DNA of 64,000 nt. Origin: Bradyrhizobium guangdongense. Lineage in GTDB: Bacteria > Pseudomonadota > Alphaproteobacteria > Rhizobiales > Xanthobacteraceae. A program made the position numbers and the translations under genes. How positions within the stretch are numbered: position 1 is the stretch's first letter; the number at the start of each line of letters is the position of its first letter. This document shows, piece by piece, positions 1-64,000 of the stretch. The notes beneath the pieces are model-generated. The model saw nothing but the letters and a program-made list of their open reading frames with translations, ran no database searches and had not been told where the DNA came from. The stretch is taken from NCBI RefSeq assembly GCF_004114975.1, contig NZ_CP030051.1, positions 6,448,001-6,512,000 of the forward strand. The letters are read 5' to 3'.

Positions 1-1808
<1,808 letters not shown>

Positions 1809-1812
1809 CGCT

Positions 1813-1884
1813 GCGCGACAATCAGAGTTCAACAAAACTCTTGCGCGCGACAATCATCGCGGCAATCATCATCAGGCCGCGACA
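1813..1884. repeat. right-end repeats of the IS21-family element
   Basis: Just after istB, the 12-mer GCGCGACAATCA occurs at 1813-1824 and again at 1845-1856, exactly 32 bases apart. A related degenerate copy runs to GGCCGCGACA at 1884. IS21 elements carry multiple terminal repeats that bind the transposase, and their tips usually end in ACA/TGT. I infer the right tip is at about 1884, but the left end that would confirm it is not in the window. Confidence 0.55.
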
Positions 1885-2005
1885 CTGCCTCGCCATCCTG
1901 TTTGCCGCGCACTTCCCACCCAGATTGCCGCGCTACATTTCGCGTTTTCACACAACCTGGGCCATAAGCGGAAGCCAGCGTTGAGAGCCCCCAACTGAAG
2001 CAGCA

Positions 2006-2215
2006 TTACTCGTCCCATATCAGCTGGTGGCATGCTTGGCAGCGATAGACGTAAGTCATGGTGCCTTTGGCAGTGTTGGGAAGCGTCAGGTAAAGTCGCG
2101 GAACCCCATCACAGCGGGGACAATGGCTGGGTGGTTCTCGCAGAGGCTGTTGAATCGGAGCCACGATCTTCTCCCAGTCAGAAGGCGGCGGGAGCACTCG
2201 TGTCTCTCTCGTCAC
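2006..2215 (-). CDS. small zinc-ribbon protein
   Basis: A 69-residue protein with two knuckles, CPRC near residue 33 and CQAC near residue 60, spaced as in a treble-clef or zinc-ribbon fold. The N-terminus is proline-rich (RVLPPPSDWE). The type is familiar from Bradyrhizobium genomes as a hypothetical protein. The role is unknown; binding of zinc and possibly nucleic acid is inferred from the cysteine pairs alone. Confidence 0.65.
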   Translation of the reverse strand: MTRETRVLPPPSDWEKIVAPIQQPLREPPSHCPRCDGVPRLYLTLPNTAKGTMTYVYRCQACHQLIWDE

Positions 2216-2330
2216 CGACGCCTGGGCAACCTCGGCCGGTGATGTGGTACCTAACCCGAGCCGATCCTAGTTGGTTGCTAAGCTCTGGATTCGCGTGGAG
2301 GTACAAGCAGCCCGACCAACGATGCAGATT

Positions 2331-2504
2331 TTACTTTCCTTCAGATTTCACGATATCTGCAAGGTTTTCAAGCTGGTGCCCCAGTGCTACCCAGCTCCTT
2401 GAAATGCTCATGAGTACCGCAGAGCGCCTTGCTGAATTTTTCGAATCGGCTCCTTGGATTTTAAAGTCAGCCGCATACGCTCTGCATTGTTCAATGGATG
2501 GCAT
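2331..2504 (-). CDS. small conserved Bradyrhizobium-type protein
   Basis: A 57-residue protein starting MPSIEQCRAYAADF. The ATG at 2504 is preferred over the longer frame from 2576 because GGAGGAG lies about 7 bases upstream. It carries the pattern NSARRSAVLMSISRSW followed by LGHQLENLA, which I recognise from many short hypothetical proteins in this genus. It is soluble and helical, with no known function. Confidence 0.65.
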   Translation of the reverse strand: MPSIEQCRAYAADFKIQGADSKNSARRSAVLMSISRSWVALGHQLENLADIVKSEGK

Positions 2505-2550
2505 TTGCGCTCCTCCGCATAGATGTGGAAAGTCTCGCCGATAGGTGGCT

Positions 2551-2799
2551 TTATTGCTTGTATCGTTCGGTCTCAAACGAGAAACCGGCTGTTAGCACTG
2601 GTCCGACCGCGTCGCGGACTTCTACTGCCATCTGATGGCCTAGCTGAGATTTCGCTTTCGTCCATATCGTTTGCTTAGTCATACTTCCCAATGCCCGTGC
2701 GGCCTCGATCTGCACTGCTTTGAGATTGGATAGTTCCAGCCCCTCCTCATCGGGATAGAGGTCTGCGCCATCGCGCATGTCGAAGAAGTAAATTGTCAT
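2551..2799 (-). CDS. DUF6894-type small protein
   Basis: An 82-residue protein that begins MTIYFFDMRDG and contains YPDEEGLEL followed by a helical AVQIEAARAL segment. This is the signature of the DUF6894 family, abundant in Bradyrhizobium and of unknown function. The ATG at 2799 has GGGAG upstream; an in-frame start at 2847 would add 16 unlikely residues. Confidence 0.7.
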   Translation of the reverse strand: MTIYFFDMRDGADLYPDEEGLELSNLKAVQIEAARALGSMTKQTIWTKAKSQLGHQMAVEVRDAVGPVLTAGFSFETERYKQ

Positions 2800-2940
2800 C
2801 TTGGCGCTCCCAATTTTAGGCGGGAGCACACGCGGTCTCTCAGCCACCGACGCCTCGGACTCGGTCGGTGATGCGAATGCAATTCAGGGAGCCTCGGTTG
2901 GTTGCTTGCTAACTGAATATAGGTGCACAGAGGTCAGACT

Positions 2941-3141
2941 TTACGATGGCGGCTGCAGTCCCGGTGAGGTCAGCCATTTGTTCATCTCTCCAGCAACGTC
3001 GATCTGCTTGGCCTTCCGTAAAAGTTCCGTCCGCCGGACTCCAAGGGGCATTCCCTTGGCCTGTGCGCGCAGACTGTTTGCCTCTTGCGCGAGACGATAC
3101 TCGAAGGTCGATGAGTGTGCCGGGGATCGTTGAGTCGACAT
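2941..3141 (-). CDS. small conserved Bradyrhizobium-type protein
   Basis: A 66-residue protein with VEYRL-like and LRAQAKGMPLGVRR segments and a tail ending WLTSPGLQPPS. I recognise this as a recurrent small hypothetical protein of the genus. GGAG lies about 10 bases before the ATG. A longer overlapping frame (2909-3259) is its shadow. No function is known. Confidence 0.65.
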   Translation of the reverse strand: MSTQRSPAHSSTFEYRLAQEANSLRAQAKGMPLGVRRTELLRKAKQIDVAGEMNKWLTSPGLQPPS

Positions 3142-3430
3142 ACTTATGCTCCGCTGCGGGTTGAGCGGGAGCGCAATACAATGCGTTCACATCACCGATA
3201 GATGCTAAGGGCCGCTCGGTGGTGGCGAGAGAGTGCGCTCTTTTCGGATAGATAGCCACCGCATTGTTTTAATCTGCGACCGGAACCATGCGGAAGGTTC
3301 CGCTTTTTGGTCGCCTCCGACTGCTCAAGATTATCTCCCGCCAGACACCCTTGGAAGCCTGTCGGACCTGATGATGTAGCGAAAACCACCCCTCCGTTGG
3401 CCGCAGGCATGGTCATTCGCGTCGATTTGT

Positions 3431-3618
3431 GTGATTACTGACAGCGGCGAGCGCCAGATATGGCTTGCGGCCACGGGGCGCAACGAAGCCGTTGACCATG
3501 TGCTTGATGCCATTCCCGAAGGCTGGACCGCCTCCTTAGTTCAGCGGGAGCTGGGGCGGACGACGCCGCAGCGTTGAACATGACGCCAGGAGAGGTCCGA
3601 CAGCATAAAGTGTCCTGA
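3431..3618 (+). pseudogene. frameshifted remnant of a small conserved protein
   Basis: One frame from 3431 reads GERQIWLAATGRNEAVDH and then PEGWTAS but stops at 3575-3577. After a one-base shift around the GGGG run at 3552-3555 the frame continues LNMTPGEVRQH and stops at 3616-3618. The joined product resembles small Bradyrhizobium proteins that end in a PGEVR motif. The start is also damaged, because the frame beginning MVIRVDL upstream is in another phase. I read it as a decayed gene. Confidence 0.4.
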
Positions 3619-3660
3619 AATCGTAACTGCGGGCTAGGTCGAAAGCATGGGCCTATTGAG

Positions 3661-3948
3661 GTGTCGGAAATGATTGCGACCGGTCGTGTGACTTGGTTCA
3701 GATTGGAGAAGAAGTTTGGTTTTGTAACTCTGGACTCGGGGGAAGACGCCTTTCTGCATATAGCTGTCCTAAAGACCGCAGGGTATGTGACGCTTCCGGC
3801 GGGGACCACTGTGCAAGTTAGGGTCGCTAGGGACGGGTCTAAGCTCCGGATTGCCGAGCTTGTATCGGTGGATACCAGCACTGCTGATGGCGGTGAGCCG
3901 CAGCCTGTGATGCGAAAGCGTGGAAGGGAGCCCACCGCTGAGGGATAG
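3661..3948 (+). CDS. cold-shock-domain protein
   Basis: A 95-residue protein with one cold-shock domain in the first 70 residues. It has an RNP1-like KFGFVTL near residue 18 and an RNP2-like DAFLHI near residue 29. Such proteins bind single-stranded RNA or DNA and act as RNA chaperones in the cytoplasm. The C-terminal 25 residues are basic and disordered. The GTG at 3661 or the ATG at 3670 could be the start; neither has a strong ribosome site. The domain is divergent from the canonical CspA sequence. Confidence 0.8.
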   Translation: MSEMIATGRVTWFRLEKKFGFVTLDSGEDAFLHIAVLKTAGYVTLPAGTTVQVRVARDGSKLRIAELVSVDTSTADGGEPQPVMRKRGREPTAEG

Positions 3949-4177
3949 ACGTCAACGCAACCACCTAGCTCCTGCTAGCGGCTTTACGCGATCTACCTCT
4001 TGGTACGAGCCTACATCCGCGCTGAGTCCGCTGCGGGTCATTTTCGACGCATTTGGCAGGGATTGAGGACTGGTTGATGTCCGCTCCTGTCCGTAAGCGC
4101 CGTACCAAGAGCGGGCCAGGAGAGTTGCGTTTGGCCGGACTGCCGTGATTCAAGGTCCCGAACTGGGGACTCGAATC

Positions 4178-4940
4178 ATGCGCTACGAACTCGCCGACCA
4201 TGAATGGACCGCCATCAAGCCGATGCTGCCGAACAAGCCGCGTGGCGTTCCTCGGGTGAACGACAGTCGGGTCCTGAATGGCATTTTCTGGGTCCTCCGA
4301 TCAGGAGCACCCTGGCGTGATCTGCCGACGGCGTTTGGCCCATACACCACTTGCTACAACCGTTTCGTTAGGTGGCGGCGGGCCAACGTTTGGGGCCGCA
4401 TCATAGAAGCGCTTGCCACTGCCCATGATGCCGCTGTCCAAATGATCGACACCTCCATTGTCCGCGTGCATCAGCATGGAGCCTGCATCAAAAGGAACCA
4501 GCGCCAATCGATGGGAAGGTCCCGCGGCGGCTTGACGAGCAAAATCCATGCGATGGTCGATGGCAATGGTCTGCCGGTACGGCTGGCGCTGAGCCCGGGT
4601 GAGGCCCATGACGTTCGACTCGCCGGAAAACTGCTGTCTCGTCTGAAATCCGGGTCGATGCTGCTTGCTGACCGTGGGTATGATGCGGACTGGGATCAGG
4701 GAGCTTGCCATGAAGAAGGGCGCGTGGGCAAACATCTCGCCGAAAAGCAATCGCAGCGATCCGATTTGCTTCAGCCCTTATCTCTCTCGTGCTCGCAACC
4801 AGGTCGAGCGGTTCTTCAACAGGATCAAACAATGTCGTCGGGTGGCGACGCGCTACGATAGGCTCGCCGCCAACTACCTCGCATTCATTCAACTCGCGTC
4901 AATCCGGCTATGGCTGCGCCTTAATGAGTCCGCGTCCTAA
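4178..4940 (+). pseudogene. IS5-family transposase, frameshifted
   Basis: The first frame (ATG at 4178) carries the N-terminal ELADHEWTAIKPML segment, the first catalytic Asp (MIDTSIVRVHQHG) and the second (LADRGYDAD). It then loses phase at a GGG at 4692-4694. The other frame continues IRELAMKKGAWANI and RNQVERFFNRIK, with the catalytic Glu, to the stop at 4938-4940. Removing one G would restore one continuous transposase of about 253 residues. IS427-group elements sometimes use programmed frameshifting, but the run is short, so I favour inactivation. I could not identify the terminal inverted repeats. Confidence 0.85.
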
Positions 4941-6196
4941 GTCGTTGCAGGCATGCTGAACTCAAAAATTGTCTCTTTGCCGCTCGAGACGACCTTAAGC
5001 GTCCCGTCATGGGCTCGCGCAATCTCGGATGCGATGTAGAGGCCGAGACCTAAACCTTGCTGGCTGGGACGGTCGCCGCGGGTGTAAGGCAGAAACAGGC
5101 TTTGCATCGCCTTGTCCGAGATCGGCGTACCGTAATTTGTCACCCTGAGGGTAAAACTTCCATCGCTCGTCCTTGCCGAAACAATGATTGGCTTGTCGAT
5201 GTCGCCATAGGTGACCGCATTCCCGAGTAAATTGGAGAACAATTGGCTGATTTTGATGCGATCGCATCGAACCGGCTCGTTTAGGGCAATATCGGTCTCG
5301 ATGTTAAGGCTTGGCCACGCCAGACGCATTTCGTTGATGACGTGTTCGATCACGGGGGTCAGTGGCTCGTTTGCGTCGGGCCTGATCGTCAATCCGCCGC
5401 CGAGGCGGCCGCGGGCAAAATCCATGATGTTGTCCACCAGACCCGCCATTCGCATCACGGATTTCTGGATTGATGCGACGATGTCGGGCGCTCGCTCGCT
5501 ATTCGCATTCTTGAGGAGAACACGCATGCCGCCGGCTATTGACGCCAGCGGATTGCGGAGGTCGTGTCCCAGCACGCCGATAAATTGCTCGCGCAGCTCC
5601 GACGTCTTCCGTTCGTCAAGAAGATCGGCTCGGGTGCTTTTCAGGTCCGCTTCGGCAGACTGCCGCCCCACCTCACTGGCCAGCAGGCTTTCTGATCTCT
5701 TGGCAAGGTCGGCCTGAGATTGCTCGAAGCGCTCGTTGAGATCCAAATGCGCAGCGATCAATTCCCCAAAAAGCCGCAAGCTTTCGACGATCTCAGGTCG
5801 ATTTAACTCACGCGGTCGCGGATCGATCGCGCAGAGCGTGCCCCAGATGTCTCCGTTCGCACGCTTGATCGGAGCTGAGATGTAGCTCCTGAAGCCATAC
5901 ATGCGTGGCGTCGGGTGATTGCAAAATCTGGAATCCGTCTCGACGTCATCGATGACAACCAGTTCGCCGTGGCCGCGAATTTCATTGCAGATCGTTGTTT
6001 CGACGTGAAGCTCGCTCCCTTCCACGAGGCCGAAATCTATGCTGTCGCGAACAGCACAGCACAACCAGCGATCGCTGGTCACCCTGGCGACCGCTACGAA
6101 GCCCATGCCCGTTAAGCGGGTTACGGCATCCAAAATTTTCGGAACAGCATTGATTTGCTGAACGGCGGTGATTTCGCCGCTAAGTTCGGTTATCAT
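4937..6196 (-). CDS. GAF-domain sensor histidine kinase
   Basis: About 419 residues from the ATG at 6196. A GAF domain (about residues 15-160) is followed by a coiled-coil linker and a HisKA domain with GHDLRNPLASI, where His is the phosphorylated residue. The ATPase domain has an N-box (NLLGNAVTYG) and a G-box (GLGLGLYIA). There is no transmembrane segment, so it is a soluble sensor. The longer frame to 6436 would overlap the divergent response-regulator gene, so the shorter start is preferred although its ribosome site is weak. The divergent regulator is its likely partner. Confidence 0.85.
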   Translation of the reverse strand: MITELSGEITAVQQINAVPKILDAVTRLTGMGFVAVARVTSDRWLCCAVRDSIDFGLVEGSELHVETTICNEIRGHGELVVIDDVETDSRFCNHPTPRMYGFRSYISAPIKRANGDIWGTLCAIDPRPRELNRPEIVESLRLFGELIAAHLDLNERFEQSQADLAKRSESLLASEVGRQSAEADLKSTRADLLDERKTSELREQFIGVLGHDLRNPLASIAGGMRVLLKNANSERAPDIVASIQKSVMRMAGLVDNIMDFARGRLGGGLTIRPDANEPLTPVIEHVINEMRLAWPSLNIETDIALNEPVRCDRIKISQLFSNLLGNAVTYGDIDKPIIVSARTSDGSFTLRVTNYGTPISDKAMQSLFLPYTRGDRPSQQGLGLGLYIASEIARAHDGTLKVVSSGKETIFEFSMPATT

Positions 6197-6286
6197 TGAA
6201 CTATACTCAGGGGAGCATCTGGGTTCCTGACCCAACTCTGGAAGAGATAGAATGTTCTCGGAACAACGCGAGGCGGGAGCCGTTGC

Positions 6287-6682
6287 GTGTTGACCTCTAG
6301 AGTAAAGTACCCCTATTCGGTGGCTCACAAATCTGTTGTTTTGATAGTCGAGGACGAGTTCCTCATTCGTCTGAATGCGGCTGAGATGGTACGCGAGCTG
6401 GGCTACGAGGTCATAGAGGCCGCCGATGCGGATCACGCAATCGAGCTCCTGGAGAACACCGCCGATATAGCGATCGTATTTACCGATATCCAGATGCCCG
6501 GCTCGATGGATGGCCTGGGACTTCTAGCCACCGTTCGCGACCGTTGGCCTCCGATCGCACTGCTGGTCACTTCGGGCCAGGTAGAACCTGCCGTCGACGA
6601 TCTTCCCGCCGGAGCCCGCTTCCTGGCCAAGCCCTATGTGCAGAGGCAGCTCGGCCAGCATCTCCATGCTCTCACCGGATGA
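6287..6682 (+). CDS. single-domain response regulator
   Basis: A 131-residue receiver domain without an output domain. VLIVEDEFLIR holds the acidic pocket, FTDIQMPG the phosphorylated Asp, LVTSGQ the conserved Ser/Thr and LAKPY the Lys. The GTG at 6287 has GGGAG about 8 bases upstream; a GTG at the AHKS position is an alternative. It diverges from the GAF histidine kinase, which suggests a phosphotransfer pair. Single-domain regulators often act as phosphate relays or protein-interaction switches. Confidence 0.85.
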   Translation: MLTSRVKYPYSVAHKSVVLIVEDEFLIRLNAAEMVRELGYEVIEAADADHAIELLENTADIAIVFTDIQMPGSMDGLGLLATVRDRWPPIALLVTSGQVEPAVDDLPAGARFLAKPYVQRQLGQHLHALTG

Positions 6683-6822
6683 TGGCCAGCCGCCCGTCCC
6701 CTGTGTTTTGATTTCGATGCGGGCCTGCGAAGGTTTGGAAAATGGTCAATCATGCAGCGTGCTTAAAGCGTCTATCTGGGTCAGAAGGACAGCTTACACT
6801 CTTGCCTTGGCGGGAGTTCCCA

Positions 6823-6912
6823 ATGCCTGGCGAAATTGGCTTCCGCATAGGCGTGACCGTACTCGGGACTATCCCGGTCGTGTTGGTGATCGCCGCCGTT
6901 TTTTGGAAGTGA
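6823..6912 (+). CDS. 29-residue single-span membrane peptide
   Basis: A short frame from an ATG at 6823 with GGGAG 6 bases upstream. The product has a short polar start (MPGEIGFRI), then one hydrophobic helix, and ends FWK. It has the form of small alphaproteobacterial membrane peptides. I infer it from the ribosome site and hydrophobic pattern only; there is no recognisable family. Confidence 0.4.
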   Translation: MPGEIGFRIGVTVLGTIPVVLVIAAVFWK

Positions 6913-7089
6913 GCCGCCCGATCCGGAGACGCAATCGACTGCCAATCTACTTTCGGCAGCAATGGACCAAGATTGATCTGGCTCGGTGGTAAGAAGACTG
7001 CTATAGGATTGGTATCACCGCGCGCTTCGTGGCTGTTATCGGTGACTGAGAGCTTTGCGCTCCCGCCTCAACCCAGTGAAGGCGGTAAG

Positions 7090-7191
7090 ATGTCAAAATC
7101 CGACAAATTCGAAATCCGTGAGTGGCTTGTGCCGCCGCTGTTGGTGCCGGTCTTCCTCGCACTGCTGATCGCGGTTGTGGCTATTCTATAG
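7090..7191 (+). CDS. 33-residue single-span membrane peptide
   Basis: From the ATG at 7090 the product starts MSKSDKFEIREWLVPP and continues as one hydrophobic helix of about 18 residues ending AIL. AAGGCGGTAAG lies just upstream. The amphipathic start and proline pair before the helix resemble small membrane proteins I recall from Bradyrhizobium. It may form a pair with the 29-residue peptide upstream. Function is unknown. Confidence 0.45.
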   Translation: MSKSDKFEIREWLVPPLLVPVFLALLIAVVAIL

Positions 7192-7269
7192 CTGCAAGCG
7201 GTTCAGCAACCATGCGTTCAAAATGCAAATCGAATGCCTGGAGCAAGTTTGGGCCAATGGGAGCCGATA

Positions 7270-7467
7270 ATGGCAAACACCGCAATCATCAGGGATGCCT
7301 ACGGCGTTCCGGCAATTTTCGTTGGCTCGAAAACAGGCCGGGACGATGCGCCTTTTGTTTTCGTGAGCGTCGGGGGTGAGGAGCGCCGGATGCGCTGCTC
7401 TGAGTGGGATGCTCTTCCAATCTGGACCGGCCAGCGTCCTTCTTGGGTCAACAAAGGTGGATCATGA
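7270..7467 (+). CDS. small hypothetical protein
   Basis: A 65-residue frame starting MANTAIIRDAYGVPAIFVG with GGGAG about 6 bases upstream. It has alternating hydrophobic and polar residues (PFVFVSVGGEERRM) suggesting beta strands. No domain is recognised. It precedes the secreted-protein gene at 7502 by 34 bases, so the two may share a transcript. Confidence 0.45.
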   Translation: MANTAIIRDAYGVPAIFVGSKTGRDDAPFVFVSVGGEERRMRCSEWDALPIWTGQRPSWVNKGGS

Positions 7468-7501
7468 CGGGACCTTCGGTGTGAGCAGAACTCGATCCGG
7501 T

Positions 7502-7753
7502 ATGCGGACGGCGGCGCTCCTGCTCGCGTCGGGATTAAGCACATCTGCGTTATCCGCTTCCGTAGCGGAACCGAATTGCAGCGCGATCGAGAGCACCAGT
7601 GCCCGGCTCTCTTGTTACGATGCGGCGTTTCCGCCAAAGGCCAAGAAGCCCGCCGAAACCGATAGTGCCCCATCGTCAGGGTACAAGGACCCATTCGTTG
7701 CGGAAGAGGCTCGAACCGCCGCAAAGCTGAAGAACATTTGCCGCGGTTGCTGA
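7502..7753 (+). CDS. small secreted protein with C...RLSCYDAAF motif
   Basis: An 83-residue protein from the ATG at 7502. It has a signal peptide (RTAALLLASGLSTSALSASVA), then C-x-AI...ARLSCYDAAFP, and a C-terminal tail with two further cysteines (ICRGC). The C...RLxCYD motif occurs in many short periplasmic proteins of Proteobacteria and at the N-terminus of T6SS-associated VasI-like proteins. The mature domain is too short for a full VasI. I infer a periplasmic location. Confidence 0.6.
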   Translation: MRTAALLLASGLSTSALSASVAEPNCSAIESTSARLSCYDAAFPPKAKKPAETDSAPSSGYKDPFVAEEARTAAKLKNICRGC

Positions 7754-8075
7754 GCTTCGCCGACCGAGCGGGCGTATCCGATCATGTACGCTCCTATTTG
7801 AGGGTTCAATTTGATGACGAACGAGGATGCAAGAGGTCGTCGGACGGGCTGCCAACGAAGGCGAGCCCTTCGTTTGGCGGGTGCGGTGTTGGATGACAGG
7901 GCCGACAGCTCCGCGAGTTCGCAGGAGCACCAGATGCGCAAGCAGCGTCTTCTCGACGGGCCCGCGGAGTTTCGGGAAGTTCGAGTCGATCGTTCAGAGA
8001 AGACTTCAAGCGACGCTGATTGATCAGCGTTTCTCGCTGCCTACGTGTTGTTTCGTCGCGGAGCGATGACGGTGC
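7754..8075. other. gap with a doubtful, possibly decayed PilZ-like frame
   Basis: No convincing intact gene. A plus-strand frame from 7814 (MTNEDARGRRTG...) runs to 8023. A neighbouring frame contains VFSTGPRSFGKFESIV, which vaguely resembles the end of a PilZ domain, so a frameshifted PilZ relic is possible. The evidence is weak and I do not call a gene. Confidence 0.3.
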
Positions 8076-8288
8076 ATGGAACATCAGGGTATTGAGTATA
8101 CGGTGGTTCAAACGATCAATCCACCTGGCTGGAAATGGTCGTTTGAGCGAGCCGGTCGGTCATCGAAAACAGGCATCGGCTTCAATCGAGCAGAGGCTAT
8201 CATCGCAGCTCAACGTGCCATCATCCAATGGCTCAGGGAAAAGCAGCTTCGATCAAATACGCTCGGTCTGCGACCTACCGATTCTTGA
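8076..8288 (+). CDS. small conserved Bradyrhizobium-type protein
   Basis: A 70-residue protein beginning MEHQGIEYTVVQTINPPGWK with a WSFERAG strand and a helical C-terminus (FNRAEAIIAAQRAI). It resembles a widespread genus-specific family in which a short beta meander precedes a helix. Function is unknown. The gene lies between decayed DNA and a terminator-like hairpin. Confidence 0.65.
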   Translation: MEHQGIEYTVVQTINPPGWKWSFERAGRSSKTGIGFNRAEAIIAAQRAIIQWLREKQLRSNTLGLRPTDS

Positions 8289-8723
8289 ATTATCTTTGAC
8301 CTCGGGCGTTGCCACTCGATGCCGATGAACCTTAGGGCGACACGTCGGGACTAACCTTTGTCGGGATTTTACCCTCACCCTCCCGGGGCTGGTGATCCGC
8401 CGCCTGCGCTTTATTTAAGCGGGTGGCGTTTTTTGTTCCCTTTGTCCCAAGCGATGACTCTCTGACAGATGTTTGGGTTTGCTATCGGCGCATCGCCATA
8501 TATTGCGCTGCCGGCGCGCCTCCACCGGCACAGGCTGACGTCGCTCGTATCATCGTCGTTCAAGGTCAGCGACCGATCCGTTTCAAGCCACGGGTAAAGC
8601 ACCTCATGGTGCACAGGTGTGGTCTGGTCTCCGCAAACTTCTGCATTTTTCTGCTCGGCAGGCAACCGGCTTCAGGGCTTTGTAGAAGTGATGGGGGCCG
8701 AGAGGTCGAGCTGTCTTTCTATT
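8289..8723. other. gene-poor interval before the relaxase
   Basis: I see no supported gene. A minus-strand frame at 8411-8665 has no family resemblance and covers a terminator-like hairpin. The interval marks the 3' boundary of the relaxase gene, which is transcribed toward it. Confidence 0.4.
8398..8434 (+). terminator. terminator-like hairpin with T6
   Basis: An imperfect stem made of CGCC/GGCG and GCTT/AAGC pairs is followed by six T residues at 8429-8434. It lies 110 bases after the small gene ending at 8288 and would end plus-strand transcription. Confidence 0.4.
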
Positions 8724-10775
8724 CTAAATTCCGAGCCCGCGTTTTCGGCCAAATTGCCAGGAAATGTCATCGCCACGCATGATGCCGACGACCTCTCGGC
8801 CGATTTCCTTCTCAATAGCCGGGCGCCACGGTACGAGGCTGAAGCCGAGTCCGCCATCGATCATGGCGAAGCGGCCGCTGGCGAGTTGGGTGGATCCGAT
8901 CAACTTGCCGCGAATGGTTTGACCATCTTCGATCGCTTGGAAAGCAAGGCCTCGTTCAGCGGCGAGCTTCCGTCCAACTCGCTCGACCTCTCGACGTTCG
9001 AGCGTGGGCAGAAGGTCGGCTCTCGCACGGACGCCACCATCGGGCATGCGCCGGGCGTGGCCCCGCCGGATCAATTCGTCCTTCCGCCGTTCCAAGGCGT
9101 CCCGCACCTCAGCGCCGAAGCCTCCCTCGGCCAGCATACCGCGGTTGGGATTGACTAATTGCCGGTCGAGCCAAGTAGCGCCGTCGCTGGTCACCTGGCG
9201 ATCAAGATCGAAGGCCGAGTGGACCCGCAGACTCGTCCGCCGGCCAACGCCGGCCTCATAGGCCTGTGCGCGGGCTTCGAGATCGTCCGGTATAATCCAA
9301 CGGTCGGGACCTGCCCGCTCGACGATACCGGCCCGGCGCAACGCCTCCAGGCGGCGGATGTGGCTTTCGACATAGGCCTGATAGTCGCTGCCGGGAACAC
9401 GCACGTGACCTGCCTCGGCAAGCGCCCGATGCTCGTTCGGGTGGTACTCGCCGGTGCCTCTCGCAAGCTCAGCGATATTGCGGTCGGCGGGACGTGGGCC
9501 GGCCGGCGCGCGCCCAATCTCGACGATCGCGCCGATCCTCGCCTCGTCGGCAATCGCAGCGTCCCTCAAGGCCACGTGGTGGACGCGTCCGTCGATGCCA
9601 TCGACGATGATTCCGACCCTATCGGCGAGCTCATCAGCCAGCTCCTTGCCGATGACCCTGCCGATCACCGGGGCCGATGTCGTATCGCCGTGGAGGAGGA
9701 TGTTCTCTGCGCCTCGTGCTTGCCCCCGCGCGGCGAGGGAACGGTTGATGGACTTGATGATATCGCCGCGTTCGCCAAGCTCTCTCAATGCCGGCTCGAG
9801 CCGATCGGACAGGTGCCAGACGCCGGGTTCAATCTCCCTTGCCAATCCGAAGCGCCCCAGCACCTGCAATCGTCCGATCCGGAGCGTCCGATCGAAGTCG
9901 GCGTGGCGCTGACCGGCGTCCGGCCGCAGGTCGAGGAAGCCATTATCGGCCGCCCCCACCATCGCGCGATCAATGCGGGTGAAGCGCTCGGCGGCGATCT
10001 CCGCCTGAAGCTTCGTCCGCACCTCAATATCCGTCTCAGGTCCTAGCTCTAGGGTCGCCCGGTCCTGGGCGCGGAGCCGCAACCCATCGGTGATGTAGTC
10101 CTGGGCGATAATGAGATCCTTACCGAGATCGTCCTTGCCCCGGATCACGATATGGCTGTGAGGATGGCCGGTGTTGAAGTGGTCGACCGCGACCCAATCG
10201 AGGCTCGTGCCGAGATCCTCTTCCATTTGCCGCATCACGTCCCTCGTGAAGCCATGGAGATCGGACAGACGATCGCCGTCCTCGGGAACCACGATGAAGC
10301 GGAATTGGTGGCGGTCCTCGCGCCCCTGCTCGACGAAGGCCCGGCCATCCACCCGCTCGTCATCCGGTCCATAGAGCTGACCTCGCCCGCCGTCGCGGGT
10401 CGTCCCATCGCGCTGGAGGTAGTTGAGATGCGCATGGGCAGCTCTGCTGCCGATCTTCAACCGGACGATCCGTGCCTTGACCACGACACGGCGCATACGC
10501 TGGCTCGCGTCCCGCTGCCCCGCCGCCAACTTCAATCGATCGGCCGCGGCTTGGCCCCGACCGATCCGCGAGCAACGACCTTTTTTGGGACGCGTCGACC
10601 GCGAAGGACCTCTGTTCTTGCCGCGCGACCGTCCCGGCGTCAGGGGGCCTCCATTGGCCTTCACGGCAGCCTTCATGACCTGCGCGAAGAACGACTTCGG
10701 CCGCCGCGCGCTGCCTCCTCTGTCACGGATGCGGCCGGGGCGGGGGCGGAAATCTGATTTGTCGTCGCGGCTCAT
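8724..10775 (-). CDS. MOB-P/VirD2-like relaxase with DUF3363-type C-terminus
   Basis: About 683 residues from the ATG at 10775. The basic N-terminus (RPRPGRIRDRGG) is followed by the relaxase core: AHLNYLQRDG with the candidate nicking Tyr, and HFNTGHPHSHIVIRG, the HxxxxHxHxH metal-binding motif. The long C-terminal part is the DUF3363-type region. The architecture matches the relaxase called RlxS in Mesorhizobium tripartite ICEs. It would nick oriT and pilot the strand. No coupling protein or type IV secretion genes are nearby, so the element could only be mobilised in trans. A start at 10820 is also possible. Confidence 0.88.
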   Translation of the reverse strand: MSRDDKSDFRPRPGRIRDRGGSARRPKSFFAQVMKAAVKANGGPLTPGRSRGKNRGPSRSTRPKKGRCSRIGRGQAAADRLKLAAGQRDASQRMRRVVVKARIVRLKIGSRAAHAHLNYLQRDGTTRDGGRGQLYGPDDERVDGRAFVEQGREDRHQFRFIVVPEDGDRLSDLHGFTRDVMRQMEEDLGTSLDWVAVDHFNTGHPHSHIVIRGKDDLGKDLIIAQDYITDGLRLRAQDRATLELGPETDIEVRTKLQAEIAAERFTRIDRAMVGAADNGFLDLRPDAGQRHADFDRTLRIGRLQVLGRFGLAREIEPGVWHLSDRLEPALRELGERGDIIKSINRSLAARGQARGAENILLHGDTTSAPVIGRVIGKELADELADRVGIIVDGIDGRVHHVALRDAAIADEARIGAIVEIGRAPAGPRPADRNIAELARGTGEYHPNEHRALAEAGHVRVPGSDYQAYVESHIRRLEALRRAGIVERAGPDRWIIPDDLEARAQAYEAGVGRRTSLRVHSAFDLDRQVTSDGATWLDRQLVNPNRGMLAEGGFGAEVRDALERRKDELIRRGHARRMPDGGVRARADLLPTLERREVERVGRKLAAERGLAFQAIEDGQTIRGKLIGSTQLASGRFAMIDGGLGFSLVPWRPAIEKEIGREVVGIMRGDDISWQFGRKRGLGI

Positions 10776-10922
10776 GCAAGCGATGTCGCAGCCTGCGTCC
10801 TCGAACGCAATCATCGGCATGCCGCCATCGCATCAACGGCAGCAAAAACAAGGAATTGGCGGATTCAGCGCCCCCGCTCTGGCGACATCGGCTCTAAAAC
10901 CAGTGTGCAGACAAGGGCTTCG

Positions 10923-10958
10923 AGCAAACGCTAGTTTGCTTTAATCTTGCCCTCCACC
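10923..10958 (+). other. candidate oriT: inverted repeat plus nic-like site
   Basis: A perfect 7-bp inverted repeat AGCAAAC/GTTTGCT (10923-10929 and 10934-10940) is followed directly by TTAATCTTGCCCTCC. In MOB-P plasmids such as RP4 an inverted repeat lies just before a nic site of the form ATCCTG/C; here ATCTTG/C has one difference. It lies about 150 bases upstream of the relaxase start, a common place for oriT. This is inference from pattern only. Confidence 0.35.
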
Positions 10959-11480
10959 GTAGCTTCGCCGATCATGCGCCAATCCACGCTAGATCACGAC
11001 TGCCATTCGAAAGAAAGTCTCAGCATCTGTGAGATTGATCGCGCAATGCCAAGCAATATCTCGACGTTGAGAGTACGTCTTCGCCAATACGAGTACATTC
11101 CAAGTTATCCGCAACGATCGAGTAATCAACGTAGGTCTCGCGATCTCCAACTGCACACATCCGGTTTTCCTTTCGCAAATTCGTAGCGCCAATCCGCGTC
11201 TCCGAGCTGCGAGGCAAATGCTCTAGCGGAAGCCAACGTCTGTCAACAAACAGTGTTGCGCCGGCAACATTCTGGCATCAACGACGCAGCGCAAAAGTCG
11301 GCGCGGAGCGTATACGGTTGTTGTCGGATGTCGTATAGCGATTGTTAGCACGGCCAAGACCCTGCCCAGGCCATGCCGCCGCCTCGGATGTTCACGAATG
11401 CTTCGATCGCCGGTAGGAGCACGCATGTGGTCATCGTGGTGGCGGCAAGATCTCCCCGTTGATCGCTTGGCCGCGCGATT

Positions 11481-11568
11481 TCCGGGCAGCGGGCGCGGTC
11501 AATGACGCGCTCACTTGGGAGCGCGCCGCGAAGCGGTCGAAGATCATTGACCGCGACCGTTGCCCGGA
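11481..11568. repeat. 25-bp imperfect inverted repeat with nested hairpin
   Basis: The arm at 11481-11505 and the arm at 11544-11568 are reverse complements with 23 of 25 positions matching. The 38-base loop itself contains CGCGCTC/GAGCGCG. The structure could be an RNA, a protein-binding site or part of a transfer origin. Confidence 0.6.
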
Positions 11569-11575
11569 ACACGAT

Positions 11576-11627
11576 GGCTCGCTTGCGGTCAGCAAGTGGT
11601 GGTGAACCACTTGCAGCGCTGCGAGCC
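11576..11627. repeat. nested hairpin next to the 25-bp inverted repeat
   Basis: An outer 7-bp pair GGCTCGC/GCGAGCC (11576-11582 and 11621-11627) encloses a perfect 9-bp pair GCAAGTGGT/ACCACTTGC (11592-11600 and 11606-11614) with a 5-base loop. A third hairpin CCAGGA/TCCTGG follows at 11715-11729. Clustering of three strong hairpins in 250 bases is unlikely to be chance. Confidence 0.55.
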
Positions 11628-11837
11628 GGGCAGGCGAAAACCACCCGCTTCGCCGAGCGGACGCCCACCCAAAGTAGCTCAGTCCTACATGACAGACGCA
11701 AGTGAGACTGTATCCCAGGATCGTCCTGGCGGTGGGACAAACGGAAGCCACTCCGCCGTTCGCTTGTCATCGTGCGCTATGCTGCGAAGGCCGCCACCAT
11801 CGATTGCGCCGGCGCTCCCATTGCATTCCCTAGCGGG

Positions 11838-12062
11838 ATGGCTCGCAACGATCCGCATCGAACCAAGCGCAAGCTGCCGACAACAGCGCAAGGCAGCGCG
11901 GCCGCCGGCCCCCTTCCGTCGACCTGCGATGGCGGTGATGACCCAGCCTGCGAAACCATCGCTGTCGTCGACGACTTACCGACAAAGATCGCCATATCTT
12001 CGCGCGAATTGGACGTCATTGACGCGTTCTTGGGACCGCTGCTCGATGACCTGCTCAAATGA
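11838..12062 (+). CDS. small protein encoded before the serine recombinase
   Basis: A 74-residue frame from the ATG at 11838; a GTG at 11772 in the same frame is an alternative. The N-terminus is basic and disordered, and the C-terminus reads ISSRELDVIDAFLGPLLDDLLK as an amphipathic helix. It ends 24 bases before the recombinase start and probably shares its transcript. Similar short genes precede large serine recombinases in related bacteria, in my recollection. It may be an accessory factor; function unknown. Confidence 0.5.
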   Translation: MARNDPHRTKRKLPTTAQGSAAAGPLPSTCDGGDDPACETIAVVDDLPTKIAISSRELDVIDAFLGPLLDDLLK

Positions 12063-12086
12063 TTTCGACTCGCGAAGGAGCCGTTC

Positions 12087-13820
12087 GTGAATTTGCAAAT
12101 GTCCATCCCCTCGCGTGCTGCACTCTACCTGCGAGTCTCGACCATGAGGCAGGCCGAAGTCGATCTCTCGATCCCTGACCAACGCTCGCAGACAGCCTCC
12201 TATTGTGAACGGCAAGGGTGGCAGGTCATCGCGGAGTATGTCGAGCCCGGCGCATCTGCGATGGACGACCAGCGCCCGGAATTCCAGCGCATGATTGAGC
12301 GCGCGTCCGACGACGATCGGCCCTTCGACGTTATCGTGGTGCACAGCTTTAGCCGTTTCTTCCGCGACGCGTTCGGGCTTGAGATGTACATCCGCCGGCT
12401 GGCCAAGTACGGGGTTCGGCTAGTGTCGATCACCCAGGAGTTGGGCGATGATCCCTCGCAAGTGATGATGCGGCAGGTGATCGCGCTGTTCGACGAATAT
12501 CAGAGCCGCGAGAACGCCAAGCATGTGCTGCGAGCGATGAAGGAGAACGCTCGTCAGGGCTTTTACAACGGCTCTCGCGTGCCACTCGGCTACACCGTCG
12601 CGGACGTCGAGAAACGTGGACACCGGACAAAAAAGCGCCTCATCATCGACCCTGTCGAAGCAGAGACTGTGCGGTTGATCTTCAAGCTCTACCTCAACGG
12701 TGAAGCAACGAGTGGGCCTCTTGGCGTCAAGGAGATTGCCAAAACCTTGAACACGCGCGGCATGCGAACGCGGCTCGGCGCGCGCTTTGGCGTGGGGCCG
12801 GTGCACAAGATCCTGACCAATCCAATCTATATCGGCGAGTGGCGCTTCAACCGGCGCCATGCAAAAACCGGACGCGAGAAACCGGTCACGGAAATCATCG
12901 CCGTGGAGGTGGCGTCCATCATCGAGCGCGCCGCCTTCGACGAAGTCCAGCGCACGCTCGTCGCGCGCAATCCACGAACGACGCCGCCAAGGGTGACCAC
13001 GGGACCGATTCTACTGACGGGGCTCGCGCACTGCGCTAGTTGCGGCAGCGCCATGACGATGCGCAGCGGAACCTCCAAAACCGGGCGAGTTTATCGATAC
13101 TACTCCTGCTCAGCTGCTGCACGTATGGGCAAGACCGCGTGTAAGGGGCGGTCGATCCCAATGGACAAGCTAGACCAGTTGGTGACCAGCCATATTGCCG
13201 ATCGTCTGCTGGTTCCAGATCGTATCACCGCTCTCCTTGCGGAAATCGTTCAGAAGCGAGCGGTGGCCGGTGGCGAAGTCCAGGACCGCATCGACCAATT
13301 GTCACGGCAGGCAAGGGCCGCTGAGGAAAAGCTCCGGCGCCTCTATGCCCTGGTCGAAGATGGCATCACGGATCTGGACGAGGTCTTGAAAGCTCGTCTT
13401 GCCGATATCAAGGCAGATCGAGATCAGGCGCAAAGCGCGCTTGACCGGATCAAAAGCCGATCGTCAACCGCGTGCATCGACCGGAGCAAAATCGAACGCT
13501 TCGGCTCCCTGATGCGCGAAAGCATAACCGCGGGCAGCGTTCCGTTCCGCAAATCCTATCTGCGCTCACTGATTGATGCGGTCGAGGTTGATGACCGCGT
13601 CATCCGTATTCACGGGTCAAAAACGACCCTCGAACAAGCCATTATGGCCGGCGATCAACCGGAAAGGAGGGTTCGCGGTTTTGTACGCAAATGGCGCTCC
13701 CTAGGGGAGGCAAAGCGCGACACGATAAGCCCAAGCAAAATCAGCACAAATCAGCTTGGCTGCTTCGTCTCTGCTACCATGAGGTGCTACCACCAGCAAG
13801 CCTTCACGAATATCTTCTGA
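12087..13820 (+). CDS. large serine recombinase with altered C-terminus
   Basis: A 577-residue protein. The resolvase catalytic domain (residues 10-150) has ALYLRVST with the catalytic Ser and FSRFFRD with an active-site Arg. A recombinase domain and a zinc-ribbon-like region (CASCGSAM...CSAAAR...C) follow, then a coiled coil near residues 400-460. The GTG at 12087 has AAGGAG 6 bases upstream. From codon 536 the frame enters the 17-bp tRNA-Glu repeat and then island DNA, so the last 42 residues (RSLGEAKRDT onward) are probably not native. Catalysis should be unaffected. Confidence 0.9.
   Translation: MNLQMSIPSRAALYLRVSTMRQAEVDLSIPDQRSQTASYCERQGWQVIAEYVEPGASAMDDQRPEFQRMIERASDDDRPFDVIVVHSFSRFFRDAFGLEMYIRRLAKYGVRLVSITQELGDDPSQVMMRQVIALFDEYQSRENAKHVLRAMKENARQGFYNGSRVPLGYTVADVEKRGHRTKKRLIIDPVEAETVRLIFKLYLNGEATSGPLGVKEIAKTLNTRGMRTRLGARFGVGPVHKILTNPIYIGEWRFNRRHAKTGREKPVTEIIAVEVASIIERAAFDEVQRTLVARNPRTTPPRVTTGPILLTGLAHCASCGSAMTMRSGTSKTGRVYRYYSCSAAARMGKTACKGRSIPMDKLDQLVTSHIADRLLVPDRITALLAEIVQKRAVAGGEVQDRIDQLSRQARAAEEKLRRLYALVEDGITDLDEVLKARLADIKADRDQAQSALDRIKSRSSTACIDRSKIERFGSLMRESITAGSVPFRKSYLRSLIDAVEVDDRVIRIHGSKTTLEQAIMAGDQPERRVRGFVRKWRSLGEAKRDTISPSKISTNQLGCFVSATMRCYHQQAFTNIF
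13692..13708. repeat. distal attachment repeat of the tRNA-Glu island
   Basis: TGGCGCTCCCTAGGGGA is identical over 17 bases, in the same orientation, to the 3' end plus CCA of the tRNA-Glu gene at 26397-26413. This is the duplicate left by site-specific integration and defines the far end of the island. Confidence 0.85.
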
Positions 13821-13824
13821 GGCA

Positions 13825-14343
13825 TCATCGCGGCTCAAAATGGCACGTCCCATCAAAGCCTTCTTCAGGCGGGCCAAACGCAGCAGCGAAGCCCATCGCG
13901 AGCTTGATTACGCGCACGGCATCCGGCCAGAGGCTCACACCGCGCTTCATGCCCTTCTCCCACGCGACAATGACGCCAGCGATGCGGATGAGCGAACCAT
14001 CACGGATGATGATGCCTTGCTTGAGAGCGTTACCTTTGGCATCGACCAGTTCTGGCTGCTTCTTAGGCGATGCGAAGATGAAGGCGATAGCGCCTTCCTT
14101 CGTCTCCTTCCAAGGAACATACATGTTCTTCGTATCAGCGAAGTTCAGGCCGATGAAGGTCTGAATTTCCTGCTGGAAGCGTTGCGTGTAGTCGTCAGAC
14201 GCAGTCGCCTCGGTCTTGTACTTGCCGTCCGCATAGTCACCCTCCATGTCGGGCTCAGACAGCTTCGGTCTACGCGCGGTCATCACTTCAGTCACGAACG
14301 GGACGTACTTGAAGGTTTTGTCATGCATCACGGAAGGCTCCAT
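13825..14343 (-). CDS. putative phage-type ssDNA-binding protein
   Basis: A 172-residue acidic protein with alternating strands (FKYVPFVTEVMTARRP, GKYKTEATASDDYTQRF, AIAFIFASPKK, GIIIRDGSLIRIAGVIVAW). Size, the KYKTEATASDDYTQRF helix and overall pattern recall the T7 gp2.5 / DUF2815-like single-stranded DNA-binding proteins of phages and satellites. The resemblance is weak and I mark the function as tentative. AAGGAT lies upstream of the ATG at 14343. It is the first gene inside the distal island boundary. Confidence 0.5.
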   Translation of the reverse strand: MEPSVMHDKTFKYVPFVTEVMTARRPKLSEPDMEGDYADGKYKTEATASDDYTQRFQQEIQTFIGLNFADTKNMYVPWKETKEGAIAFIFASPKKQPELVDAKGNALKQGIIIRDGSLIRIAGVIVAWEKGMKRGVSLWPDAVRVIKLAMGFAAAFGPPEEGFDGTCHFEPR

Positions 14344-14431
14344 TGAATCCTTCGCGAGGGTGGCACATCTCGTGGTTCAATCCTAAAGTCGGCTTTTGCA
14401 TTTTTATTACGCGCCAGTATACGGCTAGCTG

Positions 14432-16150
14432 CTAGGGCTTGGCTTGACGCTTTTGAACGTCGTTCAGCGTGGCAATAGTGCGTTCAAACGCCTCCTCGCA
14501 CCGCGCACAAAGGGATCGGAAGTGTGCAGCGAGCGACCCATGCTCTTTTAAAGCGCTCGCTTCTAGCTTCGCTCGTTCTCCGGTGTGATGCCCCGATACC
14601 TTGCTTCTCAGGTGGTGAAGTTCCTTGAGTGGTTCTGCGATTTGATCTGCCGTGAGGCTGTCTTCCGAACGAAGTATTTCCTGGATCAGCTTAAGGCTTT
14701 GCCATGAGTTTTCGAACTTAACGCCGGAAACACTTGCGAGCTTGCGAAGCTCAGTCGCCACAAAGCCCTCTACGAGCATTTGATCCAGAGCAAGCAACTC
14801 GTCGGCCCATTCCTTCGAAGATGTGGTGACGGGATAATGCACTCTATCGCGCACCTGTGTCCCTCGCGCTCGCCACCAAGCCGGAGAATTGCGATCAAGC
14901 TCCGAGACGGCATACCGCACCGATTGCAATGGATCGGGCTCGGTCGTCCATTCACCTTTGAAATCAGTTTGATAGGCTCGCTTCGAAATAGGCCCCTTGG
15001 GCCGTTCATTGTGAAGCTTCCAATGCTGCTGCTCTTTGAACGGGAGGTGCTGGAGATATCCTATGTAGGTATGGACTTGACCAGCTTCGTTGATGTCAAA
15101 CGTCTTCAAATGCCAAGAATTGCGGCACGTGATAGAACGGTCCGCCAAATCGTACTTGTCCGGGTCTGCTTTGTACTTGGTCAGAACGTCGGGACTGAAA
15201 AATGCAGGCGATATCTCGAACGGCTTGTCGGACTTCGTGAAATAGTTGCTCAACGCAGAAGGAGCGCAAGACCATTCAACGAGCCTCTCGTTTTTCCAGT
15301 CTTGGATTATGAAGGTCTCGTATTGACGGGCATTCGGGTCACTTTCTCGTTTCCATTCTTCGATCAATTCGTCGACGGTGACACTTGGTCTAAGAATTTG
15401 CCCACCGTGAATGTAGCTCCCAGTTCCCCCTGATAGCGCTGAGTTGTAGAAAAGATCGGGAGCGTCGAAGTGGCGCTCGGCATGGTCCCAATGGCTGAAC
15501 GATCCCGGTAGGAACCGCGTCAAATCGAATTTCCGATAAAGAGCGTATTCACCAACAGCCATAAATTCCGCTAGTGGCTTGGCCTTGATCAGCACGAGTG
15601 TCCTACTGCGGTCAAAATCGCTAGAGCCACGGTCGCAAAAAATCTTGATGACCTCCTCTAGGTCGCCCTCTGAATTTAGACGGCAATACGCGCTCCTCTC
15701 GGCAATGAAATGTAAGCCAAGCGAATGAACCAGCTTTTGGCTAAGCTCTATGGGGGCATCGTAGTTTGACATGCCCTCAAAGGACCGCCGAAACACTATC
15801 GGCTCCGCTCCATGAAGTGGGTGCCCGTCGGGCAGGTCGAAGGGCGGCTCAAGGTACATGCGATGTCCATGTCCTCCGCCCCACGCCTTCTGAATGCACC
15901 ACGTCTTATCGACGTAGAAACTAGTATCGTAGAGCTTGTCTTTGTCAGGGCTAACGAGGTTTGCTGCGCGGGCGAATATCGAGATTATCAGCAAGCTCTG
16001 GAAGCCAGCGTAGAGGATGACGGATTCGTCCTCCTCCTCTGTCAACAATCGCACGCCATCCCGTTCGGCCCCGACTAACCAATCCTTGTCGGCTCCAGAG
16101 GAGCTTACATGGACTGCGCTAAGGTGCTCATAGAACTTCCGCTCTTGCAT
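14432..16150 (-). CDS. 572-residue uncharacterised protein with HEPN-like motif
   Basis: I do not recognise the family. The start is placed at the ATG at 16150 (MQERKFYEHLSAVHV), because the longer frame to 16330 overlaps the divergent resolvase start. The protein is soluble, rich in aromatic residues, with many Trp and Tyr. Near the C-terminus LRSKVSGHH (Arg 515, His 521) fits the R-x4-6-H signature of HEPN nucleases and sits between predicted helices as in HEPN folds. Position in an island beside a helicase and a PIN nuclease suggests a defence role. This is inference. Confidence 0.7.
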   Translation of the reverse strand: MQERKFYEHLSAVHVSSSGADKDWLVGAERDGVRLLTEEEDESVILYAGFQSLLIISIFARAANLVSPDKDKLYDTSFYVDKTWCIQKAWGGGHGHRMYLEPPFDLPDGHPLHGAEPIVFRRSFEGMSNYDAPIELSQKLVHSLGLHFIAERSAYCRLNSEGDLEEVIKIFCDRGSSDFDRSRTLVLIKAKPLAEFMAVGEYALYRKFDLTRFLPGSFSHWDHAERHFDAPDLFYNSALSGGTGSYIHGGQILRPSVTVDELIEEWKRESDPNARQYETFIIQDWKNERLVEWSCAPSALSNYFTKSDKPFEISPAFFSPDVLTKYKADPDKYDLADRSITCRNSWHLKTFDINEAGQVHTYIGYLQHLPFKEQQHWKLHNERPKGPISKRAYQTDFKGEWTTEPDPLQSVRYAVSELDRNSPAWWRARGTQVRDRVHYPVTTSSKEWADELLALDQMLVEGFVATELRKLASVSGVKFENSWQSLKLIQEILRSEDSLTADQIAEPLKELHHLRSKVSGHHTGERAKLEASALKEHGSLAAHFRSLCARCEEAFERTIATLNDVQKRQAKP

Positions 16151-16310
16151 GGCCCGCCTTTCCCACTGCGCTCCCGGACCTTGTGGGCGTCCTGCGAAGC
16201 AAGCAAGCCATGCAATTCGGAATCCCCGGGATTCCAGAACGCATATTGTTCGTTGTGCACGAATTGATCTAACGTCCGTTACATCAAAATGTGTATGAGG
16301 GCTTTTGAAG

Positions 16311-17015
16311 GTGGCACAGGGAAAATTCATCTCCTATCTACGGGTCTCGACCGACAAGCAGGGCCGAAGTGGCCTTGGCATTGAAGCGCAGCGAGAAGCC
16401 GTCGCGAGCTACCTAAATGGCGGCCGATGGACACTCGTGGCTGAGTATGTCGAGACGGAGAGCGGGCGGAAGTCCGATAGACCAAAGCTCGCTGCGGCTC
16501 TCTCTCACGCTAAGGCCATCGGCGCGAAGATGGTCTTTGCGAAGCTCGACCGCCTCACACGTAACGTGGACCTGCTGCGCTCCCTCGTGGCGAGTGACGT
16601 TGACTTGGTATTCTGCGACCTCCCAAGCGTCCCTCCCGGCCCCATGGGCAAGTTCCTACTCACGCAGATGGCGTCTGTGGCAGAGCTTGAGGCTGGCTTG
16701 ATCGGGGAACGCACCAAGAAAGCGCTTGCCGCAGCAAAGGCGCGCGGGGTGAAGCTTGGCAATCCTAACGGCGCGCGTGCTCTCCGCGGGAAGCAAACCG
16801 GCAACGCTGAAGCAGTAGCCAGGATTAGGGAGAAGGCGGTACAGCGAGCAATGGACCTTCAAGGCATCATCGAGAACATCAAGCGCTCAGGCATCACAAG
16901 CGTTCGTGCCGTGACAGAAGAGCTTAACCGCCAGGGCATCAACGCGCCTCGTGGCGGCGAGTGGCACCCTACCGCCGTCGCGCGGCTCCTCAACCGCCTC
17001 CCCAAAGCCGCCTAG
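16311..17015 (+). CDS. small serine recombinase (resolvase/invertase type)
   Basis: A 234-residue protein. The catalytic domain starts ISYLRVSTDKQGRSGLGIEAQ, with the nucleophilic Ser in YLRVST, and has KLDRLTRN with the conserved Arg residues. After the long helix (ERTKKALAAAKARG) comes a C-terminal helix-turn-helix (SVRAVTEELNRQG). The GTG at 16311 follows GAGG by 10 bases. It diverges from the 572-residue unknown gene, with about 160 bases between them. It may resolve dimers or invert a segment of the island; no repeat pair was identified. Confidence 0.9.
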   Translation: MAQGKFISYLRVSTDKQGRSGLGIEAQREAVASYLNGGRWTLVAEYVETESGRKSDRPKLAAALSHAKAIGAKMVFAKLDRLTRNVDLLRSLVASDVDLVFCDLPSVPPGPMGKFLLTQMASVAELEAGLIGERTKKALAAAKARGVKLGNPNGARALRGKQTGNAEAVARIREKAVQRAMDLQGIIENIKRSGITSVRAVTEELNRQGINAPRGGEWHPTAVARLLNRLPKAA

Positions 17016-17035
17016 CCGCTGCACCGAGCACGCGC

Positions 17036-17146
17036 ATGCTGATCCAGATTGCCATAGCCGCCTTCATCCTCTCTGCTCTCATGCAGGACCGTACACTGAT
17101 CATTGGGAGCTTGGCCGGACTTGGTGCGGCTCTGTGCGTTAGTTAG
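17036..17146 (+). CDS. 36-residue membrane peptide
   Basis: From the ATG at 17036 the product is almost wholly hydrophobic: one or two short spans separated by MQDRT. It lies directly before the 78-residue membrane protein gene. The ribosome site is weak, so the call rests on hydrophobicity and spacing. Confidence 0.35.
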   Translation: MLIQIAIAAFILSALMQDRTLIIGSLAGLGAALCVS

Positions 17147-17152
17147 GAGCCA

Positions 17153-17389
17153 ATGATGTTCAGCGCTCAATCCTTTGCGTGGTGCAGTGTCGGCTTTGCG
17201 GTGCTAGCTGCGGCTCTTTGGGCTGCATCAGCGCTGGTCAATCTCCCGGTTGTTAGATCGACTTACGATGGCATTGATGGGCTTGAACCCTTCCAAGCCG
17301 CGATCAAGAAGGCTGCGCGCCTCAACATGCTCGCTGCGGCATCGGCGGCAATCTCTGCATTGTGCCAAGCCGTTTCGCTTGCTCTGTAG
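17153..17389 (+). CDS. small two-span membrane protein
   Basis: A 78-residue protein with hydrophobic segments near residues 8-30 and 57-77 separated by a polar loop (RSTYDGIDGLEPFQ). AGGAG lies 3 bases before the ATG at 17153 and 6 bases before an in-frame ATG at 17156. The type is common in Bradyrhizobium as a hypothetical inner-membrane protein. Function is unknown. Confidence 0.55.
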   Translation: MMFSAQSFAWCSVGFAVLAAALWAASALVNLPVVRSTYDGIDGLEPFQAAIKKAARLNMLAAASAAISALCQAVSLAL

Positions 17390-17898
17390 CCGCCCATTGA
17401 CTGAGAAGATCGCTAGCGAGGCATGAAAGCTCTCGCGCGCTCCGAAGCGCCCGCCCGCCTCTCTCGACGTCCGTCTGGCATATGGCAGCTCCCTTTGCCT
17501 CACGGGTCCCTGCCCATCGGCCGAATTGGCACGAACCCTGCGAAATGAGCTTCAAAATTAAGGGCTAAAGTCGCCGTTGTTGTTCGACCAAATCGGCGTG
17601 TGAAAGCTCGGGTCCCCTGCTGGCTCAATTAGGTTGAAGGGTCCCTCCAGCCTGGAGCCGCGAATTTGGTAGTAAGTTCGATCCGGCGAACGCGGAGACG
17701 AACTAGACAGGCGAGTGATCTGCGCAAGGAGCTATGGTTGTTGAAGGCGCCATGTATCCCTGATAGCGTGTAGGGATCGCTTATTGGTCAGGACAATTGT
17801 TGCGGCATCGAAGCGCACACGCTCATTGTTCGACACGCTCCTGCATCGGCAGCGACAATAGACGAAAGTAGAAATCCCTGCGGACAGGATCTGAATTC
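17390..17898. other. gap before the helicase module
   Basis: About 500 bases without a supported gene on either strand. The single minus-strand frames here have no family features. The promoter of the helicase/DUF2290 operon should lie in the last 150 bases, but I see no clear -35/-10 pair. Confidence 0.4.
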
Positions 17899-20052
17899 GT
17901 GGATATCGTTTTCGGCGAAAACTCTAACACGGTAGCGGCGCGCTCCTTGCAAGATGCATTGAGAAGGCTGGAAATATCCGGCACGCTGTACTTAGGATAT
18001 CCAGTCCTATCAACGGCCGACGCGAAGGTTTTTGTTGATGCGCTGCTTGTGAGCCAGTCACACGGCCTTATCGCCTTCGATCTTTCGTCGCATGTTGACC
18101 CTCATCCAAATGACGACCAAATCGCCGAGATTACGGAACGGCAAAACCAGATTTATGCCTCGATCTACAACAAGCTAAACACGCACCGAGACCTTCGCAA
18201 AGGAAGGAGCTTGGGCGTTACAATCAATGTCCTTACGTGTCACCCTTCTCTGGAGCGGACCATTGAAGAAGACGATGTCGTTATTTGCCCGCCAAACCAA
18301 CTAGCAGAGGTGTTGGCGGAATTTGAGCCAGTCGACGAAGCTCTTCTTCGCCCTCTTAATGCCGCGGTGCAGCGGGTTTCGACGCTTCGACCACTGAAGC
18401 GCAGAGAGAACGTTACTAAAATTGGCTCGCGCGGCGCCATCCTCAAGAAGATCGAGAAAGAGATCGCCAATCTTGACCAATGGCAAAATCGAGGGGCAAT
18501 TGAATACGCAAATGGCCCCCAGCGCATTCGCGGACTGGCCGGGTCGGGCAAGACGGTGGTCTTGGCACTGAAGGCAGCGTATTTGCACGCGCGGCATCCG
18601 GAATGGAAGATCGCAGTAACCTTCCAGTCGCGCTCGCTTTACCAACAGTTTCGAGATTTGATCCGGCGCTTTATGTTCGATCAGATTGAAGATGAACCCG
18701 ATTGGTCGAGCCTGCTGGTCATGCACGCGTGGGGCAGCAACCGGGATCAAGGGGTCTACTCGTCCATATGTAATCTGTACGACGTTGGCGCCATGGATTG
18801 GAGGACCGCGGACGCAAAGTATGGCAGTCGAGCTTTCGAAGGGGCCTGCGACGAACTAAACGCCGTTATTAATCAACAGGGGCCTAAGAGGTTATTCGAC
18901 GCGGTCCTCATTGACGAGGCCCAGGACTTTCCTACTTCCTTCTTTCGAATGATCTACAATGTAGTACCTAGTCCCCACCGCATCATGTGGGCCTACGATG
19001 ATCTTCAGAACCTAGGCGACTACGAGATGCGGTCTGAGCACGAGTTGTTCGGATCAGATGCGGCAGGACGCCCTCTGGTTACGCTGCGCAACGAAGCCGA
19101 TCGTCCAAAGGAAGATATCGTGCTTCCGGTCTGCTACAGGAATACGCCCTGGACGCTTGCAACTGCCCACGCACTTGGATTTGGGCTTTACCGGCCCCAG
19201 GGCTTAGTTCAGATGTTCGAAGAACCATCGATCTGGCCTCGCATCGGCTACGAAGTTGTCAAAGGTCGTTTGCAGCTTGGGCAGCCGATCTCAGTGCGAA
19301 GGAGCCCGGAGTCCTACCCGAGCTACTTTGTAGATCTCCTAAATCCCGATGATGCTATTAGATGCGAGGCGTTCAATACCGCCGACGAGCAATACGCTGC
19401 CTTAGCTGACGCAATTTGGACCAACATCCACGAAGACGAACTGGATGCGACGGATATTTTAGTCGTGCTTCCTAGTGCGTATACGTCACGCAAAACGGGG
19501 GCGAGCGTTATGGCTGCCCTTGCTGCGCGGAAGGTCAATGCGCATCTCGTGGGTGTGACAACAAGCAGAGATGAAGTGTTTTCCCCCAATTCAGTTGCAG
19601 TGACGCACATCTTTCGTGCGAAAGGCAACGAAGCGCCGATGGTCTACATAGTAAATGCCGAGTTTTGTCAGGTAGGCTTCGAGCTCAGTCGGAAGCGCAA
19701 CATTTTATTTACCGGTATCACTCGATCCAGATGTTGGGTTCGACTGTTCGGTGTCGGCCCTCTAATGCAAGCATTAAAGGACGAGGTCGAGGAGGTTCGC
19801 AGGCGCCAATTCGCGCTGGAATTCACCTATCCTACCGAAGAGGAGTTAAAGAAACTCGCGCGCGTTCACCGCGACATGACGGACGAGGAGCGAAAGGATT
19901 GGGAGCGCAAGATCAGTGATGCTGGAGAACTCTTCCGAGCTGTTATCGATGGAGATTTACCCTTAGAGGCTCTGCCACCTGAACTTCAGAAAAGTATTAT
20001 TGCAGTCACCCGGCGTGGCGGTGACGCTAGAGGTACCAAGGGCAAGAAATGA
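17899..20052 (+). CDS. SF1 helicase with degenerate NERD-like N-terminus
   Basis: A 717-residue protein. The N-terminal region (residues 25-115) has GTLYLGYPVL then VDALLVSQSHGLIAFDL, a NERD/PD-(D/E)XK-like strand pattern without the usual catalytic Lys. The helicase core has Walker A GLAGSGKT near residue 212, Walker B VLIDEAQDF near 338, an HIFRAKGNEAP segment near 575 and a motif VI-like LFTGITRSRCWVRL near 605. This is a UvrD/DNA2-like translocase. The stop overlaps the next start (ATGA), so it is coupled to the DUF2290 gene. The combination suggests a two-component defence or repair system. Confidence 0.85.
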   Translation: MDIVFGENSNTVAARSLQDALRRLEISGTLYLGYPVLSTADAKVFVDALLVSQSHGLIAFDLSSHVDPHPNDDQIAEITERQNQIYASIYNKLNTHRDLRKGRSLGVTINVLTCHPSLERTIEEDDVVICPPNQLAEVLAEFEPVDEALLRPLNAAVQRVSTLRPLKRRENVTKIGSRGAILKKIEKEIANLDQWQNRGAIEYANGPQRIRGLAGSGKTVVLALKAAYLHARHPEWKIAVTFQSRSLYQQFRDLIRRFMFDQIEDEPDWSSLLVMHAWGSNRDQGVYSSICNLYDVGAMDWRTADAKYGSRAFEGACDELNAVINQQGPKRLFDAVLIDEAQDFPTSFFRMIYNVVPSPHRIMWAYDDLQNLGDYEMRSEHELFGSDAAGRPLVTLRNEADRPKEDIVLPVCYRNTPWTLATAHALGFGLYRPQGLVQMFEEPSIWPRIGYEVVKGRLQLGQPISVRRSPESYPSYFVDLLNPDDAIRCEAFNTADEQYAALADAIWTNIHEDELDATDILVVLPSAYTSRKTGASVMAALAARKVNAHLVGVTTSRDEVFSPNSVAVTHIFRAKGNEAPMVYIVNAEFCQVGFELSRKRNILFTGITRSRCWVRLFGVGPLMQALKDEVEEVRRRQFALEFTYPTEEELKKLARVHRDMTDEERKDWERKISDAGELFRAVIDGDLPLEALPPELQKSIIAVTRRGGDARGTKGKK

Positions 20053-20723
20053 GTATCGAGGCGCTGTGCAGGCGTGTCACCGGTTTCGGCTTCCAACTGC
20101 TCGCCAATGATTTTGCGCTAGATGCTCGCCAACACAAGGTCGACCGTCTCTCAGCGAGGCAAAAGGCGCTGATGTGGAGTAGAAATCCACTGAACTCGTT
20201 GATGAGCGGAAATCCAGCGCGGCTGGTCGATTACCTGACTATCTTGGAAAATCAAGAATACTCCTACCTTATGAGAGACGGAGGAGTGTTTCAGATATCA
20301 TATGTATTCAACGGAGCCGAAATTGAACGTCATCGACTATGCTTCCATCCTTGTCCTTTCGCGATAACATCTCGCGACATACGGAACTTCGAAGGAGGAT
20401 TGCTGGAGCTTATCCAGCATTCCTTCATGGATCGACTAGAAGACAGCGTTTTGATGCGGACACCGATTAGGTTTGACTTCGCGCCCGACCAAGCCGCAGC
20501 TTCGCATCCCGCCTCCCACATTACGCTGAACGACCCCTCCTGCAGGGTCCCCGCGAGGTGTCCGCTCGCCTTTGACACCTTCATGAAATTCATCCTTGAG
20601 AATTTCTATTCAGACGTATGGGAGCATCCGAAAATTCGTGAAGCGCTGGTTTTCCGACAAGAGGTTGAATGCTTGTCTCAGCAGGACCGAACGCGTGCAC
20701 ATCTTAGCTGGTCGCATGCTTAG
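20049..20723 (+). CDS. DUF2290-family protein
   Basis: A 224-residue protein of the DUF2290 family, recognised from HPASHITLNDPSCRVPA and the following FDTFMKFILENFY, and from QISYVFNG earlier. No catalytic function has been assigned to the family as far as I know. The ATG overlaps the helicase stop, so the two are translationally coupled and probably act together. The pattern of conserved His, Cys and Arg near residues 158-170 could be an active or nucleic-acid-binding site; that is inference. Confidence 0.75.
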   Translation: MSIEALCRRVTGFGFQLLANDFALDARQHKVDRLSARQKALMWSRNPLNSLMSGNPARLVDYLTILENQEYSYLMRDGGVFQISYVFNGAEIERHRLCFHPCPFAITSRDIRNFEGGLLELIQHSFMDRLEDSVLMRTPIRFDFAPDQAAASHPASHITLNDPSCRVPARCPLAFDTFMKFILENFYSDVWEHPKIREALVFRQEVECLSQQDRTRAHLSWSHA

Positions 20724-20788
20724 CTTCAGCCACCGGCCGTCTTTCGAGTGAGTACAATCTCAGCTAATCTTCGGGAAGGAGTATGGCA

Positions 20789-21427
20789 ATGTTCTCCTCT
20801 CAAACGCCCGCCGACAAGCTCGCTACGGCACTATCGGAATATCAAGCGGACTTCGAAAAGAAGCTTAGATCGCAGCCCAATCCCGACGCGGAGGAGGCGA
20901 GACAGCGCATCAGTCGTGCAGAACAACTTGTGCGCCAGAGCGGACTAGGTAAGGCGCTCGAAACTCTTCTTGAACATACCAAGTATTGGCCAAGCTGGTC
21001 CAAGCGCGATGATTTCCGAAAATGGGTCGGCTTTCCTGTAGGCGAGGTGCTAGCAAAGGAGCAGCGAGACGAGAAGCAGTATAGGACGACGTCCACCACC
21101 GTAGTGTGTTTCCTCTATGGAGCAGAGCAATACGCCATAGTGTTCACCGACAATGGTGGCATGAGCTTACCCGATGGTGAGTACTATCGTAGCGGCACAG
21201 TCGATTTCGTAGCGGGCCGAGAGACTGTACTTGGCCTCAACCTCACCCAAGAGAGCAACGAATACACTAGCGACTGGCGCTATTGTGGGGTCTACGCCTT
21301 GAAGATGGGTGTTTGGAGCAAAGCGCTGCTAGAAATGGCTTCGCACATTCGCGCCCACAGCAGAGATACAAGCATTCGGCACAATGACGAACGTACAATC
21401 GCTCAGGCGAAGAACATTTCTGTTTAG
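20789..21427 (+). CDS. uncharacterised third gene of the helicase/DUF2290 cluster
   Basis: A 212-residue protein. AAGGAG at 20776-20781 is 7 bases from the ATG at 20789 but only one from an in-frame ATG at 20783, so 20789 is chosen. The N-terminal half is helical (EYQADFEKKL, RISRAEQLVR). The C-terminal half looks beta-rich (TTVVCFLYGAEQYAIVFTD, DWRYCGVYALKMGVW). I recognise no family. It starts 65 bases after the DUF2290 stop in the same direction and probably belongs to the same operon. Confidence 0.7.
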   Translation: MFSSQTPADKLATALSEYQADFEKKLRSQPNPDAEEARQRISRAEQLVRQSGLGKALETLLEHTKYWPSWSKRDDFRKWVGFPVGEVLAKEQRDEKQYRTTSTTVVCFLYGAEQYAIVFTDNGGMSLPDGEYYRSGTVDFVAGRETVLGLNLTQESNEYTSDWRYCGVYALKMGVWSKALLEMASHIRAHSRDTSIRHNDERTIAQAKNISV

Positions 21428-21457
21428 ACGATCCCTATAGAAGGCCCCGCGGGGCCA

Positions 21458-22489
21458 CTAAGTATCAAGGAAATCCCATTCACTTCCCATCACCCAGCGT
21501 AACGCACTGAGTTTGCCGTTTATCATCCCCCACTCGAAGTCTGTCCAAGGCCCAAGATTTTCGAGGCCAACCTCTTCCTCGGTACGTTTGGCCGCAGCCA
21601 ATGCGCCGTTCCATACAGTGTCTATGGTCATCTTATTCCGCCGCTTCGGATGTTTGTCCCACTCTTCCTTCGTTACGAGCTTATGCTTACCGCGCTCGAT
21701 AGCAATCCTCAGGTTCCAGTGACGATTGTACCAGACCTGCCGGAACAGCAGGTGCTCGGCTTCCACAATTTCGCTCAGCAAGCGCGGCTCTTCGCGGTAT
21801 TCAAACTCCCACTTCACTTCCTCCATGCGCTCAGGAGCGTACTGCTGGAGAACTTCGCCGACGGCCAGCGCATAGGTCGAGTTCTCAGATACAAACAATT
21901 CTGCAAGGTCGGGGTGTGGCCGACGTTCGTCAACGCCCATATCCGAAAAATCGTGTTTGTTATGCGTGACAAAAGCATACTCGTGGTCGGAAGCGCCAGT
22001 AGAGAGAACGTCGCGGTAAGTCTCAATCAGAACGGCGTCCCCCATGCTGTTCTTGTCTCGATGGAAGGGTGCTTGTTTGTCCAACGCGCGCTGAGCCGAT
22101 CTTAGTTTGATCTGCTGATTAGCGTCGATTGCCTGCACGGTCGAAAACAGCTTCTCAATCTGCCTGACACTCTCTTGGACCGCCTCCCCAAGAATAGCGA
22201 CGCGATGGTCCACGTCATCCAAGCTCGACAACACTTGATCGCGGCCATTTGGGGAGCCGAATTGTCTCACTGCGTCTTTCACACGCTTGAAATGCGAGCT
22301 AAGACTTTTTGCGCTGTCGCGGATGATCCGCTCTTTGTTGCGCGCGAACTCCACGACTGATTGCTGTGGCAGAATGAGTGAGACTTCACCTGCTTCGATC
22401 AGCTGCTCAAGGGCAGCAAGGGTCGGTTGATGGCGGTAATCCTTAGCCATGTCCAACCAAACGCAGGTATCGATCAGAAGTTTTAGCAT
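21458..22489 (-). CDS. PIN-domain nuclease, large form
   Basis: A 343-residue protein with a PIN-like fold in the first 200 residues: LIDTCVWLD (Asp 7), VVEFARNK (Glu 47), SMGDAVLIE (Asp) and FVTHNKHDFSD (Asp). These acidic residues bind Mg or Mn for RNA cleavage. The C-terminal 140 residues are of unknown type. Unlike VapC it is not preceded by an antitoxin gene. It converges on the helicase cluster with a 30-base gap, so it may belong to the same defence locus or be a stand-alone nuclease of DUF4935-like type. Confidence 0.75.
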   Translation of the reverse strand: MLKLLIDTCVWLDMAKDYRHQPTLAALEQLIEAGEVSLILPQQSVVEFARNKERIIRDSAKSLSSHFKRVKDAVRQFGSPNGRDQVLSSLDDVDHRVAILGEAVQESVRQIEKLFSTVQAIDANQQIKLRSAQRALDKQAPFHRDKNSMGDAVLIETYRDVLSTGASDHEYAFVTHNKHDFSDMGVDERRPHPDLAELFVSENSTYALAVGEVLQQYAPERMEEVKWEFEYREEPRLLSEIVEAEHLLFRQVWYNRHWNLRIAIERGKHKLVTKEEWDKHPKRRNKMTIDTVWNGALAAAKRTEEEVGLENLGPWTDFEWGMINGKLSALRWVMGSEWDFLDT

Positions 22490-22848
22490 GGCGTTCTCCG
22501 CCTAGATGCCTTTTCAGGGCGAAGGAGGCACGCGAGCCTCTATTGGTCAGCGAGGCAATAGGTTGGACCATCAGCTGACCACCTATACACAGACTTTGCG
22601 CGCGCCCAGCGCCTGGAATGCCTTTCAAACGCCCTAGGGAGTCGCCTGGTGCATTCTGAGGGCGGGGGGCAGCAACTAGCGAGAGATTTCTAAACGGCGC
22701 CAAAGAGTCCGTATGGGTTCCTCGCGGCTCGGCAGCCACCTCCCCCTCCACGTGGGCGTTGAGAAAGGCGCCGCGAAATCCTTCTCCTTTCTATGGAGCC
22801 CTCCCCGCCTCCCTCGGGCTATGTCCCTGATGATATCCCAGCTCCAAC
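22490..22848. other. gap upstream of the PIN gene
   Basis: No supported gene. The minus-strand frame at 22443-22751 is antisense-like low-complexity coding with no family features. The PIN promoter is expected here. Confidence 0.4.
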
Positions 22849-24285
22849 CTATAGATCGAGAGCATTCACCCAACGCTCATCATCATGGATGGCAGCACGG
22901 ACGGCCTCACTCGCACCGGGAAGCGTACTCTTGGTCTTCAATAGAGGCCTTCGCCCGATACGTTGGTAAAACTCGTCAAAGAGAACACCAGTTGCGGTGC
23001 GGACCTTCGAGAGCGGAACGATAATGCTATCGAAGACGGGAAAAGCAGGCACATTCTGAACCATCAACTTCGTCATGGTGGCAGCCACAACTTCAGCTTC
23101 GGCAAACATCAACTCCGCCCAGGTCAGGCTACCGTCCAGCCGTCTCAGGCCCGGGAAGGCCGCCAGAGCTTTAGCGCCCATATCCTTGGCGGGATAAATG
23201 CTTTGTAAGTCACGCCCCGTTCGTGCCCGATAACTTGCCGTCTTCTCCTTCGGCCACTTCGCAAGCGGGGAGCCGGTCGTGAGGCTCAAATTGACCCAAT
23301 CCTTTGCAACCATTTTGTCATCAATCTGGATACGGCCCCACAGATCGGCTTGCGTATCCAGCGGCTGCTTCGTCAGCCCATGGAAAATCGTGAGATATGA
23401 TGCCGAAATATCGATCTCCACCGTAGGTTCTCCATCGATCTTGATCAGCGCCCGTTGTTCTCCAGGCAGCCACTGATAAGCACCATCGCCATAAGCGTAG
23501 AGGCGACCGCCTTTGTTCCATGCGAAGGTTTCAACGTCCTTGCCCGTATTGAAACCTCGATAGAGGCCGAAGAACCGCGCTCCCTCGATTTTGAAGGTGC
23601 ATAGAAACTCGTTTAGGCGGCGCACTTGAGATGCCAGTGCATCGGTGCGCTCGTTAGGCACATAGGGTACATACCGGCCCTCGATCTTTCGTGCTCTGGA
23701 CTTGGGAGACCACTCCCACTCTCCAAAAGTTCGCAACTCAAGCGGCGCGCGGTCCTGGACAAAGTGCTCCTCTATTTTCGCGAGCGAGACGCCATAATCC
23801 TGTGCCAGGGTGAGCAGCGCGGCGGTTGCTTCGAAGACCGAAGCCTGCCCCGGTAGCTTCATAGGTCCACCATCGAAGCCGAGAGGATGGAAGCGATGTT
23901 GACCGGGTACACGGGAGAGCAATTCAAGAGCCTCTAGGCCCCTCCACGCGCTATCGAATGCTGGAAAGGTCACCGGCCCCCCCGTAAAGCCGTCCTTCTT
24001 TAGGGAACGAAACACAGTGTCTGTCCGATGAGCACCGGCCTTTGCCATTAGCAGATGCCCTACAAAGCGTCCCAGAGCGTTACGCAGGCTTTCAACGCCC
24101 TTAGGGCCTTTTCTGTAACGGCCACGCGTTGGCACCTCAGAGCGCACGCTATCGAGCTTCCGTGCATGTTCCAATGCACTGATGCGCGCGGTTAGGTCGG
24201 TGATGAGTGCTGTCGCTTCTCGCGAAACAACACGCACCATGAAGTCCGCATAGTTATCTTGTGGCTTTTCGATTTCTGTGGGCAT
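22849..24285 (-). CDS. uncharacterised protein with polymerase-like motifs
   Basis: A 478-residue protein. Residues 290-300 read EIDISASYLTIFHG, similar to the Asp-containing motif A of replicative polymerases. Near residues 395-430 it reads MFAEAEVVAATM followed by PAFPVFDSIIVP, reminiscent of the HDxxxVP motif C of family-A-like proteins in phages and satellites. The N-terminal half is helical. It lies beside the integrase and 460 bases from the PIN gene. I infer a replication function for the island. The similarity is to motif pattern only, and the first His of motif C is absent. Confidence 0.7.
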   Translation of the reverse strand: MPTEIEKPQDNYADFMVRVVSREATALITDLTARISALEHARKLDSVRSEVPTRGRYRKGPKGVESLRNALGRFVGHLLMAKAGAHRTDTVFRSLKKDGFTGGPVTFPAFDSAWRGLEALELLSRVPGQHRFHPLGFDGGPMKLPGQASVFEATAALLTLAQDYGVSLAKIEEHFVQDRAPLELRTFGEWEWSPKSRARKIEGRYVPYVPNERTDALASQVRRLNEFLCTFKIEGARFFGLYRGFNTGKDVETFAWNKGGRLYAYGDGAYQWLPGEQRALIKIDGEPTVEIDISASYLTIFHGLTKQPLDTQADLWGRIQIDDKMVAKDWVNLSLTTGSPLAKWPKEKTASYRARTGRDLQSIYPAKDMGAKALAAFPGLRRLDGSLTWAELMFAEAEVVAATMTKLMVQNVPAFPVFDSIIVPLSKVRTATGVLFDEFYQRIGRRPLLKTKSTLPGASEAVRAAIHDDERWVNALDL

Positions 24286-24516
24286 GGCGCTAGATCAGGC
24301 TTGGCTGCGAAGGTCCAACATGGACTTCATCGGTCCCTTTCAGGTCAAGAAGTAACGTCTTGTTCAACCGCGCCTAGTGCAACATCAACGCAAGCATGCG
24401 GTAGAACTTATGGCAGACGGGGGAACTTCATTTTGGAAACCCGGGGGCCATGGGCCCTCTGGGGCTTCTCGGTGGCGAAATGACGGAGAACGCGCGGCGA
24501 GTTCAGCCGGTGATGC

Positions 24517-26307
24517 TCATTTCGTGCGGTTCTTTCGAGGCTTCATAGTGCCGCGAGCATGCTCAACCATGCCGATGGTCTTCACGCGCGACAGGTCAAG
24601 GCCGGGATACTCAATCTTGTCTATCGCCTGTTTGAGCGTCTTCACGCCCCAACGCTCAATCATGGCTTTTGCGCCATACCTCCTGCTCACTGACTTCCCA
24701 TTGCTGCGGCCAGCTAGGGCGTCGCGCAACTCTTCGTCAGGCGTCGCTTGCCGGAGCGCATCCTGAAACCCATGGCGGAAGCTATGGAAAACTTTGTTCG
24801 TGTCGGTCACGCCAACGTTGTCGAGGTATCGCCCCCACCATTTGGCCCAAGCTCTCAGCGCGCCTTTCTGGTCGGGCGCAACGGTCGGTAGCAGCCAAGC
24901 GTGCTCCCCGGCCGCCCTGCGCTTTGCAACGTAGCCGAGGAAGCCGACCTTCACGAGTTGAGGGTGAACTGGCACAACGCGCTCGGACGTTTTGGTCTTC
25001 AATCGTCGGCCCGCCTTCAGGTCGCGAGTAAACCACATGAGTGGTGCGCGCGTTTGGTCATCCACTCGAATGTCGGAGACGCGAAGGCCCGCATATTCTG
25101 CTTGCCGCGCTCCCGCAAACAGTGCCAGCAGCGGAAGCCAAATGGCTGCATTGCCTTTGCCACCTTCGGGCACGCGGCCTTCTGTGAATAGCGGCGCGTC
25201 GAATATCGTCTGAAGGTCGCGAGCGTCGAATGGCGCGCGGTCTGACTGATCCTCCTCAAGCCTCATTTCGCTGAAGGGGTCTGCCCAAGGCACATCATCA
25301 GGCACAAGCCCGTTGTGATGCCCCCATCCTGCTATCGCTTGCACCGCTCCCAACTGCTTGTTGACGGTGCCGGGGCTAACCCTCGCGGCTGTCGGATGCT
25401 GCCGCCCATGTTCGCTCAACTCGGGCAGAGATGCTTTAAGGAGCTTGCCTCTACGGATTTTGGGGACTAGCTGCAACGCTTCGCGGAACACCCTCGCATG
25501 TGAACGCCGCAATTCCTGTATCGAGAGGTTCCCGTGCAACTGGATAAACATCTCCACAGCACGACTATACTCATGCTCCGTACCTTCGGGCCGCTGACGC
25601 TCCTTCTTCCAACCTTCTAAGGCGTCCCGTAACGTGCCACTTTGCCCTGATGAATGCGTGACTTTGCCAGCCATAGGCGTCGTGACTGGCTCTCCCCGGC
25701 TACGCCGTTGGAGGTCGCGATAGGCCCTCACTTGCTCTTGAAGCACGGCAAGAGAAAGCTTCCGGTAATCGGCGCAGACCTCGTCCAAACTGATGCCGAA
25801 CGTCTCAAGTAGATCTGCGACCTCCGCTCTGACGTGGCTTACGTCAGCATTCGCGAACGCCTCTTGTGCGAGGTCCAGTATTTCACCGATGTCGAACTCA
25901 TCAGACGAGTGAGCGTCGATCTCGAAACGGTTAAGAGACGCACGATCCTGGTCGCTCAGCCGCACTAGCCCTCTTTGCCGGTCCAAGTCGTCGCTTTGCA
26001 GGATGCTGGCATAGTAGAACTCGGTCATGCGCCTAATCTCGATGGCGCTCAGGCTCTTGCGAACGGGCTTGGCCGCTAGCAGCGCTTCCGCGCGTTCAAG
26101 CGTCCGATCGAATTCCATTTGGACCGGTTTGGCGCGTGTGTTCGCTTCCTTGGTGGCCTTGGTCCCCAGCGATCTTTTCAGAAACACGAGACGCGGCTTA
26201 TCAAGCTTCAGAACGCGCGCGACCGCCTCTTGAAGACGCTTTGGCACACGTTGCTGAGCGTAGTACGTGCCGTGTCTGTCCTTAATCAGTCCCATCAACG
26301 CGCGCAT
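24517..26307 (-). CDS. tyrosine integrase of the tRNA-Glu island
   Basis: 596 residues from the ATG at 26307. The N-terminal DUF6538-like region (IKDRHGTYYAQQRVPKRL) is followed by a SAM-like core-binding domain near residues 225-340 and a catalytic domain. FAGARQAEYAGL holds the first Arg, KTKTSERVVPVH the Lys, HSFRHGFQDALR the His and second Arg, and SVSRRYG the nucleophilic Tyr. The second His of box III appears replaced (LAGRSNGKS). The gene points away from the tRNA, with its start 90 bases from the attachment core, as expected for an island integrase. Confidence 0.92.
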   Translation of the reverse strand: MRALMGLIKDRHGTYYAQQRVPKRLQEAVARVLKLDKPRLVFLKRSLGTKATKEANTRAKPVQMEFDRTLERAEALLAAKPVRKSLSAIEIRRMTEFYYASILQSDDLDRQRGLVRLSDQDRASLNRFEIDAHSSDEFDIGEILDLAQEAFANADVSHVRAEVADLLETFGISLDEVCADYRKLSLAVLQEQVRAYRDLQRRSRGEPVTTPMAGKVTHSSGQSGTLRDALEGWKKERQRPEGTEHEYSRAVEMFIQLHGNLSIQELRRSHARVFREALQLVPKIRRGKLLKASLPELSEHGRQHPTAARVSPGTVNKQLGAVQAIAGWGHHNGLVPDDVPWADPFSEMRLEEDQSDRAPFDARDLQTIFDAPLFTEGRVPEGGKGNAAIWLPLLALFAGARQAEYAGLRVSDIRVDDQTRAPLMWFTRDLKAGRRLKTKTSERVVPVHPQLVKVGFLGYVAKRRAAGEHAWLLPTVAPDQKGALRAWAKWWGRYLDNVGVTDTNKVFHSFRHGFQDALRQATPDEELRDALAGRSNGKSVSRRYGAKAMIERWGVKTLKQAIDKIEYPGLDLSRVKTIGMVEHARGTMKPRKNRTK

Positions 26308-26396
26308 CAAAAGCTACGGCCCTCTGCTACCACTTGAGTGCAGCCAAGGCTATGATTTGCGTGATGATTTTGATTTATCAGGGCTTCTAGAGCCGC

Positions 26397-26413
26397 TGGC
26401 GCTCCCTAGGGGA
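26397..26413. repeat. proximal attachment repeat within tRNA-Glu
   Basis: The 17-bp TGGCGCTCCCTAGGGGA is the reverse complement of the tRNA's 3' 14 nucleotides plus CCA. It is matched exactly at 13692-13708. Integration here keeps the tRNA intact. Confidence 0.85.
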
Positions 26414-26471
26414 ATCGAACCCCTGTTTCAGCCTTGAGAGGGCCGCGTCCTAACCGCTAGACGAAGGGAGC
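26397..26471 (-). tRNA. tRNA-Glu(CTC) with encoded CCA
   Basis: A 75-base cloverleaf on the minus strand. The acceptor stem GCTCCCT/AGGGAGC, the D-arm with AGCGGTTAGGA and the T-arm CAGGGGTTCGATTCCCCT are all typical. The anticodon stem CGGCC/GGCTG surrounds loop CTCTCAA, giving anticodon CTC for Glu. The CCA is encoded at the 3' end. It serves as the integration site for the adjacent island. Confidence 0.95.
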
Positions 26472-26528
26472 GTGAGAGGTACCGAATAGCCTCGAAATTT
26501 GTCCGCCGCAAGGACCCAAGCAGCCGTT

Positions 26529-26873
26529 TTACGGCTCATTGGCAAATTTCAGCTTTCCCGCCGGCTTGAGCGTCTGGGCATCGAAGGTGCGGATCTCGGT
26601 GACCCCGCCGATATCGAGCGTGACGACGAGGCGGTCGCCGGCAAGGCCGGTGGAGACGATCTTGGCGCCTTTCGGCAGCGTCGCGATGACGTCGCCCACG
26701 GGGCCGGCTGCCCTTCCCTCCGACTTGAAAAGGCGGTAGCCCACCGCGATCAGGACGGCGCAGACGGCCAGCGCCGTGGTCAACCCCGCGATCAGCATCA
26801 TCCGCCGCACCCGCGCAAACAGCGCGGCCTGCTCGGGGGTCGGTTCGGGAACAGCGGTATCAGACGTCGTCAT
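26529..26873 (-). CDS. DUF6476-like single-span membrane protein
   Basis: 114 residues from the ATG at 26873. A short acidic N-terminus (TTSDTAVPEPTPEQ) is followed by a hydrophobic segment (MLIAGLTTALAVCAVLIAVG) and a periplasmic strand-rich tail. This looks like the DUF6476-type protein found next to rluD in Rhizobiales. Its start codon shares three bases with that of the divergent rluD-like gene. Function is unknown. Confidence 0.7.
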   Translation of the reverse strand: MTTSDTAVPEPTPEQAALFARVRRMMLIAGLTTALAVCAVLIAVGYRLFKSEGRAAGPVGDVIATLPKGAKIVSTGLAGDRLVVTLDIGGVTEIRTFDAQTLKPAGKLKFANEP

Positions 26874-27879
26874 GGAAAGCTCAGGTTCAGCGCAGCGGTT
26901 GGAAGTCGTGGTCGAAGGCGACGAGGGTTCGGCCCGGCTCGACCGCGTGCTGGCGGCGCGCCTTCCCGAGCTGTCGCGATCAAGGCTCAAAGCCCTGATT
27001 CTGGCGGGCGCCGTGACCCTGAAGGCCGCCGAGGTCCGCGACCCCGCTTATCACGTCACTCCAGGCGATACGATCATAATCGATGTTCCGGAGGCGGCCC
27101 CGGCGGAGCCCAAGGGCGAGGACATCGCGCTCGATATCGTGTTCGAGGACGACGACATCATCGTCATCAACAAGCCCAAAGGGCTGGTGGTACACCCCGC
27201 AGCCGGCCACGAGACCGGCACCCTCGTGAACGCCCTGATCGCCCATTGCGGCACCTCGCTGTCGGGCATCGGCGGGGTGCGCCGGCCCGGCATCGTACAC
27301 CGGCTGGACAAGGACACGACCGGCCTGATGGTGGTGGCGAAGAACGATCTCGCGCACGCCTCGCTGACCGCCCAGTTCGCCGATCATGGCCGCACCGGTC
27401 CGATGCGGCGTGGCTATCTGGCATTCGCCTGGGGGCTGCCGGGGCGGCACCGCGGCACCGTCGATGCGCCGATCGACCGCCACCCCCATGCGCGGGAAAA
27501 AATGGCGGTGCGCCAGGGCGGCCGCGAGGCCGTGACGCATTGGGAGCTGCTTGAGAGTTTTACCGGCCGCGACGGCAAACCGGTCGCAGCCCTGCTCGCC
27601 TGCGAGCTCGAGACCGGCCGCACCCACCAGATCCGCGTCCACCTCGCCCATATCGACCATCCCCTGATGGGGGACGCTATCTATGGTCCCCATTTCAAGA
27701 CCAAGGCGAACCAACTCGGTCCCGAGTCGCAGGCCGCTCTGGCCGCGCTCGGCCGGCAAGCCTTGCATGCCTATTTGCTGGTACTGGAGCACCCCAGGAC
27801 CGGAGAACTTCTTCACTGGGAGACCGGTCTGCCGAAGGATTTGCTTCTCCTGGAAAGCAGCCTGAAAGCGGCGCTATGA
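26872..27879 (+). CDS. RluA/RluD-family pseudouridine synthase
   Basis: 335 residues. An S4 domain near residues 12-70 is followed by the catalytic domain with IVHRLDKDTTGLMVVAK, where the Asp attacks the uridine, and LLACELETGRTHQIRVH near residue 240. The family modifies 23S rRNA uridines in helix 69 (RluD) or other RNA sites. The start at 26872 is divergent from the DUF6476-like gene, with CATG giving an ATG on each strand. The rpoH gene follows in the same direction. Confidence 0.9.
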   Translation: MESSGSAQRLEVVVEGDEGSARLDRVLAARLPELSRSRLKALILAGAVTLKAAEVRDPAYHVTPGDTIIIDVPEAAPAEPKGEDIALDIVFEDDDIIVINKPKGLVVHPAAGHETGTLVNALIAHCGTSLSGIGGVRRPGIVHRLDKDTTGLMVVAKNDLAHASLTAQFADHGRTGPMRRGYLAFAWGLPGRHRGTVDAPIDRHPHAREKMAVRQGGREAVTHWELLESFTGRDGKPVAALLACELETGRTHQIRVHLAHIDHPLMGDAIYGPHFKTKANQLGPESQAALAALGRQALHAYLLVLEHPRTGELLHWETGLPKDLLLLESSLKAAL

Positions 27880-28097
27880 CGCAGGGGCCTTGAGAAAACC
27901 GTTACCTTACAAAAAGTTATGGCTGCCACACGGGGACGTGACGTCAGCAATCCTTCCCTTTTTGCCCCCCGATGGAGTATATTGCGGCTGCGTTGGAAGT
28001 GACCGACGTGGAACATCGCAGCTACGGCCGGCTTTAACCAAGCGGTCGTCTGCCTGGCCCGCCGCTATCGGGGGCCTGAACCTTGGAGGGCTTACAT

Positions 28098-28997
28098 ATG
28101 GCCCGTACCGCTGCTTTGCCGGTCCTCAATGGAGAATCCGGCCTCTCTCGCTACCTCGCCGAGATCCGCAAGTTCCCGATGCTGGAACCCCAGCAGGAAT
28201 ACATGCTCGCCAAGCGTTGGCGCGAGCATGACGATCGCGACGCGGCACATCAACTCGTCACCAGCCATCTCCGGCTCGTCGCCAAGATCGCCATGGGCTA
28301 TCGCGGCTACGGCTTGCCGATCTCCGAGGTCGTCTCGGAAGGCAACGTCGGCCTGATGCAGGCGGTGAAGCGTTTCGAGCCTGAAAAGGGCTTCCGTCTT
28401 GCCACCTATGCGATGTGGTGGATCAAGGCGTCGATTCAAGAGTACATCCTGCGTTCCTGGTCGCTCGTGAAGATGGGCACCACCGCGAACCAGAAGAAGC
28501 TGTTCTTCAACCTGCGCAAGGCGAAGAGCAAGATCAACGCGCTGGACGAGGGCGATCTCCGCCCCGACCAGGTCAAGATCATTGCCAAGCGCCTCGGCGT
28601 CACGGACCAGGACGTGATCGACATGAACCGCCGCCTCGGCGGTGATGCGTCGCTCAACGCGCCGATCCGCGACGACGGCGAAGCCGGCGAGTGGCAGGAC
28701 TGGCTGGTCGACAATACGCCCAACCAGGAAGCCATGATGGCGGAGCACGAGGAGTACGATCATCGCCGTGACGCGCTGAACGGCGCCATGGGCGTGCTCA
28801 ACCCGCGTGAACGCCGCATCTTCGAGGCCCGCCGCCTCGCCGATGAGCCGATGACGCTGGAAGACCTTGCCGCCGAATTCGGCGTATCGCGCGAGCGCGT
28901 CCGCCAGATCGAGGTTCGCGCCTTCGAGAAGGTGCAGTCCGCGGTCAAGGGCACGATCGCAAGGCAGGAACAGGCTGCGCTGGAAGCCGCGCACTAA
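28098..28997 (+). CDS. rpoH: RNA polymerase heat-shock sigma factor RpoH
   Basis: 299 residues, usual for sigma-32. Region 2 contains GYRGYGLPISEVVSEGNVGL and the DNA-opening LATYAMWWIKASIQEY. The RpoH box QKKLFFNLR, which marks heat-shock sigma factors, follows, then region 4 (TLEDLAAEFGVSRERVRQIE). The ATG at 28098 has GGAGGG 7 bases upstream. Rhizobiales often carry several rpoH copies, and this window shows only one. It directs transcription of chaperone and protease genes. Confidence 0.95.
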   Translation: MARTAALPVLNGESGLSRYLAEIRKFPMLEPQQEYMLAKRWREHDDRDAAHQLVTSHLRLVAKIAMGYRGYGLPISEVVSEGNVGLMQAVKRFEPEKGFRLATYAMWWIKASIQEYILRSWSLVKMGTTANQKKLFFNLRKAKSKINALDEGDLRPDQVKIIAKRLGVTDQDVIDMNRRLGGDASLNAPIRDDGEAGEWQDWLVDNTPNQEAMMAEHEEYDHRRDALNGAMGVLNPRERRIFEARRLADEPMTLEDLAAEFGVSRERVRQIEVRAFEKVQSAVKGTIARQEQAALEAAH

Positions 28998-29040
28998 GCA
29001 AGGGCTTTCGCGCCAGACATTGGCGGATCGAGACGAGACG

Positions 29041-29068
29041 AAAAGCCGGCGGCAACGCCGGCTTTTTT
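29041..29068 (+). terminator. intrinsic terminator after rpoH
   Basis: AGCCGGCG-GCAA-CGCCGGCT forms an 8-bp perfect stem with a tetraloop, followed by six T residues. It lies 44 bases after the rpoH stop. Confidence 0.9.
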
Positions 29069-29106
29069 GCTGTGCGAGCTGGTCGCCGGCTCGTCCGCAC
29101 GCACCT

Positions 29107-29727
29107 TCACTTCCCCCATGTCCGCGCCAGCGTGGCGAGCCAGCAGCCTTCGCAATAGCGCTCGTCCTTGATGTCGATCCAGTTGTGCGCGTAGATGCGG
29201 GCGGACGGAATGTCGTAGCGCGCCTGCAGAATCTTGACGAGGATCTTCCAGGCCGCGACCTGGGCCGGGGTCGGCCCCCTTGCGACATCCGGGAAGTTGC
29301 CGGCGAACTCGACGCCGATCGAATTGTCGCCCACCACCTGGTGATAGGTCGCACTGTTGTCGATGTACTTGTTATCGTGACGGTTGGCACCGTCGCCATG
29401 CGTCGGGACCAGATTCTCCGCGACCGCCCAATAGACCGTGCCGTCGGTCTCGACCCAGACCGTGACGCCGCGCCGGGTCGGATTCTTCGACTGCTCTCGC
29501 GCGCCGACGCGCGCCGAGCCCGCCCGCCCCTCGGTCTGGTGCACGATGATGTTGCGCCAGGGATGGGCGTCACGGACATCGCCCCACGGCGCGAGCCAGA
29601 CCATCTTCAGGCCGGGGATGTCGGGCGTGCCGGAGCTGCGCGCGAGCCTTGCGAGCCCGGCATCGGTGGCGGCGGCAGGAGCGATCAGAACAGCGGCCAG
29701 AACGGCCGCGACAAGGCGAGATATCAT
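29107..29727 (-). CDS. secreted N-acetylmuramoyl-L-alanine amidase
   Basis: 206 residues with a signal peptide (MISRLVAAVLAAVLIAPAAA). The amidase_2/PGRP domain has zinc ligands in NIIVHQTEG and AHNWIDIKDERYC. It cleaves the amide between muramic acid and L-Ala in peptidoglycan, in the periplasm. A GTG at 29730 lies in frame just before the ATG used. It lies convergent to rpoH and 37 bases downstream of the diguanylate-cyclase gene on the same strand. Confidence 0.85.
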   Translation of the reverse strand: MISRLVAAVLAAVLIAPAAATDAGLARLARSSGTPDIPGLKMVWLAPWGDVRDAHPWRNIIVHQTEGRAGSARVGAREQSKNPTRRGVTVWVETDGTVYWAVAENLVPTHGDGANRHDNKYIDNSATYHQVVGDNSIGVEFAGNFPDVARGPTPAQVAAWKILVKILQARYDIPSARIYAHNWIDIKDERYCEGCWLATLARTWGK

Positions 29728-29763
29728 CACTGGGATCCAACAACGGATCCGAGCCTAGCAGAT

Positions 29764-30966
29764 CTACGCGAATTTGCGCGCGGGTTCGATCGGCTCGGGC
29801 GACAGGGGCGGGGCCGGATCGTAGACGGCGAAATCGTTCTTGCCGTTCTTCTTGGCGGCATAAAGGGCGTGGTCGGCGTGGGCGATCAGCTTGTCGGGGA
29901 ATTGGCCGATGCCCCGATCCCATTCCGCAACGCCGATCGAGATCGCGATCGGGATGTCGTTGCCGGAGCAGGCGGCGGCGTCCTGGCGACAGACCTCGAT
30001 AATGCGGCGGGCGATCAGCGCGCCTTCGCGCAAGGATGAGGATGGCAGCACGACGCAGAACTCGTCGCCGCCGGTCCGGGCGAGCATGTCGCCCGGCCGC
30101 AGGCGCGTCTGTGCCATCAGGGTGAAGTGCTGCAGGCAGGCATCGCCCGCGGCGTGGCCATGGGTGTCGTTGATGGTCTTGAAGCCGTCGAGGTCGATCA
30201 CCAGCAGCGAGAACGGCTCACCGCTGCGCTCCGAGCGGGCGCATTCCTCCGACAGCCGCTGCAACAGGTGGCGGCGATTGGCGACGCCCGTGAGATCGTC
30301 GAGCAGCGCGAGGTCGGCGACCTCGTTGCGCAGGCGATCCATCGCCATCAGCAGGAAGCCGAAATTGAGCGTCATGGACAGGAACAACAGTCCGAGCACC
30401 AGGAAGCCATGGACCTGACCCGCGCCCCGCGCCGAGAAGTCGTAGCCGAACAGATTGCCCGCCGTGCGCAGCACGAACATGGCGATAATGGCGAGGATGA
30501 CGGTGCCTGATAGCCGCGCCCCCGGACTGACGCGGCCTTCGGGCGGCGACAGCAACAGGGGCAGCGCCACCACCAGCGGGACGGCCTGCCCGAGCGTATA
30601 ACTCAACATGCGCAGCAGCATGTGATCGGAGACGAACAGGAACGCCACGATGCCGGCGAAGCTCGACGCGGTCGTCGCGACCATGAGGCGCCACGACACC
30701 GGCTGGTCGTAGAAGCGCTGGATGCCCATGGCGGCCAGGCAGCACGCCGTAATGATGCCGACAGCGCCGGCCGCGGTCGGCACGGGGGAATCGACGAGCA
30801 GACGGATCAGCGCGGTCATCGCGCCGCCGGCGCCTACAAACGCTGATGCCATCCAGAATCGCGCCGCCGCGAATTTGGGATAGGAGCGCGCCACATAAGC
30901 CCAGATCAGGCCGAGCGCGAGAAAGTTGATGATGAACACGGTCCAGAGTGTCGGCACGCTCAACAT
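29764..30966 (-). CDS. membrane diguanylate cyclase
   Basis: 400 residues from the ATG at 30966. The first 210 residues form six to seven transmembrane spans. The GGDEF domain follows, with LLDDLTGVANRR, LLVIDLDGFKTINDTHGH and the catalytic RTGGDEF. RPGD five residues before GGDEF is a product-inhibition I-site. It makes cyclic di-GMP from two GTP. No EAL domain is present. The longer frame to 31065 adds an unlikely hydrophilic extension. Confidence 0.9.
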   Translation of the reverse strand: MLSVPTLWTVFIINFLALGLIWAYVARSYPKFAAARFWMASAFVGAGGAMTALIRLLVDSPVPTAAGAVGIITACCLAAMGIQRFYDQPVSWRLMVATTASSFAGIVAFLFVSDHMLLRMLSYTLGQAVPLVVALPLLLSPPEGRVSPGARLSGTVILAIIAMFVLRTAGNLFGYDFSARGAGQVHGFLVLGLLFLSMTLNFGFLLMAMDRLRNEVADLALLDDLTGVANRRHLLQRLSEECARSERSGEPFSLLVIDLDGFKTINDTHGHAAGDACLQHFTLMAQTRLRPGDMLARTGGDEFCVVLPSSSLREGALIARRIIEVCRQDAAACSGNDIPIAISIGVAEWDRGIGQFPDKLIAHADHALYAAKKNGKNDFAVYDPAPPLSPEPIEPARKFA

Positions 30967-31381
30967 GACGACGTCGGGACATGCCGCGTCCCGCCTCTTC
31001 CGATTGGCAAACGTCCGTCCATCACCGCCCCCGTGTTCTTGCGGTGAACCATGCGCGAGTTGCACTTAACGGAACCTCACTGCGACCGGCGAAAACGCGC
31101 CCTTGGTTTTGGATTCATGAATGCGGCCAACTCGATTATCGGATCGTTAGGCACGCCGCCGGCGGCGATGCACGCACATGGCGGCGCGCCGCGAAGCGGA
31201 TTCGCGGCCCAAAATCACCTGAAAATGCATCTGAGCTGTGGATAAGGGCATGACACAGATGTGACGAGGCGGGGCAGCGAGGCGCGAATCTGCTGAGTTT
31301 GTCATCGAGGATGTTGCGAGGCTGGCCCTCCGCCGAGCGTTCCTCGTGTCGCGTTTCACCATTAACCCTTAAGAGGATCCT
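30967..31381. other. gap upstream of the poly-lysine gene
   Basis: No supported gene. It is divergent upstream DNA for the diguanylate cyclase (minus) and the micro-protein (plus). The 3' half is rich in GCGCC-type dinucleotides but shows no clear promoter. Confidence 0.4.
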
Positions 31382-31450
31382 ATGGCTAAGAAAGCGAAGA
31401 AGGCGACGAAGAAGAAGGCGAAAAAGGCCAAGAAGGCGAAGAAGAAGTAA
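31382..31450 (+). CDS. 22-residue lysine/alanine micro-protein
   Basis: A 69-base frame ATG..TAA, with AAGAGGA 4 bases upstream, encodes MAKKAKKATKKKAKKAK and three more lysines and an alanine. Lysine makes up about two thirds of the residues. This resembles histone-H1-like tails and small nucleoid proteins I recall from Bradyrhizobium. It would be strongly cationic and could bind nucleic acid. It is followed by two hairpins, one of them a terminator. Confidence 0.7.
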   Translation: MAKKAKKATKKKAKKAKKAKKK

Positions 31451-31468
31451 CGCGGCTTCTTTTTCTTT

Positions 31469-31496
31469 GCCCGGGTGGAGCACGCTCCGCCCGGGC
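31469..31496. repeat. 13-bp hairpin after the micro-protein
   Basis: GCCCGGGTGGAGC-AC-GCTCCGCCCGGGC is a 13-bp stem with one G-T pair and no following T-run. It may protect the short transcript's 3' end. Confidence 0.6.
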
Positions 31497-31520
31497 GTCG
31501 GGTCGAACAGATTGAAGGTG

Positions 31521-31543
31521 GCGGGCGAGAGGCCCGCTTTTTT
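31521..31543 (+). terminator. intrinsic terminator
   Basis: A perfect 6-bp stem GCGGGC/GCCCGC with loop GAGAG is followed by six T residues. It ends plus-strand transcription from the micro-protein and also faces the convergent lysE-type gene. Confidence 0.85.
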
Positions 31544-31548
31544 ATTGG

Positions 31549-32160
31549 CTAGCGCTCGGCGAAGGCGAGCTTGGCGCCTAGCAGGGCAAAGCCGGTGGCA
31601 AAGGAGCGGCGCAGCCAGGCCATCACACCGGGGCGGGAGATGACGCGCTCCCGCACCGACGCCGCGCAGAGGCCGTAGACGACGAACACCGCAAAGGTCA
31701 TCGCCATGAAGGCGCCGCTCAGCTCCATCATCCGCGCCAGCACATGCGCCTCGTCCGCCGCGATGAACTGCGGCAGAAAGGCGAGGAAGAAGATCGAGAG
31801 CTTCGGGTTGAGGATGTTGATCAGGAAGCCGGTGACGATGACACGGGCGCTCGAGCGCTCCTTGAAATCAGCCTCGACCGCGAGCGCCCCGCTCTCGCGC
31901 AGCGCCTGCCAGGACATATAGAGCAGATAGGCCACGCCGCACCATTTCAGCGCGGCGAAGGCGAGCGCGCTGGTGTGGAGCACGGCGGCAAGCCCGAGCA
32001 TCGCAGCACACATGTGCGGCACGATTCCCAGCGTGCAGCCGAAGGCCGCCGCGACACTGGCGCGCGAGCCCCGCGTCAATGCGGCGGCCAGGGTATAGAG
32101 AACGCCGGTACCCGGTGAGGCAACGACGATCAGCGAGGTGAGCAGGAAGGACCAGGACAT
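31549..32160 (-). CDS. LysE/RhtB-family exporter
   Basis: 203 residues with about six hydrophobic segments and the family signature VASPGTGVLYTL near residue 12 and LNPKLSIFFLAFLPQF near 117. Such proteins export amino acids or homoserine-type compounds across the inner membrane. It is the first of two LysE-family genes in the window. The substrate cannot be told from sequence. Confidence 0.88.
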   Translation of the reverse strand: MSWSFLLTSLIVVASPGTGVLYTLAAALTRGSRASVAAAFGCTLGIVPHMCAAMLGLAAVLHTSALAFAALKWCGVAYLLYMSWQALRESGALAVEADFKERSSARVIVTGFLINILNPKLSIFFLAFLPQFIAADEAHVLARMMELSGAFMAMTFAVFVVYGLCAASVRERVISRPGVMAWLRRSFATGFALLGAKLAFAER

Positions 32161-32228
32161 GTCGTGATCGTACCACCCCTGAGACGGACGGAGAAGTCAC
32201 GACGCGGTCAGCGCAGCGCGCTCGCGCC

Positions 32229-32603
32229 TCAGTTCAGCTGGGCGATCTCGGCTTCCCGCAATACGTCGAGCGGCGCCCATGGCTTGGCCCAGAACTTTGC
32301 GCCGGCGGGCAAGGGCTGCATCAGGGGGCGGCCGGAGGTCACGACGACGTCGAGCTTCGGGTTGCGATCCTTGGCGACGTGCGCAAGCTCGACACCGCTC
32401 ATCTGCCCGGCGAGCTGGACGTCGGTCAGCATCAGGCAGAGCGCGCCGGCATTCTTCTCCAGCACGCGCTCGGCGGCCTCCGCGCTTTCGCACTGGATCA
32501 CCTCATAGCCACTTTCCTCAAGGAGGAGACACAGCATCTCCCGCTGCATGAGGTCGTCCTCAACGATGAGTGCCGTCGCCGTGAATGGCTTTGATTGTCC
32601 CAT
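32229..32603 (-). CDS. single-domain response regulator
   Basis: 124 residues forming a receiver domain. ALIVEDDLMQ holds the acidic pair, LMLTDVQLAG the phosphorylated Asp, VVTSGRP the Ser and FWAKPWAP the Lys. GGGAGCAACC lies before the ATG at 32603. It has no output domain, and no kinase gene is adjacent, so its partner is encoded elsewhere. Confidence 0.85.
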   Translation of the reverse strand: MGQSKPFTATALIVEDDLMQREMLCLLLEESGYEVIQCESAEAAERVLEKNAGALCLMLTDVQLAGQMSGVELAHVAKDRNPKLDVVVTSGRPLMQPLPAGAKFWAKPWAPLDVLREAEIAQLN

Positions 32604-32729
32604 TGGTTGCTCCCAATGCTTGGCCTTGCCGAAGTAATTCATGTTAAGACGGGAACCGGACGACAGTTCTGTTCCAATCTGAAAAAATGTAAACTCTTGT
32701 TCCCCGCTCGGGGCTTGACGGGAGGTCTC

Positions 32730-33560
32730 ATGACGGCGATTCGCGGCGCGGCCGCTATCACGGGAGCGGCGAGCGGCATCGGTCGTGCGCTTGCAATCGA
32801 GCTTGCAGAGCGCGGCTGCGATCTCGCGCTCGCCGATCGCGACGAAGCGGGATTGAAATCGCTCGCCGCCGAGATCGGCACGCAACGCAAGATCAGCGTG
32901 CATCGCGTCGACGTCGGCGAGCCCACCGAGATCGCGCAATTCGCGCGCGAGTCGGTCGCGGCGCATCCCGCGCTCAACATCCTCGTCAACAATGCCGGCG
33001 TGGCGCTGATGGGGACATTCGAGGAGATCGACCAGGCGCAGATGGACTGGCTGTTCGACATCAATTTCTGGGGCGTGGTGCACGGCACGCGCGCCTTCCT
33101 GCCGCACCTGAAGACGCGGAGCGAGGCGCATATCGTCAACCTCTCCTCGATCTTCGGCATCATCGCGCCGCCGGGACAATCGGCCTATGCGGCGGCCAAG
33201 TTCGCGGTGCGCGGCTTTTCCGAGAGCGTGCGCCACGAGCTCGCGGCCGCGGGCAGCCCGGTCAAGCTGTCGGTGGTGCATCCCGGCGGCGTCGCCACCA
33301 GCATCGCGCGCGCCTCGCGCACCGGCGTTGGCGTCACCGACAATGCGCGCCGCGCGCAGATGATCGACCGGTTCGAGGCTGCGGCGAAGACCACGCCGAA
33401 AGAGGCCGCGCTGCGCATCATCAGGGGCATTGAGAAAAACGAGCCGCGCATCCTGATCGGCAACGACGCAAGGTTCATGGACATCCTGCAGCGCTTCCGC
33501 CCGGGGACGTATTGGGCGCCGTTGCAGCGGCGGATCGAGAAGATGGCGAAGGGGACGTGA
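32730..33560 (+). CDS. short-chain dehydrogenase/reductase
   Basis: 276 residues. GAASGIGRA is the Rossmann nucleotide-binding motif, NNAGVALMG follows near residue 90, NLSSIFG holds the catalytic Ser and SAYAAAKFA the Tyr-x3-Lys. The substrate is unknown. GGAGGT lies 3-9 bases before the ATG at 32730. The C-terminal extension (PGTYWAPLQRRIEK) suggests membrane association, as in some SDR superfamily members. It is divergent from the response-regulator gene. Confidence 0.9.
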   Translation: MTAIRGAAAITGAASGIGRALAIELAERGCDLALADRDEAGLKSLAAEIGTQRKISVHRVDVGEPTEIAQFARESVAAHPALNILVNNAGVALMGTFEEIDQAQMDWLFDINFWGVVHGTRAFLPHLKTRSEAHIVNLSSIFGIIAPPGQSAYAAAKFAVRGFSESVRHELAAAGSPVKLSVVHPGGVATSIARASRTGVGVTDNARRAQMIDRFEAAAKTTPKEAALRIIRGIEKNEPRILIGNDARFMDILQRFRPGTYWAPLQRRIEKMAKGT

Positions 33561-33590
33561 GAAGCGCGAGAGCTGCGCCTCACATTCCGC

Positions 33591-33696
33591 TGTCATTCCC
33601 CGCGAAAAGCGGGGAATCCAGTACGCCGCGGCTCCTCGGTTCTAGCCACGCCGCCTCTGGAATACTGGATCGCCCGCCTTCGCGGGCGATGACACC
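33591..33696. repeat. palindromic intergenic repeat (TCATTCCCCGC type)
   Basis: TGTCATTCCCCGC..GCGGGGAATCCAGTA is mirrored by TACTGGATCGCCCGC..GCGGGCGATGACA. Both arms contain their own hairpins. This is an abundant Bradyrhizobium intergenic unit. It lies between two convergent genes and might act as a terminator. Confidence 0.7.
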
Positions 33697-33710
33697 GAGT
33701 ATGGGGCGAC

Positions 33711-34517
33711 CTACTGCCCCACCAGCCGGTCCCCAAAATAGCCGATGGTCTTGCGGTAGATCACCGCCCTGTTCCATTCGCGCATTGCTTCGAAATTGGC
33801 TGAGCCTTCGCCATAGGGCTGGCCCATCTTGAAACCGTTCGAGTGCAACAGGTTCGCGGTCGAGGCGAGCACGTCGGGGACGCTGTGGCGGAGGTCGACA
33901 TGGCCGTCGCCGTCGAAGTCGACACCGTACTTGATGTAGGACGACGGCAGGAACTGGGTCTGGCCGATCTCGCCGGCATAGGCGCCGATCAGGTCGCGCA
34001 GCGGCAGGTCGCCGCGCTGCACGATCTTGAGCGCGGCGAGCAGCTCGCCCTGGAACAGCTCGGTGCGGCGGCAGTCATGCGCGAGCGTCGCCAGCGTGCG
34101 GATCACCGGCAGCTTGCCCATGTCGCCCTTGCCGAAATCGCTCTCCAGGCCCCAGATCGCGACCAGGATCTGCCGGGGCACGCCGTACTGCTGCTCGATG
34201 CGCGAGAGCAGCGCGGCATGACGCTGCAGCAGCGCGCGCCCGCCATTGATGCGCCCGGCGCCGACGCGGGTCGAGACGTACTGCTCGAACGTCTTGTTGA
34301 AGGTGTAGCGCTGGCGTCGGTCGAAGGCGAGCACGGCCCCGTCAGGGGTGATGCCGCTGAACGCCGCGCTGGTCACGGCGGCCGAGACGCCCGCGGCCTG
34401 CGCTTCCGCCGTCATGGAGGCGATGAAGCCGTTGAAGTCGCCGCCGCAACGGGCGGCCTCGGCCGACCCGCCGGCCAGCGTGATGATGACGGCGGCGGCG
34501 AACAGCGATCTCAACAT
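33711..34517 (-). CDS. secreted lytic murein transglycosylase (MltB type)
   Basis: 268 residues with a signal peptide (RSLFAAAVIITLAGGSAEA). The SLT_2 domain has AIWGLESDFGK with the catalytic Glu, and GEIGQTQFLPSSY. It cleaves glycan strands to 1,6-anhydro ends. The start at 34517 gives a clean signal peptide; an ATG at 34538 is an alternative. Without a lipobox it is probably soluble in the periplasm. A peptidoglycan-binding domain is absent, so it is a short form. Confidence 0.85.
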   Translation of the reverse strand: MLRSLFAAAVIITLAGGSAEAARCGGDFNGFIASMTAEAQAAGVSAAVTSAAFSGITPDGAVLAFDRRQRYTFNKTFEQYVSTRVGAGRINGGRALLQRHAALLSRIEQQYGVPRQILVAIWGLESDFGKGDMGKLPVIRTLATLAHDCRRTELFQGELLAALKIVQRGDLPLRDLIGAYAGEIGQTQFLPSSYIKYGVDFDGDGHVDLRHSVPDVLASTANLLHSNGFKMGQPYGEGSANFEAMREWNRAVIYRKTIGYFGDRLVGQ

Positions 34518-34903
34518 TCGAAAGCATCCTGATGACATGGGCACGAAGCGGAAGGCGATCATGCCCGGGAACGGGATTCGCGTCAAAGCGACACAGAGCT
34601 GATCCTGTCCGCTCCTTCCGACGACCTGGGCCAAACCAAAAATCGCAAAACAACCCCATGCACAGTAGCCGCACGGCGATGGCCGATTTTGCTTTTCCGA
34701 ATTTTTCTTGACCCGTCGGGCAAAACAGGCCTAGGGTGCCAGCATCGCAGACTCCGGACCTCGGCACCCGCCCGCAACGCGCCCGTCGAAAGCGACCAGC
34801 GTCAAAGCTGGCAGGTTTGATCCGCATCAACGTGGCTCGCGGCCTCGTTCATAGACTGGGATCAACAGCAGCGCCCGCCCACGTCCGCGCAGGAGACCCA
34901 CCC

Positions 34904-35428
34904 ATGACCGGAATTACCCTCACCACCGAGCAGATCCGCAACGCGCCCGCACCGGTGCGGCAATGGATCGAGCAGGAGGTGATCACGTCGCTCGGGCTTG
35001 CGCCGCGCCCGCCTGTGGCCGCACCTGTTCAGACCGCCCATCTCGTCGCGTGCAGCGTCGACGACGTGGCCGGCGTGCTCGAGCACATCCGCGGCACGTT
35101 CCCGGCGGTCAACGTTCTCTTTGAATTCGGCCGGCCCGGCATCAGCTACGGCCAGCCGGCGGTGATGACGTTCCGCCTGATGGATATCCTGCATCACACC
35201 CGGCTGCATGAGATCGGCCAGGTGATGACGTGCCTGGAGATGATCAACCAGGCGCTGACCGTCGTGAGGAAAGACCCGTCCGCGCGGTTCTGCGGTTACG
35301 ACAATGAGGGCCACTGCCTGATCGCGCCGCAGACGCAGGCCAGCATCGCGACGCTCTGGCAGGACATGATGGCGCGCCAGCAGGCGCAGCAGCCCAACGC
35401 GAACGACCGCATCGCGCCGGCGGCGTGA
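34904..35428 (+). CDS. uncharacterised conserved protein
   Basis: 174 residues from an ATG with AGGAG about 10 bases upstream. The sequence is soluble, with a hydrophobic core near residues 45-105 (HLVACSVDDVAGVLEHI, MTFRLMDILHHTRLHEIG). Conserved-looking His and Cys residues occur but no domain is recognised. Function is unknown. Confidence 0.6.
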   Translation: MTGITLTTEQIRNAPAPVRQWIEQEVITSLGLAPRPPVAAPVQTAHLVACSVDDVAGVLEHIRGTFPAVNVLFEFGRPGISYGQPAVMTFRLMDILHHTRLHEIGQVMTCLEMINQALTVVRKDPSARFCGYDNEGHCLIAPQTQASIATLWQDMMARQQAQQPNANDRIAPAA

Positions 35429-35477
35429 GCCGCGGAACGGACGACCGACCACCAAGAGCAGGTTTGCGGAGAAGGGC

Positions 35478-35831
35478 ATGGTGCCGAACACCAGAAGACG
35501 GACCGGGCCGCGCTCCTTTCGCCTGCTGCGGGTGCCGCTTTTCCGCCTGCTCGTCATCAACCTCGCGATCGGCGCCTGCGCCGCCACGCTCCTCGTCGGC
35601 GGGCTGCTCTGGCTCGACCCCGGACATCTGCGTGAATTGATCTTCGCCGATCGCGCACCTGGCATCGGGCTTGCGTTGCTGCTCGCCTCGTTCGTCATCA
35701 CCTTCGGCTCCGCCGCGATGGGCAGCGCGATCATGGCGCAGGGCCGCAAGGAGGAAGATGATCGAGACGGCGGCGGCCACACATCGCAAATGGCCGTGCA
35801 GGAAGTCCCGCGCCGCGCGCGTCCAACGTGA
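35478..35831 (+). CDS. two-span membrane protein
   Basis: 117 residues. A basic N-terminus (PNTRRRTGPRSFRLLR) is followed by hydrophobic segments near residues 24-46 and 62-84, then a charged, disordered tail. The architecture fits a small inner-membrane protein common in Rhizobiales, with no known role. GGAGAAGGG precedes the ATG at 35478. It may be transcribed with the preceding gene, 49 bases away. Confidence 0.6.
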   Translation: MVPNTRRRTGPRSFRLLRVPLFRLLVINLAIGACAATLLVGGLLWLDPGHLRELIFADRAPGIGLALLLASFVITFGSAAMGSAIMAQGRKEEDDRDGGGHTSQMAVQEVPRRARPT

Positions 35832-36365
35832 GGCGTGCAACGCACGAGTGATCCCGATGCTGATACGCCCGAGGTGATCCGGCGCACGCAGCGGGGAAGA
35901 GATGCAGGTTCACGCAGCTCCGCAGCAATTGCGCGCGCTCGTTGCGTCGCCAGCGCCGACAAGATGAACAAAGTATTTCGGATATCCAAGCATTTGCTTT
36001 TCAAAATCGCGGGAACTTAGATCGATGTTCGCCGCATATCTGATGCGCTCGCTGCGACATCAGCGCCACGATGATTCACCTTGCCATCACGGAGCGCAGG
36101 CGATAGCCTTCTATCTCAGGTTGTCGCCCCGCCAGCCCCGGGCGATGCTGTTGACCCAAGATAAACGGCGGGCTCCACCCAGCCCGCCGTTTATCGAGGG
36201 AAGGTCATCGCAGACGCCTTCGCGCCGCAGCCAAGCCATACCCGATACACCAGCTCAACCAGACAGTTCCACGCCCAGCTGCGCCGGCCCACTGGTCGGA
36301 ACGCTGATCTTCATGAGCCGCGCGAAGTCATTTGACTGCGGCGCCCTGATCGACGACAAGCCGCC
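35832..36365. other. gap with one strong hairpin
   Basis: No supported gene. It holds a 15-bp perfect hairpin at 36160-36195 (next entry). The plus-strand frames here lack family features. The promoter of the gene at 36366 is expected at the end. Confidence 0.4.
36160..36195. terminator. 15-bp perfect hairpin
   Basis: GATAAACGGCGGGCT and AGCCCGCCGTTTATC are exact complements around a 6-base loop. The same core stem (AAACGGCGGGC) forms the rpoD terminator at 38018-38048. It may be a repeat-type terminator. Confidence 0.55.
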
Positions 36366-36602
36366 ATGGCCAAAAAACCCGGTACCAATCCGAAGGGCGA
36401 ATTCGCCTTTTTCAACGTCGTCTACGAAGACGGCTCCCAACGCTCCAACCGCCGCGTACCCACCGAGCTGCTCGGCGGCCTCGACGGCGACGAACCCGCG
36501 CGCAACTTCATCATGGAGCAGGACCGCGAGATCGCGGAAAAGAGCGGGAGGCCGGCGTTGGAGATCGAACGGATTGAAAGGGTGGGGGCGAAGAAGAAGT
36601 AA
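36366..36602 (+). CDS. small conserved protein
   Basis: 78 residues starting MAKKPGTNPKGEFAFFNVVYEDGS and ending in AKKK. Conserved RVPTELLGGLDGDEPA lies in the middle. I recognise this as a Bradyrhizobium-wide hypothetical protein. It is basic at both ends. Function is unknown. Confidence 0.7.
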   Translation: MAKKPGTNPKGEFAFFNVVYEDGSQRSNRRVPTELLGGLDGDEPARNFIMEQDREIAEKSGRPALEIERIERVGAKKK

Positions 36603-36805
36603 GCTTCGGCTTCCTCCACGCAGCGAAGCAACCGGAGATGCGTCCGCCGATATGGGCCCGTACCCAGAAATCAGCGACGTCGGATCTTGGGCAAGGCCGA
36701 ACAATTTCGCCGGTTGAGAACATTGCCGATTTTCACCCAGGGCCGCCATGGCGGCTTCCGAGGAACTCTGCCAATTTCGATGCGTCTCCTCTGAGGAGGT
36801 GACCC

Positions 36806-37363
36806 ATGTCCTACACGCGCTTTTTCGCAATGATTGCGGTCTCGACCGTCGTGATGTTCGTGTTGATGTACTTCAACACCTACGCCCTGGAACACGTGCG
36901 CTTCAGTGAGACCCGGGTCTATATGGCCCTGCTCATGGGAGCGGCGATGGCGATAATCATGCTCAGCTTCATGCTCGGCATGTACAAAAGCCGCGGGCTG
37001 AATGCCGCAATTCTCGCTGTCGCTCTCCTTGTATTCGGGGCTTCGCTGTGGCTCGTGCGCAGCCAGCAAACGATTGGCGACGTCGCCTATATGGAAGCCA
37101 TGATCCCCCACCACTCGATAGCGATCATGACGAGCGAGCGGGCGCACATCAAAGACCCGGAAGTGCGGAAACTTGCCGACGGGATCATAGATGCCCAGGT
37201 GCGCGAGATCGTCGAAATGAAGCGCGACATTTCCCGACTGGAAGCCAACCCACCATCAGCAAATGCGTCGGATTTGCCATCTTACCGTGAGCGCGGCGAG
37301 AAACCTCCTCCCGCGGAGACCGATGAGACCGCCGGGATCGACACGACCAAAGTCCCACGCTGA
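36806..37363 (+). CDS. DUF305-family membrane protein
   Basis: 185 residues with three hydrophobic spans in the first 90 residues. The DUF305 region follows: YMEAMIPHHSIAIMTSERAHIKDPEVRKLAD, whose two His are characteristic. The family has a ferritin-like fold and is often linked to metal handling, with no established reaction. The tail is rich in Pro and Glu. GAGGAGG lies upstream of the ATG. Confidence 0.85.
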   Translation: MSYTRFFAMIAVSTVVMFVLMYFNTYALEHVRFSETRVYMALLMGAAMAIIMLSFMLGMYKSRGLNAAILAVALLVFGASLWLVRSQQTIGDVAYMEAMIPHHSIAIMTSERAHIKDPEVRKLADGIIDAQVREIVEMKRDISRLEANPPSANASDLPSYRERGEKPPPAETDETAGIDTTKVPR

Positions 37364-37373
37364 TGTTCGCCTT

Positions 37374-37997
37374 ATGTACGCGGATCGAAGAGAGCGAAGA
37401 AGGCTGTTGGTCGATGACGTCCGCAAGGAGGAAACGAAGGATGACGAAGGCGCAAGTAATGGCGGAGACTTTCACGGCCCATTCTGGGCCGACGCAAAGG
37501 ACCACGTCGCTGGCCTCTCAGACCTACGTATGCAGACCAAGCTTCGAATTGAAAGTAACAAAGCGCGGTCTCGTCTCTACCCTCTGCTCACGGAAAGCTT
37601 TCTTAGTTTGTGGAACGAGAAAGTTCGGTGGCGCAACGAGAAGTTCGAAGCTTATCCGACGAGCGTAAAAGCTCAATTCACCGTCGAAGAGTTAAACGCC
37701 ACGATAAAGATCGAGAACTTGGTTGCGGTGAGAATCCCTGACGGATCTAGCCGGGTGATCTATCCTTATTTCAGCGAGACACCCATTCTCCCCGACGAAG
37801 GCGCCAGGCTTGGATTTTGGGCGCTACAACAAGCACTTCCCGATTTTCGCTATGAGGACTTTAGGATTATTGATTTGTTGCGCCGCGCATATTTTAGGCC
37901 AGCTGAAGTTGGCAGAGCTGGTGACGAACCGGATCTTTTCATCGCGAAGTACCGCCAAATACTCGATGAGTGGGCAAGAATCCGCGGGGAGCGTTAG
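37374..37997 (+). CDS. uncharacterised soluble protein
   Basis: 207 residues from an ATG at 37374, ten bases after the DUF305 stop; a start near 37527 (MQTKLRIESN) is also possible. The conserved-looking core is LTESFLSLWNEKVRWRNEK followed by FSETPILPDEGARLGFWALQQALPDF. No family is recognised. The codon use is less GC-biased than in neighbouring core genes, hinting at a recent arrival. Confidence 0.55.
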   Translation: MYADRRERRRLLVDDVRKEETKDDEGASNGGDFHGPFWADAKDHVAGLSDLRMQTKLRIESNKARSRLYPLLTESFLSLWNEKVRWRNEKFEAYPTSVKAQFTVEELNATIKIENLVAVRIPDGSSRVIYPYFSETPILPDEGARLGFWALQQALPDFRYEDFRIIDLLRRAYFRPAEVGRAGDEPDLFIAKYRQILDEWARIRGER

Positions 37998-38017
37998 GCT
38001 GGACTGGCCACCAAAAA

Positions 38018-38048
38018 TAAACGGCGGGCTTTCGGCCCGCCGTTTTCG
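38018..38048. terminator. bidirectional terminator of rpoD
   Basis: An 11-bp stem AAACGGCGGGC/GCCCGCCGTTT with a 5-base loop has a T-rich stretch on each side. It lies between the convergent genes at 37997 and 38092. Confidence 0.8.
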
Positions 38049-38091
38049 ATTGGATGGATACCCGAGTCGGGCCCGGGCATGACGATCCGAA

Positions 38092-40239
<2,148 letters not shown>

Positions 40240-40616
40240 CCATTGCTCCTAAACGCGCTTCATGCGGGAGGCGCAGCGGCCTGCCAGCGTGAATCCACTT
40301 GAACCTGTTGTTCGACGCTCTCGCTTCGTCAGATCTCGACACGGAAAGGGCGGCGCGCACAATATCTCGCCACCCCGACCTTTCTCTCGCCGGATTTGCC
40401 TAACGCTTCGTGAGCCTCTTTGTCGCGGCGGATGCAGGTGAAGTGCCAACAGCTGTTGCGCGGATTCATTCCTGACGCGTCTGTTCTGCCTGCGGCCGCG
40501 GGGGCCAAAGTGCTACAAGACCGTTAAGCCTCGATTAACCCTGTTTTTGCCGCCAAACCTTGGATTTGGCGAGTCTTTTAGCGGTTCCGGCCACCGCCGT
40601 CCGCATGATTCTTTCA
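40240..40616. other. gap between dnaG and rpoD
   Basis: No gene is supported. It probably holds the rpoD promoter region on the minus strand. A frame at 40560-40784 on the plus strand is a shadow of dnaG. Confidence 0.5.
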
Positions 40617-42653
40617 TCACACGCTCTTCTGGAACCGGCCGGACAGCTCGCCAAAACCCTCGATCAGGGCCTCGGTGCCGTCGACCTCTCCTATCCGAGC
40701 CTTGACGTCACGCAGCCACGCCAAATTGGCCTCGCTGGGGTCCTCCCCCAAGGCCAGCTCGGCGTCTTTCAGCTCTCTAAGTAGTGAATGCCATTGCCGA
40801 TGCAAGGCAACGAGCTGGTGCCAGGTGGCAAGAACGTCGTCCCGCGCCGCGCCCTCGCGGGCGCCCCACACCGCCGCGGTGGTGATGGCGCTCTCAACCC
40901 TTTGAAGAACCTGCGAAAACCCGCCCTTTTCGAGGTCGCCGCGCATCTTCTCCGCCTGCTCCTCGGGGTCCGGGGAGTGGTAATGGTCGTTGACGAAAGC
41001 GCTGATAATGGCAGCCCGGAGCTTGTGGGCCTCGGGATGAGCCAGCTCCAGGGCGGCGACCTCCTCGAGGTGGTCATGCAGCAGCCAGGGGTGGTTGATC
41101 AGGCATTGCAGGATCAGGGCCTCGCGGCGGGAAATGGCGCTCCGCTGCCCACGCATGATCGGGCTCGCCGCCAGCTGCGGGCTCGCCGCCTGGTAGGGGC
41201 CTGAAGGTAGCGGGGTGGGGCCGGGCGGGCCGCCGCGGCGGCCTCCGCCGAACCCTTGGCCGAAGCCCTGGCCGAATCGATTCGCCTGAAAGCCGCGGGG
41301 CTGGAACGAGCGGCCGCCGCCGCCTCCCTGGCCTTGGCGGAAATTGCCCCTATTAGCAAAGCCGCCGCGCCCGCCGTCGGGCGAGAAGGTGCGTTGCAGC
41401 CGCTCGACGAAATCGTCGCGATAATAGCGACGCACGACTTCGTCACGGATGCCGTTCGTGAGCTCCTTGATGCGCGCTTCCAGTGCGGCGCGCCGCTCAG
41501 GCGTTGCGAAATTGCCGCCTTCGAGCTCGCGCGACCAGATCATGTCGGCGAGCGGGCGCGCCGCCGCGATCACCTCCTCGATCGCAGCGCGGCCACCGGA
41601 GCGCGCGAGATCGTCGGGGTCCTGCCCTTCCGGCAGCAGCGCAATGCGCAGGCTCTTGCCGGGGCTAAGAAATGGCAGCGCGAGATCCGCCGCGCGATAG
41701 GCGGCCTTCTGTCCGGCGCGGTCGCCGTCGAAGCAGAGGATCGGCTCGTCCGCCATCTTCCAGAGCAGCGCGAGCTGGTTTTCGGTGAGCGCGGTGCCGA
41801 GCGGCGCCACGGCGCCGGGAAAACCCGCGGTGACCATGGCGATGACGTCGACATAGCCTTCGACCACGATCAGCGCGCTGCCGTCATGGGTGGCTTTGCG
41901 CGCGGCCTGGTGATTGTAGAGATTGTCGCCCTTGTGGAAGAGCGGCGTCTCCGGCGAGTTCAGATATTTGGCCGGAACGTCCTTCTCCAGCGCGCGTCCG
42001 CCGAAGGCGATGACGCGGCCGCGCAGATCCGTGATCGGAAACATCACGCGATCGCGGAAACGATCGTAGGGCACCGGGATGTCGTTGCCGGCGACCAGAA
42101 GACCGGTCTCGATCATGTCCTCGACGGAGACGCCGAGCTTGCCGAGATGCTCCTTCAGCGCGAAGCGCTCGGGCGGCGGCGGCGCATAGCCGAGACGGAA
42201 CTGCAACTGCGTCGCAGGCGAGATGGCGCGATCGGCAAGATAGCCGCGCGCCTTCGCGCCGACGCGCGAGGCCAGCGTCTCCGAGAAAAACTTGGCCGCG
42301 AGCTCCATGACGTCGTGCAGGGTGCGGCGGCGCTGCTCGTGCCGCGCCGCATCCGGCGTCACCACCGGCAGCGGCAGCCCCGCCATGCCGGCGAGCCGCT
42401 CGACCGCTTCGGCGAACGGCAGGCCGTCGGTCTCCATCACGAAGGTGATGATGTCGCCGTGCTTGCCGGAGGAGAAGTCGTGGTAAAAGCCCTTCTGGTC
42501 GTTGACGTAGAAGGACGGCGTCTTCTCCTGCTGGAACGGCGACAGCCCCTTCCACTCCCGCCCCGCCTTCTTCAGCTTGACGCGCTTGCCCACGACCTCG
42601 GAAACCGAAAGCCGGGCACGAAGCTCGTCGAGGAATTGGGGCGTGAAGCGCAT
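40617..42653 (-). CDS. dnaG: DNA primase DnaG lacking zinc ligands
   Basis: 678 residues from the ATG at 42653. The N-terminal domain resembles the zinc-binding domain, but the usual CPFHNEKTPSF is SPFQQEKTPSF and FYHCFGCGAHG is FYHDFSSGKHG, so all four metal ligands are missing. The TOPRIM domain has VVEGYVDVIAM (Glu) and CFDGDRAGQKA (Asp-x-Asp). A Gly/Phe/Arg-rich linker spans about residues 445-495, and a C-terminal DnaB-binding-like helical region follows. I believe the altered domain is shared by Rhizobiales. Confidence 0.94.
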   Translation of the reverse strand: MRFTPQFLDELRARLSVSEVVGKRVKLKKAGREWKGLSPFQQEKTPSFYVNDQKGFYHDFSSGKHGDIITFVMETDGLPFAEAVERLAGMAGLPLPVVTPDAARHEQRRRTLHDVMELAAKFFSETLASRVGAKARGYLADRAISPATQLQFRLGYAPPPPERFALKEHLGKLGVSVEDMIETGLLVAGNDIPVPYDRFRDRVMFPITDLRGRVIAFGGRALEKDVPAKYLNSPETPLFHKGDNLYNHQAARKATHDGSALIVVEGYVDVIAMVTAGFPGAVAPLGTALTENQLALLWKMADEPILCFDGDRAGQKAAYRAADLALPFLSPGKSLRIALLPEGQDPDDLARSGGRAAIEEVIAAARPLADMIWSRELEGGNFATPERRAALEARIKELTNGIRDEVVRRYYRDDFVERLQRTFSPDGGRGGFANRGNFRQGQGGGGGRSFQPRGFQANRFGQGFGQGFGGGRRGGPPGPTPLPSGPYQAASPQLAASPIMRGQRSAISRREALILQCLINHPWLLHDHLEEVAALELAHPEAHKLRAAIISAFVNDHYHSPDPEEQAEKMRGDLEKGGFSQVLQRVESAITTAAVWGAREGAARDDVLATWHQLVALHRQWHSLLRELKDAELALGEDPSEANLAWLRDVKARIGEVDGTEALIEGFGELSGRFQKSV

Positions 42654-42772
42654 GGCGTGGGTGTAGCGCAATCCGGGGTGAGTCGGGCGAAGGATCAGGG
42701 ATATAGGTGCGGCGGGGCCAGAAGTCAGGTTTGGGCGGGTTATCCTGACTATTCGACCTATGCACAGGGCGT

Positions 42773-42882
42773 TCTGTCATTCCGGGGCGCGCCAAAGGGG
42801 CGAGCCCGGAATTCATCGAGCCGCCGGTATGCTGGGAGAAATGGATTCCGGGCTCGCGCTTCGCGCGCCCCGGAATGACAGA
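42773..42882. repeat. palindromic intergenic repeat (TCATTCCGGGGCGC type)
   Basis: TCTGTCATTCCGGGGCGCGC is mirrored by GCGCGCCCCGGAATGACAGA. Each half also contains a smaller hairpin (GAGCCCGGAATTC and GGATTCCGGGCTC). A shorter member occurs at 54051-54088. Multi-copy palindromes of this type are frequent in Bradyrhizobium. Confidence 0.75.
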
Positions 42883-42920
42883 GAGCTTGCCCCCCGCCCG
42901 GTTCCACGCTTCGATAGGCC

Positions 42921-43484
42921 ATGTTCAGGACCTTTCGGGGCGGCCAGAGCGGGGGCTGGCGCGTGACCTCGCTATCGCCTGTGACGGGCGAGCCCCTGCC
43001 CTTCATGCCGGCGCTGTCGGTGACCGACGGCGAGGCCGTCGCGCTGCCGCTGATCCCCTCGCGCAACGCCTGGCGGCTGGTCGGCGTGCCCAGCCATTTG
43101 CGCTACACCGAGCGGGGCGAGAAGCAGCAGCTCGAGAGCGTGCAGGCCGGCCTCGGCCGGCTGGAAGCGACCAGCGCGGCGCTGATCCCGATCCGCAAGT
43201 CGCAGGCCTGGTGGGACCTGACGCAGGAGGAGCGGCGCAAGATCTTCGAGGACAAGTCGCACCACATCGCGAGCAGCCTGCGTTTCCTGCCCGCCATCGC
43301 GCGCCAGCTCTATCACTGCCGCGACCTCGGCGAGCCCTTCGATTTCCTGACCTGGTTCGAGTTCGCCCCCGCGCACACCCCGCTATTCGAGGAGCTGGTC
43401 GGCATGCTGCGGCGGACCGAGGAATGGAGCTATGTCGAGCGCGAGGTCGATTTGCGCGTGGTGAAGGAAGTGCTGTCGGCTTAA
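42921..43484 (+). CDS. chlorite dismutase-like haem protein (short, dimeric type)
   Basis: 187 residues. It matches the short clade typified by Nitrobacter winogradskyi Cld: SVQAGLGRLEATSAALIPIRKSQAWW, then IFEDKSHHIASSLRFLPAIARQLYHCRDLGEPFDF. The His in the SHHI region should be the proximal haem ligand and the Arg in IARQL the distal residue that controls chlorite decomposition. The likely reaction is chlorite to chloride plus O2, or another haem-dependent reaction. No chlorate-reduction genes are near. Confidence 0.85.
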   Translation: MFRTFRGGQSGGWRVTSLSPVTGEPLPFMPALSVTDGEAVALPLIPSRNAWRLVGVPSHLRYTERGEKQQLESVQAGLGRLEATSAALIPIRKSQAWWDLTQEERRKIFEDKSHHIASSLRFLPAIARQLYHCRDLGEPFDFLTWFEFAPAHTPLFEELVGMLRRTEEWSYVEREVDLRVVKEVLSA

Positions 43485-43568
43485 AGCGCGATGAGATCGC
43501 GCTTTAAGCTCTTATTTGAGCATGATCTTGTCGGAAAACCGCTGCGCACTTTTCCGGATCAGGCTTAA
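43481..43568. repeat. abundant Rhizobiales repeat with hairpin
   Basis: A perfect 12-bp stem TTAAAGCGCGAT/ATCGCGCTTTAA (loop GAG) is followed by a segment containing GAGCATGATCTTGTCGGAAAA, a motif I recognise from many Bradyrhizobium and Rhodopseudomonas intergenic regions. The stop codon of the chlorite dismutase-like gene lies inside the stem. The repeat ends against the convergent gene at 43565. Confidence 0.8.
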
Positions 43569-43963
43569 TGCTCGAGAAACCTGCCGGACTCGATGTGCGG
43601 CAGATCAGTCACCGGCCAATTGTAGACATAGGTCCAGGCCGGCGACGTCGTGCCATCAGCGCCTGTCACGTCGATCAGCCGGCGCAGATATTCGGTCGGC
43701 TCCGGAAAGCCCTCGCCGCAGGCCTCGTACATGTCGAGCTCGCGCAGCAGCTCATCGCCTGCCCGCAAGCGGAACAGCTCGCCATGAACGAGGTCAGAGG
43801 CCGCGTCCGACAGCAGCAATCCCGGATAATGCTTCACGAGGACGAGCCGGCCACGGCACGTCGCTTCGCCGAGGAAATCCGCATGCTGCGCCAAGAGCCG
43901 CGCCATCGGATGGTCGAAGCCGCGCATCAGGGTGCCGTAGACGAAGAGACGATCGAAGCTCAT
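43565..43963 (-). CDS. gamma-glutamylcyclotransferase-like (AIG2/GGCT) protein
   Basis: 132 residues with the fold signature LFVYGTLMRG at the start, then LLLSDAASDLVHGELFRL and a Glu-containing LRELDMYEACG. The YGTLxxG motif binds the gamma-glutamyl substrate, and the Glu in the ELD region is catalytic in relatives. It releases 5-oxoproline from gamma-glutamyl compounds. The short frame from the ATG at 43963 is preferred to the long frame from 44281. Confidence 0.85.
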   Translation of the reverse strand: MSFDRLFVYGTLMRGFDHPMARLLAQHADFLGEATCRGRLVLVKHYPGLLLSDAASDLVHGELFRLRAGDELLRELDMYEACGEGFPEPTEYLRRLIDVTGADGTTSPAWTYVYNWPVTDLPHIESGRFLEH

Positions 43964-44038
43964 GTTGTCCTGACGTTGCGGCGCCGGTGCAATGGGGTTA
44001 CTCCGATTAGACAGATTATCGTTTGATAGGCAATCAGG

Positions 44039-44845
44039 ATGGACCTGCACACGGCCGAGACGACCGATCACCTGCTTGGCGAGGGCGATATTCCGCCAGT
44101 GCATGAAGTGAATGCGGAGGGCACATCGCCCTTCCTGCTCACGTCGGACCATTACGGCCGCGTCCTGCCGCGCGCGCTCGGTGATCTCGGCATTCCCGAG
44201 AGCGAGCTGTCGCGGCACATCGGCTGGGACATCGGCATCGCCGGCGTCGCCGAGCGGATGGCGCAGATGCTGAACGCCCATCTGATCGCGCAGCGCTATT
44301 CGCGGCTCGTGATCGACTGCAACCGCCCACCCGGCGTCGCGAGCTCGATCCCCGTCATCTCGGAGGCGACGAGGATCCCGTGCAACGAGGGCATTTCGGA
44401 CGGCGAGCGCACGCTAAGGCGGCGCGAGATCTTCGAGCCCTATCATCACCGCATCGATGCCGCGATCGACAGCCGCCTTCGCGCGAAGCGGCCGACGGTG
44501 CTGGTGGCGCTGCACAGCTTCACGCCGGTCTATGCCGGCGTCGCGCGACCCTGGCACATCGGCGCGCTCTACAACCGCGACACCGTGCTGCCGAAGCTGC
44601 TGCTGAAACATCTGCGCAGCGAGAGCGATCTCGTCGTCGGCGACAACGAGCCCTATGCGGCGAGCGATCTCACCGACTACACCATCCCCGTGCACGGCGA
44701 GGCGCGCGGCCTCATCAATACCGGCATCGAGATCCGGCAGGACCTGATCGCCGATCAGTCCGGCCAGCAGCAATGGGCCGAGCGGCTGGCGCGGATTTTT
44801 GCGGAGATCGAGATCGAGCTGCGGGCGCAGCGGCTCGTCGACTAG
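44039..44845 (+). CDS. N-formylglutamate amidohydrolase family
   Basis: 268 residues. FLLTSDHYGRVLP and ALHSFTPVY mark the family, with VIDCNRPPG and an acidic patch in between. It hydrolyses N-formylglutamate to glutamate and formate in histidine breakdown, or acts on related N-acylated substrates. No hut genes are nearby, so the physiological substrate is uncertain. The start at 44039 overlaps no neighbour. Confidence 0.85.
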   Translation: MDLHTAETTDHLLGEGDIPPVHEVNAEGTSPFLLTSDHYGRVLPRALGDLGIPESELSRHIGWDIGIAGVAERMAQMLNAHLIAQRYSRLVIDCNRPPGVASSIPVISEATRIPCNEGISDGERTLRRREIFEPYHHRIDAAIDSRLRAKRPTVLVALHSFTPVYAGVARPWHIGALYNRDTVLPKLLLKHLRSESDLVVGDNEPYAASDLTDYTIPVHGEARGLINTGIEIRQDLIADQSGQQQWAERLARIFAEIEIELRAQRLVD

Positions 44846-44876
44846 CTGCGCCGCAGATCAGGGTTGAACCGGGAGC

Positions 44877-45497
44877 TCATTTCGCCCGGGTCAGCGCCAG
44901 CCAGATGCCGCCGCCGATCATGAAGCCGCCGGAGATGCGCGACATCAGGCGGGTGCGGCGAGCCGAGAAGAATTTTCGGGCGCGGCCGGCGGCGATCGCG
45001 TAGAGCGCGTCCGTCATCACGGCGGTGACCATGAAGGTGACGCCCAGCAGCGCCACTTGCGGAACGTGCGGCTGGTTCATGTCCATGAACTGCGGAATGA
45101 AGGCGCCGAAGAACACCAGCACCTTGGGGTTGGACAGCAGAACCAGGAAACCCTGGAGAAAGAATCCGCCGCGCGGCGGGGCCGGCGGCTCGTCGACCTT
45201 GACGCCTTCGATCGGTGCCCGGATCAGCTTGATGCCGAGCCACACCAGGTAGGCCGCGCCGGCAAAGCGGACCCAGTCGAACCAGTAGCCCATGGTCGAC
45301 ATCAGCGAGGTCAGGCCGATCGCGACGATGCCGATGACGATGGCAAGGCCCGCTTGCGCGCCGGCGACGTTGGTCAGCGCCGCGCGCGTGCCGTGGCGAA
45401 GGCCGTTGGCGATGACGAGCGTGACGATGGGCCCCGGCAGCAGCGCGAGCGCAATGCAGGCGGCGACGAAGGCGAAATAGGCTTGCATGGACATCAT
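44877..45497 (-). CDS. LysE/RhtB-family exporter, second copy
   Basis: About 206 residues (starts at 45488-45497 are possible). Six hydrophobic segments with ALALLPGPIVTLVI near the start and LLSNPKVLVFFGAFIPQF near 120 identify the LysE family. It shares only family-level similarity with the exporter at 31549-32160. The substrate is unknown. Confidence 0.88.
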   Translation of the reverse strand: MMSMQAYFAFVAACIALALLPGPIVTLVIANGLRHGTRAALTNVAGAQAGLAIVIGIVAIGLTSLMSTMGYWFDWVRFAGAAYLVWLGIKLIRAPIEGVKVDEPPAPPRGGFFLQGFLVLLSNPKVLVFFGAFIPQFMDMNQPHVPQVALLGVTFMVTAVMTDALYAIAAGRARKFFSARRTRLMSRISGGFMIGGGIWLALTRAK

Positions 45498-45546
45498 GGC
45501 GAGGACTCGAAGCTCGAAGCGGTTTGCGGCCATTAATGCATGGCAC

Positions 45547-46092
45547 TCACTTGCCGTCCAGCGCGGCCATCGCCCACGATTTGATCTCCGGCGTCTCCAG
45601 AAACACGAGCGCCGCCTGCTGCATCGCGCCGGCGTCGCCGCGCCCTTGCGCGGCCGCGACAAAGAGATCGCAGCGCCGGGACACGGCAATGCCGACAGCG
45701 GCGTGACCGGCGCCATCATATGTCGCGAGATCATAGGCCCGCGCGCGACCGTGCATCTCACCGACATGCACCAGCTCGCCCGGCGCAGTCGGCCTGAAGC
45801 GCGGGGTGATCAGGTCGATATCGGCGACGCGATCGACCTCGTCGTCATCGGCGACGCCGCTGTCGCAATTGCAGAAGCCACGCTTGGCGCGGAGATAGAG
45901 CGCGGCGCCGTCGCAGGCCCCGCCCTCACAGCGAAACGCGCGGCCCGCAGGCCAGCCGTCGCGCGGAAACGGCCAGGCGATCTCGCGCCAATGCTCTGAA
46001 ACTGTCGCTGGCTGCCCCGCGAGCTGATATGCGCCGACACCGGAGGCGCCGAGCATGATCACCGCCACCGCCCTTGTCGCCGCGCGCCGCAT
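45547..46092 (-). CDS. secreted small Cys-rich protein
   Basis: 181 residues with an N-terminal signal or anchor (RRAATRAVAVIMLGASGVGAY). The mature part has CEGGACDGAALYLRAKRGFCNCDSG, a cysteine-rich cluster, and later VSRRCDLF. It starts two bases after the LVIVD-protein stop and is likely translated with it. It would act in the periplasm beside that protein. Function is unknown. Confidence 0.7.
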   Translation of the reverse strand: MRRAATRAVAVIMLGASGVGAYQLAGQPATVSEHWREIAWPFPRDGWPAGRAFRCEGGACDGAALYLRAKRGFCNCDSGVADDDEVDRVADIDLITPRFRPTAPGELVHVGEMHGRARAYDLATYDGAGHAAVGIAVSRRCDLFVAAAQGRGDAGAMQQAALVFLETPEIKSWAMAALDGK

Positions 46093-46094
46093 CG

Positions 46095-47540
46095 TCAATT
46101 CTTCGGAAGGCCGGCCACGGCGCGCGCGGCCCCGGTCAGTTCGAGAATGTGCAAGCCGGTGTTGGCGCGATCGACGATGTAGATATAGCCGCGGTCGTCG
46201 GTCTCGACATTGTTGGTCTGGATCGCGACCTTGCAGCGCTCGCCTCCCTCGACCGGAATGCAGCGCTTGTCGGTCGCCGGCGTGATGGCGGGAATGAAAT
46301 AGCCGACCTCCTTGGGATGATAGGGGTCGCGGATGTCGAGCGCGCGCACGCCGGCATTGAAGAAGGCGATGAAGGCCATCTTCCTGTAATAGACCGGCGC
46401 CATGCTCTCGTTCGAGGAATGCGAACCGAACCGGCCGCCGCGCTGGCAGAACTGCCCGCTTGCCTCGGGCACCGTGTAGCTCGAAATGATCATCGGCCGC
46501 GTCTCGGTGGTGACGTCCGCGAACCACACCATCTGCCGCGCCTCGCCGCATTCGTTCAGGATGGCCTCGTCGACGATCATGACGATGTCGCGCGTCTTGC
46601 CCTCCTTGTCCTCGGCGAACTCCGCCACGGGCATGTCGAGCATCGGAAAGGTGGTGTGCGCGCCGTTGAACGCCGACATCGGCAGCCGCGAGATTTCGGG
46701 ATAGCGCAGATTGTCCGGTGTCGGTTCCTTCGGCCCGTGCAGGAGCTTGTCGCGATCGACGATCTGCAGGATGCCGCCCTTGTTGGTGCCGTAGCCGAAA
46801 TAGACGCGATTGCCATTGGGCCCCGTCGAGATCGGCCCGTGCAGCTCGGTCGGTACCGCGCCGGTCGATCCCGGCTCCTGCCCGGGCAGGCCGAAGTCGC
46901 GGATCTTCTGCGGATGCGCGGGATCGGACAGATCATAGACCTGCGTCATGCGGCGCGTGCGCCACTCCGGCGCGCCCGAGACGAGATAGGCGATGCCGGT
47001 GTCGCATTCCCACCAGCTCTTGTGCGTGTCCTTCAAGCCGCCGAGGCGCGTGAGCAGCACGGGGTTTGCGGGATCGGCGACGTTCCAGATCTCGTGCGCC
47101 TCGCTGCCGAAGGTGCGCAGCATGTAGACCGCGTTGGGATCGCCCTTCGGCACGGTCTTGCCGTCGCAGACCCGCACCATCTGCGCGCCGCCGGATTCGT
47201 ATTTGCCCTCCTGCCCCGGCAGATGCTTGAGATATTTTGGATGCGCGGGATCGGTGACGTCGACGATCGAGGTCCCGCTCGGCTCCGCTTGCCCCGTCAT
47301 CGGATTGACGGGAGCAGGCACCTCATCGGTGCCGCCGTGATGGCCGATATAGGCGATCCAGCGGTTGCCCTGATGGTGGATGGTCGGCTGATAGGCACTG
47401 CGCGCCTGCAGATCGTTGCTGCCCACCAGCTTCATGTTGGACGCCTCGGGCGGCGCGCCGATCGTTTGCTTCTGGGCGTGAACGGAAGTGCTGCCGGCAA
47501 AAAGAACGAGGGCGGCAGCAGTCAGGACGCAACGGAACAT
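46095..47540 (-). CDS. secreted LVIVD-repeat beta-propeller protein
   Basis: 481 residues with signal peptide (FRCVLTAAALVLFAGSTSVHA). Repeats of the form VVDVTDPAHPKYL and VYDLSDPAHPQKI are LVIVD-type blades. Near the C-terminus YIYIVDRANTGLHILEL repeats the pattern. GGGAGG precedes the ATG at 47540. It is periplasmic or outer-surface, with no established reaction. The next gene on the strand starts two bases after its stop, so the two form an operon. Confidence 0.85.
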   Translation of the reverse strand: MFRCVLTAAALVLFAGSTSVHAQKQTIGAPPEASNMKLVGSNDLQARSAYQPTIHHQGNRWIAYIGHHGGTDEVPAPVNPMTGQAEPSGTSIVDVTDPAHPKYLKHLPGQEGKYESGGAQMVRVCDGKTVPKGDPNAVYMLRTFGSEAHEIWNVADPANPVLLTRLGGLKDTHKSWWECDTGIAYLVSGAPEWRTRRMTQVYDLSDPAHPQKIRDFGLPGQEPGSTGAVPTELHGPISTGPNGNRVYFGYGTNKGGILQIVDRDKLLHGPKEPTPDNLRYPEISRLPMSAFNGAHTTFPMLDMPVAEFAEDKEGKTRDIVMIVDEAILNECGEARQMVWFADVTTETRPMIISSYTVPEASGQFCQRGGRFGSHSSNESMAPVYYRKMAFIAFFNAGVRALDIRDPYHPKEVGYFIPAITPATDKRCIPVEGGERCKVAIQTNNVETDDRGYIYIVDRANTGLHILELTGAARAVAGLPKN

Positions 47541-47656
47541 CAAAGTCCTCCCGGAACCAATCTGCGTTGGCTGAGCTTCAAGGCTAGCACAGCCACTCCC
47601 ACGCGCCCAAGACACCATCTTGACATGCAACCATTTGGTTGCCTATTATCGCTTTC

Positions 47657-47971
47657 ATGGATGAGGTCTTCAAAGCGCTTGCCGATGCCTCGCGACGGTC
47701 GCTGCTGGACAGGCTTCACGCCAGGAACGGCCAAACACTCAACGAACTCTGCGAAGGCCTCGCGATGACGCGGCAGGCGGTGACCAAGCATCTGGTCATC
47801 CTGGAGGAGGCCAATCTGGTCACGACCATCAAGCATGGTCGCGAGAAGCTGCACTATCTCAACCCGGTGCCGATCCATCAGATCGGCGAGCGCTGGATCA
47901 GGAAATTCGAGCGCGGCAAGCTCGCCGCACTGAGCGAATTGAAACGACAGCTGGAGAAGCGTGATGAGTAA
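47657..47971 (+). CDS. ArsR-family repressor
   Basis: 104 residues with a winged helix: VFKALADASRRSLLDRLH and TLNELCEGLAMTRQAVTKHLVILEEANLV. There is no clear metal-binding Cys motif (only one Cys, in ELCEGL), so it may sense something other than metals. Its last codons overlap the SRPBCC gene start by 8 bases. This ArsR/SRPBCC pair is a widespread module that I infer controls its own operon. Confidence 0.88.
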   Translation: MDEVFKALADASRRSLLDRLHARNGQTLNELCEGLAMTRQAVTKHLVILEEANLVTTIKHGREKLHYLNPVPIHQIGERWIRKFERGKLAALSELKRQLEKRDE

Positions 47972-48434
47972 ACCGCAATTCGTCTATGTCACCTACATCG
48001 AGACCACGCCGGAAAAGCTGTGGCAGGCGTTGACGTCGAGCGAATTCACCAGGCAATACTGGTTCGGCGCCGAGGTCCGCTCCGACTGGAAGGTCGGCTC
48101 GCCCTTCGCGCTCGCACTCGACGGGGAAGTGACCGACTCAGGCGAGATCCTGGAGGCTGATCCGCCGCGGCGCCTGTCCTACAGCTTCAAGCATCACAAA
48201 TACGAGGAGCTACGCGGCGAACCGATCTCGCGCGTGGTCTTCACCATCGAACCGTTCGGCTCGCTCGTGCGTTTGACCGTGTTGCACGACGGCTTTGTCG
48301 AGGGCGGCAAATATCTCGGCGCCGTCTCCAATGGCTGGCCGGCGATCCTGTCCGGACTCAAGAGCCTGTTGGAGCGCGGCCAGGTGCTCGCCATTCCGCG
48401 CACGGCGCTCAACAAGGGGTTCGACGCAAAATGA
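47964..48434 (+). CDS. SRPBCC/AHSA1-domain protein 1
   Basis: 156 residues with the START-like fold: YIETTPEKLWQALTSSEFTRQYWFG at the start and GWPAILSGLKSLLERG at the C-terminal helix. Such proteins bind hydrophobic ligands. The ATG at 47964 lies inside the ArsR gene end. Its stop overlaps the next gene by four bases (ATGA). Confidence 0.87.
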   Translation: MSKPQFVYVTYIETTPEKLWQALTSSEFTRQYWFGAEVRSDWKVGSPFALALDGEVTDSGEILEADPPRRLSYSFKHHKYEELRGEPISRVVFTIEPFGSLVRLTVLHDGFVEGGKYLGAVSNGWPAILSGLKSLLERGQVLAIPRTALNKGFDAK

Positions 48435-48943
48435 AGCTCGATCAGTTCAGGCCGCTCACGGTCTACACCATCTACATTGCCTCGACGCCGGAGAAGGTCT
48501 GGGAAGCGCTGACCTCGGCGGAGTTCAGCAGGCGATATTTCTTCGGCAATGCCGTCGAGGTCGAGCCCCGGCTGGGCGGCGCCTTCGCCGTTCGTACGCC
48601 CGACGGCGCATTGCACATCAGCGGAGAAGTGCTCGCCTACGATCCGCCGCGCAAGCTCGCGGTGACCTTCAACGTCAACTGGCCGGAATTGATCGAGAAG
48701 CTGGGCCCGACCCTCGTCACCTACGACATCGAGCCGGTCGGCGATGCTGTCAGGCTCACGATGAGCGAAGGCCACGACCGCGAGCTCAGCGACGATATCC
48801 TGTCCGGCGGGCGCTCGGGCTGGCCCGCGATCCTCTCGAGCCTCAAGAGCGTGCTGGAAACCGGCAAGCCACTCGCCGTCAGGCTCGGACCGCCGCAGCG
48901 CATGCTGGACGCGCTGAAGGCCATGGGCATCAAGACGCCGTAG
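48431..48943 (+). CDS. SRPBCC/AHSA1-domain protein 2
   Basis: 170 residues, parallel to the preceding protein: YIASTPEKVWEALTSAEFSRRYFFG and GWPAILSSLKSVLETG. The two are tandem paralogues. The gap between them is negative, so translation is coupled. Ligands are unknown. The pair plus ArsR form one operon. Confidence 0.87.
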   Translation: MKLDQFRPLTVYTIYIASTPEKVWEALTSAEFSRRYFFGNAVEVEPRLGGAFAVRTPDGALHISGEVLAYDPPRKLAVTFNVNWPELIEKLGPTLVTYDIEPVGDAVRLTMSEGHDRELSDDILSGGRSGWPAILSSLKSVLETGKPLAVRLGPPQRMLDALKAMGIKTP

Positions 48944-48971
48944 GTGTTCGTCGTTCCGGCGAAACTATCGT

Positions 48972-49073
48972 AGGGTGGGCAAAGGCGCACATGCGCCGTG
49001 CGGCAACAGGCGCGTGGGCACGCTTCCGCCTTCGCTCTTCGAGCTACGGCGGACAAGTCGCTTTGCCCACCCT
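48972..49073. repeat. long-armed inverted repeat (GGGTGGGCAAAG type)
   Basis: AGGGTGGGCAAAG at 48972-48984 is exactly mirrored by CTTTGCCCACCCT at 49061-49073, with further partial pairing inside. A related, more degenerate unit is at 58280-58359. It is an intergenic repeat of this genus. Confidence 0.75.
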
Positions 49074-49079
49074 GCGGCA

Positions 49080-49853
49080 CTACGGCAGCGGCACCACCAG
49101 CCGCCGGTAAAGATGCCACGTCGCGTGCCCGAGCACCGGTAGCGTCACGATCAGCCCGAGGAAATAGGGCAGCGCCGAGACGATCAGCAGCATCACGATC
49201 ACCGCGGCCCAGCAGATCATCGGCAGCGGGCTGGTCACCACGGCGCGCACGCTCGTCACCATCGCCGTGACGAAATCGACCTCGCGGTCGAGCAGCAGCG
49301 GAAACGACACTACGGTCAGCGAGAACAAGATCAGCGACAACACGGCGCCAACCGCGTTGCCGATGGCGAGGAACATCAGCCCCTCATTGGTCGTCAGCAC
49401 CACCGTGATGAATTCCTGCAGGCTCGAGAACGAGGCGTGCAGGCCGAGCAGCAGGGCGATCAACAGCCGCACCTGATACATCCAGATCACGAAGACGAAC
49501 AGCGTGACGAAGGCCATCCAGCCGATCTCGCTGCGGGAGCGTATCGCAGACCAGATCGCGGCAAAGGACACCGGCTCGCCGCGCTCGCGGCGGCGGCTCA
49601 CCTCATAAAGGCCGATCGCCACGAATGGCCCGATCAGCGCGAAGCCGGCTGCCAGCGGATAGACGAGATAAACCATGCCGAAGGCGGTGAGACAGAGCAT
49701 GATCGTGATACCGCCGGCGGCGTAGAGCGCACCGAAAGCAATGCCATACAGCGGCAGCGCCTGGAAGTCGCGCAGGCCCTCGACCAGCGCTTCGGCGATG
49801 TCGGTCGCCGCAACGGGACGGATTACAGGATCGACCTTGCCCGAGATGGACAT
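49080..49853 (-). CDS. DUF2189-family membrane protein
   Basis: 257 residues with six hydrophobic segments. The core reads GLYEVSRRRERGEPVSFAAIW and SFPLLLDREVDFVTAM, typical of DUF2189. The RBS GGGGAGG stands before the ATG at 49853 (a start at 49868 is in frame). Function is unknown; it is an inner-membrane protein. Confidence 0.85.
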   Translation of the reverse strand: MSISGKVDPVIRPVAATDIAEALVEGLRDFQALPLYGIAFGALYAAGGITIMLCLTAFGMVYLVYPLAAGFALIGPFVAIGLYEVSRRRERGEPVSFAAIWSAIRSRSEIGWMAFVTLFVFVIWMYQVRLLIALLLGLHASFSSLQEFITVVLTTNEGLMFLAIGNAVGAVLSLILFSLTVVSFPLLLDREVDFVTAMVTSVRAVVTSPLPMICWAAVIVMLLIVSALPYFLGLIVTLPVLGHATWHLYRRLVVPLP

Positions 49854-50091
49854 CAGCTTCCTCCCCATATCGGCGCGATCTCTCGTCGCGCGCAGACTGA
49901 GATATTAGCGCCGCCGCGCCCACGTGCAACTTTCCAGCATCGGAAAGATTGTAGCGGGGCTGCAATGCACGCGAGCGCGGAATCTTTGACCTTTGCTGCA
50001 ATTTGCGCGCGTTGCCTATGGACTGCGCAGACGATCGTGCCGCAAATTGTACCTTCGATCAGACACGCGCGAACAGCGGACCGCCCCAACG

Positions 50092-52326
50092 ATGAGCCTG
50101 CGTACCCGGTTACTGATCCTCGTCATCGCGGCGATGCTGGTGCCGGCGTGCCTCGTCGGCTTGCGATTCGTGCAGAACCGGATCAGCGAGATCAACGCGG
50201 CGCGGGCTGATCTGACTGCGTCCGCCGACGACATCGCGAGCGATCTGAGCGAGAAGATCCAAGGCACAGCCCAGCTCCACTATGGTCTGGCCCGCGCCCG
50301 CGACCTCGACACCCGCGACAAGGCGGCGTGCTCGGCATTTCTGTCTGACGTGCGGGAGGAATATCCGCAGTTCACGGGAATCCTGACCATCGATCCCGAC
50401 GGCCGCCTGTTCTGCGACTCGCTTCGGACCAATCGCACGCTCGATCTGAATGATCGCGCCTACTTCAAGCAGGCAAAGGTCTCGCAGGGCGCCGTCGCTG
50501 TTGAGCCGGTGTTCGGCCGCCTCACCGGAATGTCGGTGCTCCAGATCGCCTATCCCGTGCGATCGGACGCCGGCGCGCTGAAATTCGTGCTGCTCGCCTC
50601 GTTCAACCTGAACAAATTCGCGGAATTTCACGACAAGCGCTTGCTTGCCGAGAAGGAGATTCTGCTGACCGACAGCAAGGGGACTGTTCTCGTCGCACCC
50701 AAGACGGGCAGCTGGAGTGAGCCCGTTGGTGCCTCGATCGCGGGCTCCGACCTGTTCCGCTTCGCCGTGGCGCCCGATGGCGAGGCGTCGCGCGAGGTGA
50801 CCGATCGCAGCGGCCGCACCCAGGTCTGGGGCGTCGCCCGCTCGCCTTCGATTCGCGATGCCGGCCTCATCATCCTGGTCGGCCGGTCCAAGGACGGGCT
50901 GGTCGCGGCGGCGAACCGCCGGCTCTACGAGGACATGGCGATCCTCGCGGTCGCTTCGCTGCTGCTGCTCGCCGGCATCTGGCTTCTTGCAACCGTCAGC
51001 GTCGGGCGCCAGGTGGGACGGCTGGCCACAATGGCGAAGCGGCTCGAACTCGGCGACCTCAGCGCGCGCATTCCGCCGCCGCATCCGAGCGGCGAGCTTG
51101 GCGGACTGATGGCCCTGCTCAATGGCACCGCGGAGTCGCTCGAGCAGCAGCGCGCCGCCATCGCGGACCTCAGCCACAAGCTCAGCCAGTCCCAGAAGAT
51201 GGAGGCCATGGGCCAGCTCACCGGCGGCGTGGCGCACGATTTCAACAATCTCCTCACCGTCATCCTCGGCAATTCGGAGCATCTTGCCGACCGGCTGGCG
51301 GGCAACAAGGAATTGAGCAAAATCGCCGGCGACATCGCGACGGCAGCCGAGCGCGGCTCCGATCTGACGCGCAGCCTGCTCGCTTTCGCGCGCAAGCAGC
51401 CCTTGAGGCCACGCGAGATCGACATCGCCAAGCAGGTCCTCGGCATGGAGCAATTGTTGCGCCGATCGCTCGGCGAGCACATCGAATGCAGTTTCGCGTT
51501 CGGCGCGGATTTGTGGCCCGCCAGCGTCGATCCCGGCCAGCTGGCGACTGCCCTGCTCAACCTCGTGCTCAACGCGCGCGATGCGATGCCGGACGGCGGC
51601 AAACTGACTGTCGAAGTCTGCAACAGCTCGCTCGGCGTTTCCGACCTCGACGTCAACGGCGAGCCGCGGCCAGGCGACTACGTCATGGTGGCCGTGACGG
51701 ATACCGGATGCGGCATGGCGGCCGACGTTGCGGACCGCGCATTCGAGCCGTTCTTCACCACCAAGGAGGTCGGCAAAGGCACGGGACTCGGCCTGAGCAT
51801 GGTTTACGGGTTCGCGCAACAGTCCGGCGGTCTCGTGCAGATGCAGTCCGCGCAGGGGCAAGGCAGCGTCGTCAGGCTGTTCTTCCCCCGTATCGCCGCG
51901 ACGCCGAACGAGGATCCGGGCTCGGCGGAACGGAGCACTGCGCCAGACGGAAGCGAGACCATCCTGGTCGTCGAGGACGACGACATGGTCCGAGCCTATG
52001 TCGAGAGCGAGTTGAGAACGCTCGGCTACCGCGTGATCGCGACTTCGAACGGGCCTGCGGCGCTGGAAGTCTTGCGCGAGCCCGGCGACGTCCATTTGCT
52101 GTTCACCGACGTGGTCATGCCCGGCGGCATGTTCGGGCCGGAACTCGCGCTGCAGGCAACGGCCATACGGCCCGGTCTCAAGGTGCTCTTCACCTCGGGC
52201 TATAGCCAAGATCCGGTCAAGATGCCCGACGGGGGCGATGCCCGGGTTCTGACCAAACCGTTCAAGCGGCAGGATCTCGCGGCGACGCTGCGATCCGCTC
52301 TGTCGACGTCTAGCGATGTGCGGTGA
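50092..52326 (+). CDS. membrane hybrid histidine kinase
   Basis: 744 residues. A transmembrane helix near 7-27, an extracellular dCACHE-like sensor (residues 30-270), a second helix near 285-305 and a HAMP region come first. HisKA has GGVAHDFNNLLTVI with the phosphorylated His near 382, then an ATPase domain with NLVLNARDAM and GTGLGLSMVYGF. A C-terminal receiver begins near 622 with LLFTDVVMPGG (Asp near 672). This is an autophosphorylating kinase with an internal receiver. No cognate regulator gene is adjacent. Confidence 0.9.
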   Translation: MSLRTRLLILVIAAMLVPACLVGLRFVQNRISEINAARADLTASADDIASDLSEKIQGTAQLHYGLARARDLDTRDKAACSAFLSDVREEYPQFTGILTIDPDGRLFCDSLRTNRTLDLNDRAYFKQAKVSQGAVAVEPVFGRLTGMSVLQIAYPVRSDAGALKFVLLASFNLNKFAEFHDKRLLAEKEILLTDSKGTVLVAPKTGSWSEPVGASIAGSDLFRFAVAPDGEASREVTDRSGRTQVWGVARSPSIRDAGLIILVGRSKDGLVAAANRRLYEDMAILAVASLLLLAGIWLLATVSVGRQVGRLATMAKRLELGDLSARIPPPHPSGELGGLMALLNGTAESLEQQRAAIADLSHKLSQSQKMEAMGQLTGGVAHDFNNLLTVILGNSEHLADRLAGNKELSKIAGDIATAAERGSDLTRSLLAFARKQPLRPREIDIAKQVLGMEQLLRRSLGEHIECSFAFGADLWPASVDPGQLATALLNLVLNARDAMPDGGKLTVEVCNSSLGVSDLDVNGEPRPGDYVMVAVTDTGCGMAADVADRAFEPFFTTKEVGKGTGLGLSMVYGFAQQSGGLVQMQSAQGQGSVVRLFFPRIAATPNEDPGSAERSTAPDGSETILVVEDDDMVRAYVESELRTLGYRVIATSNGPAALEVLREPGDVHLLFTDVVMPGGMFGPELALQATAIRPGLKVLFTSGYSQDPVKMPDGGDARVLTKPFKRQDLAATLRSALSTSSDVR

Positions 52327-52363
52327 AGCCTCGCGCTTGAGACGTCGTTGGCATGGTCCGAAG

Positions 52364-53974
52364 CTAACCTCGCTCCCGCAGCTCGCGCCGGAGCACCTTG
52401 CCTGTCGCGGTCATCGGCAGGGTCTCGGCGAATTCGACCAGGCGCGGATATTCGTGCGCCGCGAGCTGCACCTTCACGAACTCCTGGATCTCGCGGGCGA
52501 GCGCATCGCTCGCCGCAAACCCCGGACGCAAGACGATCCAGGCCTTGATCGATTCGGTACGGATCGGATCGGGAATGCCGACCACGGCCGCCATCGCCAC
52601 CGACGGATGCTTCATCAGCGTATGCTCGATCTCGGACGGGCCGACGCGATAGCCCGCGGTGGTGATGACGTCGTCCTCGCGGCTGACGTACCAGAAATAG
52701 CCGTCCTCATCCTGCACGCCGAGATCGCCGGTGAGCAGGAATTCGCCGGCGTATTTTTTTGCCGTTGCCTCGGGATTGCGCCAATATTCGAGCATGGTGA
52801 CGGGGCATGGCTGGCGCACGCCGATGATGCCGCGCTGCCCCCGTGGCTGCTCCTCGCCCTTGTCGTTGACGATGCGGACATCAAATCCCGGCGTCGCCTT
52901 GCCCATCGAACCCGGCCGGATCGGAAACAGATTGGAGTTGCTGCCGATCACGAGATTGCACTCGGTCTGGCCGAACACCTCATGCGCGTCGATGCCGAAG
53001 GTCTCACGCACCCAGCCGAGCAATTCGCCGCCGAGCGATTCACCGCCGGTGAAGATACTGCGCAGCTTGACGCCGGGATGTTTCACGCCCGCCTGCCGCA
53101 TCAGCTTGAGCGCGGTCGGCGGCAGGAACACGTTGCGCACGCCGAGATCGGCCATCATCTGCATCGCGGCCTGCGGCTCGAATTTTCGCGCGCGATGACC
53201 CACCAGCGGAATGCAGTGATACCAGAACGCAAGCAGGCCGTTGATGAGGCCGCCGATCCAGGCCCAGTCGGCCGGCGTCCACATCAAATCGCCGGGCCGG
53301 GGCAAGAAGTTGTGGCACATCTCGACGTTGGGAAGATGGCCGAGCACGACGCGATGCGCATGCAGCGCGCCCTTGGGATTGCCCGTGGTGCCGGAGGTGT
53401 AGATGATCAGCGCGGGATCGTCTGCGGAGGTGTCGACATGGGTGAAGTCAGGCGACGCGCTCCTGACCGCGTCCCAGAACGATGCCGTGCCCACGGGCGC
53501 ACGCTCGCCGACGATGTAGACCTTCTTCAGGTCCGGCAGCCGGTCCCGGATCTTGGCTAGCTTCTCCCAGCCGGCTTGGTCGGTGACAACGGCCTTGGCT
53601 TCTGAATTCGACAGCCGAAACTCGAGCGCGTCCTCACCGAACAGCGCAAACAATGGAATCGAGATCATGCCGGAACGAAACGCCGCCATATGCGCAACCG
53701 GCAATTCCAGCGACTGCGACAGGAACACCGCGACGCGATCGCCCCGAACTAGTCCGTCCGCCTTCAGCACGTTGGCGAAGCGGCGCGATGCGTCGGCGAC
53801 CTCATCGAAGGAGGTGCGTGTGATGGCGCCGTTCTCGTCGACATAGACAAGTGCGAGCCGGCCAGCGCCGTCAGCGTGGCGGTCGCAGCAGGCCTCCGCG
53901 ATGTTGAAGCGCGCGGGGATATCCCAGCGGAAGTTGCGATAGAGCTCGTCGTAGGTTGCAGCTTCGGTCAGCAT
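52364..53974 (-). CDS. acyl-CoA synthetase (AMP-forming)
   Basis: 536 residues of the ANL superfamily. IIYTSGTTGNPKGA is the AMP-binding P-loop; FGQTECNLVIG and LLTGDLGVQDEDGYFWYVSREDD follow; PMTATGKVLRRELRE holds the catalytic Lys. It activates a carboxylic acid to acyl-AMP then thioesterifies CoA. The pattern resembles the acetyl/medium-chain group, but chain length cannot be assigned. It lies next to the epoxide hydrolase on the same strand. Confidence 0.87.
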   Translation of the reverse strand: MLTEAATYDELYRNFRWDIPARFNIAEACCDRHADGAGRLALVYVDENGAITRTSFDEVADASRRFANVLKADGLVRGDRVAVFLSQSLELPVAHMAAFRSGMISIPLFALFGEDALEFRLSNSEAKAVVTDQAGWEKLAKIRDRLPDLKKVYIVGERAPVGTASFWDAVRSASPDFTHVDTSADDPALIIYTSGTTGNPKGALHAHRVVLGHLPNVEMCHNFLPRPGDLMWTPADWAWIGGLINGLLAFWYHCIPLVGHRARKFEPQAAMQMMADLGVRNVFLPPTALKLMRQAGVKHPGVKLRSIFTGGESLGGELLGWVRETFGIDAHEVFGQTECNLVIGSNSNLFPIRPGSMGKATPGFDVRIVNDKGEEQPRGQRGIIGVRQPCPVTMLEYWRNPEATAKKYAGEFLLTGDLGVQDEDGYFWYVSREDDVITTAGYRVGPSEIEHTLMKHPSVAMAAVVGIPDPIRTESIKAWIVLRPGFAASDALAREIQEFVKVQLAAHEYPRLVEFAETLPMTATGKVLRRELRERG

Positions 53975-54050
53975 GGCCTTGGTCGTCTTCCCGGTGTCTT
54001 GTTGTTATGGCGCAGTCTAGAGCCGGGAATACGCGGAACAAGCCCCGCGG

Positions 54051-54088
54051 GGTCATTCCGGGGCGCCCGCAGGGCGAGCCCGGAATGA
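54051..54088. repeat. short palindromic repeat (GTCATTCCGG type)
   Basis: GTCATTCCGGGGC and GCCCGGAATGAC form the arms of a compact copy of the repeat seen at 42773-42882. It lies between the acyl-CoA ligase and the epoxide hydrolase. Confidence 0.7.
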
Positions 54089-54096
54089 CGGCGGAG

Positions 54097-55233
54097 CTAC
54101 CGCACCGTCGCAAAGAATTTCCTGACGTCGCGCACGAACAGCTCCGGCTGCTCGAACGCCGCGAAGTGTCCGCCCTTCTCCATCTCGCTCCAGTGGGTGA
54201 TCTGGGAGAAGTTGGGCGCCATCCAGCGCCGCACCGGCGTGATGATCTCCTTCGGAAACACCGCCACGCCGGTCGGCACCGCTACCTTTGGCGTCGTCCG
54301 GCGCTTGCCGAAGCTTTCCCAATAGAGCCGCGCGGACGACGTCGCCGTCTTCGTGGCCCAGTACAGCATCACGTTGTCGAGCAGTTCGTCTTTGCTGAAG
54401 ATGTTTTCGGGGTGACCGTTGCAATCGGTCCAGGCCCAGAACTTTTCCAGGATCCAGGCCGCCTGCCCGCTCGGCGAGTCCGTAAGCCCGTAGCCGAGCG
54501 TCTGCGGCCGCGTCGACTGCTGTTTCGAATAGCCGGAGTCGAAATCGACGTAGTGCTTGAGGCCGGCGAGTGCGCGCTTTTCTTCCAGCGTCGGCTCGCC
54601 CTCGACTTTCGGCGCCGAATTGAAGGCGAGCGTGATGTGGATGCCGGCGCAGTGCTCCGCATCCTGCGCGCCCAGCGAGGTCGTCACCGCCGAGCCCCAG
54701 TCGCCGCCTTGCGCGCCGTATCTTGTATAGCCGAGCCGGTCCATCAGCTTGGCCCAGGCCGCGGCGATACGGTCGACGCCCCAGCCGGGAGTCCTGGGTT
54801 TGGCGGAGAAGCCGAAGCCCGGCAGCGATGGGCAGATCACATGAAATGCATCCGCAGGATTGCCGCCATGGGCGACGGGATCGGTGAGCGGCGCGATCAC
54901 CTTCTGGAATTCGACGATCGAGCCGGGCCAGCCATGGGTGATGATCAGAGGCAGCGCGTTCGTTTCCTTCGAACCGACATGCAGGAAGTGAATGTCGAGC
55001 CCGTCGATCTCGGTGGTGAACTGGTCGAAGCGGTTGAGCTTTGCCTCGCGCGCGCGCCAGTCGTAGTCATTCGCCCAGTAGGTGCAGATCTGCTGGATCC
55101 ATTTCAGCGGCGCGCCCTGGCTCCAGTCGTCGACCAGCTCGGCGTCCGGCCAGCGCGTGCGCGCGAGGCGCGACTTGAGGTCGGCGAGAATGTCGTCGCT
55201 GATGGCGATGCGAAACGGCTTGATGGCTGTCAT
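54097..55233 (-). CDS. epoxide hydrolase (EHN alpha/beta hydrolase)
   Basis: 378 residues. The N-terminal EHN segment (KPFRIAISDDILADLKSRL) precedes an alpha/beta hydrolase with HGWPGS as oxyanion motif, QGGDWGSAV holding the nucleophilic Asp, and EKGGHFAAFEQPELF holding the His. It opens epoxides to diols, or acts on similar substrates. No signal peptide is present, so it is cytoplasmic. Confidence 0.9.
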   Translation of the reverse strand: MTAIKPFRIAISDDILADLKSRLARTRWPDAELVDDWSQGAPLKWIQQICTYWANDYDWRAREAKLNRFDQFTTEIDGLDIHFLHVGSKETNALPLIITHGWPGSIVEFQKVIAPLTDPVAHGGNPADAFHVICPSLPGFGFSAKPRTPGWGVDRIAAAWAKLMDRLGYTRYGAQGGDWGSAVTTSLGAQDAEHCAGIHITLAFNSAPKVEGEPTLEEKRALAGLKHYVDFDSGYSKQQSTRPQTLGYGLTDSPSGQAAWILEKFWAWTDCNGHPENIFSKDELLDNVMLYWATKTATSSARLYWESFGKRRTTPKVAVPTGVAVFPKEIITPVRRWMAPNFSQITHWSEMEKGGHFAAFEQPELFVRDVRKFFATVR

Positions 55234-55289
55234 CGGCGGCGTCCCGATTTACTTATCGGGAGAGAGTAGACCGGATCGTAGCCGTGACA

Positions 55290-55444
55290 AGATGCACCTT
55301 CTCCTCTTGTGGAAGAAGGTGGCGCGAAGCGCCGGATGAGGGGTATCCATCCGCGAAATCGCTAGCGTTGAATGTGCGAGAGAGACCCCTCACCCGTCCC
55401 GCCGCTACGCGGCGAGCCACCCTCTCCCGCAAAGGGCGAGGGTA
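55290..55444. repeat. mosaic intergenic repeat (CTCACCC / CTTCTCC type)
   Basis: The left part contains GCACCTTCTCCTC and GGATGAGGGG; the right part CCCCTCACCCGTC, GCCGCTACGCGGCGAG and CACCCTCTCCCGC. The parts are inverted relative to each other. Such units are common between Bradyrhizobium genes. Confidence 0.65.
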
Positions 55445-55449
55445 AGCAC

Positions 55450-55905
55450 CTAGCCCGTCAGCGCAGCCTTCACGAGGCCGCTGGCCTTGCCGAAATCCAT
55501 CTGTCCCGCGTACTTTCCGCGCAGCACCGCGATCACCTTGCCCATGTCCTTCATGCCGGCAGCGCCGGTCTCGCCGATCGCATCTGCGATCGCCTTCTTG
55601 ACCTCCTCGTCCGACATCTGCTTCGGCAGGTAGGCCGAGATGACCGCGATCTCCTCGCGCTCCTGCGCGGCAAGCTCGGCGCGGCCGCCCTTGTCGTAGA
55701 GCTCGACCGCTTCCTGGCGCTGCTTGATCATCTTCTGCAGCACGGCGAGCAGGTCGGCATCCGACAGCGGCGGCTTGCCGTTGCCGCGGGCGTCGATGTC
55801 GGCGTTCTTGATGGTCGAGTTGACCATGCGCAGCGTGGACAGCTTGCGCTCGTCCTTGGCCTTCATGGCCTCCTTGACCGCATTGTTGATGTCGTCGCGC
55901 AGCAT
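55450..55905 (-). CDS. yqeY: GatB/YqeY-family protein
   Basis: 151 residues starting MLRDDINNAVKEAMKAKDERKLSTLRM and containing DLLAVLQKMIKQRQEAVELY and VISAYLPKQMS. This is the GatB/YqeY family with tRNA-binding helical domains. It probably assists tRNA-dependent amidation or is stress related; no reaction is proven. It is divergent from carA with about 240 bases between, an arrangement often found near dnaG/rpoD in alphaproteobacteria. Confidence 0.88.
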   Translation of the reverse strand: MLRDDINNAVKEAMKAKDERKLSTLRMVNSTIKNADIDARGNGKPPLSDADLLAVLQKMIKQRQEAVELYDKGGRAELAAQEREEIAVISAYLPKQMSDEEVKKAIADAIGETGAAGMKDMGKVIAVLRGKYAGQMDFGKASGLVKAALTG

Positions 55906-56143
55906 GGCCGGGGTCCTCTGGTTCGATCTGGCCTGATCTAAGCCGTTCGCCGGAAAGAGGCCATACCGGACCTTCCCCTCGGCGCATTGTTTCCCCATCG
56001 GGGTCCCAAACGGCTCAAAATTGCCGGTTCCGGCTCAAGGGCCGGTCAGGCGCCTTGGCCGGCCGTCAAATATGCAAAAACGCATGTGAATCGGTCCTTC
56101 TCTGCTTTGACGGGCGCGCGCGGGGGGACTATGAAACGCGCTC

Positions 56144-57334
56144 ATGACACAACATGACAACGATCCCGCCTGGCCGGACCACAAACCGACCGCGCTCTTG
56201 GTGCTTGCCGATGGCACGGTGCTGGAAGGCTTCGGTCTCGGCGCCGAGGGCCACGCCGTCGGCGAGGTCTGCTTCAACACCGCGATGACCGGCTATGAGG
56301 AGATCCTCACCGATCCCTCCTATGCCGGCCAGCTCATCACCTTCACCTTCCCGCATATCGGCAATGTCGGTACCAACGAGGAAGACATCGAGACGGTGAA
56401 CATGGCCGCGACGCCGGGTGCGCGCGGGGTGATCCTGCGCACCGCCATCACCGATCCCTCGAACTACCGCGCCACCAAGCATCTCGACGCCTGGCTCAAG
56501 GCGCGCGGTATCATCGGTCTCTCCGGCATCGACACGCGCGCGCTGACCGCGCTGATCCGCAGCAAGGGCATGCCCAATGCCGTGATCGCACACGCCAAGG
56601 ACGGCGAGTTCGACCTGCATGGCCTGAAGGAAGAAGCGCGCGAATGGCCCGGCCTCGAAGGCATGGACCTCGTGCCGATGGTCACCTCCGGCCAGCGCTT
56701 CACCTGGGACGAGACGCCCTGGCTGTGGGACAAGGGATTTGGCCGCCAGGACAAGCCCGAGTTCAACGTCGTCGCCATCGACTACGGCATCAAGCGCAAC
56801 ATCCTGCGACTGCTCGCCGGCGTCGGCTGCAAGGTGACGGTGGTGCCGGCGACGACCTCGTCGGAAGACATCCTGGCGATGAAGCCGGACGGCGTCTTCC
56901 TGTCGAACGGTCCGGGCGATCCGGCCGCAACAGGCAAATACGCGGTGCCTGTCATCCAGGACGTCATCAAGTCGGGCACGCCGACCTTCGGCATCTGCCT
57001 CGGCCATCAGATGCTGGGCCTTGCGGTCGGCGCCAAGACCAAGAAGATGCATCAGGGCCATCACGGCGCCAATCATCCCGTCAAGGACGAGACCACGGGC
57101 AAGGTCGAGATCACCTCCATGAACCACGGTTTTGCCGTGGACGAGGCGACGCTGCCAAAGGGCGCAACGCAGACCCACATTTCCTTGTTTGATGGGTCCA
57201 ACTGCGGCATCCAGCTCGATGGCAAGCCGGTGTTCTCGGTGCAGTACCACCCCGAGGCCTCGCCGGGCCCGCGGGACTCGCACTATCTCTTCCAGCGCTT
57301 CGCCGATCTGATGCGGCAGAAGAAGAGCGCGTAG
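56144..57334 (+). CDS. carA: carbamoyl-phosphate synthase small subunit CarA
   Basis: 396 residues. The N-terminal CPSase_sm domain has GEVCFNTAMTGYEEILTDPSY. The class I amidotransferase domain has GICLGHQMLGLAVG with the catalytic Cys and, near the end, QYHPEASPGPRDS with His and Glu. It transfers amide nitrogen from glutamine to CarB for arginine and pyrimidine biosynthesis. carB lies about 4.4 kb downstream in the same direction, with seven protein genes and a tRNA between. Confidence 0.95.
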   Translation: MTQHDNDPAWPDHKPTALLVLADGTVLEGFGLGAEGHAVGEVCFNTAMTGYEEILTDPSYAGQLITFTFPHIGNVGTNEEDIETVNMAATPGARGVILRTAITDPSNYRATKHLDAWLKARGIIGLSGIDTRALTALIRSKGMPNAVIAHAKDGEFDLHGLKEEAREWPGLEGMDLVPMVTSGQRFTWDETPWLWDKGFGRQDKPEFNVVAIDYGIKRNILRLLAGVGCKVTVVPATTSSEDILAMKPDGVFLSNGPGDPAATGKYAVPVIQDVIKSGTPTFGICLGHQMLGLAVGAKTKKMHQGHHGANHPVKDETTGKVEITSMNHGFAVDEATLPKGATQTHISLFDGSNCGIQLDGKPVFSVQYHPEASPGPRDSHYLFQRFADLMRQKKSA

Positions 57335-57377
57335 GAGCCAAGGACGCCGGCGGACATGGCCGCCGGCGATTACCCCG

Positions 57378-57593
57378 TCACGGACGCATGAACATGAAGT
57401 CCGTGTCGGGATCGCAGTTCTCGGCGATGAAGCGCAGCTCGGCCTGGATGTCGGCCACGGACCTCGTCTCCAGATATTTCGAGATCACGAGATTGAGCAA
57501 GGCGCGGCACACGGCTTCGTGCCCAAGGCCGCTCGTCTCGGCCTCATCGATCGCCGCTGAAAAATGGCGCTGCGCAACATCGGAAGCATACAT
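57378..57593 (-). CDS. small conserved helical protein
   Basis: 71 residues (MYASDVAQRHFSAAIDEAETSGLG...) with RSVADIQAELRFIAENCDPDTDFMFMRP at the end. It is all-helical, and I recognise it as a short alphaproteobacterial hypothetical protein. It is convergent to carA. Function is unknown. Confidence 0.7.
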   Translation of the reverse strand: MYASDVAQRHFSAAIDEAETSGLGHEAVCRALLNLVISKYLETRSVADIQAELRFIAENCDPDTDFMFMRP

Positions 57594-57735
57594 GGCGTTC
57601 CATTCCCTTTCCCGTTGACTTGCTGCCTCCGGCTGCCGGTCTGCGCCTTGATCTCCGTCAAGTCGCGTGCGGGCTCAGGAACAAGGGCGCGCGCGCCGTT
57701 TTGATTCCCTGAATTGTTTTCTGCCGGAGTCTCCC

Positions 57736-58257
57736 ATGTCCGTCGTGCGCGACCATGCCGAACCGCTCGCCATCGTCTTCGAGGATGACGGGCTCGTGCC
57801 GAACAACATTCTCCCCTTCCTGGTCTACCAGGGGGCGCTGACGCTCGATCCAAAGCAGCCCGAACAGACCATCGAAAACCTGTTCGAAACGAACGATTGG
57901 GGCGGCACGTGGCGCAACGGCATTTTCGATTATCTGCACTACCATGCGACCGTGCATGAGGTGCTCGGCGCCGCGCGCGGTCATGCCCGCGTTCGCTTCG
58001 GCGGCGATCGCGGTCAGGAGCTGGAGATCAAGGCGGGCGATGTCGCGATCCTCCCCGCAGGCACCGGGCATCAGTGCATCAAGGCGAGTGAGGATTTCTG
58101 CGTGATCGGCGCGTATCCGCCGGGCGCGAAGATGGAGATCACGCGGCCGACGCCGGAGAACCACGCCGAGGCGTTGGAGACCATTCCGAAAGTCGCGCGG
58201 CCACCCGCCGATCCGGTCACGGGCAAGCACGGCGCATTGATGCGGTTGTGGCGGTAA
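57736..58257 (+). CDS. cupin-domain protein
   Basis: 173 residues. The cupin core has HYHATVHEVLG with metal-binding His and Glu, and GDVAILPAGTGHQCI with the second motif His. It may be a dioxygenase, an isomerase or a metal-binding sensor. GGAG lies before the ATG. It is divergent from the small gene at 57378-57593. Confidence 0.8.
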   Translation: MSVVRDHAEPLAIVFEDDGLVPNNILPFLVYQGALTLDPKQPEQTIENLFETNDWGGTWRNGIFDYLHYHATVHEVLGAARGHARVRFGGDRGQELEIKAGDVAILPAGTGHQCIKASEDFCVIGAYPPGAKMEITRPTPENHAEALETIPKVARPPADPVTGKHGALMRLWR

Positions 58258-58279
58258 GCGACAGCCACGGGTGCCGTAT

Positions 58280-58359
58280 GGTGGGCAAAGGCTTGCGCGC
58301 CGTGCCCACCACATCTATCGATCGCGAAAAATGCGTGGGCACGCTGCGCTTTGCCCAAC
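58280..58359. repeat. degenerate GTGGGCAAAG-type repeat
   Basis: GGTGGGCAAAG at the left is partly mirrored by GCGCTTTGCCCAACG at the right. It belongs to the family at 48972-49073 but is less perfect. It lies between the cupin and Dps genes, which converge here. Confidence 0.6.
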
Positions 58360-58371
58360 GGCAGTGTGCCC

Positions 58372-58896
58372 CTACGCCTCGTTGCCGCCTTCCTGTCGCG
58401 TCGCTTCGAACAGGAACCAGGTCCGACGCTCGGTCTCGTCGATGAAATTCTCCAGGATGCTGGCGCTGGCGACGTCACCGGCGTCGTCACAGACCTCGTG
58501 GGCCTTGCGCATGGCCGCCGCCACGTGCTTGTTGTCCTGCATCAGCTCGCGCAACATCTCGCGCGGCGGAACGTAGTCCTCGTTGTTGTCCTTGATGGTC
58601 TGGAGCTTGGCGACCTGGCCGATCGACTTCAGCGTGGTGCCGCCGATCTTGCGCACGCGCTCGGCGAGCTGATCGGTGGTGGCGAAGATCTGCTCGGAAT
58701 GCTCGTCGAGCAGCAGATGATAATCCCGGAAATGCCGGCCGCTGATGTGCCAGTGGAAATTCTTGGTCTTGAGGTACAGCGCGAAGGCATCGGCCAGAAG
58801 CACGTTAAGCGCCTCGGAAACCTTGCTGACCGCCTGGGGCTGCAGATCGGTGGGGGTGTCGAGATCGGGCGAGACCTTGCTGGGGGCTTTGCTCAC
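58372..58896 (-). CDS. dps: Dps-like ferritin
   Basis: 174 residues starting at a GTG at 58896 with AGGAAGG upstream. The ferroxidase centre is visible in NFHWHISGRHFRDYHLLLDEHSEQIF: His, Asp and Glu positions at the subunit interface. Dps proteins oxidise Fe(II) with peroxide, store iron and condense DNA in stationary phase. The N-terminal 25 residues are disordered and basic. Confidence 0.9.
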   Translation of the reverse strand: MSKAPSKVSPDLDTPTDLQPQAVSKVSEALNVLLADAFALYLKTKNFHWHISGRHFRDYHLLLDEHSEQIFATTDQLAERVRKIGGTTLKSIGQVAKLQTIKDNNEDYVPPREMLRELMQDNKHVAAAMRKAHEVCDDAGDVASASILENFIDETERRTWFLFEATRQEGGNEA

Positions 58897-59001
58897 GGGA
58901 AACCTTCCTGTTAGGACGCGGACATTGACGGCGCGCCGTCGCAGCCCTAACGCAAGGCGGGCAATGCAGTTCCGTGATCGGAACCGCCGGGCGGGAACAC
59001 C

Positions 59002-59703
59002 ATGGACGATTGGATCGACTATTACGACTCGACGCATACGATCTATGTCAGCAAGCTGCATCGCGATCTGCACTTCCAGATCATCGCGCGAGACATCATC
59101 GGCTACATCACCTCGCCCGACGCGACGGTGCTCGACTATGCCTGCGGCGAAGCGCTGTCGGCGAGCCAGGTGGCGTCCGCCTGCGGCCAGCTGATCCTGG
59201 CCGAACCCGCGCCCGGTGTGCGCGGCCGGCTGATCGCGCGGTTTGCGCCCAATACCAAGATCCGCGTCCGCTCCCTCGACGACGTCCGCAAGATGCAGGA
59301 TCAGTCCATCGACCTCGTCGTGATGAACTCGGTCGCGCAATATATGTCGGCGGAAGAGCTCGATGCCGCGCTGCTCAATATCAGGCGGATCTTGAAGCCA
59401 TCAGGCAAGCTGGTGCTCGGCGATATCCTCCAGCCGCATGTCGGCATGTTCAGGGACGTGGCGGCACTGCTCTCCTTCGGACTGCGCAACGGCTTCTTCA
59501 AGGACGCGCTGATCGGCTTGATCAGCACCGCGCTGTCGGATTACCGCCATCTGCGCACGCGCATCGGGCTCCAGCGCTACAGCGAGGAGGAGATGACGGC
59601 CAAACTGAAGGCGGCGGGGTTCGCCAGCCAGCGCGCCGCCACCAATATCGGCCACAATCGCTGGCGCATGACCTTCATCGCCCGGCCGCCGCTGGTGCGT
59701 TAA
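59002..59703 (+). CDS. class I SAM-dependent methyltransferase
   Basis: 233 residues. Motif I is VLDYACGEALSAS near residue 43, followed by LILAEPAPGVR and LVVMNSVAQYMSAEELDAAL and LKPSGKLVLGDIL. The region after residue 150 includes an insertion that probably forms the substrate pocket. The substrate is unknown. It is divergent from dps. A tRNA-like gene follows 54 bases after the stop. Confidence 0.85.
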   Translation: MDDWIDYYDSTHTIYVSKLHRDLHFQIIARDIIGYITSPDATVLDYACGEALSASQVASACGQLILAEPAPGVRGRLIARFAPNTKIRVRSLDDVRKMQDQSIDLVVMNSVAQYMSAEELDAALLNIRRILKPSGKLVLGDILQPHVGMFRDVAALLSFGLRNGFFKDALIGLISTALSDYRHLRTRIGLQRYSEEEMTAKLKAAGFASQRAATNIGHNRWRMTFIARPPLVR

Positions 59704-59757
59704 GCATAAGGACCGCCTGTGGTGGCTTGTCGCATTCCGATCGGACATGATCGCTGC

Positions 59758-59833
59758 GGCCCGGTGGCGGAAGCGTCTACGCGGGAGCGGTGCATCGCTC
59801 TTCATCCTGGTTCAAATCCAGGCCGGGCCTCCA
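59758..59833 (+). tRNA. tRNA-Cys(GCA)-like gene, structurally unusual
   Basis: 76 bases. The acceptor stem GGCCCGG/CCGGGCC, discriminator U (T at 59830), encoded CCA and T-arm CCTGG-TTCAAAT-CCAGG are perfect. The anticodon stem GAGCG/CGCTC surrounds a six-base loop GTGCAT, in which U33 and anticodon GCA fit Cys; U73 also fits Cys. The D-arm GCGGAAGCGTCTACGC lacks the usual GG. A normal loop has seven bases. It may be a decayed or specialised tRNA. Confidence 0.65.
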
Positions 59834-59930
59834 GCCTTCGCTGGCTCCGCCAGCTTCGGCTCGGCAAGCCGCATCGTAGCGAAGGCTGCCGCGGCGAAGC
59901 CCGAAGGGCGAAGCCGGGCGTGGCGCAGAC
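59834..59930. repeat. palindromic repeat downstream of the tRNA-like gene
   Basis: CCTTCGCTGGCTCCGCCAGC pairs with parts of itself (GCTGG/CCAGC), and AGCCTTCGCT is mirrored by AGCGAAGGCT near 59878. Similar units follow tRNA genes elsewhere in Bradyrhizobium, in my recollection. Confidence 0.5.
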
Positions 59931-59933
59931 AGA

Positions 59934-60305
59934 TTAGCCCACCTCAACCACGTCGCACGCCGGCAGCAGCTGCAATCGCTCTGCATCCTTAGCCGCTGAC
60001 TTCAGCACCGCATCGAGCAGACCTGGAAAGCGCGCCTCGAGATCCTCGCGGCGCAGCCGCATGAAGCGGTTGGTGCCCGCGACGCGCGTCAGCATCAGAC
60101 CGCATTCACGCAGTTTGGCGAAGTGATAGGCGAGGTTCGACTTGCCGGCGAGCCCATTGAAGTCGCCGCAGCACAGCTCGCTGCTGACACGTTCCTGCTG
60201 AGCGAGCTGATACACGATTGCCAACCGGATCGGATCGCTCAGGCAATCCAGAACGAGGGGCAGCTCGATCTGCTCACGCGTGGGGTGGGGAGGCGTGCGG
60301 CTCAT
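59934..60305 (-). CDS. ArsR-family repressor of the divergent MFS gene
   Basis: 123 residues with a winged helix: DCLSDPIRLAIVYQLAQQE and KSNLAYHFAKLRECGLM. A CC pair (SELCCGD) might bind a ligand. It is divergent from the MFS gene, and two copies of GTTCAA-N6-TTGAAC lie between them, so it probably represses both genes. Confidence 0.85.
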   Translation of the reverse strand: MSRTPPHPTREQIELPLVLDCLSDPIRLAIVYQLAQQERVSSELCCGDFNGLAGKSNLAYHFAKLRECGLMLTRVAGTNRFMRLRREDLEARFPGLLDAVLKSAAKDAERLQLLPACDVVEVG

Positions 60306-60336
60306 GATCCGGACATCATAACCGTCCGCTCGAAAT

Positions 60337-60354
60337 GTTCAATAGTTCTTGAAC
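60337..60354. promoter_or_regulatory. operator 1, GTTCAA-N6-TTGAAC
   Basis: A perfect inverted repeat of 6-base half-sites, 32 bases upstream of the arsR start. The second copy is 48 bases away centre to centre. Confidence 0.75.
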
Positions 60355-60384
60355 CAATTGACTTCTAAATCGCCACCTTCGATA

Positions 60385-60402
60385 GTTCAATAAACATTGA
60401 AC
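60385..60402. promoter_or_regulatory. operator 2, GTTCAA-N6-TTGAAC
   Basis: The second copy, 17 bases upstream of the MFS start; here the arms extend to 7 bases (GTTCAAT/ATTGAAC). The position would block ribosome loading or RNA polymerase clearance. Confidence 0.75.
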
Positions 60403-60418
60403 ATAAGGATTCCGTCCC

Positions 60419-61588
60419 ATGAGCGTGTTCTGGCTGGCCCTTGGGGCCTTCGCGATCGGCACTGAAAGCTTTGTCATTGCTGGGCTTTTGCCGGAAATCG
60501 CCAATGACCTCTCGATTTCGGTCTCGGCCGCCGGTCAGTTGGTCACCGCCTATGCCCTCACCTATGCCGTGGGCTCGCCGATCCTGGCCGTGGCGCTCAA
60601 CAACATCGACCGTCGCACCGTTCTGGCGCTGGCACTGTCGACCTTCATTGCCGGAAACCTCGCGGCGATGATCGCGTCCAACTACGCCCTGCTGCTGGCC
60701 TCGCGCATGCTGATGGCGCTGGGCTCCGGCCTTTGCATGCCGACGGCGCTCGCAGTCTCCGTGGCAGTCGCCTCTCCGGAGCGGCGCGGCCGCGCGGTGG
60801 CGCTGGTCACTTCGGGCCTCACGGTCGCGACGGTCGTCGGCGTTCCCTTCGGCAATCTCGTCGGCAGCCTGCTCGGCTGGCGTGCGACCTTCGCCATGGT
60901 CGCAATGCTCGGCGCTGTCGCCCTCGCCGGTCTGCTGCTTGGCCTGCCCCGCGGCCTGCCGCGCAATACGGCCTCGCTCGGCGAAAGGCTGGCTGTCGCG
61001 CGCCACCACAATGTCCTGGTCGCGCTTGTGATCACCATCTTATGGGCGCTGGGTGGCTTCACCGTGTTCACGTATTTCGCAGTCCCGCTGCGCGGTCTCG
61101 GCTTCGACGCCTCGCGGATCAGTCTTGCGCTGCTGGTGTTCGGCGCCGCGGCCGCGATCGGGAACATGCTCGGCGGCATCCTGGCGGACCGGCTCGGCAC
61201 GGTCGCGACCGCAGCCCTGGGCCTCGCCGGCATGGCAAGCGCCTTGATCCTCCATTCGCTGGTTCTGAAGCTGATGCCGAGCCAGGCGCATTATGCGGTG
61301 CTCGGCGCGATCTTCCTCTGGGGCCTCTCGGGCTGGGCGTTCTATCCGGCTCAGATCGCCAGCATCATCAGGGTCGAGCCGCAGGCCTCGATGATCGCGC
61401 TCTCGCTCAATGCCTCCGCGATGTACCTGGGCTTCGCCATCGGTGGCGCCTTGGGCGGGGCGGTACTGGCCGCGCTGTCGCCAGACGACCTCGGCTGGAT
61501 CGGCGGAACGAGTGTTGCAGCCTCACTTCTGGTGCACCTCGCCCGTGGCTGGCAGGCGCGGCCGAAACCGGTCAAAATTGCCGGTTGA
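60419..61588 (+). CDS. MFS transporter, DHA1-type
   Basis: 389 residues with twelve hydrophobic spans. The early [30 protein letters not shown] and [10 protein letters not shown] loop match the DHA1 drug/sugar exporter group (YdhP/AraJ-like). It should export small molecules by proton antiport. The divergent ArsR gene with the paired operators implies induction by an effector. A hairpin terminator follows the stop. Confidence 0.88.
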
Positions 61589-61595
61589 TGGGCGT

Positions 61596-61621
61596 TTTTC
61601 GGGGTTTCGCCGCCCCGAAAA
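61596..61621. terminator. hairpin terminator after the MFS gene
   Basis: TTTTCGGGG and CCCCGAAAA form a 9-bp stem around an 8-base loop, starting 7 bases after the stop. Runs of A and T flank both sides, so it could work in both directions. Confidence 0.75.
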
Positions 61622-61672
61622 CTGGTCTAAGACCCACCCGCGCGCGAGGGAAGACCCCGCGCTCTCGCACAA

Positions 61673-61702
61673 GGGGACGCGCGGCAAGCGCGCCCTTTTT
61701 TT
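61673..61702 (+). terminator. terminator/attenuator before carB
   Basis: GGG-A-CGCGC pairs with GCGCG-CCC (one bulged A, loop GGCAA) and is followed by seven T residues at 61696-61702. It ends 28 bases before the carB ATG, so it would stop read-through, or act as a leader attenuator for carB. Confidence 0.75.
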
Positions 61703-61730
61703 GTGCCCAGATTCCAGCCCGCGAGCGGTG

Positions 61731-64000
<2,270 letters not shown>

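Follow-up and report, generated by a model that had tools for sequence, protein, structure and literature searches.

Helicase+DUF2290 is the described system closest to the locus analysed here. According to the account of it in Rousset et al. 2022, an ATP-dependent helicase and a DUF2290 protein, encoded by a P4 satellite, produced a specific inhibition of phage T7, and other bacteria were found to carry the same system in prophage hotspots (PMC9122126). A review of domains that are shared includes the system (PMC10952713), and it has been counted by name in several surveys (PMC10855318, PMC11811056, PMC11878078, PMC12390725, PMC11291487). Its helicase is listed among the defence helicases in work on Hachiman, a system whose helicase can hold its effector and then release it on sensing damaged DNA (PMC12278908), and a Hachiman preprint places it in the UvrD subfamily (PMC10925250). 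In Pseudomonas aeruginosa, PA1372/PA1371 have been called by the Helicase+DUF2290 name (PMC11637435). PA1372 had already been noted together with PA1371 among mobile genes in 2015, and its inactivation compensated the cost of a plasmid and lowered expression of the plasmid rep gene (PMC4410645); these two genes are linked to the pair described below by the name of the system. The original prediction for this locus held that no function is established for DUF2290. That does not stand for the system, whose anti-T7 activity is in print (PMC9122126), and it does stand for the biochemistry of the protein, as the passages of the literature that name DUF2290 give no mechanism for it.

Two genes of the locus belong to Helicase+DUF2290

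The window, which is the whole 64,000-nucleotide stretch of Bradyrhizobium guangdongense DNA that was analysed, contains the following genes of interest:

17899..20052, + strand: gene 1, SF1 (UvrD-type) helicase, GTG start, 717 aa
20049..20723, + strand: gene 2, DUF2290 protein, 224 aa (PF10053; PADLOC DUF2290)
20789..21427, + strand: gene 3, member of a small conserved family, 212 aa (longest ORF 20783-21427, 214 aa)
21458-22489, - strand: PIN gene, downstream of gene 3 and on the opposite strand (PF16289, E 8.3e-28)

The gene layout was as originally predicted, with a 4-bp overlap between the end of the helicase ORF and the start of the DUF2290 ORF, a third gene of 212 residues read in the same direction, and a PIN nuclease nearby. 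The length of 212 residues corresponds to translation of gene 3 from its second ATG (20789), which has GGAAGGAG just upstream and serves as the start in nearly every aligned relative whose N-terminus is complete; this choice therefore fits both most homologues and a ribosome-binding site.

Gene 1 matched the PADLOC Helicase profile (PDLC03002) with an E-value of 1.7e-228 over residues 2-702 of its 717, and Pfam PF13538 with E 1.8e-10, and it carries a Walker A motif (GLAGSGKT, residues 212-219) and a DEAQD motif at 339. Gene 2 matched Pfam PF10053 (DUF2290) with E 4.3e-38 and the PADLOC DUF2290 profile (PDLC02998) with E 6.9e-35. A pair from an E. coli plasmid matches the same PADLOC profiles, and the DUF2290 protein of the window is 29.6% identical to the E. 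coli plasmid copies; its closest named relatives are two Bradyrhizobium proteins at 85-86% identity, which lie outside the neighbourhood counts given below. Judged by these matches, genes 1 and 2 are a member of the published Helicase+DUF2290 anti-phage system. The defence role proposed for the pair was thus borne out by profile matches of near full length, but it was already in print (PMC9122126): phage inhibition has been published for another copy, and for the pair in the window it is predicted from family membership. Taking the locus as a whole, we hold it very probable that it consists of a Helicase+DUF2290 member accompanied by an unrelated passenger, gene 3.

The pair is carried by a mobile island

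The surroundings of the pair include the following features:

26397..26471, - strand: tRNA-Glu (CTC), integration site (ARAGORN; Rfam RF00005)
24517..26310, - strand: tyrosine integrase (PF20172, E 2.3e-10; PF00589, E 6.2e-6, just below cut-off; phrog_1, E 7.3e-21)
13692..13708, no strand: 17-bp direct repeat of the tRNA-Glu 3' end, an exact match to 26397-26413
12087-13820: CcrB-like serine recombinase ORF, with the 17-bp far repeat in its 3' part

The integrase adjoins the tRNA-Glu, and the helicase-DUF2290 pair lies within a 12.7-kb segment bounded by the tRNA 3' end and the 17-bp repeat. About 0.001 such matches would be expected from base composition alone, and the repeat is probably the far attachment site of this inner element. 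Most of the inner 12.7 kb has a GC content of 0.53-0.58, compared with approximately 0.64 over most of the window to the right of the tRNA. The mobile placement that had been predicted is thus supported by the tRNA-Glu, the adjacent integrase, the repeat of the tRNA end and the lower GC content. As the far repeat falls inside the serine recombinase ORF, the inner element was probably inserted against an older insertion.

A larger island was delimited by comparison with related genomes, its left end being read from 40 kb of sequence that adjoins the window on that side. Four relatives resemble the window from the tRNA end (26395-26397) onwards and show no match to it further left. On the left-hand side, the sequence shared with one of the relatives (G920) stops at position 6434709 of the window's own genome (G000:C1). 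Between the left and right limits of the match, the own genome has approximately 39.7 kb where G920 has approximately 2 kb, and this comparison puts the size of the island that contains the pair at about 40 kb.

Three further proteins are encoded on the - strand of the inner element. A 172-aa protein beside the far repeat (13825-14343) shows likeness to Gp2.5-like ssDNA-binding/annealing proteins (phrog_112, E 8.6e-13). A 632-aa protein (14432-16330) has no match in Pfam, PADLOC or NCBIfam and weak matches in PHROGs, and a 478-aa protein encoded at 22849-24285, where the PIN gene lies on one side and the integrase on the other, has a sole match, to phrog_4756 (function unknown), with E 1.7e-11.

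The pair is rare and is conserved as a unit across four phyla

At the level of the order, DUF2290 was detected in 4 of 397 genomes; the figures were 4 of 385 for the class and 3 of 265 for the genus, each count including the window's own genome. It was also detected in 16 plasmid records. In viral contigs no DUF2290 was confirmed, in a single-sequence query that reaches close relatives only. Sixteen other DUF2290 loci were examined, eight of them from the plasmid records and eight from genomes, spanning Pseudomonadota, Actinomycetota, Bacillota and Cyanobacteriota. In 15 of these, DUF2290 was accompanied by a helicase homologue; in the remaining one (L032), the contig ends approximately 116 bp upstream of the DUF2290 ORF. 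The helicase gene was found directly upstream and on the same strand in 14 intact loci, and the spacing of the two genes ranged from a 20-bp overlap to a 1-bp gap in 13 of 15 pairs (the window counted, with starts as annotated or from the longest ORF). The fifteenth locus, in another genome of the genus, holds a decayed copy of the pair (L036, 5963-6485), from which the middle of the helicase is missing. What remains is the N-terminus of the helicase (85% identity across 93 residues), the last 26 helicase residues and the first 59 of DUF2290, and gene 3 was not found at this locus.

In one of the plasmid loci, on pTHIMO01 of Thioflavicoccus mobilis (L005, 640-7543), the helicase-DUF2290 pair lies inside a BREX locus. 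It is flanked by an annotated DNA methyltransferase and by a 673-aa protein that corresponds to positions 666-1291 of the 1332-long PglX profile, as if the pair had been inserted within a split PglX.

Rather than phages, the main target of the pair might be plasmids, or its main role might be that of a module for the maintenance of mobile elements. The presence of DUF2290 in 16 plasmid records, compared with no match to the helicase among 50,697 phage records, is consistent with such a role, and so are the lowered plasmid rep expression and the removal of the plasmid cost on inactivation of PA1372 (PMC4410645), a gene linked to this pair by the system name only. Nevertheless, the P4-satellite pair inhibits T7 (PMC9122126) and one pair is positioned inside a BREX locus, and we consider a mainly anti-plasmid or maintenance role unlikely.

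Gene 3 is probably not tied to the pair

No family match was obtained for gene 3 in Pfam, PADLOC, NCBIfam or PHROGs, and it had no match in the phage collection. Its fold, for which a StARkin or lipid-transfer-like one was a candidate, could not be assigned. Relatives were nevertheless found, 28 proteins by a single-sequence search and 38 by a profile search (the window's own included), one of which carries a Pfam cold shock domain. Relatives covering 99% of the protein are 44-79% identical, and the base differences between gene 3 and its relative at locus L010 are concentrated at the third codon position (60, 50 and 133 over positions 1, 2 and 3; 211 codons); gene 3 is therefore more than a chance ORF. 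It is a member of a small alphaproteobacterial family. Within the genus it was present in 2 of 195 genomes, one of which is the window's own. Nine genomes were matched in another search with the gene-3 profile, and seven of these were dropped, each match covering approximately 42 residues of an ORF longer than 1,100 aa (E 4.5e-4 to 7.2e-4).

The neighbourhood of gene-3 relatives could be read at ten loci: four on plasmids (Rhizobium, Agrobacterium, Bradyrhizobium), three on contigs of Roseibacterium, Palleronia and Maritimibacter, and three others, namely a viral contig, a distant match at 24% and a same-genus relative at 38%; L008, L009 and L010 each had one short flank. In three of the four plasmids, the gene-3 relative has a zeta toxin and a 340-aa unknown protein beside it. 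In two marine species it is followed by a weakly HATPase-like protein (PF13581, E 0.0025, below cut-off; L009 1175-2206 and L007 10616-11398, the frame being apparently broken in L007). The 38% relative (L074, 2940-7704) stands just after ORFs that by eye are relaxase-like and tra-like. We read this distribution as that of a mobile-element gene with no fixed partner.

According to the original prediction, the three genes would act in concert, and a search for the three-gene neighbourhood across genomes was proposed. Such a search did not uphold the idea, as the third gene was not conserved with the pair in any readable locus: gene 3 was absent from all 16 other DUF2290 loci in the four phyla, and helicase or DUF2290 homologues flanked none of the ten gene-3 relatives, the nearest relatives (60-79% identity) being outside the count. 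A three-gene variant could still have arisen in Bradyrhizobium-like hosts, in which gene 3 would be a lineage-specific accessory such as a regulator, an immunity protein or a second effector. This is favoured by the position of gene 3 on the same strand, 59-65 bases after DUF2290 with no terminator-like site found between them, and by the fact that the readable-locus counts leave out its closest relatives. On the other hand, one of the ten loci without pair genes belongs to the same genus, gene 3 comes with a ribosome-binding site of its own, and its neighbours vary elsewhere, all of which makes the three-gene variant quite improbable. We give equally little credence to the more specific version in which gene 3 was recruited in uncultured Bradyrhizobium-like bacteria and tunes the defence, for example as a ligand-binding protein with a helix-grip-like fold. 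Gene 3 is most likely an unrelated neighbour and not part of the system.

Conserved features of the two proteins and a possible mode of action

The helicase had been described as carrying a degenerate NERD-like N-terminus. NERD nucleases have a D...E-x-K catalytic motif. In the 14 aligned helicases, the window's included, the Asp at D47 is invariant, and the E-x-K expected after it is found in none, so that the word degenerate fits. The NERD ancestry is putative, and Pfam gave no NERD match up to E 0.1. Such a pattern would suit a role of the N-terminus in binding rather than cutting.

The predicted structure of the DUF2290 protein is confident (mean pLDDT 89.2), and no fold match supported a specific chemistry. 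Nine residues are invariant in 15 of 15 diverse sequences (D77, P101, P103, R141, H153, H157, R166, F178 and Y187), P154 and Y62 are conserved in 14 and D143 in 13. Since no Cys reaches 13 of the 15, only the His residues among the His/Cys targets that had been proposed for mutation are widely conserved. The invariant Asp, Arg and His residues resemble an active site, and the DUF2290 protein is a putative effector. A remote relationship to TumE, suggested by eye from an R-x-D...H-x-x-x-H likeness, was set aside when hhalign gave a probability of approximately 0 against 11 TumE sequences, a small and narrow set. Relaxed Pfam scans with all members of both alignments returned nothing convincing beyond DUF2290 itself.

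As a working scheme, the SF1 helicase would engage abnormal DNA arising from phage (or plasmid) replication, with its NERD-like N-terminus as a binding rather than a cleaving part, and would then license DUF2290 as the effector, by analogy with Hachiman and Gabija. We propose this sequence of steps tentatively, as one that is plausible yet short of probable. Alternatively, the helicase could be an accessory protein of repair or replication whose role in defence is incidental, which its UvrD-type fold would allow; this is most improbable given the mobile setting, the dedicated partner and the rare, patchy spread of the pair (DUF2290 in 3 of 265 genus genomes, one copy being decayed).

Comparison with known systems

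With the locus assigned to a system that was already known, a third component that is probably false drops out. The analysis also provides testable points for Helicase+DUF2290, namely the conserved residues of DUF2290 and the NERD-like helicase domain without catalytic residues.

Hachiman (HamAB) resembles the pair in its logic, with a sensor helicase and a separate small partner, if the scheme above is right. The components differ: HamB belongs to the SF2 Ski2-like helicases, and HamA is a DUF1837 nuclease whose site is of the D-E-x-K type, as described in the Hachiman work (PMC12278908), whereas the window has an SF1 UvrD-type helicase and DUF2290. No DUF1837 match was found in the ten proteins scanned, and the helicase matches SF1 UvrD models and its partner DUF2290 only. 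Gabija (GajAB) has a UvrD-type helicase in common with the window, where matches to the GajB profile are weak (best E 5.5e-4), and no GajA-type OLD/TOPRIM partner was found in ten proteins with Pfam or in eight with PADLOC. The effectors thus differ from those of both systems, though the proposed logic of sensor helicase and effector is alike. With respect to Helicase+DUF2290 itself (PADLOC Helicase/DUF2290; DefenseFinder Rst_HelicaseDUF2290), the window has an extra gene 3 downstream and a DUF2290 protein fairly distant from the enterobacterial ones, and it shares with that system both proteins, in the same order and on the same strand, and the mobile setting.
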